A stretch of DNA of 35,494 nucleotides from positions 1 to 35,494 of the forward strand of contig JAQXQC010000074.1 in the NCBI GenBank assembly GCA_029100965.1, in the 5' to 3' direction. Shown here in pieces: positions 1-35,494 of this stretch. A program made the position numbers and the translations under genes. This DNA is from Bacilli bacterium (lineage in GTDB: Bacteria > Bacillota_I > Bacilli_A > RF39 > UBA660). How positions within the stretch are numbered: position 1 is the first letter of the stretch; the number at the start of each line of letters is the position of its first letter. The notes under the pieces were generated by a model. That model worked only from the letters and a program-made list of their open reading frames with translations. It made no database searches and was not told where the DNA came from.

Positions 1-38
1 GGATCTTCTAATACCTCAAATCTTTCAAATAAATTCAC
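1..38 (-). CDS. Start of an unidentified gene, cut by the window edge
   Basis: On the minus strand a GTG at 36-38 opens a frame that stays open to the window edge and reads MNLFERFEVLED. An AAGGAAG ribosome-binding site (complement of 48-54) lies 9 bases upstream of the GTG, and two promoter-like motifs lie further up. This gene would be the next leftward gene after the MscS channel. Twelve residues are too few to name it. The start call rests only on the Shine-Dalgarno match and the promoters. Confidence 0.45.
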   Translation of the reverse strand, partial: MNLFERFEVLED

Positions 39-67
39 AATAACCAACTTCCTTACTACATAAGTTG

Positions 68-110
68 ATTATACCTTATTCATTATATTTTATAAACAAC
101 TTTACATAAA
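68..110 (-). promoter_or_regulatory. Tandem promoter-like motifs for the edge gene
   Basis: Read on the minus strand there are two TATAAT hexamers, at 82-87 and 68-73. Each has a weak -35 hexamer 17 bases upstream: TTTATG at 105-110 and TTTATA at 91-96. They face the GTG start at 38. The -10 elements are perfect and the -35 elements poor. Confidence 0.4.
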
Positions 111-155
111 AAATGTACAATTTTTAAGCGATTGCCATAAATAGTGATGGTTTCT

Positions 156-1016
156 TTAATCTTCGTATAATTCTATTTCTTCATTTTGATAAGCTTCTAA
201 TACTTTGTTTGAAATCACTGAATTAATATACCTTGCTTTTTTGGGATGAATTAAATATCTTACTGTTAATTCAATATGATTTTCAACAATTTGTGTATAA
301 ATAATTGGCTCATACTGGTTATAATATATTCTATAATCACTAGTGCTATTATTAATTTGATTTTTCATTTTAGGGGGAATATTTTTGATTACTTCATTTG
401 AATTTACTATTTTATATATTACCCCTTTAGTTTTAGATAAATTACATTTTAAAGGAACTCTAAAAGTCATTTCATTCCAAATATATTTAAAAGCTTTATT
501 ATAATTTCTTAGTGGATGATTAAAAATTAATGAGTTTGGTAAATGAGTGATTACTCCTGTACTTTGACCAATAAAATTTTGATTATTTACTTCCAGTACT
601 TCAAAACTTAATGTATTAATATTAATAACATCACCTTTGTAATTATTAATTTCAATTCTGTCTTCTATTTCAAATGGTTTTTTTATTTTAATATATATTC
701 CTGAAAAAAAGTTAAAAATTAAATCCCTTAAAGCAATGGTAAATCCTGCTGAGATAAGACTGATTAATGTAATAAAACTTTCCAAATACTTTCCCCATAG
801 TAATAGAAAAACAATTAATTTGGTAATATTGATTAATAATTTATATTTTTGAATATATAAATATTCTTTTTTTGAATCTTTTATTTTCTTTAAAATTTTT
901 ACACCAACTTTTTTAATAATTGTTAATATTAAGAAAAAGCTAAGAGTTTTTATTGTTAAAATACAATATATTTCATCAATGCTAGTTAAATGGCTTATAT
1001 ACTCGATTAGTTTCAT
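156..1016 (-). CDS. MscS-family mechanosensitive channel protein
   Basis: Probable small-conductance mechanosensitive channel subunit of the cytoplasmic membrane, a family that releases solutes on hypo-osmotic shock. The 286-residue protein has hydrophobic segments near residues 20-38 and 58-75. These are followed by a pore-helix-like stretch rich in Gly, Ala and Ser (around residues 85-107), then the beta-domain start typical of MscS (KKPFEIEDRIEI and a following hydrophobic strand). It is about the size of the minimal MscS family. The ATG has a strong AAGGAG site 7 bases upstream and a good promoter at 1047-1074, so it is transcribed separately from jag. MscS genes near jag and parAB occur in other low-GC Gram-positives. 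The family call is firm; the gating properties are not visible. Confidence 0.85.
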   Translation of the reverse strand: MKLIEYISHLTSIDEIYCILTIKTLSFFLILTIIKKVGVKILKKIKDSKKEYLYIQKYKLLINITKLIVFLLLWGKYLESFITLISLISAGFTIALRDLIFNFFSGIYIKIKKPFEIEDRIEINNYKGDVININTLSFEVLEVNNQNFIGQSTGVITHLPNSLIFNHPLRNYNKAFKYIWNEMTFRVPLKCNLSKTKGVIYKIVNSNEVIKNIPPKMKNQINNSTSDYRIYYNQYEPIIYTQIVENHIELTVRYLIHPKKARYINSVISNKVLEAYQNEEIELYED

Positions 1017-1046
1017 TTTTGCTCCTTTCTTGTGTAATGGGTATAC

Positions 1047-1074
1047 ATTATAGCATAAAGTATGAATTTATCAA
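1047..1074 (-). promoter_or_regulatory. Promoter of the MscS gene
   Basis: Minus strand: TTGATA (complement of 1069-1074), 16-base spacer, TATAAT (complement of 1047-1052). The -10 is preceded by TG at the extended -10 position (TGCTATAAT). It lies about 30 bases upstream of the mscS start codon. Confidence 0.65.
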
Positions 1075-1106
1075 TGAAAAAAGAAGTCAAATTCTGACAT
1101 TTGACA

Positions 1107-1149
1107 CAAAAAAAGAGGAAAGTGTATAGTATTAAACTAACTTTCTTCT
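1107..1149 (-). terminator. Terminator of the rnpA-yidC-jag transcript
   Basis: On the minus strand the end of jag forms a stem of AGAAGAAAGT with ACTTTCCTCT (one mismatch; 1140-1149 with 1114-1123), plus an inner TAGT/ACTA pairing. A run of T (the A-run at 1107-1113) follows. The jag stop codon lies inside the structure. Confidence 0.65.
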
Positions 1150-1748
1150 TTTAATTTTATTGCTACATATCTGTTTGGTTCTTCACCAATACTTTCTGTA
1201 TAAACATATTTATTTTTAGATAAAGTATTATGTACAACTCTTCTTTCGTACGAATTCATCGGCTCTAAATTGGCTTCTACTTTTGTTTTGGCTACTTCTC
1301 TAGCTATTTTTCTAGCTGTTCTCTCAATATTTGTAATTCGATGTTCTTTATAATTTTCCACATCTAGTACCAACTTTAAATCACTAGCAGTTTCTTTTTT
1401 TAAAATTTGTCTCATTATACTTTGTAATGAATCTAGTATTTTTCCTTCTTTTCCTATTAATATCGAATTATGATTTGAAAAAATATTTATTTCTATATTT
1501 TCATCATTTCTTCTTACTTCTAAATTTGACTCTATGTTCATTAATTTTAAAATTTCATTTATTTTATTTTTTAGATATGATAGAATATCATTGATTGTAA
1601 TTACTTCTATTTTTGTACTTTTTTTTAATAAACCTTGTTTTTCTTCTATTATGTTTATAATTACATTTTTGTCATCCACTTCTAATTCAGTTAAAGCTTT
1701 TCTTTTTGCCTCATCATAATTTTTAGCTTCATAAATATATTTTTTCAT
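1137..1748 (-). CDS. khpB: RNA-binding protein Jag/KhpB (Jag-N, KH, R3H)
   Basis: Cytoplasmic RNA-binding protein of the Jag/KhpB family, linked in Firmicutes to cell elongation and sRNA or mRNA binding. Residues 1-50 match the Jag-N domain. A KH domain spans roughly 70-135, with the GKEGKILDSLQ loop that replaces GxxG. The C-terminal R3H domain contains the R-x-x-x-H signature in YERRVVHNTL. At 203 residues it is family-typical. Its ATG overlaps the yidC stop codon by one base (TAATG), so translation is probably coupled; the Shine-Dalgarno is weak. jag directly downstream of yidC is the classical order. mnmE, mnmG and rsmG, which often follow, are not here. Confidence 0.93.
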   Translation of the reverse strand: MKKYIYEAKNYDEAKRKALTELEVDDKNVIINIIEEKQGLLKKSTKIEVITINDILSYLKNKINEILKLMNIESNLEVRRNDENIEINIFSNHNSILIGKEGKILDSLQSIMRQILKKETASDLKLVLDVENYKEHRITNIERTARKIAREVAKTKVEANLEPMNSYERRVVHNTLSKNKYVYTESIGEEPNRYVAIKLKEES

Positions 1749-2683
1749 TATTTTTGCTTCTTTCTTTCAACATAAGTATTTTGAAAAATAGTAAATAAAC
1801 TTGATGCAATCCAGTAAATTCCTAGGGCTGCTGGTAATGTTAGTGAGGCAACTGAAATCATGGCTAACATAAAATAGATTGTATATTTCATTTGTTGTGC
1901 TGCTGGACCAGATTGATCTTTCATGGTTTTTCTAAAAGAAATAAAAGTTGTTCCAATAATTAAGACAATTAATAAAATGTACCAATAATTGTGATTCACT
2001 ATTATTCCTACCCATGGTGTTGTTCCCATTTGAAATACTAAAAAATTATTTTCAAATAATGCTGGAGTACGATTTATTGCTTCTAAGAAGCCAAAAAGTA
2101 AAGGTAATTGAATAAAACTTAATAAGCATCCTGATAAAGGATTTATTTTATATTTTTGATATATCATCATCATCTCTTGTGCTTTTTTAGCTTGATCTTC
2201 TTGACTATCTTTTCCTTGATATTTCTTTTCTAATTTATTAAGTTCTGGTTGTGCTTTTTTGATTAATTCTGATTGCATTGCTGTTTTTTGTGTTATAGGC
2301 ATTAATATAATTCTGATTAACAAACAAGTAATTATAATTGATAAACCATAGTTATTTAAAAGAACACCAATTTGTAAAATTACCCAAGCAAGTGGTTTTA
2401 CAAAAATACTAGTCCATAATCCTTCATAATTTTTTAGGGGAGTAAATTTATCACAACTTGGTAATTTAGAAATATCCACTTTATTTTTCTCATATATTTT
2501 TATAACATCTTTATTTGTTGGTTTACAAATAATATTTTCTGTAATTGATTGTCCCGTTTCTTTATTTGTTACAACTTGCTTATTTTCATCCTTCAATTGT
2601 TTCGTACATCCTGATAACAAGAATATACACAATAAACTTATAGTAATTTTTTTTACTATTATATTAAATTTTTTTTTCTTCAT
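1748..2683 (-). CDS. yidC: Membrane protein insertase YidC/SpoIIIJ
   Basis: Inserts and folds membrane proteins, alone or with SecYEG, in the cytoplasmic membrane. The N-terminus is a lipoprotein signal peptide with lipobox LLSGC and the lipidated cysteine at residue 26. The conserved 60-kDa inner-membrane-protein core starts near residue 100. Arg124, in the first core transmembrane helix (CLLIRIILMPI), corresponds to the functionally important arginine of the hydrophilic groove in SpoIIIJ. A charged cytoplasmic hairpin (about 140-180) and three to four more membrane segments follow. Length 311 is normal for Gram-positive YidC1. The ATG has AGGAG 7 bases upstream. The gene overlaps rnpA by 20 bases and touches jag; yidD, often between rnpA and yidC, is absent. 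Confidence 0.95.
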   Translation of the reverse strand: MKKKKFNIIVKKITISLLCIFLLSGCTKQLKDENKQVVTNKETGQSITENIICKPTNKDVIKIYEKNKVDISKLPSCDKFTPLKNYEGLWTSIFVKPLAWVILQIGVLLNNYGLSIIITCLLIRIILMPITQKTAMQSELIKKAQPELNKLEKKYQGKDSQEDQAKKAQEMMMIYQKYKINPLSGCLLSFIQLPLLFGFLEAINRTPALFENNFLVFQMGTTPWVGIIVNHNYWYILLIVLIIGTTFISFRKTMKDQSGPAAQQMKYTIYFMLAMISVASLTLPAALGIYWIASSLFTIFQNTYVERKKQK

Positions 2684-3011
2684 TTTTTGCTCCTATCTTT
2701 TTTATTAGATTAATTAAATTATTTTCCATTTCTTGATAATTAAGTTCAATCAATCTCTTTCTACTAATTATAACATAATCATAATTTTTATGCACCTGTT
2801 TTTCATTTGTATCAATAATATTCTTAATTCTTCTTTTCATTTTATTTCGAACATTTGCCTTACCTGTTTTTTTAGGAATAGATATTCCATATTTTGTAGT
2901 ATCACAATTTTTACGATAATAAATAACATAATAATTATTTTTTATATATGGACAATTGTGAATTATTTCAGTAAAAGTCTCTTCTTTTTTTATCATTTCA
3001 CTTTTTTTCAT
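2664..3011 (-). CDS. rnpA: Ribonuclease P protein component
   Basis: Protein subunit of RNase P, which removes 5' leaders from pre-tRNAs together with the RNA subunit (not encoded here). The diagnostic basic helix is present as RNKMKRRIKNI near residues 55-65. It is preceded by a beta-strand segment (YVIYYRKN...YGISIPKKTGKA) and followed by YDYVIISRK. Length 115 is typical. The ATG is preceded by AAAGGA at about 9 bases. The gene sits between rpmH and yidC, the conserved rpmH-rnpA-yidC-jag block, and overlaps yidC by 20 bases. Confidence 0.95.
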   Translation of the reverse strand: MKKSEMIKKEETFTEIIHNCPYIKNNYYVIYYRKNCDTTKYGISIPKKTGKANVRNKMKRRIKNIIDTNEKQVHKNYDYVIISRKRLIELNYQEMENNLINLIKKIGAKNEEKKI

Positions 3012-3121
3012 GTATAAAAATCCTTTCTCACTAGAATCGTTTATGATTTTATAAAAATTTAAATTAATAGTTAAAACAAAACAACAGTTATATAATTATT
3101 TGACTAGTAGTAGTGACTAGC

Positions 3122-3149
3122 AAAAAAAAAGCCACAATTCACTCGTGAC
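3122..3149 (-). terminator. Terminator or attenuator after rpmH
   Basis: On the minus strand GTCAC pairs with GTGGC (3145-3149 with 3131-3135, one G-U pair, 9-base loop), directly followed by nine T (3122-3130). It lies between the rpmH stop and rnpA, so it would separate abundant L34 message from rnpA-yidC-jag. Confidence 0.65.
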
Positions 3150-3153
3150 TATA

Positions 3154-3288
3154 CTATGCACATAATTTTTTTCTTCCCTTTGCTCTTCTACTTTTTAAAA
3201 TATTTCCATCTTTACGAGCTCTAAATCCAAACTTTTTAGATTTTTTATTATTATTAGGTTGAAAAGTTGGCCCTTGTGTTTTTGCCAT
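3154..3288 (-). CDS. rpmH: 50S ribosomal protein bL34
   Basis: Small basic protein of the large ribosomal subunit, 44 residues. The frame contains [18 protein letters not shown] and SRRAKGRKK, the two conserved blocks of bL34. The N-terminus carries about five extra residues (MAKTQGP before TFQPNN) where most bacteria have MKRTFQPN. The C-terminal tail ends KKLCA. The ATG at 3286-3288 has a full AGGAGGTG ribosome-binding site and a near-perfect promoter 40 bases upstream, fitting a highly expressed ribosomal gene. It is first of the leftward rpmH-rnpA-yidC-jag cluster and followed by its own terminator. Confidence 0.95.
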
Positions 3289-3319
3289 AGATACACCTCC
3301 TAATCAAAAATGCTACTTT

Positions 3320-3348
3320 ATTATATATGCTAAATTTCATTCTGTCAA
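3320..3348 (-). promoter_or_regulatory. Strong sigma-A-type promoter of rpmH
   Basis: Minus strand: perfect TTGACA (complement of 3343-3348), exactly 17 bases, perfect TATAAT (complement of 3320-3325). This is the best promoter match in the window. Confidence 0.85.
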
Positions 3349-3467
3349 CATGTAAGTTTACAAAAATAACTATTTTTTATGTAGAAAAAATACTTTATTG
3401 ATTATTTTTAACTATTTTATGATAAAATGATATTGAAAAATAGATAATATAGTTAAGGAGATTGATT

Positions 3468-5222
3468 ATGTTTAAAGAAATTACTGCAATAAGTAAAAAT
3501 TTTGCTTGGGTAAAAATGGAAGGAACTACTACTGATGATTTGTTAAATATGAATGTAGTTTTTGAAGAAAATGAAAAAAAAATATTAGGTGAAGTAGATG
3601 AAATTGATAATGGACAAATTAAAGTTAGTTTTTTGGGAGAATTCATTAATGGAAAATTTCAAGGTGGTATTATTCGTAAGCCAAGTTTAACTGCCAAAGT
3701 AAGAATTATTAATCAGGATGAATTAGGGGAATTAGTAGGTAATAATAATAAAAAAAGTATGACTTTGGGATTATCGCCGTTATACGGTGACTGTCCAATA
3801 AAAATAGATATAGATGATATGTGGAGTAATCATAATGCTTTTTTTGGTAATACTGGTAGCGGAAAAACTTATGGAGTTTCTAGATTCATTCAAAACTTAT
3901 TTAACATGTCTGATAAAATTCCTTTTAACAGTAATATTTTTATTTTTAATAATACTGATGAATATGATAATGCATTTCGAAATATTGGAAATTATAATAT
4001 TAATTTTAACTATAAAATGTACTCAATTAGTGGCGAGGGAGGAAATAAAATACAATTACCTCTATGGTTGTTATCCGTTGATGACTACGCTAATTTATTA
4101 GATGTTACAGCTTATTCTCAACTGGCAATTATTGAAAAAATGCTAAGTTTAGTATCTGTATTTGCTCGAAATGATGATAATTCAAAAAAATACAAAAATC
4201 ATTTAATTGCTAGTGCTATCGTTTCAGTTCTATATACTAACCAAACTGCTGGTCGAATTCGTGATCAAATATTTTCTATTTTAGAAAATTGCAATACTGA
4301 TGAACTAAATCTAAATGTTGATGTTCCAGGAATTGGTTATACTAGACAATTTAGAAAATGTTTTGAAATAGATAGTAAAGGAGAATTTTCAGAGAGAATA
4401 CTTATCGCAGAATACATTCAACAATTTATAGATAATACTACAAAATGGAATGAAGATTATATTCCTATCTATTTTACTCTTGATGATTTAGAAGTTGCCT
4501 TAAATTTTGCACTTATTTCTGAAGGATTATTGTTAAATGAAAAAACCTCTTCTGAAGCGATGGCACTCAAAGTTAAATTACACACTATTAATAATAGTAG
4601 TTATAAAAATTTATTTAGTTGTGATAAATTTTGTACTTCATCTGATTTTATAACTAATATTATTATGATTGGTTCTAATAAAAGGGCACAAATTATTAAT
4701 TTTGTATTAGAAGATATTGATGATCGTTTTGCTAAAGCAATTGTCAAAGTTTATTGCAGAATTATTTTTAAGTTCAGTAAAAGCCTAAGAGATAGAGGTG
4801 CGATGCCTATTCATTTAATGTTAGAAGAAGCACATCGATATGTACAAAAGGATTATGATGTAGAAATTCTTGGATATAATATTTTTGAAAGAATTGCAAA
4901 AGAGGGCCGTAAGTTTGGAGTAATTATGGACCTTATTACTCAACGTCCAACTGAACTTAGTGAAACTGTTATTTCACAATGTACAAACTTTTTAATTTTT
5001 AAAATTACACATCCTAGTGATTTAGATTATATAAAAAAGATGGTTCCCAATATAAGTAATGATGTTATAGAAAAACAAAAAACTTTACAAGCTGGTACTT
5101 GTGTTGCTTTTGGAAAAATGATGAAAATCCCTATGATTGTTAAAATGCAATTACCTAATCCTGAACCACATAGTTCAAATGCTTCGATATATGATAAGTG
5201 GATGGTTGAAATAAACAAATAA
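3468..5222 (+). CDS. HerA-type ATPase, DNA translocase/helicase family
   Basis: Probable hexameric P-loop DNA translocase of the HerA/FtsK superfamily, 584 residues. Residues 1-90 form a beta-rich N-terminal region like the HAS-barrel of HerA. Walker A is GNTGSGKT at 127-134. A Walker B segment, IHLMLEEAHRYV, lies near 447-456. The HerA-typical TQRPTELSETVISQCTNFLIF stretch lies near 490-510. The ATG at 3468 is chosen because AAGGAG (3455-3460) lies 7 bases before it; an in-frame TTG at 3462 would be only one base from that site. The archaeal partner nuclease NurA, and the SIR2 or DUF4297 partners of bacterial defence HerA proteins, are not encoded beside it. Its role here is unknown: repair, origin processing or defence are all possible. 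It stands alone, divergent from rpmH and ended by a hairpin before dnaA. Confidence 0.85.
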   Translation: MFKEITAISKNFAWVKMEGTTTDDLLNMNVVFEENEKKILGEVDEIDNGQIKVSFLGEFINGKFQGGIIRKPSLTAKVRIINQDELGELVGNNNKKSMTLGLSPLYGDCPIKIDIDDMWSNHNAFFGNTGSGKTYGVSRFIQNLFNMSDKIPFNSNIFIFNNTDEYDNAFRNIGNYNINFNYKMYSISGEGGNKIQLPLWLLSVDDYANLLDVTAYSQLAIIEKMLSLVSVFARNDDNSKKYKNHLIASAIVSVLYTNQTAGRIRDQIFSILENCNTDELNLNVDVPGIGYTRQFRKCFEIDSKGEFSERILIAEYIQQFIDNTTKWNEDYIPIYFTLDDLEVALNFALISEGLLLNEKTSSEAMALKVKLHTINNSSYKNLFSCDKFCTSSDFITNIIMIGSNKRAQIINFVLEDIDDRFAKAIVKVYCRIIFKFSKSLRDRGAMPIHLMLEEAHRYVQKDYDVEILGYNIFERIAKEGRKFGVIMDLITQRPTELSETVISQCTNFLIFKITHPSDLDYIKKMVPNISNDVIEKQKTLQAGTCVAFGKMMKIPMIVKMQLPNPEPHSSNASIYDKWMVEINK

Positions 5223-5315
5223 TAAGTATCTATCTTATTGAAAGAATATAACATTATAGTAATATAAGAACAAATTTTTCAATTAATAAAATTTCAAAAA
5301 ATTATAATATTTTTA

Positions 5316-5355
5316 AACTAAAATAGTCCACAGTCATTTGTGGATTATTTTAGTT
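5316..5355. terminator. Long hairpin ending the HerA gene
   Basis: A 17-bp inverted repeat (5316-5332 with 5339-5355, one G-U, 6-base loop). Its inner part is TCCACA/TGTGGA and its outer part ACTAAAATA/TATTTTAGT, so the T-rich right arm can act as the U-tract. It is nearly symmetrical and could stop transcripts from either side. Both inner arms also resemble DnaA boxes (TAGTCCACA and TAATCCACA), so a role in origin function cannot be excluded. Confidence 0.5.
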
Positions 5356-5509
5356 GTAATTCTTTATAGAATATAGAATTTAAAATTTTTTCCACATTTA
5401 TCAACTTTTTGAATTTTTTTCCACAATTGCTTGTTTAAAACATCTTGTGGAAAACTGTGGAAAAATTATTATAAATCAATAAAAACAATGCTTTTTTAGT
5501 TGTGGATAA
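5324..5509. other. oriC: Replication origin part 1: DnaA-box cluster upstream of dnaA
   Basis: Within 190 bases there are TTTTCCACA at 5388-5396 and 5417-5425 (plus), TTTTCCACA on the minus strand at 5446-5454 and 5456-5464, and a perfect TTATCCACA on the minus strand at 5501-5509. Two weaker boxes lie in the hairpin at 5324-5332 and 5339-5347. The first pair and the later three face each other. The position directly before dnaA corresponds to the upstream half of the bipartite origin of Bacilli. The rest of 5223-5605 is AT-rich with no gene. Confidence 0.85.
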
Positions 5510-5605
5510 CTACTGGATATTGCAATTTTTGTTACTTAATAATGAATTTCTAGAAAAAAAAAAAGATTTATGTTAATATTGTTAATGAACGTGGGAGGGA
5601 TTAGA

Positions 5606-7003
5606 ATGGATATTGATGAATTATGGAAAAATTTTCTAGAAATAATAAAAAATAATATTTCTTCTTTATCATATCAAACTTGGTTTTGTGGCACAAAACT
5701 TGTATCAATTTGCAATAATACTGCTATTATTGTTGTTCCAATGCCCGTTCATAAAAAGCATTTAATGGAAAATTATTTAGATGTTATTGAAGAAAAATTT
5801 AAACAATTAACTGGCACAGTTTTTGAATTTGAATTTATGTTGGATGATGAATGGGAACAAAAAAAGGATGAATTTATAAAAAATGATGTTGATGCTAAAA
5901 AATTAGAAAATAGTGCCTCTCAAAGCAACATAGAAATTTCTCCTCAAATTTTCGAAGATGCCAACTTAAATAAAGATTATAGTTTTGATAATTTTATCGT
6001 TGGAAATTCTAATCGCTTTGCATTTACCGCCTCTTTAGCTGTTGCAGAAAAACCAGGTAAAGCTTATAATCCTTTATTTTTATACGGGAAAAGTGGGTTA
6101 GGAAAAACCCATTTAATGCATTCCATTGGAAATTATATATTAGAGCATACAAATTTAAAAGTTTTATATATTTCTAGTGATAAATTTGTTAATGATTTTA
6201 TTAATGCTGTTAGAAATAATGACAAAAATAATTTTATGAAAATAGATAATTTTAAAGCTAAATATAGAAACATTGATGTCTTAATGATTGATGATATACA
6301 ATTTTTAGGAAATGCTACTAAAGGGCAAGAAGAGTTTTTCCATACTTTTAATGAACTTTATAATGAAAATAAACAGATAATCATTGCTTCTGACCGTTCT
6401 GTTGATGATTTAAAAATGCTAGAAAATAGATTACTTACTAGATTTAATTGGGGATTAACTGCAAATATAACTCCTCCTGATTTTGAATTAAGAATGAATA
6501 TTTTAGAGAGGAAGATAGCTCATCAAGAATCTGCCAAAGATGTTCCTAAAGAAGTTATTGAATATATTGCTAATAATTTTGCTTCTGATGTTAGACAGTT
6601 AGAGGGGGCAATTACTAGAGTTTTTGCTTATGCTTTAATGATGAATAAAGGAGTTGTTGACTTAGATACTGCAGTTGATGCTTTAAAAGATCAACTTACC
6701 GATAGAAGCGTTTATAAAAACGATGTTCATCGAATTCAGACTGTTGTTTGTGATTATTTTAAAATTACCTTAGATGATATCAAAGGGAAAAAACGGAGTC
6801 AAAATATTAATTACCCTAGACAAGTTGCTATTTATTTATGTAGGACTTTGGCTAATGAATCTTTTCCTAAAATAGGAACTTACTTTGGTGGAAGAGATCA
6901 TTCAACAATTATGAGTTCTTATCAAAAAATTCAAAAAGAACTATTAGTAAATGAACAGTTGAAAGTAGTTATAAAAGAATTAAAACAGCAATTATCTCCT
7001 TAA
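5606..7003 (+). CDS. dnaA: Chromosomal replication initiator DnaA
   Basis: Origin-binding AAA+ ATPase that opens the replication origin, 465 residues. Domain I is at 1-80, a short variable linker at about 85-120, and the AAA+ domain from about 125 with Walker A GKSGLGKT at 161-168 and Walker B VLMIDDIQFL. The C-terminal DNA-binding domain carries the signature GGRDHSTIMSSYQKI. The start is ATG 5606 because GGGAGG (5593-5598) lies 7 bases upstream; a longer frame from 5570 would run through the ribosome-binding site. The gene is flanked by DnaA-box clusters on both sides, which suggests autoregulation as well as origin function. Confidence 0.98.
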   Translation: MDIDELWKNFLEIIKNNISSLSYQTWFCGTKLVSICNNTAIIVVPMPVHKKHLMENYLDVIEEKFKQLTGTVFEFEFMLDDEWEQKKDEFIKNDVDAKKLENSASQSNIEISPQIFEDANLNKDYSFDNFIVGNSNRFAFTASLAVAEKPGKAYNPLFLYGKSGLGKTHLMHSIGNYILEHTNLKVLYISSDKFVNDFINAVRNNDKNNFMKIDNFKAKYRNIDVLMIDDIQFLGNATKGQEEFFHTFNELYNENKQIIIASDRSVDDLKMLENRLLTRFNWGLTANITPPDFELRMNILERKIAHQESAKDVPKEVIEYIANNFASDVRQLEGAITRVFAYALMMNKGVVDLDTAVDALKDQLTDRSVYKNDVHRIQTVVCDYFKITLDDIKGKKRSQNINYPRQVAIYLCRTLANESFPKIGTYFGGRDHSTIMSSYQKIQKELLVNEQLKVVIKELKQQLSP

Positions 7004-7014
7004 TTGGGGAATTA

Positions 7015-7104
7015 TGTGGATAATTATTTATATTTCCACAATAGGTGTTGAAAAGAAATATCTTATTTCAAAAGGAATATACATAGTTTTCCACAGTTTC
7101 CACA
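7015..7104. other. oriC: Replication origin part 2: DnaA boxes between dnaA and dnaN
   Basis: Four boxes lie in 90 bases: perfect TTATCCACA on the minus strand at 7015-7023, then ATTTCCACA at 7032-7040, TTTTCCACA at 7087-7095 and GTTTCCACA at 7096-7104 on the plus strand. The last two are adjacent and point toward the AT-rich stretch that follows. This is the arrangement of the unwinding half of the B. subtilis origin. Confidence 0.85.
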
Positions 7105-7135
7105 TTGTAATAAATAATATAATTAAAGAAAGAAG
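7105..7135. other. Candidate DNA unwinding element
   Basis: After the tandem DnaA boxes comes a stretch made almost entirely of A and T, starting TTGTAATAAATAATATAAT. It contains TAA repeats on the plus strand in the orientation expected for DnaA-trio elements next to the last box. The call is inferred from position and composition. Confidence 0.55.
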
Positions 7136-7144
7136 GAATATAAA

Positions 7145-8260
7145 ATGAAATTTATTATTAAACAAGAAATATTATTAGAAAGTTTATATCATACTTCTAG
7201 GGCTATTTCACCAAGAAATTTAATTCCTATTTTAACTGGTATTAAATTTGATTTGAAAGAAGAAGGCCTATATTTATCTGCAAGTGATACGGATATATCT
7301 ATCCAATGTTTAATTCCAACAGAAAATATTGTTGAAGTCGTTGAATATGGAAGTGTTGTTATAGGAGGAAAATATATAGTAGAAATTATAAAAAAATTAC
7401 CTAATACTAATATTACTATAGAAGTTATGGATGAAAATAAAATGATTGTTAGTACAAGTAACACTGAATTTAATTTAAACGGCATTAATTCTAGTGAATT
7501 TCCTAATTTAGATTTAGAAAAAACAAGTGAACCAATTGTTTTAAAAACTAAACTTCTTAAAAAAATTATTTCCCAAACATTTTTTGCTACTTCTCGTAAT
7601 GAGTCAAGACCTATTTTAACTGGTATGAATTTTAGAATAGATGGTTCTATAATGGAAGTTATTTCAACAGACTCTTATCGACTAGCTAAAAAAACAATTT
7701 ATTTAGATAAAGATTTAGATTATAAAGTTAATATTGTTATTCCTGGAAAAAATTTATTGGAATTAGATAAAATTATGAGTGATGATGATGAAAATTTGGA
7801 ATTGCATATTTTTGAAAATAAAGTATTATTTAAATACAAGAATATTTTATTTTTATCTCGTTTATTGAATGGAACGTATCCAGCAACTTCTTCTATTATA
7901 CCTACTGAGTTTAAAGTCCAAGTAAAATGTAGTTGCAATGGGTTATTCGAGATGATTGATAGAGCTTCATTGTTAACTTCTGATCGTGATAAAAACATTA
8001 TTCGTTTGGAATTATCTCATCAAGATATGGTTATTTCTTCAAATTCTCCAGAGATTGGAAAAGTTGAAGAAAAAATGGTAGTAGATAGTGATGATGAAAT
8101 ATCGATTTCATTTAGTTCAAAATATATGTTAGATAGTATAAAAAGTTTTGAGACAACTAATGTGATGCTTTGTATGAATAATGATAATAGTCCAATTATT
8201 ATAAAGTCAGAAGAAGATGAATCTTTAATTCAATTAGTTTTACCTATTAAAACGTATTAA
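7145..8260 (+). CDS. dnaN: DNA polymerase III beta sliding clamp
   Basis: Ring-shaped dimeric processivity clamp that tethers DNA polymerase III and other enzymes to DNA. The 371 residues cover the three tandem clamp domains. Recognisable segments are ISPRNLIPILTGIKF near residue 20, NESRPILTGMNF with STDSYRLAKK near 150-185, and the C-terminal IQLVLPIKTY. Length is family-normal. The ATG is preceded by an AGAAGGA-type site. It follows the second origin cluster and is closed by a strong hairpin, so it is separated from the ComK gene and recF, unlike the usual dnaN-yaaA-recF operon. Confidence 0.98.
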   Translation: MKFIIKQEILLESLYHTSRAISPRNLIPILTGIKFDLKEEGLYLSASDTDISIQCLIPTENIVEVVEYGSVVIGGKYIVEIIKKLPNTNITIEVMDENKMIVSTSNTEFNLNGINSSEFPNLDLEKTSEPIVLKTKLLKKIISQTFFATSRNESRPILTGMNFRIDGSIMEVISTDSYRLAKKTIYLDKDLDYKVNIVIPGKNLLELDKIMSDDDENLELHIFENKVLFKYKNILFLSRLLNGTYPATSSIIPTEFKVQVKCSCNGLFEMIDRASLLTSDRDKNIIRLELSHQDMVISSNSPEIGKVEEKMVVDSDDEISISFSSKYMLDSIKSFETTNVMLCMNNDNSPIIIKSEEDESLIQLVLPIKTY

Positions 8261-8277
8261 TTTTCCTTTGTTAGTAA

Positions 8278-8317
8278 ACAAAAAATTTACACATTGTTGT
8301 AATTTTTTTGTTTTTTT
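8278..8317 (+). terminator. Terminator of dnaN
   Basis: ACAAAAAATTTACA (8278-8291) pairs with TGTAATTTTTTTGT (8298-8311) with one mismatch and a 6-base loop, followed by a run of T. Confidence 0.7.
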
Positions 8318-8325
8318 ATTATATT

Positions 8326-8355
8326 TTGACAAAATTCGATAAATTTCGACATTAT
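8326..8355 (+). promoter_or_regulatory. Candidate promoter of the ComK gene
   Basis: A perfect TTGACA (8326-8331) is followed after 18 bases by CATTAT (8350-8355), a 4/6 match to the -10 consensus. A TATGAT slightly further down (8358-8363) is not at a usable spacing. The exact -10 is uncertain. Confidence 0.45.
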
Positions 8356-8373
8356 TTTATGATGTAATATAGT

Positions 8374-8396
8374 TGATTTTCATTTAGTGAAAATCA
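8374..8396 (+). repeat. Hairpin just upstream of the comK ribosome-binding site
   Basis: A perfect 9-bp inverted repeat, TGATTTTCA and TGAAAATCA, with a 5-base loop. It ends directly next to the GAAGGGGG ribosome-binding site. It could be an operator for a dimeric regulator or a structure in the leader RNA affecting translation. No T-run follows, so it is not a terminator. Confidence 0.6.
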
Positions 8397-8410
8397 GAAG
8401 GGGGATAAGT

Positions 8411-8899
8411 ATGTTGGAAAATTATGAAATTAATGATGAAACTTTAGCAATAGTTCCATATGAATGTGGAAAATCAAAGGTTTATGAGTATGATGAGGAA
8501 TTTATAGTTAATATGATTCCTTTGACAATTATTAAAAATAGTTGTTTGTTTTTTGGTTCATCATTTGAAGGAAGGAGGGATGCATGTAAAAATATTATTG
8601 GAATTGATATGAAAGTACCAATTCTTGTAGAAGAGAGCAGAAATATAATATTTTTTCCTGTTTCTAGTTGTATTAATAAAAATAGTATTTGGATATCTTA
8701 TCAAAATTTATTAAAATACTCTAAAAATAGTTTAAGTACTTCTAATTTGTATTTTAAAAATAAAAAAAATATTCAATTACCCGTTAAATATAATTTAATT
8801 GATAATCAAGTTATTCGATGTATTAAGTTAGATACTCTTTTACTTAAGAGACAAAAACTTATCAGAAGTGTTAGTACTAACGAAAATATAGAGATGTAG
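8411..8899 (+). CDS. comK: ComK-family competence transcription factor
   Basis: Homologue of ComK, the DNA-binding master activator of competence genes in Bacillus. The 162-residue protein is collinear with B. subtilis ComK over nearly its whole length. The conserved SCLFFGSSFEGRR aligns with the SCRFFGSSYAGRK block, PILVEESRNIIFFP with PIMVDPSNQIFLFP, and IQLPVKYNLIDNQV with the C-terminal MELPISYNSFENQV. The ATG at 8411 is used because AGAAGGGGG (8396-8404) precedes it; an upstream in-frame GTG would include that site. It occupies the place where most Bacilli have yaaA, between dnaN and recF, and has its own candidate promoter and terminator. No other com genes are visible. The comparison is from memory of the ComK sequence, not a search. 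Confidence 0.87.
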   Translation: MLENYEINDETLAIVPYECGKSKVYEYDEEFIVNMIPLTIIKNSCLFFGSSFEGRRDACKNIIGIDMKVPILVEESRNIIFFPVSSCINKNSIWISYQNLLKYSKNSLSTSNLYFKNKKNIQLPVKYNLIDNQVIRCIKLDTLLLKRQKLIRSVSTNENIEM

Positions 8900-8927
8900 C
8901 AATTATTTAATAAATTATTTTAATTAT

Positions 8928-8997
8928 AAAATATCTTTTAAGTGGTATGGATGAATAAAAAATATTTTTATTCTTCCTCATTTAAGATATTTTTTTT
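8928..8997 (+). terminator. Nested hairpin terminator after comK
   Basis: The outer stem AAAATATCTT (8928-8937) pairs with AAGATATTTT (8984-8993), followed by T to 8997. Inside it GAATAAAAA (8953-8961) pairs with TTTTTATTC (8965-8973). It insulates comK from recF. Confidence 0.7.
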
Positions 8998-9071
8998 GTT
9001 TAAATAAAAATAAGTATTTTAGTAAAAAAAGAAAAAAAGTTATGAAAACTCTTATAAAATGGTAGATTTTG

Positions 9072-9080
9072 TGATATAAT
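9072..9080 (+). promoter_or_regulatory. Extended -10 promoter for recF-gyrB-gyrA
   Basis: TGATATAAT: a perfect TATAAT at 9075-9080 with TG at the extended -10 position. No good -35 is visible at 16-18 bases. It lies about 60 bases before the recF ATG. Confidence 0.5.
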
Positions 9081-9141
9081 TTTATTGTATAGAATTTTTG
9101 GTAGGTTTGGTGAAATAAAATGGATTCATTTAGATTTTTGT

Positions 9142-12178
<3,037 letters not shown>

Positions 12179-12198
12179 AGAGTTAGGAGGAAGTAATT

Positions 12199-14640
12199 AT
12201 GCAAGAAGAAAGAGATAGAAAAGTATCTGTTAATATAGTAGAAGAAATGAGGACTTCTTTCCTTGATTATTCAATGAGTGTAATAGTAGCAAGAGCAATT
12301 CCCGATGTTAGAGATGGTTTAAAACCAGTTCATCGAAGAGTGTTATATACTCTATATGAGGAAGGTATGACACCTGATAAAAAATATCAAAAAAGTGCTA
12401 ATGCTGTTGGAGCTGTTATGGGTCATTATCATCCACATGGGGATAGTGCTATTTATGATACTATGGTAAGAATGGCTCAAGATTTTACTTATAGACATTG
12501 TTTAGTTGATGGTCATGGAAATTTTGGATCTATAGATGGTGATGGTGCAGCAGCTAGTCGTTATACGGAAGCGAGATTGGCTAAAATATCTATGGAACTA
12601 TTGAGAGATTTAAATAAAGATACTGTTGATTTTTCAGAAAATTATGATGGACAACGGAAAGAACCAGTAGTTTTACCAAGTAGATTTCCAAATATCTTAG
12701 TAAATGGTAATATGGGAATTGCAGTTGGAATGGCCACAAATATTCCTCCTCATAATTTAGGAGAGGTAATTGATGGTTGTATAGCATATATAGATAATCC
12801 AGATATTACTGTTTCTCAATTAATGGAGTTTATTAAAGGTCCTGATTTTCCAACGTATGGAGTAATTTTAGGAAACAGTGGGATAAAAAAAGCGTACGAA
12901 ACTGGTAGAGGAACTATTACTATTAGAGGAAGAGTTGAAATAGTTGAAAAAGCTGGAAAGTCTCATATTGTTATAACTGAATTACCTTATCAAGTAAATA
13001 AAAAAGCTTTGATTACTAGAATTGGTGAACTTGTTAGAGATAAAGTATTAGATGGTATTTCTAATTTAAGTGATGAATCTGCTTTAGAAGGAATTAAAAT
13101 TGTTATTGATGTAAAAAAAGATGCGAATGTAAATGTTGTTTTGAATAATTTATATAAGCATACTCAATTGCAAACGTCATATGGTATAAATTTTTTGATG
13201 TTAGTGGATGGTCGTCCTAGAACTTTAGATTTGAAAACAATTTTAGAGAAATATATTGAACATCAACGGCATGTAATATACCGTAGATGTCAATTTGAAT
13301 TGAAAAAATATAATGCAAGATTACATATCTTAAGTGGTTTAAAAATTTCTTTAGATAATATTGATAGGGTAATAAAGATTATTAGAGAGTCAGAGACTGA
13401 TGAAATTGCTCAAGCTGAGTTGATATCTAATTTTGGTTTATCAGAAATTCAAGCACAAGCTATATTAGAGATGCGTTTGAAAAGATTGACAGGTATGGAA
13501 AAGTCTAAGATAGAAGAAGAAATTGCTGAATTATTAAAATTAATTCGTGAATTAGAAGAAATTTTGGCTTCTGAAGAAAAAATTGATAATGTAGTAAAGA
13601 AAGAAATGTTAGAGATTAAAGAAAAATACAATGACGAGAGAAGAACTTACATAGATATGACTGCAATTGAATATATAAAGGATGAATCTTTGATACCTGT
13701 GGAAAATGTAGTACTTACTCTTACTAATAAGGGATATATCAAGAGATTGCCAGTGGATTCTTATAAAACTCAACATAGAGGCGGAGTAGGGGTAAAAGGA
13801 ATGGCAACAAATGAGGAAGATTTTGTTGAAAATATTATTAATACTACGACACATGATTATGTTTTATTTTTCACTACTAAAGGAAGAGTGTTTAGGATGA
13901 AAGGTTATGAAATTCCTGAATTTTCTAGACAATCTAAGGGATTACCAATTATTAATTTATTAAATTTAGAAAAAGGAGAAAAAGTTACTTCTTTGTTGAA
14001 AATAGATAGAAATGATGATTGTAAATTTTTGATTTTTGCAACTAAAAATGGATTAGTAAAGAAATCAGATATTTCTGAATTTGATAGCATTAGGAATAAT
14101 GGAAAGAAGGCTATTACGTTAAAAGATGATGATGAATTGATTTCTGTAAAAAAGACTAATGGTGATAATGAAATATTGATGGCTTCATCTAACGGAAGAA
14201 TGGTAAGATTTTGTGAAGATTCATTAAGAATAATGGGAAGAAGTGCTTCTGGTGTTAAAGGTATTAATTTAGATGGTGGTACTTTAATTAATATGGATGT
14301 TGTGGAGAATAATCAACAAGTATTAGTAATTACAAAGAATGGTTATGGAAAAAAGACTCCAATAGAAGATTATAGAATTACAAACCGTGCTGGAAAAGGT
14401 GTTAAAACTGTTAATATTACTGAAAAGACTGGAGATATTGTATCATTTGAAGTAATTTCTTCTGATTGTGGAAAAGATATTATGATAGTAACAAATGAAG
14501 GTATTATTATTCGTATAGATGCCTCACAAATTTCCACAATGAGCAGGGTTACTCAGGGAGTTAAATTGATAAATTTAAAAGATAATCAATTTGTTAGTTC
14601 TGTTGCTGTAATTGATAAATTAGAGGAAAGTGTTGAATAA
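12199..14640 (+). CDS. gyrA: DNA gyrase subunit A
   Basis: DNA-cleaving subunit of gyrase, 813 residues. The catalytic tyrosine is Tyr122 in RYTEAR, at the same number as in E. coli. The quinolone-resistance region reads GDSAIYD at 81-87, with Ser83 and Asp87 unchanged from the sensitive form. A coiled-coil arm covers about 370-480. The C-terminal beta-pinwheel begins near 500, with a GyrA box of the form QHRGGVG. That favours gyrase over ParC, as does the gyrB partner 20 bases upstream. The ribosome-binding site is AGGAGG. Transcription probably ends at the hairpin at 14837-14897. Confidence 0.97.
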   Translation: MQEERDRKVSVNIVEEMRTSFLDYSMSVIVARAIPDVRDGLKPVHRRVLYTLYEEGMTPDKKYQKSANAVGAVMGHYHPHGDSAIYDTMVRMAQDFTYRHCLVDGHGNFGSIDGDGAAASRYTEARLAKISMELLRDLNKDTVDFSENYDGQRKEPVVLPSRFPNILVNGNMGIAVGMATNIPPHNLGEVIDGCIAYIDNPDITVSQLMEFIKGPDFPTYGVILGNSGIKKAYETGRGTITIRGRVEIVEKAGKSHIVITELPYQVNKKALITRIGELVRDKVLDGISNLSDESALEGIKIVIDVKKDANVNVVLNNLYKHTQLQTSYGINFLMLVDGRPRTLDLKTILEKYIEHQRHVIYRRCQFELKKYNARLHILSGLKISLDNIDRVIKIIRESETDEIAQAELISNFGLSEIQAQAILEMRLKRLTGMEKSKIEEEIAELLKLIRELEEILASEEKIDNVVKKEMLEIKEKYNDERRTYIDMTAIEYIKDESLIPVENVVLTLTNKGYIKRLPVDSYKTQHRGGVGVKGMATNEEDFVENIINTTTHDYVLFFTTKGRVFRMKGYEIPEFSRQSKGLPIINLLNLEKGEKVTSLLKIDRNDDCKFLIFATKNGLVKKSDISEFDSIRNNGKKAITLKDDDELISVKKTNGDNEILMASSNGRMVRFCEDSLRIMGRSASGVKGINLDGGTLINMDVVENNQQVLVITKNGYGKKTPIEDYRITNRAGKGVKTVNITEKTGDIVSFEVISSDCGKDIMIVTNEGIIIRIDASQISTMSRVTQGVKLINLKDNQFVSSVAVIDKLEESVE

Positions 14641-14653
14641 GAATATAGCTTTA

Positions 14654-14669
14654 TGTTTCACGTGAAACA
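14654..14669. other. parS: parS site 1
   Basis: TGTTTCACGTGAAACA, a perfect 16-bp palindrome matching the conserved bacterial ParB/Spo0J-binding site. TTTTCCACA follows at 14678-14686, 8 bases away. It starts 14 bases after the gyrA stop. Confidence 0.93.
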
Positions 14670-14836
14670 TAGAACTGTTTTCCACATAGTATAAATATTA
14701 TTTCTTAGATTTTTAAAGAAACTTGAAAAAAATGGTTCTTCGAAATTCGATGGACCCAGCAAAATGTATTCGTTATAATTATCTTAAACTAAAATTGATG
14801 TTTTATAATATTTCTAATAATTACTTTACGGTTTAG

Positions 14837-14897
14837 GTTTTCTCAATTTTGAATAATTAAGAAAAATAGTTTTTCAAAATGAGAAAACTATTTTTTT
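14837..14897 (+). terminator. Terminator of the gyrase transcript
   Basis: GTTTTCTCAATTTTGAA (14837-14853) pairs with TTCAAAATGAGAAAAC (14873-14888), with one bulged A and a 19-base loop, then a seven-T run (14891-14897). It lies 200 bases after gyrA and just before parS site 2. Confidence 0.7.
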
Positions 14898-14898
14898 A

Positions 14899-14914
14899 TG
14901 TTTCACGTGGAACA
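14899..14914. other. parS: parS site 2
   Basis: TGTTTCACGTGGAACA, one mismatch pair from a perfect palindrome and within the known parS consensus. TTTTCCACA follows at 14919-14927, 4 bases away. Confidence 0.93.
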
Positions 14915-15318
14915 TAAATTTTCCACACTATTAAAATTTAGATATTAATATTAAGTATTGTTTGTTGTGAAAAAACTTTTGTTTTGAATTGTATGAATAT
15001 CTTATTAAATTAAAATTTTTAGTGGTAACAATTATAATTATAAAATTAATACCTTAAAGTTACTTTATATAAAAATTTGTAAATTTTGTTTATAATTTAT
15101 ATTTTTTTAGTTATACAGAGATAATAACTTAATTGTTAAAAATTTTAATATCTATCCAGCTAGAATAATACAATATCAACAGTTCTTTCATTTTGATGAG
15201 TTATTAACATATTTGAAAAAAAGTTAATTGACTTTTTTGATTAAAACACGATTTTTAATATAAATCCAAAAGAATCCGTTTTAATTTTTTGCATATGGAT
15301 ATTTATATAACTTTTTTA

Positions 15319-15334
15319 TGTTCCACGTGAAACA
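15319..15334. other. parS: parS site 3
   Basis: TGTTCCACGTGAAACA, identical to the parS consensus reported for B. subtilis. TTGTCCACA follows at 15341-15349, 6 bases away. Confidence 0.94.
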
Positions 15335-15373
15335 TAAAAGTTGTCCACAGTATGTTGATTTATAAAATTTCCA

Positions 15374-15389
15374 TGTTTCACGTGGAACA
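15374..15389. other. parS: parS site 4
   Basis: TGTTTCACGTGGAACA. The symmetry extends outward by CCA and TGG to 15371-15392. TTTTCCACA follows at 15395-15403, 5 bases away. Confidence 0.93.
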
Positions 15390-15598
15390 TGGATTTTTCC
15401 ACAATATATAATTTTTTTATAAGATTGATTTTATAATAAAATTTTGAAAAAGCATAATAGTTAATTATTTATCATTTTAAATAGAAAAAGTATTTTAAAT
15501 TTAATTTATATTATTAATAAAAAATAATATAGAGATATTATATTAAGTAATTTAATTTTTTTAGAATAATATTTCCACAATCTTTTTTTTTATTGTAT

Positions 15599-15768
15599 GG
15601 CAATCTCTTAAAAATTTTCTAACCTCAAATATTATCAAAATTATAGCTATTTAATTAAATTTTAGATAATTTTAATTTATGTGGGGTCAATTTTAGATAA
15701 ATTTTTAATATTAGGACAGATATTTTTTGTTGAAAATTAGTGCTAAAATTTTTTAAAGCGATTGCCTT
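15599..15768. repeat. Inverted-repeat pair, possible small mobile-element remnant
   Basis: GGCAATCTCTTAAAAATTTT at 15599-15618 recurs inverted near 15749-15768 as GGCAATCGCTTTAAAAAATT. A third copy, GGCAATCGCTTAAAAATTG, lies on the minus strand near 119-137 beside the MscS gene. The enclosed 130 bases are non-coding. No target duplication is clear, so the nature of the repeat is unknown. Confidence 0.4.
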
Positions 15769-15778
15769 ATTTTTTTTA

Positions 15779-15807
15779 TTGATTTTTTTTTTATTTTGTT
15801 TTATAAT
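15779..15807 (+). promoter_or_regulatory. Promoter of the SRP RNA gene
   Basis: TTGATT (15779-15784), 17 bases, perfect TATAAT (15802-15807). The predicted transcription start seven bases further is G15814, exactly where the RNA's closing helix begins. Confidence 0.8.
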
Positions 15808-15813
15808 GATAAC

Positions 15814-15894
15814 GATGCAATAGTATTTATTTGGAATTAAGTCAGGATTGGAAAATAGCAGCTTTAACAAATTTTACTATGTGCATCTTTTTTT
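15814..15894 (+). ncRNA. ffs: Signal recognition particle RNA, short 4.5S-like form
   Basis: RNA core of the signal recognition particle, which with Ffh targets nascent membrane proteins. The invariant helix-8 motif is complete: GTCAGG, an ATT/AAT stem, the GGAA tetraloop, then AGCAGC (15841-15862). Flanking sequence folds into one rod: GATGCA (15814-15819) pairs with TGCATC (15882-15887), and ATAGTA with TACTAT inside that. A seven-T run (15888-15894) ends it. The mature RNA would be about 75-80 nt, without the Alu domain found in the roughly 270-nt RNA of most Bacilli. That resembles mycoplasma and Gram-negative forms. It lies directly upstream of dnaX, as scr does in B. subtilis. Confidence 0.93.
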
Positions 15895-15977
15895 CGTATT
15901 TATTTAATTTCATATATTAATTTTATGCACAAACAAATGTTCTTTTTTATTTTTAGATGGAATTTTTGAGTTAGATA

Positions 15978-15986
15978 TGTTATAAT
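15978..15986 (+). promoter_or_regulatory. Extended -10 promoter of dnaX
   Basis: TGTTATAAT with TATAAT at 15981-15986. It lies 29 bases before the TTG start. No convincing -35 is visible. Confidence 0.55.
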
Positions 15987-16015
15987 ATTATTTGTATAAA
16001 GGTGGTGATTAGTAG

Positions 16016-17695
16016 TTGGCATATTTAGCATTATATAGAAAATATAGACCTAAAAATTTTAGTGATTTAGTTGGTCAAAATGAAATTGTTAACATTATTA
16101 AAAATGAAATTTTAAACAATAAATTATCTCATGCTTATTTATTTTCAGGTCCTCGTGGTACAGGTAAAACATCGACTGCTAAAATTATTGCAAGGATGAT
16201 TAATTGTGATAAATTAGGAGATGATGGTATTCCGTGTGGCAAATGTGAAAGTTGTTTACATTTTTCGGAAAATAGTGATATTATTGAAATTGATGCAGCT
16301 TCTAATAATGGGGTTGATGAAATTCGTGAATTAAGAGATAAAGTTAATTTAGTCCCTACTTATGGAAAATATAAGGTGTATATCATTGATGAAGTTCACA
16401 TGTTAACTACTCAAGCTTTTAATGCTTTATTAAAAACTTTGGAAGAACCACCATCTCATGTGATATTTATTTTAGCTACTACAGAGTTTTTTAAGATACC
16501 AGAAACGATTGTTTCTCGTTGTCAAAAGTTTCAATTTTCTAAATTTTCTTTAGATGATATAGTGAATAGATTACAATATATTTCTCAACAGGAAAATATA
16601 AATGTTTCTAATGAAGTTTTATCTGAAATTGCTCGTTTATCTGATGGAGGACTTAGAGATGCAATTAATATGTTAGATCAATTGTCATCATTTAGTGATA
16701 GTGGAGTGGATTTAGAAGATGTTTATCGATTAAATGGTGTTGTTTCTTATATTGATTTTTATCATTTGTTATCTTATATGAATGATTGTGATTGTAAGGA
16801 AATAATTGATTTTTTTGAAGAAATTGATAGAAATGGTAAAGATTTTGGGAGGTTTATAGAAGATTTTATATCTTTTATCAGTGAGATTTTAGTTTATTCT
16901 GTTGTGGGTAGTTTTAGGTCTAATGTTCCAGAAAAGAATGAATTAATAAAGAAAATATCTGATTTTTTTTCAGAAAAAAATTTATATAATTTTATTTTGT
17001 TTTTAAATGATTTGTTTTTTAAAATGAAATCTTCGTCTTTTATAAAAATTTTAGTGAGTACAGAATTTATTAAATTTTCACGATTAACATTATGTGATAG
17101 TAATAAATCATTTAAAAATAATCTTCAAGATAACGCAGAAAGTTCTAATATAATTGCGTTAGAAGTGAAAAAGTTAGCTGAAAGAAAACAAAATGATTCA
17201 ATATCAAATGAAGAAAGAATTATTAGAATTAATAATGCTTTTTCATCGGCTTCTAAGAATAATAAGGAAAAATTTTTAGAAGAATGGAATGATTTTAAAA
17301 ATTATGTAGTAAATAATCAAAAATTTTTAAATATTTATAGTTTATTAAATGATATTGAGGTTTTGGTAGTAGGAGATAAAAATATAATATTTTTAGCTAG
17401 TTATGATTCTATATTATTAAGACTTTTTGAAAATATTTCTATTATAGAACAGGCACTAAATGATTTTTATAATAATGAATATAAAATTATTTTCTTATCT
17501 GTTGAACAGTGGAATAATGAGAAAAAAAAATATATATCTAATATCAAAAAAGGAATAAAATATAATTATGTTTCTGGTGAGAGTGATACTTTAGAAAGTA
17601 AATGTGTTTATAAAAAATTAAATAATAGTGAAATAGATGATGATGTAGATAAAATTACTTCTATTTTGGGGGAAAGTGTTATTTCATTTGAATAA
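16016..17695 (+). CDS. dnaX: DNA polymerase III subunit gamma/tau
   Basis: Clamp-loader ATPase subunit of the replicase, 559 residues. The start is a TTG at 16016 with a strong AAGGTGGTGAT site, giving the expected N-terminus MAYLALYRKYRP. Walker A is GPRGTGKT at 45-52, zinc-binding cysteines are at 64, 74, 77 and 80, the DEVHML Walker B lies near residue 122, and the TIVSRC sensor motif lies near 165. The C-terminal third is the less conserved tau region. A shorter gamma form by frameshifting cannot be judged from the sequence. It is followed by ybaB and recR, the conserved Firmicute order. Confidence 0.96.
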   Translation: MAYLALYRKYRPKNFSDLVGQNEIVNIIKNEILNNKLSHAYLFSGPRGTGKTSTAKIIARMINCDKLGDDGIPCGKCESCLHFSENSDIIEIDAASNNGVDEIRELRDKVNLVPTYGKYKVYIIDEVHMLTTQAFNALLKTLEEPPSHVIFILATTEFFKIPETIVSRCQKFQFSKFSLDDIVNRLQYISQQENINVSNEVLSEIARLSDGGLRDAINMLDQLSSFSDSGVDLEDVYRLNGVVSYIDFYHLLSYMNDCDCKEIIDFFEEIDRNGKDFGRFIEDFISFISEILVYSVVGSFRSNVPEKNELIKKISDFFSEKNLYNFILFLNDLFFKMKSSSFIKILVSTEFIKFSRLTLCDSNKSFKNNLQDNAESSNIIALEVKKLAERKQNDSISNEERIIRINNAFSSASKNNKEKFLEEWNDFKNYVVNNQKFLNIYSLLNDIEVLVVGDKNIIFLASYDSILLRLFENISIIEQALNDFYNNEYKIIFLSVEQWNNEKKKYISNIKKGIKYNYVSGESDTLESKCVYKKLNNSEIDDDVDKITSILGESVISFE

Positions 17696-17712
17696 AGGAG
17701 AGGATGATAGAA

Positions 17713-18012
17713 ATGAATATGCAACAAATAATGAAACAGGCTCAAAAAATGCAAAAGGAGTTACAAAAAACACAGACTGAATTAGAAAATACACGTTATG
17801 AGGGAATTTCTTCTCTTGTAAGTGTTGTTTTGGATGGAAATAAAAATGTTGTTTCTGTTAAAATTACTAATGATGGTGATTTTGATAAGGATGATCTTTC
17901 TATGTTGGAAGATATGGTTTTGCTTGCATTTAAAGATGCAGCTAAAAAGGTAGATTTAGATAAAGAAAAAAAATTGGGCAAATATGGTGCTGGTTTTGCA
18001 GGTTTGATGTAA
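17713..18012 (+). CDS. ybaB: YbaB/EbfC family nucleoid-associated protein
   Basis: Small dimeric DNA-binding protein, 99 residues, of the YbaB/EbfC (YaaK) family. The N-terminal helix MNMQQIMKQAQKMQKELQ, the central strands around VSVVLDGNKNVVSVKI and the C-terminal glycine-rich tail are typical. ATG 17713 is preferred because GGAGAGG lies 9 bases upstream and the protein then begins like its relatives. An ATG at 17704, adding three residues, is only 3 bases from AAAGGAG but cannot be excluded. It lies between dnaX and recR and ends one base before the recR start. Confidence 0.92.
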   Translation: MNMQQIMKQAQKMQKELQKTQTELENTRYEGISSLVSVVLDGNKNVVSVKITNDGDFDKDDLSMLEDMVLLAFKDAAKKVDLDKEKKLGKYGAGFAGLM

Positions 18013-18013
18013 A

Positions 18014-18616
18014 ATGTTTCCAAATAATTTGAAAAAAATGATTGATTGTTTTAAAAAACTTCCTGGTATAGGTGAAAAAACTGCAGAGCGTCTTGCTTTT
18101 TCTTTATTGGATTTTAATAAAGAACAATTGACTATTTTTTCAGAGTCAATTGCTGATATTAGGGATAACATTTGTTACTGCAATGTTTGTGGTAATATTT
18201 CTGATAGTGAAGTTTGTACTATATGTTCTAATTCAACTAGAGATGATTCTGTTGTTTTAGTAGTAGAAAAAGCAAAAGATATTTTATTATTTGAAAAAAT
18301 AGGAGTTTTTAAAGGAAAGTACCATGTTTTGAATGGATTAATTTCTCCTATTGATAATATTGGTCCAAATGATATTAATCTTAATTCTTTAATTCAACGG
18401 GTGAAAGAAAATAATATAAAAGAAGTTATTTTTGCATTGAAGCCTAGTATAGAAGGGGAAACAACATTACAATATATAAAAAAGTTATTACATAGTGTAT
18501 CAGGTGATATTAAAGTTTCTAAGTTGGCTACTGGTGTTCCTATAGGAGCTGATATGGAATATATTGATTCTTTGACTCTGGAGTTGGCTATTGATGAGAG
18601 AAAAAGTTTAAATTAA
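18014..18616 (+). CDS. recR: Recombination mediator protein RecR
   Basis: Acts with RecF and RecO in gap repair. The 200-residue protein has an N-terminal helix-hairpin-helix (LPGIGEKTAERLAF near 16-30), a four-cysteine zinc finger (Cys56, 59, 68, 71), a TOPRIM domain starting VVLVVEKAKDI near 80, and the Walker-B-like C-terminal end LATGVPIGADMEYID. All are family-typical. The ATG follows the ybaB stop by one base, so translation is probably coupled; no clear ribosome-binding site is seen. Confidence 0.97.
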   Translation: MFPNNLKKMIDCFKKLPGIGEKTAERLAFSLLDFNKEQLTIFSESIADIRDNICYCNVCGNISDSEVCTICSNSTRDDSVVLVVEKAKDILLFEKIGVFKGKYHVLNGLISPIDNIGPNDINLNSLIQRVKENNIKEVIFALKPSIEGETTLQYIKKLLHSVSGDIKVSKLATGVPIGADMEYIDSLTLELAIDERKSLN

Positions 18617-18649
18617 CTAAAAGAACATAATATTTAATAGGTGATAATA

Positions 18650-18832
18650 TTGAAATTTTTGTTTTTTATAAAACGTTTAATTGTTGCTACATTACTTATT
18701 TATTCTTTTGATGTTTTTTTGGTATCTTTAAATTTTGTTATTCCAATTAATATTTTTACTGTGCTTTTAGTAAGTTTTTTTGATGTTCCAGCAATATTTT
18801 GTATGTTTTTGTTTTCTTTATTTTTATATTAA
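18650..18832 (+). CDS. BofA-like small membrane protein
   Basis: A 60-residue, very hydrophobic protein with two membrane spans (about 7-25 and 35-58). Its C-terminal half, IPINIFTVLLVSFFDVPAIF, matches the conserved core of the BofA family (PIN-x-x-T ... G-x-P-G), in which BofA inhibits sigma-K processing at the forespore membrane in B. subtilis. Position supports this: BofA genes follow recR in Bacilli. The second half of the usual GIPG motif is altered (DVPA). The start is TTG 18650 after AGGTGAT, a combination repeated in several genes here. Its role in a genome with no other visible early sporulation gene is unknown. Confidence 0.68.
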   Translation: MKFLFFIKRLIVATLLIYSFDVFLVSLNFVIPINIFTVLLVSFFDVPAIFCMFLFSLFLY

Positions 18833-18853
18833 AAATTTGAAGGTGGTGTGGTA

Positions 18854-19825
18854 ATGTTAAAAGATTATGAAAAAGATCAATTTATTCCTTATACTATTAT
18901 AAAACAATCTGTAATTAACAATAAATTATCACACGCTTATTTAATTAATGCTAATAATTATGAAAAGGCATTTGATTTTGCTTTGTCCATTGCTAAGTAT
19001 ATTTTTTGTAATAACCATTATGAATGTTCTTTGGATAAAAATTGCTCTGGTTGCAATATTTGTTCTAGAGTTGATAATTTTAATTATTCTGAATTAAAAA
19101 TTATTTCTTCTGACTCCGTAGTAATAAAAAAAGAACAATTGTTAGAATTGCAAAATGAGTTTAATCTTTCAGGAGTTGAAAATAAGTATCGTATTTATAT
19201 TATAAAAGATTGCGATAAAATGAATAAGCAAGCTTCTAATTGTTTATTAAAATTCTTAGAAGAACCTGCTCCAGGGGTAATAGCAATTCTTTTAACTAAT
19301 CATTTTTCTAATATATTGCCTACTATTGTGTCTAGGTGTCAAATTTTAAGATTAAATAACCTATCTTCTTGTGATGAAAGAAATACTTTAGAAAATTTTT
19401 TAGTTTCTAGTGATAATAATGGTACTTTAGAAAATGATTATAGTAGTGAAGAAAAAGAAAAGGTTCTTGATAATGTTTTAGAGTTTGTATTATATTTTGA
19501 AGAAAATGGTTTGGATTTTTTGATTTATCTTAGAAAAAAATGGGAGTTCGTTATTTCTTCTAGAGATAATTGTATTTTTGCTTTTTTCTTACTTATTCAA
19601 TTGTATTATGATGCTTTGAAATATAAAAATTCAATTAAAAATTATTTTTTTACTGAATATATTGATTCTATTTCATCTTTGGCTTCTAAAAATAATACTA
19701 AACAATTGATTGATAAATTAGAGATATTGCAATATGGTTATGATATGTTAAAATGTAATTTGAATATTAATCTTTTGATGGATGATATTGTTATTAAGAT
19801 GGGTGATAAAAATGAGTATAGTTGA
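18854..19825 (+). CDS. holB: DNA polymerase III subunit delta-prime
   Basis: Clamp-loader subunit, 323 residues. It has the AAA+ fold without a functional Walker A, as is normal for delta-prime. A cysteine cluster (Cys58, 64, 67, 70) fits the family zinc module. KKEQLLELQNEFNLSGVENKYRIYII and KFLEEPAPGVIAIL are diagnostic, and TIVSRCQIL carries the SRC motif. The ATG at 18854 follows AGGTGGTG. tmk, yaaQ and yaaR, which sit before holB in B. subtilis, are missing. The gene overlaps yaaT by 14 bases. Confidence 0.93.
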   Translation: MLKDYEKDQFIPYTIIKQSVINNKLSHAYLINANNYEKAFDFALSIAKYIFCNNHYECSLDKNCSGCNICSRVDNFNYSELKIISSDSVVIKKEQLLELQNEFNLSGVENKYRIYIIKDCDKMNKQASNCLLKFLEEPAPGVIAILLTNHFSNILPTIVSRCQILRLNNLSSCDERNTLENFLVSSDNNGTLENDYSSEEKEKVLDNVLEFVLYFEENGLDFLIYLRKKWEFVISSRDNCIFAFFLLIQLYYDALKYKNSIKNYFFTEYIDSISSLASKNNTKQLIDKLEILQYGYDMLKCNLNINLLMDDIVIKMGDKNEYS

Positions 19826-20600
19826 AGTTAAATGTGAAAAAAATCATTCAGTATTATTTTTGAAAAATAAAAATTTGAAATTAAAAAAGAATTTATCTGT
19901 AATTATTGAGACAGATAAAGGATTGGAATTTGGAAAAATTATTGGATTTGTGGATGATAGTTCAAAATTTGATAATGTTGAGCTTTTTTCTGTGATTAGA
20001 GTAGCTAGTAAGAAAGATTATTATCGTTATTTGGAAAATTTGAAATTAGAAGAAAATTGTTTTTCTGTATGTAAGGATATTGTTAATCGTTTAGCATTAG
20101 ATATGACTATTTTGGATGCTCATTATAACCTTGATCGTACGCAATTAATTTTTCGTTTTATTGCTGATTCTAGAATAGATTTTCGTCAACTTGCTCGTGA
20201 GTTAGGTGCGATTTTTCATACACGAATAGAACTTCGTCAAATTGGTATTCGGGATAAGGCAAAAGAAGTAGGTGGAATTGGTCCATGTGGTCGTTTGTTA
20301 TGCTGTAGTAGTTTTCTAAAGAGTTTTGATAGTGTTACTATTAATATGGCTAAAAATCAAAATGTTTCTTTAAATCCTACTAAGATAAATGGAGTTTGTG
20401 GAAGATTATTATGTTGTCTGAGGTATGAAAATGATAATTATGTGCAGGAAAAGAAGAAATACCCAAAAATCGGGTCTATTGCTGAAAGTTCAAAGGGGAA
20501 GGGGAAAGTTATTTCTGTAAATATAGTTAGAAATGTTTATACTGTTGAGTTAGAAAATAAAGAGAGGATTGAAGTGAATTATTTTGAAAGTAAAGAATAA
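19812..20600 (+). CDS. ricT: PSP1-domain protein YaaT/RicT
   Basis: Member of the YaaT/RicT family, in B. subtilis part of the RicAFT complex that works with RNase Y in mRNA maturation and affects competence and sporulation. The 262 residues include the PSP1 C-terminal domain and the hallmark cysteine motifs CGRLLCCSSFL and GVCGRLLCCLRYE, which bind iron-sulfur clusters in the complex. ATG 19812 is preceded by GGGTGAT and lies inside the holB end; trmN6 overlaps its 3' end by 17 bases. The order holB-yaaT-trmN6-rsmI is conserved in Bacilli, but yabA is absent. Confidence 0.93.
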   Translation: MSIVEVKCEKNHSVLFLKNKNLKLKKNLSVIIETDKGLEFGKIIGFVDDSSKFDNVELFSVIRVASKKDYYRYLENLKLEENCFSVCKDIVNRLALDMTILDAHYNLDRTQLIFRFIADSRIDFRQLARELGAIFHTRIELRQIGIRDKAKEVGGIGPCGRLLCCSSFLKSFDSVTINMAKNQNVSLNPTKINGVCGRLLCCLRYENDNYVQEKKKYPKIGSIAESSKGKGKVISVNIVRNVYTVELENKERIEVNYFESKE

Positions 20601-21309
20601 ATTATTAAATTTAGATACGGTTATTTATCAAGATAGTGATTGGTTTAAGTTTTCTCTAGATTCTGTGTTACTGGCAAATTTTGTTACAATTAATTGTAGG
20701 GTTAAAAAAATTATGGATTTTGCAACTGGAAATGCACCGGTGCCAATGTTGCTTTCTTATCGTACTAAAGCTCAAATTTATGGTATTGAGTATCAAAAAT
20801 GTGTTTATGAGTTAGCAATTCAGTCAGTAAGAGAAAATTGTTTAGATAATCAAGTTCATTTAATTTGCGATGATGTTTCTAATGTTCAAAATAATTTTAG
20901 TAGTGATTCTTTTGATGTTGTGACATGTAACCCTCCATATTTTAAATCTTTAAATTCTAGTTATCTTAATCAAAATTTTGTAAAATCGATAGCTAGACAT
21001 GAAATGTTTCTGGATTTAGATACAGTTTTGAAGCAAGCTTTTTATTTGTTGAAAACTGGTGGAATTTTTGCTATGGTTCATCGTACTGAAAGATTTAGTG
21101 AAATTTTAGAAAAAATGAAAAAATATCATTTGGAACCAAAGAGAATTCAATTTATTTATCCTAAAGAAGGAAAGAATAGTGATTTATTTTTGATAGAGGC
21201 TGTAAAAAATGGGAATGTTGGTTTGAAAATGTTATTTCCATTAATTATTCATGAAAATGATAATACTTATACAGAAGAAGTTTCTAGAATATTAGAATTT
21301 AAATATTAG
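20584..21309 (+). CDS. trmN6: tRNA(Val) adenine-37 N6-methyltransferase (YabB/TrmN6)
   Basis: SAM-dependent methyltransferase of the YabB/TrmN6 family, 241 residues. The SAM-binding motif lies around IMDFATGNAPVPMLL (near residue 44-58), and the catalytic NPPY motif is present in VVTCNPPYFKS. NPPY marks N6-adenine methylation, and the gene position after yaaT matches yabB. The start is a TTG at 20584, overlapping yaaT by 17 bases. The target tRNA is inferred from the family. The GIY-YIG protein gene yazA that often follows is missing. Confidence 0.88.
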   Translation: MKVKNKLLNLDTVIYQDSDWFKFSLDSVLLANFVTINCRVKKIMDFATGNAPVPMLLSYRTKAQIYGIEYQKCVYELAIQSVRENCLDNQVHLICDDVSNVQNNFSSDSFDVVTCNPPYFKSLNSSYLNQNFVKSIARHEMFLDLDTVLKQAFYLLKTGGIFAMVHRTERFSEILEKMKKYHLEPKRIQFIYPKEGKNSDLFLIEAVKNGNVGLKMLFPLIIHENDNTYTEEVSRILEFKY

Positions 21310-21319
21310 GAGGTTTTTT

Positions 21320-22165
21320 ATGTGGAAAAGAAGTTATGATAATGGTGCTATTTTATACCTAATTCCTACGCCTATTGGTAACATGGAAGATATTACTTTT
21401 AGAAGCTTAAGAATATTAAAGGAAGTAGATGTTGTTTTTTCTGAGGATACAAGAGTGACACAAAATTTATTTAATTATTTTGAAATTCAGAAGAAATTAG
21501 TTGCTCTTCATGATCATAATGAAAATATTGTTAAGGATGAGGTTCTTGCTTATTTGGAACAAGGTTGTAATGTTGCTATTGTTACAGATAGAGGAACACC
21601 AATTGTTAGTGATCCTGGTTATAAAACGGTGTCTTATGTTAGCAAAAAAGGATATTCAGTCGTTGCTTTGCCTGGTGCTTGTGCTTTTGTTCCAGCGTTA
21701 ATTGTGTCTGGAATCAATCCACAGCCTTTTACCTTTTATGGATTTTTGGATAGTAAAATTGAAAAAAGAAAAAAAGAATTAATGCAGTTGAAATTTGTAA
21801 CAAATACGCTTATTTTTTATGAGGCTCCTCATCGAATTTTACAAACAATGAAATTAATGTTAGAAATTTTTGGGGATAGAGAAGTTAGTTTATCTAGAGA
21901 GATTACTAAGAAATTTGAGAGTGTTTATCGGGGAAAAATTTCTAATTTATTGCCGACATTGGAAAGTATTAAAGGAGAATTTGTTATTGTTGTATCTGGT
22001 TTTGAAAAGAATCTTGCTGATATGGAGTGTGGAATAGTTGAGCAGGTACAATTTTATATAGATAATGGCATGAAAAAGATGGAAGCAATTAAAATTGTAG
22101 CAAGAGAAAGAGAAATGAAGAAAAATGATGTATACGCTTTGTATCATCAGGAGGTAGAAAAGTGA
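21320..22165 (+). CDS. rsmI: 16S rRNA (cytidine1402-2'-O)-methyltransferase RsmI
   Basis: Methylates the 2'-OH of C1402 in 16S rRNA to tune decoding. The tetrapyrrole-methylase fold is evident: YLIPTPIGNMEDITFRSL near residue 12, FSEDTRVT near 40, TDRGTPIVSDPGYK near 95 (SDAGTPxxSDPG in most members), LPGACAFVPALIVSG near 118 (GPSA more usual), and ITKKFESVYRG near 193. Length 281 is normal. A perfect TAGGAGG ribosome-binding site precedes it. Its TGA stop overlaps the pth GTG by four bases. Confidence 0.94.
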   Translation: MWKRSYDNGAILYLIPTPIGNMEDITFRSLRILKEVDVVFSEDTRVTQNLFNYFEIQKKLVALHDHNENIVKDEVLAYLEQGCNVAIVTDRGTPIVSDPGYKTVSYVSKKGYSVVALPGACAFVPALIVSGINPQPFTFYGFLDSKIEKRKKELMQLKFVTNTLIFYEAPHRILQTMKLMLEIFGDREVSLSREITKKFESVYRGKISNLLPTLESIKGEFVIVVSGFEKNLADMECGIVEQVQFYIDNGMKKMEAIKIVAREREMKKNDVYALYHQEVEK

Positions 22166-22722
22166 AATTGATAGTGGGTTTGGGTAATCCTGGTAGGGAA
22201 TACGTTAATACTAGACATAATATTGGTTTTCAATTGTTAGATTATATTGCTGGTAAAAATGGTTATTGTTTTTCTAGAGAAAAGTTTAACGGCAGTTGTG
22301 CAGAATTGATGATTAATGGAGAAAAAGTATTACTTGTTAAACCTTTATCTTATATGAATTTATCAGGGTCAGTAGTTGCTAAATATGTTTCTTTTTATAA
22401 GATTAGTTTTGATAATATTTTGATTATTCAAGATGATTTGGATATGAATTTTGGGAGAATTAAGATTGTTTATGACAGTAGTTGTGGTGGACATAATGGA
22501 ATTAGAGATATTGAAAGGTGTCTTGGGACTAAAAAATATACTAGATTAAAAATTGGAATTGCGCATGATAAATCAATGGATACAAAGGATTACGTATTAG
22601 GGAGTTTTAATAAAGATGAGCAGCAAGAAATAGAAAAAATTGATCATTATTTAGAGAATGTAGTTCATGATTTTTGTTGTATGAGTTTGGAAAATTTGAT
22701 GAGTAAATATAATCGAAAATAA
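22162..22722 (+). CDS. pth: Peptidyl-tRNA hydrolase
   Basis: Releases tRNA from peptidyl-tRNA that drops off the ribosome. The 186 residues include the catalytic set: Asn9 in GLGNPG, His19 in TRHNIGF, Asn in SYMNLSG and Asp in IIQDDLD. These match N10, H20, N68 and D93 of the E. coli enzyme. The start is GTG 22162, which overlaps the rsmI stop (GTGA) and has CAGGAGG upstream. It is followed by mfd, as in B. subtilis, where fin and spoVT also belong to this neighbourhood. Confidence 0.96.
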   Translation: MKLIVGLGNPGREYVNTRHNIGFQLLDYIAGKNGYCFSREKFNGSCAELMINGEKVLLVKPLSYMNLSGSVVAKYVSFYKISFDNILIIQDDLDMNFGRIKIVYDSSCGGHNGIRDIERCLGTKKYTRLKIGIAHDKSMDTKDYVLGSFNKDEQQEIEKIDHYLENVVHDFCCMSLENLMSKYNRK

Positions 22723-22768
22723 AAATACTTATCAATATTTTTTTCGTTATTTAAGGAGGAATGTTTGT

Positions 22769-25700
22769 ATGAATTTTTTTGAGCGTTTGTTTGATGTCTG
22801 TGATAATGATTATTATGGAGTAAGTGGGCTTAATGCTGAATTGAATTGTGTTTATGTTTATGATGCTTTTGTTAAATATCAGAGAGGTATGGTTATTGTT
22901 ACTAATTCTTTGTATGAAGCTAATACTTTATATAATAAGTTGTTGAGTTATACAAATAGAGTATTATTTTTTCCTATGGATGATTTTATTACAAGTGAAG
23001 CAATAGCAATTAGTCCTGAATTTAAGAGTGAAAGAATTCATACTTTAAATCAATTATCTAGAGATAATAATTATATTGTTGTTACTAATTTGATGGGTAT
23101 ACTTAGGTATTTGCCTACTGTTGATGTTTGGAAAAGTCACATTATTCATTTAAAAAAGGGAATGTCAGTTGAAAGAGATCGATTGATTCAACAGTTGTAT
23201 GAGATGGGATATGAAAGAGAGACAATTGTTAGCGAAACAGGTAAATTGGGGGTTAGAGGCTATGTTTTAGATATTTTTCCTATTGATTTTGATAATCCTA
23301 TTCGTATAGAATTTTGGGGAGATGAAATTGATAGTATAAAATACTTTGATATTGATTCACAAATTTCATCGAATTTGGTAGATGAGATTGATATTCATCC
23401 ATATTCTGAATTTTTACTTAGTACTAAATCTATGGATGATGTTGTGCAAAAAAAACAAAAGTATTTAAAGTATTATTCAGATCAAATTGGTTCATTATGG
23501 GATTATATGGGTAAATATATGTGTTTTTATTATGACTATAATCAAATTGAAGAAGGTTATAAAATACTTAGGGAAACTATTTTTAATTATGATAAGGATA
23601 ATCGTAATACAGCAGGTATTCAGACTGATTATATGTATGATTTAAAAGATATTTGTTTTGAAAAAGAAATCTTTTTAATGAATTTTGACAATATTTTGAT
23701 GAATATTAAATTAAAAGAAGAAAAAAAATATATTAGTGGTGCAGTAGATTGTTATAATGGTAATTTTAATTTATTGAAAAACGATTTAGAGAAATATTTA
23801 TTACATAATAAAACAGTTATTCTTTGTGTTGAAGATGAAAATTCTAGAAAGAGAATTGGGAAGTATTTTGAAGATATAAATATTGTTAATTCTAGTGAAG
23901 ATTCTATTGCTTTGGGAAAAATTAACATTATTGTTAAAGGTATTGATTCTGGATTCCTTTTTGGGGATTATGTGGTAATTTCGGCAAATGATATGTTTCA
24001 TACTAGTGAAGTAAAGAAAAAATATAAAAATAAATTTAAACTTGGGACTAAAATTAATAGTGTTAGTAATATTTCTAAAGGAGATTATATTGTACATGAG
24101 TCGCATGGAATTGGAATTTATGATGAATTGTGTACAATTGTGAAAAATGGTTATAAAAAAGATTATATAAAATTAATTTATGATGGTGGAGATGTTTTAT
24201 ATATTCCTGTAGAAAAAATAGATCGAATTAGTAAATTTTCTGGAAAAGAAGGTGTTAGTGTTCGTCTTGATAGTCTTAGTAGCGATAAATGGCAGAAGAG
24301 GAAGGCTCGTGTTCGTAGTAGATTAGAAGATATTGCAGCTAATTTAATTAAGGTTTCTGCTGAAAGAGAAGCAATGAAGGGGTTTGCTTTTTCTCAAGAT
24401 GATGAGACGCAAGTTTTGTTTGACAGTAATTTTCAATTTGAAGAAACTCCTGATCAATTGAAGGCTATTTCAGCGATTAAATATGAGATGGAAAAGCCTA
24501 AACCTATGGATATGTTGTTGTGTGGAGATGTTGGTTATGGAAAAACAGAGGTTGCTTTTCGTGCAATGTTTAAGGCAGTAAATGATGGAAAACAAGTAGC
24601 TTATTTGTGTCCAACGACTATTTTATCAAATCAACAGTATAAGAATGCTTTGAAGAGATTTGCTGATTTTCCTGTTTCTATTGCTTTGTTAAATCGTTTT
24701 GTTGATCGAAAAAAACAGAAAAAAATTATTGAGGATGTTAAAGAGGGAAAGGTAGATATTTTATTTGGTACACATAGAATTCTTAGTAATGATATTTCTT
24801 TTCGTGATTTGGGATTGTTGGTAATTGATGAAGAACAGAGATTTGGTGTTACGCATAAAGAGAAAATTAAACAGTATAAAGCAAATATAGATGTTCTTAC
24901 TTTGTCTGCTACCCCCATTCCTAGGACACTTCAAATGTCAATGACTGGGATTCGTAGTCTTGCTTTGATAGAAACTCCTCCTCTTCAACGTTTACCTATT
25001 CAAACTTATGTACTTGGGGAAAATAATAATGTAATTAAAGATGCTTTATATAAGGAGCTATCGAGAAATGGTCAGGCTTTTGTTTTATATAATCATGTTG
25101 ATGATATTGAAAATAAGATGATTAAATTAAATGAGCTAGTTCCTGATGCTAGAATGGATTTTGCTCATGGGCAAATGACTAAAACTGAACTTGAAGATAA
25201 GATGCAAGATTTTATTGATCATAAATTTGACGTGTTAGTTTGTACGACAATTATTGAAACAGGAATAGATATTCCTAATGTAAATACTTTAATTATTATG
25301 GATGCTGATCATTTTGGTTTATCGCAATTGTATCAAATTAGGGGAAGAATTGGTCGTAGTGATAAGATTGGTTATGCATATTTAATGTATGATAGTCATA
25401 AAGAGTTGAATGAGATTGCTGTTAAACGTTTGAATACAATTAAGGAATTTACAGAACTTGGTAGTGGATTTAAGATTGCAATGAGGGATTTATCTATTCG
25501 AGGGGCTGGAGATATTCTTGGTAGTGAACAATCTGGTTTTATTGATACAATTGGTATTGAACTTTATTTAAAGATGTTGAAAGATGCTGTTGATAAAATT
25601 AAAGGGGAGTATGTAGAAGAAGAAGTTGATGAGAATTTAGATAATCGTAGTTTGATTGATGTGGATACTCATATAGATGATAATTACATTAAAGATGATG

Positions 25701-26104
25701 ACTTAAAGATAGAAATTCATAAGAAAATTAATGAAGTAAATTCTATGGAAAAATTAAATGAAGTAAAAGCAGAATTAGAAAATCGATTTGGAAAAATTAG
25801 TTATGAGTTAGAAGTTTATATGTATGAAGAATGGTTTGAAAAATTAGCTAATAAATTAGAAATTAAGAAAGTAAAACAAACCAAAACTATGATTGATTTA
25901 GAGTTATCAGAAGATATTAGTAAAAGAGTACAAGGTGAAGAATTATTTATGTTGTCTTATGAAATATCTAAAAATTTTAAGTTGAGTTTTAAGGATAATA
26001 AGATTCATATTATTTTAGAACTGATTAATTTAGATAAGCATTTTTTGTTATATATTATTGAACTTTTATCCAAGTTAATTGAAAAATTGGAATTAAGTAT
26101 TTAA
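22769..26104 (+). CDS. mfd: Transcription-repair coupling factor Mfd
   Basis: Translocase that removes stalled RNA polymerase and recruits the UvrA excision system. The 1111 residues hold the UvrB-like N-terminal module (1-350), the RNA-polymerase-interacting CarD-like domain (about 435-500, beginning KGDYIVHESHGIG), the helicase core with Walker A GDVGYGKTE near 582 and DEEQ near 686, then the TRG motif region (about 860-930) and the C-terminal UvrA-masking domain. Length is normal. The ribosome-binding site is AAGGAGGA with 8-base spacing. Confidence 0.97.
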   Translation: MNFFERLFDVCDNDYYGVSGLNAELNCVYVYDAFVKYQRGMVIVTNSLYEANTLYNKLLSYTNRVLFFPMDDFITSEAIAISPEFKSERIHTLNQLSRDNNYIVVTNLMGILRYLPTVDVWKSHIIHLKKGMSVERDRLIQQLYEMGYERETIVSETGKLGVRGYVLDIFPIDFDNPIRIEFWGDEIDSIKYFDIDSQISSNLVDEIDIHPYSEFLLSTKSMDDVVQKKQKYLKYYSDQIGSLWDYMGKYMCFYYDYNQIEEGYKILRETIFNYDKDNRNTAGIQTDYMYDLKDICFEKEIFLMNFDNILMNIKLKEEKKYISGAVDCYNGNFNLLKNDLEKYLLHNKTVILCVEDENSRKRIGKYFEDINIVNSSEDSIALGKINIIVKGIDSGFLFGDYVVISANDMFHTSEVKKKYKNKFKLGTKINSVSNISKGDYIVHESHGIGIYDELCTIVKNGYKKDYIKLIYDGGDVLYIPVEKIDRISKFSGKEGVSVRLDSLSSDKWQKRKARVRSRLEDIAANLIKVSAEREAMKGFAFSQDDETQVLFDSNFQFEETPDQLKAISAIKYEMEKPKPMDMLLCGDVGYGKTEVAFRAMFKAVNDGKQVAYLCPTTILSNQQYKNALKRFADFPVSIALLNRFVDRKKQKKIIEDVKEGKVDILFGTHRILSNDISFRDLGLLVIDEEQRFGVTHKEKIKQYKANIDVLTLSATPIPRTLQMSMTGIRSLALIETPPLQRLPIQTYVLGENNNVIKDALYKELSRNGQAFVLYNHVDDIENKMIKLNELVPDARMDFAHGQMTKTELEDKMQDFIDHKFDVLVCTTIIETGIDIPNVNTLIIMDADHFGLSQLYQIRGRIGRSDKIGYAYLMYDSHKELNEIAVKRLNTIKEFTELGSGFKIAMRDLSIRGAGDILGSEQSGFIDTIGIELYLKMLKDAVDKIKGEYVEEEVDENLDNRSLIDVDTHIDDNYIKDDDLKIEIHKKINEVNSMEKLNEVKAELENRFGKISYELEVYMYEEWFEKLANKLEIKKVKQTKTMIDLELSEDISKRVQGEELFMLSYEISKNFKLSFKDNKIHIILELINLDKHFLLYIIELLSKLIEKLELSI

Positions 26105-26157
26105 AGAATTATATTGTATTTTATTAGAAATAGAGAGTACTGTTAATTCTTTTTTTC

Positions 26158-26186
26158 TTGTTTTGAAAAAAATATTTAAGTATAAT
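26158..26186 (+). promoter_or_regulatory. Promoter of the HAD phosphatase gene
   Basis: TTGTTT (26158-26163), 17 bases, perfect TATAAT (26181-26186). The predicted start near 26193 leaves a leader of only about 13 bases, just enough for the ribosome-binding site. Confidence 0.6.
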
Positions 26187-26205
26187 GATAAAGAGGTGTA
26201 TTTTT

Positions 26206-26973
26206 GTGAAAATAATATTTAGTGATTTTGATAAAACTTTGGTAGATAGAGGTGTTAATAATGGTAAAATTAAAGATATTAATTTAGATATTCTTAAAAA
26301 ACTTAAGAGTAATCAAGTTAATTTTTCTATTGTAAGTGGTAGATGTTTATCTTTTTTTAAAGAAGAATATCCAGAATTGATGAATGTTGTTTCATTTTTT
26401 ATTTCTTCTAATGGTAGTAGTATATATGATGTTTTGGAGAGTAAGTATATTTATTTTAGTTTTATTGATAGTAGTGATTTAGAAAAAATTTATGAGTGTG
26501 CTAAAAAGTATAATTTGAGTATATATTTTAATTTATTAGATAAACGGCTTTATTTAGAGAAAGGTTCTTATCAGTATTTTAAGTTTAATGAGATACAATG
26601 TGAACAAGTAGTATTGATTGGGAATATTGAAAATTATGAAATTTTAATTGACAATATTGAGAAAATTGAAAATTTAAAAATTAGTAACAAAGGAAAAAAT
26701 CCAGATAATGGTAGTTTCTTTTTGGATATTAATCGAAAGGATGTATCTAAAGGAAAAGCAATTTCTTATTTATGTGATTATTTAGAAATTGATAGAAATG
26801 ATACTATTTGTTTTGGTGATAGTGATAATGATTTATCAATGTTTCAAGTAGTTGGTCGAGGGATAGCTGTTGAAAATGCAAGTGATGAAATAAAAAAATA
26901 TGCTGATGAGACAATTGGAACTGTATGGGAAGATAGTGTATTTAGTTATATTGACAATAAATTTAATCAATAA
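26206..26973 (+). CDS. Cof-type HAD-IIB family phosphatase
   Basis: Haloacid-dehalogenase phosphatase of the Cof/YkrA type, cytoplasmic, 255 residues. Motif I is DFDKT at residues 7-11, motif II is IVSGR near 41, a motif III lysine is in KDVSKGKA near 184, and motif IV is GDSDND near 204. The roughly 100-residue cap between motifs II and III is type IIB. The substrate is probably a small phosphorylated metabolite such as a sugar phosphate or flavin, and is not predictable. The GTG at 26206 is used because AGAGGTG lies 7 bases before it. It has its own promoter and terminator. Confidence 0.88.
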   Translation: MKIIFSDFDKTLVDRGVNNGKIKDINLDILKKLKSNQVNFSIVSGRCLSFFKEEYPELMNVVSFFISSNGSSIYDVLESKYIYFSFIDSSDLEKIYECAKKYNLSIYFNLLDKRLYLEKGSYQYFKFNEIQCEQVVLIGNIENYEILIDNIEKIENLKISNKGKNPDNGSFFLDINRKDVSKGKAISYLCDYLEIDRNDTICFGDSDNDLSMFQVVGRGIAVENASDEIKKYADETIGTVWEDSVFSYIDNKFNQ

Positions 26974-27061
26974 AATAATTTTTTTAAAATTGTGTATTTT
27001 TTCCTTGTTATTTGTTTAATATTATAATGTAGTTGTAATTTCTTTTTTTGTTTATTCCTGG

Positions 27062-27092
27062 AAAAAGCTGATGATTAATCATTGGCTTTTTT
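27062..27092 (+). terminator. Terminator of the HAD phosphatase gene
   Basis: AAAAAGC (27062-27068) pairs with GCTTTTT (27085-27091). The loop is itself closed by the palindrome ATGATTAATCAT. A T-run ends the stem. Confidence 0.75.
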
Positions 27093-27190
27093 GTAAAGTT
27101 TTTGTGGATTTTTGTGGAATAGTATATTTTTTTTAACATTTTTTATTTATTTTTTATTTTTTTGGTATAATTATGAAAAAGAGGGATGTT

Positions 27191-27505
27191 ATGAAAAAAG
27201 ATAGAATTATTAATACTGAGGAATTAAGATTAAAAATTGTGAATATGTTAAAGATATATGGTTATTATGATGGTATTTTGGTGAACAGTAGTAATGAAAA
27301 AGGGTTTGTGGATGGAAGTTTATTTTTAGATGATATTATTCTTAATAGGAAAGATTTTAAAGAATTAAAACGAAGTGTCAAAAAATTATTAGACTATTGT
27401 TATGAGAATAACTTTGATGAGTTGATAAGAGAAGTAAATTATTTTTATCAAGTAATGGGAAAAAATATTCGTAAAAAATTCGGCAATTTATTTGATAAGT
27501 TTTGA
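27191..27505 (+). CDS. Unrecognised 104-residue protein
   Basis: I do not recognise this protein. It is 104 residues, rich in Lys, Asn and Tyr, with no membrane segment or cysteine cluster. The C-terminal half (about residues 55-104) reads as helical, with alternating basic and hydrophobic residues. ATG 27191 follows GAGGG at 5 bases. An in-frame ATG at 27173 is too close to the extended -10 (TGGTATAAT, 27163-27171) to be translated from that promoter. The DUF2974 hydrolase follows after 28 bases with its own TGGAGG site, so the two are probably co-transcribed. Two near-identical 10-mers, TTTGTGGATT and TTTGTGGAAT (27101-27120), lie upstream. Confidence 0.65.
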   Translation: MKKDRIINTEELRLKIVNMLKIYGYYDGILVNSSNEKGFVDGSLFLDDIILNRKDFKELKRSVKKLLDYCYENNFDELIREVNYFYQVMGKNIRKKFGNLFDKF

Positions 27506-27533
27506 TGAATTGTTTTTGATTGGAGGATAGAAA

Positions 27534-28631
27534 ATGAACTTAAATCGTTATGTGGATGATTATGGGTGCTATACATTTGATGATGTTCCTTTTAATGAAG
27601 TCGATAATGCGGTGATGTCAGCTATTTCTTATGTGAATTTAGATGGTATTGTTTCAAAAAATCGATTTCATAAAATTACTATTGAAGAGGCTGGAAATAT
27701 ATATTTTAAAAGACATTCCAAAAAGGAAAAACAGGTTCTTGCGGTTAGGGAATCAATTAAACTATTTTATATTATTAAGGATACAGAAAGATATAAAAAG
27801 TTGTATCTTTATAATTATACTTATGAATCTGGAGATGCTGAACAATTTTCTGCTATTACTATTGAACTTTCTAATAAATTAGTTTATGTTTCTTTCGAAG
27901 GAACGGATCATTTGGTAAGTGGTTGGAAAGAAAATTTTATGCTCAGTTATCAGTTTCCTGTTTTATCTCAGAGGAGAGCAATTGATTATGTAAATAAGAA
28001 TTTTCTTTTTCGTCATCATGAAATTATTTTAGGTGGTCATTCTAAAGGTGGTAATTTGGCAATGGTTGCGGGAATGTATGCTAATTTTTTGGTTCGGGAT
28101 AAAATTGTTAAGATTTATAATAATGATGGTCCTGGTCTTTTGTTAGAACAAATTTCTTCTAAATATTATCAAAATGTTGCGAATAAAATGGTTCATATTA
28201 TTCCTAATTATTCTATGGTTGGTTTATTGCTTAGGCATGAAAATAATTATGTTGTAGTAAGGTCTTCTCGAAAGAGTATTTATGCACATGATATGTTTAC
28301 GTGGGTAGTTCGGGGTAAGGAATTTGAAAAGTGTGAGCTTAGTTCTTTTAGTAAAGCATTGGATGATAAGTTAATTCATTGGCTAAATAAATATGATCGA
28401 AAAACTAGAGAAGAGTTTGTTCTTTCTTTGTTTGATGTTTTTGATAAGGCTGGTGTTTATAGTTTAGTAGATATTATGGAGAAAAAATCTTTGATTATTC
28501 GAATTGTACTTGGAATTAATAATACTAATCCAGTGACGAAAAATATTTTAAAGGACTTTATTTTTGCTTTATTTCAATGTTTTAAAGATGTAAAAAAAGA
28601 GGAATTAATTTCTTTTTTTGAAAGAAAATAG
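27534..28631 (+). CDS. DUF2974 (Mbeg1-like) lipase-like alpha/beta hydrolase
   Basis: Predicted serine hydrolase of the DUF2974/Mbeg1-like family, 365 residues, no signal peptide. The nucleophile elbow GGHSKGGNLA (near residues 163-172) gives the GxSxG motif. It is preceded by a beta strand (VSFEGTDHLVSGWKENF) as in lipase class 3-like folds. A later NNDGPGLL supplies a probable acid residue, and YAHDMFTWVV (near 250) holds a candidate catalytic histidine. Such proteins are common in Firmicutes but uncharacterised; the substrate is unknown. It follows the unidentified 104-residue gene closely. Confidence 0.8.
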   Translation: MNLNRYVDDYGCYTFDDVPFNEVDNAVMSAISYVNLDGIVSKNRFHKITIEEAGNIYFKRHSKKEKQVLAVRESIKLFYIIKDTERYKKLYLYNYTYESGDAEQFSAITIELSNKLVYVSFEGTDHLVSGWKENFMLSYQFPVLSQRRAIDYVNKNFLFRHHEIILGGHSKGGNLAMVAGMYANFLVRDKIVKIYNNDGPGLLLEQISSKYYQNVANKMVHIIPNYSMVGLLLRHENNYVVVRSSRKSIYAHDMFTWVVRGKEFEKCELSSFSKALDDKLIHWLNKYDRKTREEFVLSLFDVFDKAGVYSLVDIMEKKSLIIRIVLGINNTNPVTKNILKDFIFALFQCFKDVKKEELISFFERK

Positions 28632-28687
28632 TACTTCTTTTTCTTTTGTACTTTCGATGTTATTTTTTGTAAAGTGGTTTCTTTGTA

Positions 28688-28717
28688 TTGTTAAAAATTT
28701 TAATTGTATGATATAAT
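28688..28717 (+). promoter_or_regulatory. Promoter of the zinc dehydrogenase gene
   Basis: TTGTTA (28688-28693), 18 bases, perfect TATAAT (28712-28717) with an extended -10 TG. A short palindrome, ATGATTTCATCAT, follows at the predicted start and could be an operator. Confidence 0.6.
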
Positions 28718-28746
28718 GATTTCATCATAAAGAGGAGGTAAATGAT

Positions 28747-29766
28747 ATGAAGTGTGTATCGATTTCTGGGGAAAAAAGTTTTGTTTTGAAAAATATTGAT
28801 GTACCTGTTTCTAAAGATGGTAGTGTGGTATTAGAGGTAAAATCTTGTGGTATATGTGGATCTGATATTCATTACTGGGTAGATGGTAATCCTGTTGGTT
28901 TAGTTATGGGACATGAATTTGCTGGTGTGGTAGTAGATCCTGGTTCTAGAAAGGATTTAGTAAAGGGGGATAGAGTAACTGGTTTACCTATTTCTCCATG
29001 TGGTAAGTGTGATGCTTGTAAGCATGGTATGCCTCAATATTGTCAAGATACGTGGTCAGAGGCTGTTGGTCTTGCTCTTACTAATCCTGGAGCTTATGCA
29101 GAGTATACAAGTTGTAGACCTGATATGATTAGGAAAATTCCAAATAATGTTAGTTTTGATGCTGCTTGTATGACTGAACCATCAGCTGTTGCTTTACATG
29201 CGGTTAAGCTTGCTGATATAAAGATAGGAGATTCTGTTTTGATTGTTGGTGGTGGTATTATTGGTCTTATGTCGGCTGAATTTGCTCGGCTTGCTGGTGC
29301 TGGTTATATAGCTATTTTGGAGACTAATAAAAAGCGTGGTAAAAAGGCTGTTAGTTTTGGAAAAATTAATGAGTATTATGATGCTACTAAGGAAGATAGT
29401 ATTGCTAAAATGGTAACTAAAACAAATGGTGGATTTGATCATGTTATTGAATGCTGTGGAAATTCTCCTGCTGTTAGTGAAGCAATTATGTCAGTTCGTC
29501 CAGGTGGCAAAATAGTATTAGTTGGTGTATCGATGGATGCTGTTACTATCCCAACAGTTGTTTCTGTGATGAGGGAAGTAACTCTTCAAGGGGCAATTGC
29601 ATATACTCCAGAAGAGTTTGACACATGTTTAAAACTAATTAGTGAGAAAAAAATTAATGTTACAAAGTATATTGATGATTTAGTTTCTTTGGAAGATGTA
29701 CAAGAATCTTTTGAAAGACTTACTAGTGGTAAAGATGCTGCGGTTAAAATTGTAATTAAGCCATAA
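28747..29766 (+). CDS. Zinc-dependent medium-chain alcohol/polyol dehydrogenase
   Basis: NAD(P)-dependent oxidoreductase of the medium-chain zinc family, closest in pattern to sorbitol or threonine dehydrogenases, 339 residues. Catalytic zinc ligands are Cys37 (GICGSD) and His56-Glu57 (GHEFAG). The structural zinc lobe has Cys85, 88, 91 and 99 (CGKCDACKHGMPQYC). The Rossmann motif is VGGGIIGLMSAEFA near 166-180. The substrate cannot be fixed from sequence. Full Shine-Dalgarno GAGGAGG precedes the ATG. It is a single-gene unit with its own promoter. Confidence 0.88.
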   Translation: MKCVSISGEKSFVLKNIDVPVSKDGSVVLEVKSCGICGSDIHYWVDGNPVGLVMGHEFAGVVVDPGSRKDLVKGDRVTGLPISPCGKCDACKHGMPQYCQDTWSEAVGLALTNPGAYAEYTSCRPDMIRKIPNNVSFDAACMTEPSAVALHAVKLADIKIGDSVLIVGGGIIGLMSAEFARLAGAGYIAILETNKKRGKKAVSFGKINEYYDATKEDSIAKMVTKTNGGFDHVIECCGNSPAVSEAIMSVRPGGKIVLVGVSMDAVTIPTVVSVMREVTLQGAIAYTPEEFDTCLKLISEKKINVTKYIDDLVSLEDVQESFERLTSGKDAAVKIVIKP

Positions 29767-29842
29767 TAAATGGTATAAAACTATACGTTTAAATCTATAA
29801 TAGTAAAGGTAGGTTGTCAATTGATTGAAAAAAATAAAAAAA

Positions 29843-29869
29843 TTAGCAATCTGTATTGACAATTGCTAA
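29843..29869. promoter_or_regulatory. CIRCE-like operator (HrcA site) upstream of hsp20
   Basis: TTAGCAATC, exactly 9 bases, AATTGCTAA. The CIRCE consensus is TTAGCACTC-N9-GAGTGCTAA, so the spacer is exact and the outer six bases of each arm fit. The -35 hexamer of the hsp20 promoter begins inside the spacer, where a bound HrcA repressor would block RNA polymerase. Confidence 0.8.
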
Positions 29870-29883
29870 AATAGTAGTATAAT
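29856..29883 (+). promoter_or_regulatory. Promoter of hsp20
   Basis: Perfect TTGACA (29856-29861), 16 bases, perfect TATAAT (29878-29883), overlapping the CIRCE-like operator. Confidence 0.8.
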
Positions 29884-29906
29884 GAATAATGAAAGGTGAT
29901 GATAAT

Positions 29907-30329
29907 ATGGCTTTAATACCAAGACTTGTGCCAAATAAATTATATTTGGATGATGTATTTGATGATTTTATGTTTCCTACAATGAAAGATGATTTTGGAA
30001 AGATGAAATGTGATATTTACGAAAAGGATGATGCTTATCATTTAGAAATGGATGTTCCTGGTTTTGATAAGAAGGATGTTCAGATTGAAATTGATGATAA
30101 TGATTATTTGACTATTACTGCTGAAAAGTCTTCTGAAAATAACGAGGAAGATGATGATAAAAATTATATTCGTAAGGAAAGAAATTATGGAAAATATCAA
30201 AGATCTTTCTATGTTGGTGGAATAGATAAAGATAATATTCAAGCTAATTTTGAAAATGGTATTTTAAAAATATCTATGCCTAAGAAAGAAGAAGAAAAAT
30301 CATCAAAGAAAACTATTGAAATTAAATAA
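29907..30329 (+). CDS. Hsp20/alpha-crystallin small heat-shock protein
   Basis: ATP-independent chaperone that holds unfolding proteins, 140 residues. A short N-terminal arm is followed by an alpha-crystallin domain (about 37-130) with YHLEMDVPGFDKKDVQIEI, a flexible acidic loop (ENNEEDDDKN), RSFYVGGID and the conserved FENGILKISMPK near 115-126. The C-terminal tail is charged. ATG 29907 follows AAAGGTGAT; a longer frame from 29889 would include that site. The CIRCE-like operator implies heat-inducible control by HrcA, which is not encoded here. Confidence 0.94.
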   Translation: MALIPRLVPNKLYLDDVFDDFMFPTMKDDFGKMKCDIYEKDDAYHLEMDVPGFDKKDVQIEIDDNDYLTITAEKSSENNEEDDDKNYIRKERNYGKYQRSFYVGGIDKDNIQANFENGILKISMPKKEEEKSSKKTIEIK

Positions 30330-30346
30330 TATTGTTTGACATATAC

Positions 30347-30384
30347 AGACTATACTTTTTGAAAGAGTATGGTCTTTTCTTTTG
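30347..30384 (+). terminator. Terminator of hsp20
   Basis: AGACTATACT (30347-30356) pairs with AGTATGGTCT (30366-30375) with one G-U pair, followed by TTTTCTTTTG. Confidence 0.75.
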
Positions 30385-30399
30385 TTTTATTTCTATCGA

Positions 30400-30408
30400 T
30401 GGTATAAT
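30400..30408 (+). promoter_or_regulatory. Extended -10 promoter of the CorA gene
   Basis: TGGTATAAT, with a perfect TATAAT at 30403-30408. A good -35 is not seen. It lies about 25 bases before the TTG start. Confidence 0.5.
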
Positions 30409-30432
30409 ATAAAAAAAAGGCAGGTGATTATT

Positions 30433-31377
30433 TTGATAAGGATTTATAAAAATGAGATGGAACAAGAGGAAGTTAATTTAATTCATCATATAGAAGATAA
30501 TTGTTGGATAAAGATGGTTCATCCTACTGAAGAGGAAATTAAAATGGTAGTTGATGAATTAAAGATAGATGAAGATTTAATTACAAAGGTTTTGGATGAA
30601 GAGGAGTTGCCTAGAGTAGAGAAAACAGATAATGCCACTCTAGTTGTTGTTGATTGTCCTTATTGGGATGATCATCATGTAAAAAATAAATATCATACTT
30701 ATCCTCTTGGAATTATTATTTGTAATGATTTACATATTATTACAGTTTCTTTGAAAGAATTTGATTATTTGAAGGATTTTGAAGAGGGAAAGGTTAAGAC
30801 TTTTTATACATATAAGAAATCTAGGTTTTTAATTCAGATTTTACTTAAGACGGCTTCATCATATTTAAAAGTTCTTAATATTGTAAATGATGATATTCGC
30901 AAAAAAGAAAAAGTTTTATATAATTCTACAAATAATAAGCATTTAGTAGAACTTTTGGATATAGAAAAGACGCTTGTTTATTTTATTACTTCTTTGAAGG
31001 CTAATGATGTTGTTTTAGAAAAATTATCTAAAGGAAATGTTATTATGATGTATGATGAAGATATTGAGTTACTTGATGATACAATGATTGAGAATAGGCA
31101 GGGGATTGAAATGTGTACGATTTATAAGGAAATTTTATCTTCTATTACGGATACTTATGCTACAATTGTTTCTAATAACTTAAATGTTGTTATGAAGTTT
31201 TTAGCGGGAGCTACAATTGTGTTAGCAGTTCCTACTATGATTTCCTCTTTTTTGGGAATGAATATTTCTCTTGGGGATTTTGCAAAAAAAGATTATGCTT
31301 TTATGGTGGTATGTATATTTTCTTTGATATTAGCTTTATTTGTGGCTTATTTATTGAAAAAGAAAGATATGCTTTAA
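30433..31377 (+). CDS. CorA-family magnesium/divalent cation transporter
   Basis: Pentameric membrane channel for Mg2+ or related ions, 314 residues. A long cytoplasmic N-terminal domain and helical stalk (1-250) are followed by two membrane helices near the C-terminus. The family selectivity motif GMN is present at the end of the first helix (SSFLGMNISLG). The tail ends in a lysine-rich segment. The start is TTG 30433 with AGGTGAT upstream; the longer frame from 30382 would include the promoter. The ion preference is not certain from sequence. Confidence 0.92.
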   Translation: MIRIYKNEMEQEEVNLIHHIEDNCWIKMVHPTEEEIKMVVDELKIDEDLITKVLDEEELPRVEKTDNATLVVVDCPYWDDHHVKNKYHTYPLGIIICNDLHIITVSLKEFDYLKDFEEGKVKTFYTYKKSRFLIQILLKTASSYLKVLNIVNDDIRKKEKVLYNSTNNKHLVELLDIEKTLVYFITSLKANDVVLEKLSKGNVIMMYDEDIELLDDTMIENRQGIEMCTIYKEILSSITDTYATIVSNNLNVVMKFLAGATIVLAVPTMISSFLGMNISLGDFAKKDYAFMVVCIFSLILALFVAYLLKKKDML

Positions 31378-31408
31378 TTTATTAATAGATAATTGTGAGG
31401 TGATAATT

Positions 31409-31666
31409 TTGAAAAAGTTTAGTTTTACTCCTAAAGGAGTATGTTCTAGTAAAATGAATATTGTTATTGATAAGGGAATAATAAAAGATATTGAAATTAT
31501 AGGTGGATGTCCTGGAAATACTCTTGGAATTAGTAAGTTATGTATTGGAAAAAACGTAAAAGATGTGATTGAACTTTTATCTGGGATTGATTGTAGAGGT
31601 CGAGGAACATCTTGTCCTGATCAGTTAGCAAAGGCTTTAGAGAAAGCATTAATTGTGAATAAATAA
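31409..31666 (+). CDS. TSCPD-domain protein (TIGR03905 type)
   Basis: An 85-residue protein of the uncharacterised TSCPD family, named from the motif it ends with here (GRGTSCPDQLAKAL). The pattern FTPKGVCSSKM ... GGCPGNTLGISKL is also typical. The domain otherwise occurs as a C-terminal part of some ribonucleotide reductases, and conserved cysteines suggest metal or redox function; neither is shown. The start is TTG 31409 after GAGGTGAT. It follows corA by 31 bases and probably shares its transcript. A bidirectional hairpin lies downstream. Confidence 0.85.
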   Translation: MKKFSFTPKGVCSSKMNIVIDKGIIKDIEIIGGCPGNTLGISKLCIGKNVKDVIELLSGIDCRGRGTSCPDQLAKALEKALIVNK

Positions 31667-31832
31667 GGAGAATATCAAGAAACTCTATGTATTTTGGCAA
31701 GGGATGGGATGTTAGTTGCTAAAACGGTTTATAGTGCTGGCATTTTGATATTTTATATTCCTGATTTATTTAATATTAAATCAAAAAAATATGTTATATG
31801 ATAAAAATAAAATTGGTAAAAGTCATTAAAAA
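31667..31832. other. Non-coding gap after the TSCPD gene
   Basis: An AAGGAG directly after the TSCPD stop has no start codon at useful distance. A 30-codon hydrophobic frame near 31708-31800 has a poor context and no recognisable match. I see no supported gene. It may contain a decayed one. Confidence 0.4.
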
Positions 31833-31855
31833 AATAAGAATTTTTGTTTCTTATT
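31833..31855. terminator. Bidirectional terminator between convergent genes
   Basis: AATAAGAA (31833-31840) pairs with TTCTTATT (31848-31855), flanked by A-runs on the left and T-runs on the right. It can stop transcripts from both directions. The stop codon of the minus-strand small gene is inside it. Confidence 0.65.
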
Positions 31856-31991
31856 TTTTTTCTTCTTGATAAATTGATTTTTCAATACTATTGTAGTAAT
31901 TATTTCCTTTTTCATAATATTTTTCTATTTTTTTCTTTTCTTTTTCGGTAAACATTTCATCAGATAGTTCTAATTTTTTTAGATATTTCAT
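31851..31991 (-). CDS. Small lysine-rich protein, 46 residues, unrecognised
   Basis: A minus-strand frame of 46 codons beginning MKYLKKLELSDEMFTEKEKK, with a GGTGAT ribosome-binding site (complement of 31996-32001) 4 bases before the ATG, and a hairpin with T-run at its end. It is acidic and basic throughout, probably helical (EKEKKKIEKYYEKGNNYY), with no membrane span. The match of start signal, frame and terminator favours a real gene, oriented opposite to its neighbours. The function is unknown. Confidence 0.55.
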   Translation of the reverse strand: MKYLKKLELSDEMFTEKEKKKIEKYYEKGNNYYNSIEKSIYQEEKK

Positions 31992-32096
31992 TTTTATCAC
32001 CATTTATAGTATGTTATTTTTTTAATTTTTTATTCTTTAGAGAATGTATAAAAAATGTTTATATTGGTAAAATATGTATAGAATGGAGTGAAATTT

Positions 32097-32630
32097 ATGA
32101 AAACGACAGGTATTATTAGAAGAATTGATGATTTAGGAAGAATTGTGATTCCTAAGGAATTGAGAAAATCACTTCGAATAAAGAATGGAGATTCGTTGGA
32201 AATTTTTGTAGATCAAGAGGATATTATTTTAAAGAAGTATTCTCCAATAGAAAGTATAGAGGAAGCTGCTATTAAATATGTAGAGGGTTTTAATCAAGTA
32301 ATTAAGCATAATGTGATTGTAACAGATAAGGATAAAGTAATTGCTGTTTCTGGTGAATTGAAGAAAAAATATTTAGGGAAAAAGATAACTGAATTTACAG
32401 AAAGAGGAATTGAAAGAAGAGATAGTTTTGTGGAGAGGCAGAAAAAATTATTTTCTTTTGTAGAGGGTGTGGAAGATTTAGGTTATTATTCTTTTAGTTC
32501 AATTGTTTCTGATAGTGATACGATTGGAAGTGTGATTATTATTTCTATTGATGCTCCTATTTTAGAAAGTGATGAAAAGTTAGCTGTTATTTTATCTAAA
32601 CTTTTATCAGGAAAATTTTTAGAAAATTAA
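32097..32630 (+). CDS. spoVT: SpoVT-type AbrB-family transcriptional regulator
   Basis: DNA-binding regulator of the AbrB/SpoVT family, 177 residues. The N-terminal swapped-hairpin AbrB domain (1-50: TGIIRRIDDLGRIVIPKELR ... LEIFVD ... ILKKYSP) is near-identical in pattern to B. subtilis SpoVT. The rest is a GAF-like domain, which distinguishes SpoVT from short AbrB. ATG 32097 follows GGAGTG at 6 bases; an in-frame GTG at 32088 lies in that site. In B. subtilis spoVT is a late sporulation regulator located next to mfd. Here five kilobases of other genes separate them. Whether the cell sporulates is not shown; the protein could have another target set. Confidence 0.88.
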   Translation: MKTTGIIRRIDDLGRIVIPKELRKSLRIKNGDSLEIFVDQEDIILKKYSPIESIEEAAIKYVEGFNQVIKHNVIVTDKDKVIAVSGELKKKYLGKKITEFTERGIERRDSFVERQKKLFSFVEGVEDLGYYSFSSIVSDSDTIGSVIIISIDAPILESDEKLAVILSKLLSGKFLEN

Positions 32631-32641
32631 AGAAAAACTGC

Positions 32642-35005
32642 TTATTTTTGCTTTTTTTCTTTAAGTATTTTTAAAATAAATAATAGTATACCGATACTAC
32701 TCATGTAGATACTAATTTTTTTTAATGGAGCTTCATAAATAATTTTTATTTGATGTGTTCCTTTTTTTATAGGAAAGGTGATGAAATTTGCTCCAGATTT
32801 TTGATATTTTATTTTTTTATTATTTACATAAATTTTGAATCCTTTATCATATGGAATGGATATTGTAAAATAGGAATTGTCTTTTGTAATATTTATTTTT
32901 CCTTGAATTTTGTCTCCTTTTGTCATTTTTTTGTTTATTTTAAAGGTATATATGTTTTTGTTTACATCTTTAATTGTATCATAATCTATGATATAGGTAT
33001 TAAATTTATTTAATTGGTAATTTCCTTTTGAAATTTTTATATCTAAGATATTAGTGTTTTCCACAGTATAGTGGAAAGTAATATTGTTGTTAAAATATTT
33101 CCAATTTTTGTTAGTTAATTTATTTTGTGTTTCATTAATTGTGATGTTTAAATCTTTATTTGCTAATTTTTTGTTTTGGAAACTTAAAAATAATATTTTT
33201 TGGTCCATATTAGTATCAAGTTTTAGTTTCAAGTGAGCATTGTTTTTTGCATTTATATTTATTATGTCGTTCTCTTTTTTTATTTTTAGATTATCCTGTT
33301 CAAGAATAATGTAATTTATTTTTTGTTCATTTAAAGTACTTATGTTTTTCTTTTCTTTATTATTTATAACAATGTTTGTTAATAGTTGAATCGTGTTGTT
33401 GGGGTAAGTTAATTTTTTTAAGTCATCTAAAGAGATTGTATGATTAGTTGCATATCCTAGTGGTAAGGAATTGGTATTTTCATATAAATTAATTCCATTT
33501 TTTGTTTTGATTAACTTGTATCCAAGTGTTAAATTTTGTTTTGTTATAATATATTTTTCTCCTAGTATAATTTGAGAGAATGGATTAGGGGATGGGGAAA
33601 TCATAAATTTATTTCGATTAGGAATGGGATTATTTAATAATTGATTGTAAGTATTGATATAATTTTGGTTTGATGTTGAAGAATAGATAGTTGTTTTTCT
33701 AGTACTTATATTATCTATTTTGTTAATATATTTTTCTTCGTTTAAGTTAGTATTTATTCTATAAAAATCTTGATCTTTTTGTGTTATTTCATTAATTAAT
33801 TTATTAATTGTTTTATATTCTTTATTGTTAATATCATTTTTTGTCATTAATTTATCACTTGAGTTTGTATAAATGCAAATGATAAATGATGAAATAATAA
33901 GGTATGTTACGATGAAATACTGTTTTTTGAGATTAATTTTTTTAAGAGAAGTTTCTAAAAAACTTGCTACTAAAATTAAAATTAGTGGAATAAATGGTAT
34001 TAATGATTTTGCATTTATGTATAATGTTCCATTTAGTAAGTAATTGAATATAGGAAAAATTGTAATTAAGAGACAAGTTATTGATAAGTATTTTTTTTCT
34101 TTTTTTCCCCTTAACGCAAAGTAAATTAGAGATATTAAACTGATTAATGTTAATCCTATACTGTATGGAGAATATAAAAGAGATTTACTGATGGAAGGGG
34201 TAAATAAATTAAATAGGGAAATATTTTTTGTTGAGGTTGATCTTCCTGTTAGTAATGTATATGCTGTTGGTAGAAGAAGGATTGAAGTAATTAAAATTCC
34301 GATAAGGAATGGTTGGATAAGTTTAATTGATTTGCATATTAATTTTTTTATTGTGATTTTATTTTCTTCTTTTACATATTTGTAAATGTAATATAAAAAT
34401 AATACAATTAGGGAAGGAATACTAAAATAATAACTGCTTAGTATAATTAGTATTATGGATAAAATTAAAGGTGTAGATTTTTTATTTTCATAAAAGTAGT
34501 CAATACTAAATAATCCAAGAATTAAAAAGGGAAAATAATTGATAAACATAATGTGTCTTTTGGCATGGAATATTAATGGACCACTAACTAGAAATAAAAA
34601 ACTGGTGACAAAACTTATTTTTTCATTGTATTTATGCTTTCTTAGGAAGTAATAAAAGAGTATTGTACTTATTATGACAATAAGGCAATTTATTATGATT
34701 AGGTAATCAATCATTTTAATAAAAGGAAATAAATAGGAGAGTAGAATATATGGGTTATATAGACCATAATAAGATAAATAGTAAATATTTTGTCCACTTC
34801 CTAGATTTAAGGCAAAATCAGGGAATAGGTCATGGGTATTATAAAATAATGTACGAAAATATTCTGGGATTAAATAATGCTGATATTTGAAATCAATATT
34901 TGATGCAAATAGATGATTATTTCTAGTTAAGATTAAATATATTATTATGAATGTTATTATAAAAATAGTATTAGATAGTAAGTCTTTTTTTGTAATTTTT
35001 TTCAT
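32642..35005 (-). CDS. YfhO-family multispanning membrane protein
   Basis: Large membrane protein of the YfhO family, 787 residues. A signal-anchor-like first span (about 11-30) is followed by a YfhO-type extracytoplasmic loop (FPDFALNLGSGQNIYYLSYYGLYNP near 60-85). About ten more membrane spans run to residue 375, then a long Asn/Lys-rich extracytoplasmic domain (380-760), and one C-terminal span ending in KEKKQK. In B. subtilis YfhO has been linked to glycosylation of lipoteichoic acid; related GT-C-like proteins transfer sugars from lipid carriers. A sugar transfer role here is inference. AAGGAG lies 7 bases before the ATG. It runs against replication, convergent with spoVT. Confidence 0.85.
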   Translation of the reverse strand: MKKITKKDLLSNTIFIITFIIIYLILTRNNHLFASNIDFKYQHYLIPEYFRTLFYNTHDLFPDFALNLGSGQNIYYLSYYGLYNPYILLSYLFPFIKMIDYLIIINCLIVIISTILFYYFLRKHKYNEKISFVTSFLFLVSGPLIFHAKRHIMFINYFPFLILGLFSIDYFYENKKSTPLILSIILIILSSYYFSIPSLIVLFLYYIYKYVKEENKITIKKLICKSIKLIQPFLIGILITSILLLPTAYTLLTGRSTSTKNISLFNLFTPSISKSLLYSPYSIGLTLISLISLIYFALRGKKEKKYLSITCLLITIFPIFNYLLNGTLYINAKSLIPFIPLILILVASFLETSLKKINLKKQYFIVTYLIISSFIICIYTNSSDKLMTKNDINNKEYKTINKLINEITQKDQDFYRINTNLNEEKYINKIDNISTRKTTIYSSTSNQNYINTYNQLLNNPIPNRNKFMISPSPNPFSQIILGEKYIITKQNLTLGYKLIKTKNGINLYENTNSLPLGYATNHTISLDDLKKLTYPNNTIQLLTNIVINNKEKKNISTLNEQKINYIILEQDNLKIKKENDIININAKNNAHLKLKLDTNMDQKILFLSFQNKKLANKDLNITINETQNKLTNKNWKYFNNNITFHYTVENTNILDIKISKGNYQLNKFNTYIIDYDTIKDVNKNIYTFKINKKMTKGDKIQGKINITKDNSYFTISIPYDKGFKIYVNNKKIKYQKSGANFITFPIKKGTHQIKIIYEAPLKKISIYMSSIGILLFILKILKEKKQK

Positions 35006-35027
35006 GATAGCTCCTTTCGATAGGTTT

Positions 35028-35033
35028 ATTATA
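35028..35033 (-). promoter_or_regulatory. Extended -10 promoter of the YfhO gene
   Basis: On the minus strand TATAAT is preceded by TG (TGCTATAAT). It lies 22 bases before the ATG. No clear -35. Confidence 0.5.
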
Positions 35034-35405
35034 GCATATCTTTTAACTTTTAATTTTAGGATGTTTATATAGTTATGTAAATTATGTCAATTTTTTAATT
35101 ATTTTTAGATAATATAAAATTAAAAATATTCATCTTTATTAAATAAGTTGACAAAAAAAATGTAAATTAAAAATTAATGAATAATTTAATTAAAATTAAT
35201 ATTTTGTTATTTAAATAAAAGGATTTTTATAGAAAAGTTATATTTATTTAAAGATAATTGTAATTTGAAAAATGAATAAATTAAAAAAAATGTATGTCAA
35301 TAACTTTGGAAAATGTCTCAAAAAAATTTAAACATAATCGGGAGTGTCTACTAGTTTTTTTATAATTAGTCATTAAGCAAAAGTATTTGCTTAATAAAAT
35401 AACCA
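35034..35405. other. AT-rich non-coding stretch at the right edge
   Basis: No supported gene. A perfect 10-bp inverted repeat, ATTAAGCAAA and TTTGCTTAAT (35372-35381 and 35386-35395), lies just after the stop of the edge gene and may end its transcript, though the T-run is weak. AGTGTCT at 35343-35349 is complementary to AGACACT at 35460-35466. Confidence 0.45.
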
Positions 35406-35494
35406 TTATTTTATGTTATGTCTGTCAAGATTAAAATTAATGCCTACGGCAACCTTGACAGACACTAATGTAGTTCTTAATTTTTCATAGTATT
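35406..35494 (-). CDS. 3' end of an unidentified gene leaving the window
   Basis: A minus-strand frame is open from the window edge to a TAA at 35406-35408, giving 28 residues that end VAVGINFNLDRHNIK. I do not recognise it with confidence. The DNA inside carries an 11-bp inverted repeat, and the composition is slightly richer in G and C than its surroundings, which would fit the tail of a transposase gene. This is weak inference. Confidence 0.35.
   Translation of the reverse strand, partial: YYEKLRTTLVSVKVAVGINFNLDRHNIK
35419..35464. repeat. 11-bp inverted repeat at the right edge
   Basis: TGTCTGTCAAG (35419-35429) and CTTGACAGACA (35454-35464) are perfect inverted copies 24 bases apart. 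They lie inside the open frame at the edge. Confidence 0.6.

Follow-up and report, generated by a model that had tools for sequence, protein, structure and literature searches.

Between gyrA and dnaX of a Bacilli bacterium lie four parS sites, each followed on the same side by a motif that resembles a DnaA box. Does this pairing arise by chance, is the partner a site for DnaA, and what could such a site do beside parS? The window, by which we mean the whole stretch of 35,494 nucleotides that was analysed, is contig C74 of a 93-contig, 1.37-Mb genome and has a GC content of 26%. Its genes run jag-yidC-rnpA on the minus strand and then dnaA, dnaN, a comK-like gene, recF, gyrB and gyrA; beyond gyrA there is a 1,375-bp intergenic region followed by dnaX, ybaB and recR (names other than dnaA, comK and recF were read from translations). 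The genes that frame the parS region are given here.

5570..7003, plus strand: dnaA (Pfam Bac_DnaA and Bac_DnaA_C)
12199..14640, plus strand: gyrA, upstream neighbour of the parS region, with relatives in all 117 genera of the family sample
15804..15902, plus strand: small bacterial SRP RNA (scRNA), between the parS region and dnaX (Rfam RF00169, 59.2 bits)
16016..17695, plus strand: dnaX, downstream neighbour of the parS region

Two further genes lie near the origin. A ComK-family gene is found between dnaN and recF (window 8387-8899; Pfam 1.2e-40), with ORFs in the same place in other species of the genus, and a gene for a HerA/DUF87-type ATPase is found between rnpA and dnaA (window 3462-5222).

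The parS sites, their partners and a remaining box-like site in the same intergenic region are arranged as follows.

14654..14669, no strand assigned: parS 1, TGTTTCACGTGAAACA, exact match
14678..14686, plus strand: DnaA-box-like partner 1, TTTTCCACA, gap 8 from parS 1
14899..14914, no strand assigned: parS 2, TGTTTCACGTGGAACA, exact match
14919..14927, plus strand: DnaA-box-like partner 2, TTTTCCACA, gap 4 from parS 2
15319..15334, no strand assigned: parS 3, TGTTCCACGTGAAACA, exact match
15341..15349, plus strand: DnaA-box-like partner 3, TTGTCCACA, gap 6 from parS 3
15374..15389, no strand assigned: parS 4, TGTTTCACGTGGAACA, exact match
15395..15403, plus strand: DnaA-box-like partner 4, TTTTCCACA, gap 5 from parS 4
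15571..15579, plus strand: fifth box-like site, ATTTCCACA, unpaired

An earlier note on this DNA had described four parS palindromes with same-side partners at gaps of 8, 4, 6 and 5 bases, and we recovered all four pairs at these positions, with no mismatch in any parS and with exactly these gaps. Every partner lies on the gyrA-distal side of its parS, three as TTTTCCACA and one as TTGTCCACA. The same note had counted five TCCACA sites pointing in one direction, four of them the partners, and this also held: the gyrA-dnaX intergenic region (14641-16015) contains five, all on the plus strand and none on the minus strand, the fifth being ATTTCCACA at 15571. Exact parS sites number four genome-wide, all within window 14654-15403, and the next best match has two mismatches. 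Since the genome holds no further exact parS, a parS lacking its partner, which had been proposed as a refuting case, does not arise.

The proximity of parS and box was scored, as the earlier note had suggested, against a null in which the parS sites were kept fixed and the remaining sequence was dinucleotide-shuffled. Outward partners on the same side within 9 bp were expected 0.003 times and observed four times, and 0/2000 shuffles reached four, so chance is rejected as the source of the pairing. WTDTCCACA occurs 123 times in the 1.37-Mb genome, approximately once per 22 kb per orientation, and the chance for each parS and side of a box in a given orientation within 10 positions is ~5e-4. 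Base composition and ubiquity of boxes are rejected by this count of 123, and AT-richness alone by the unpaired parS of other AT-rich genera of the family.

Exact parS sites were found in five of the seven genomes of the genus. Pairs are kept in three of the four other parS-bearing species, at 13 of 14 sites (17 of 18 counting the window), but are absent from the fourth, G001, where 0/3 exact parS are paired; conservation in relatives, on which the earlier note had staked its claim, is thus borne out in part. In G003, 4/4 parS are paired in the contig leading into dnaX and so are 2/2 in the homologous copy that follows gyrA, probably from a second strain; in G004 5/6 are paired and in G005 4/4, and all paired boxes of these three species lie on the same side as those of the window. 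G002 and G006, in which no parS and no close gyrA were found, are uninformative on pairing. The pair is dispensable, because G001 has none and one of the six G004 sites is unpaired.

Across 19 paired units of the genus the gap ranges from 2 to 8 bp (median 4). The 60 bp flanking the units show no mutual similarity within species (window, G003, G004 and G005), blastn matches between species are islands of 34-41 bp centred on the units, and the positions of the units relative to gyrA vary between species. Because the flanks are unrelated and the islands are the size of the unit, the parS-box pair, a unit of ~35 bp, has been kept while its surroundings turned over. These unrelated flanks rule out recent local duplication in the window, G003, G004 and G005, while it holds for two loci of a second clade described below (G101 and L158). 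The genus units may nevertheless be old copies of one unit, in which case the sites are not fully independent events.

Two of the related species showed further peculiarities. In G001 the array has been replaced: L018 7332-7880 carries six sites resembling parS (three of them exact, the others with AACT at their end) ~110 bp apart with no DnaA-box partners, in what is the sole unpaired parS-bearing species of the genus. The gyrA beside the paired parS of G003 (L240 / L020, G003:C141) is only 70% identical to that of the window and its GyrA groups away from the genus in a GyrA tree, whereas its DnaA is 83% identical to the window's, which may reflect mixed strains or a replaced gyrA.

Beyond the genus we surveyed 117 genera of the family, one genome each, of which 94 have parS. 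Leaving aside the window's genus and that of G101, both of which gave hits, the remaining 115 genera hold 378 parS with one composite match (G020, gap 18), and in a class sample of 395 genomes the pair was found in the window's genome alone; the pairing is therefore rejected as a feature common to the entire family or class. A scan of ~85,000 species, restricted to TTWTCCACA lying 1-9 bp from an exact parS and possibly missing the window's own genome, returned 100 stretches, the first 80 of which were read as loci. Among these 80 of 100, the loci with several pairs that took in every or almost every exact parS were those of the window's genus (L150, L178 and L199) and a second set (L160, L173, L175, L158 and L179, the last being G101), which L198 and L165 join once parS copies with one mismatch are counted.

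In this second clade the order is again gyrA, parS and a box pointing away, the same polarity as in the genus (the gyrA side of L158 was taken from L241). The gap is 0-2 bp, with one at 11, the box is mostly TTATCCACA, and boxes adjoin one-mismatch parS copies too. In the GyrA tree the clade and the window's genus are far apart and separated by unpaired genera, so pairing originated at least twice; the unpaired G020 lies beside the second clade, and therefore a loss or two gains occurred there. In G101 three copies share a downstream flank, and at one site a Noc-binding site (NBS), parS and a DnaA box stand together. L158:4852-5737 is a tandem array of ~109-bp units, each a Noc site, a parS and a DnaA box (TAATCCACA/TTATCCACA), in which some parS carry one or more mismatches. 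At L160, L173, L175, L179, L165 and L198 a TGT lies ~5 bp past the box, often resembling a weak inverted second DnaA box.

The scan also returned matches from more distant bacteria. Twelve Treponema loci among the first 80 of 100 (L122, L133, L134, L145, L146, L153, L156, L170, L176, L177, L180 and L184) have parS near TTWTCCACA with gaps of 1-9, mostly downstream of gyrA; as they usually involve one of several parS and are of mixed polarity, they were not counted as the same module. In Ignavibacteria (L124, L135, L152 and L181) the distance between a parS and its box stays at 9 across several records, and in Deferribacteraceae and similar bacteria (Seleniivibrio, Denitrovibrio; L137, L151, L155, L157 and L188) it stays at 5-6. 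These single pairs were likewise not counted as the same, being mostly one site among several and of mixed polarity.

Whether the partner is a DnaA box can be judged against the box clusters of the same chromosome, which served as a yardstick.

5388..5509, both orientations: oriC box cluster upstream of dnaA, TTTTCCACA four times and TTATCCACA once
7015..7104, no strand assigned: second box cluster, dnaA-dnaN intergenic, TTATCCACA, ATTTCCACA, TTTTCCACA and GTTTCCACA

Across the genomes compared, the box clusters that flank dnaA, one upstream and the other before dnaN, contain TTTTCCACA, TTATCCACA, ATTTCCACA, ATATCCACA and GTTTCCACA. All 40 paired units share the core TCCACA, although this core was the search key, so it is the agreement with oriC letters that is real evidence: the letters ahead of CCACA in the partners (TTTT, ATTT, TTGT, ATAT and ATGT, and TTAT in the second clade) are those of oriC boxes in the same genomes. 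Co-variation at the third letter neither helps nor hurts, with oriC boxes mixed between TTTT and TTAT in both clades. The window's DnaA has DNA-binding domain IV. The partner, which matches the DnaA boxes of its own oriC, is thus a putative DnaA site. An oriC or DnaA-box cluster was rejected as the identity of the window boxes themselves, since these are spaced 54-422 bp apart in one orientation, ~8 kb past the end of dnaA, with the clusters elsewhere (5388-5509 and 7015-7104).

In this family, parS has another neighbour, the NBS (ATTTCCCGGGAAAT), which lies within 30 bp of parS in 23/117 genera, for example in L023 (G116), L053 (G020), L036 (G074) and G065; several genera have it at many of their parS, each time on the same side. 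We found no ATTTCCCGGGAAAT in the seven genomes of the window's genus, against 1-20 per genus in the 12 others that were checked, and the Noc/NBS-coupled parS of the family was rejected as the window's identity, there being no ATTTCCCGGGAAAT within 30 bp of its parS. The Noc gene of the genus still stands behind rsmG and retains a divergent ParB_N, but HTH_ParB was not recognisable in 5/5 of its proteins tested and was present in three Noc of other genera, so that it is apparently a nucleoid occlusion protein without DNA binding. The Noc loci of the genus are on contig C54 of the window's genome (L248:1726-3231) and in L112, L113, L115 and L117 (also L114 and L119); the GERR motif is altered to GNKR, GNRR, GNEN or GMDK, and in several species an Asn-rich linker stands in place of HTH_ParB. 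A shifted Noc site was rejected for the partner, given the lack of HTH_ParB in the genus Noc, the absence of NBS and the NBS and box together at one parS of G101. Loss of DNA binding by Noc was not supported as the cause of pairing, since G001 is unpaired despite its reduced Noc, and the paired G101 has a complete one.

A parA-parB pair is intact on another contig, C30, and its ParB has complete ParB_N and HTH_ParB, so that at the level of sequence the genome carries what a Caulobacter-type centromere would need: consensus parS with ParB and ParA encoded. The gyrA-dnaX intergenic region is, as part of our best explanation, probably the chromosomal centromere of this bacterium. We conclude from these comparisons that the parS-DnaA-box module is real and, judging by what has been kept, is selected.

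As to its function, we lean, with confidence only just on the positive side, towards a coupling of initiation and segregation by DnaA placed where ParB loads. Each ParB loading site would carry its own DnaA box a few bases off on the origin-distal side, and box-bound DnaA would adjoin the ParB clamp during loading at parS. The segrosome could then respond directly to the level or nucleotide state of DnaA, and DnaA in turn to ParB acting with ParA/Soj; initiation and origin segregation would be tied at the DNA, as with DnaA at the Caulobacter centromere. In favour of this coupling are the pairing and its excess, the island conservation, the second clade, the polarity, and the intact ParA, ParB and DnaA genes, while we infer from these that DnaA binds the boxes and that its binding would affect ParB or segregation. 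Once loaded at parS, ParB leaves the site as a sliding CTP clamp, whose movement is blocked in vitro on the side where a protein is tightly bound next to parS (PMC7053999). A direct coupler is plausible because it would join ParB clamp sliding, the control of DnaA by Soj and the DnaA site of Caulobacter. The gaps in the genus, 2-8 bp, are spread over most of a helical turn and so speak against a rigid DnaA-ParB complex and for adjacency, and the common polarity favours a direction-dependent role, albeit from few independent events.

A broader picture, which we regard as possible but doubtful, is that the parS region of the family is an exchangeable hub in which parS, NBS and DnaA box come in repeated modules, that boxes were added at least twice on the origin-distal side, and that DnaA sets the direction of ParB loading or spreading. 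The same polarity would also suit DnaA as a mere obstacle that stops clamps sliding away from the origin and keeps ParB dense toward gyrA and oriC. Paired boxes are gyrA-distal throughout both clades, a bound protein halts ParB sliding one-sidedly in vitro (PMC7053999), and loose gaps of 0-8 bp suit an obstacle better than a rigid complex; however, DnaA is reported to turn over quickly at B. subtilis origin regions (PMC5319796) and would make a poor wall, and two lineages sharing one polarity count for little on their own. We therefore consider a directional roadblock unlikely.

B. subtilis DnaA-box clusters and E. coli datA are the comparison systems for titration, in which the boxes would form a near-origin reservoir that lowers free DnaA once replicated, the adjacent ParB clearing them. 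With five boxes in 1.4 kb, ~9 kb from oriC, the layout would suit such a reservoir; deletion of the B. subtilis box clusters leads to early initiation (PMC5295017), and ParB2 of Vibrio chromosome II counteracts titration of RctB at rctA (PMC4468827). Yet four boxes add little to the genome's 123 WTDTCCACA, and titration in its plain version predicts no link to each parS, which makes it quite improbable.

We give a poor chance to the partner being the site of another protein that shares DnaA-box letters, or an enlarged ParB site. DnaA binding is read from the letters, and Noc, another ParB-type protein, is altered in the same genus; against this, the varying partner letters match oriC boxes, ParB-type sites are palindromic and the partner is not, and the genus Noc has no recognisable DNA-binding domain while that of G101 in the second clade is complete. 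That the unit has no function, a single chance parS and box having spread through the array by recombination, is very improbable, for although the G101 copies share their downstream flank and L158 repeats in tandem every ~109 bp, only the unit was kept, amid unrelated flanks, in the window, G003, G004 and G005, and pairing has at least two origins and boxes beside degenerate parS in the second clade.

The coupling of initiation to segregation that we favour has relatives among known systems, and how the two processes are tied is an open question with few examples at the level of DNA (Caulobacter parS and Vibrio rctA/parS2). Paired species, the unpaired G001 and the unpaired sister genera offer natural comparisons, and the unit is a short fragment for joint in vitro work on DnaA, ParB-CTP and ParA. 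Mera, Kalogeraki and Shapiro (2014) reportedly identified a DnaA site in the parS locus of Caulobacter crescentus. Two sources describe this DnaA-binding site as required for DnaA-triggered centromere movement (PMC4468827, PMC6399470). The likeness is that of a DnaA box next to a chromosomal ParABS parS near the origin, here at 4/4 sites with gaps of 4-8, and in Caulobacter segnis (L195) TTATCCACA lies 9 bp from one parS, between two parS. However, Caulobacter has one box at a centromere near parAB, whereas the window has one box per parS with parAB on another contig, all boxes on one side, in the gyrA-dnaX region and in Bacilli; box function is demonstrated in Caulobacter and presumed from sequence here. 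As the pair is absent from the 395 class genomes sampled, apart from the window's own, and from nearly all other family genera, the arrangement is convergent with that of Caulobacter.

On Vibrio cholerae chromosome II, RctB and ParB2 share rctA/parS2, with crosstalk (PMC4468827, PMC6399470), so that an initiator site and a ParB site again stand side by side, but the initiator is RctB and not DnaA, the chromosome is secondary, and the site represses replication by titrating RctB. In Bacillus subtilis, the assembly of DnaA is regulated by ParA/Soj, itself under the control of ParB (PMC5295017), which links the same ParA/ParB and DnaA families functionally, although there the link is between proteins at oriC. 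DnaA-box clusters and datA likewise place boxes outside oriC, but these are not tied one by one to parS. The earlier note had thought a composite parS and DnaA-box module undescribed: the module itself is supported by 3/4 species, the second clade and the oriC letters, and our literature search turned up no account from Bacilli of parS with a DnaA box, whereas Caulobacter and Vibrio provide precedents. An initiator site within a centromere is thus already known, and what is new is its one-to-one multiplication, its fixed polarity, its occurrence in Bacilli and its convergence.
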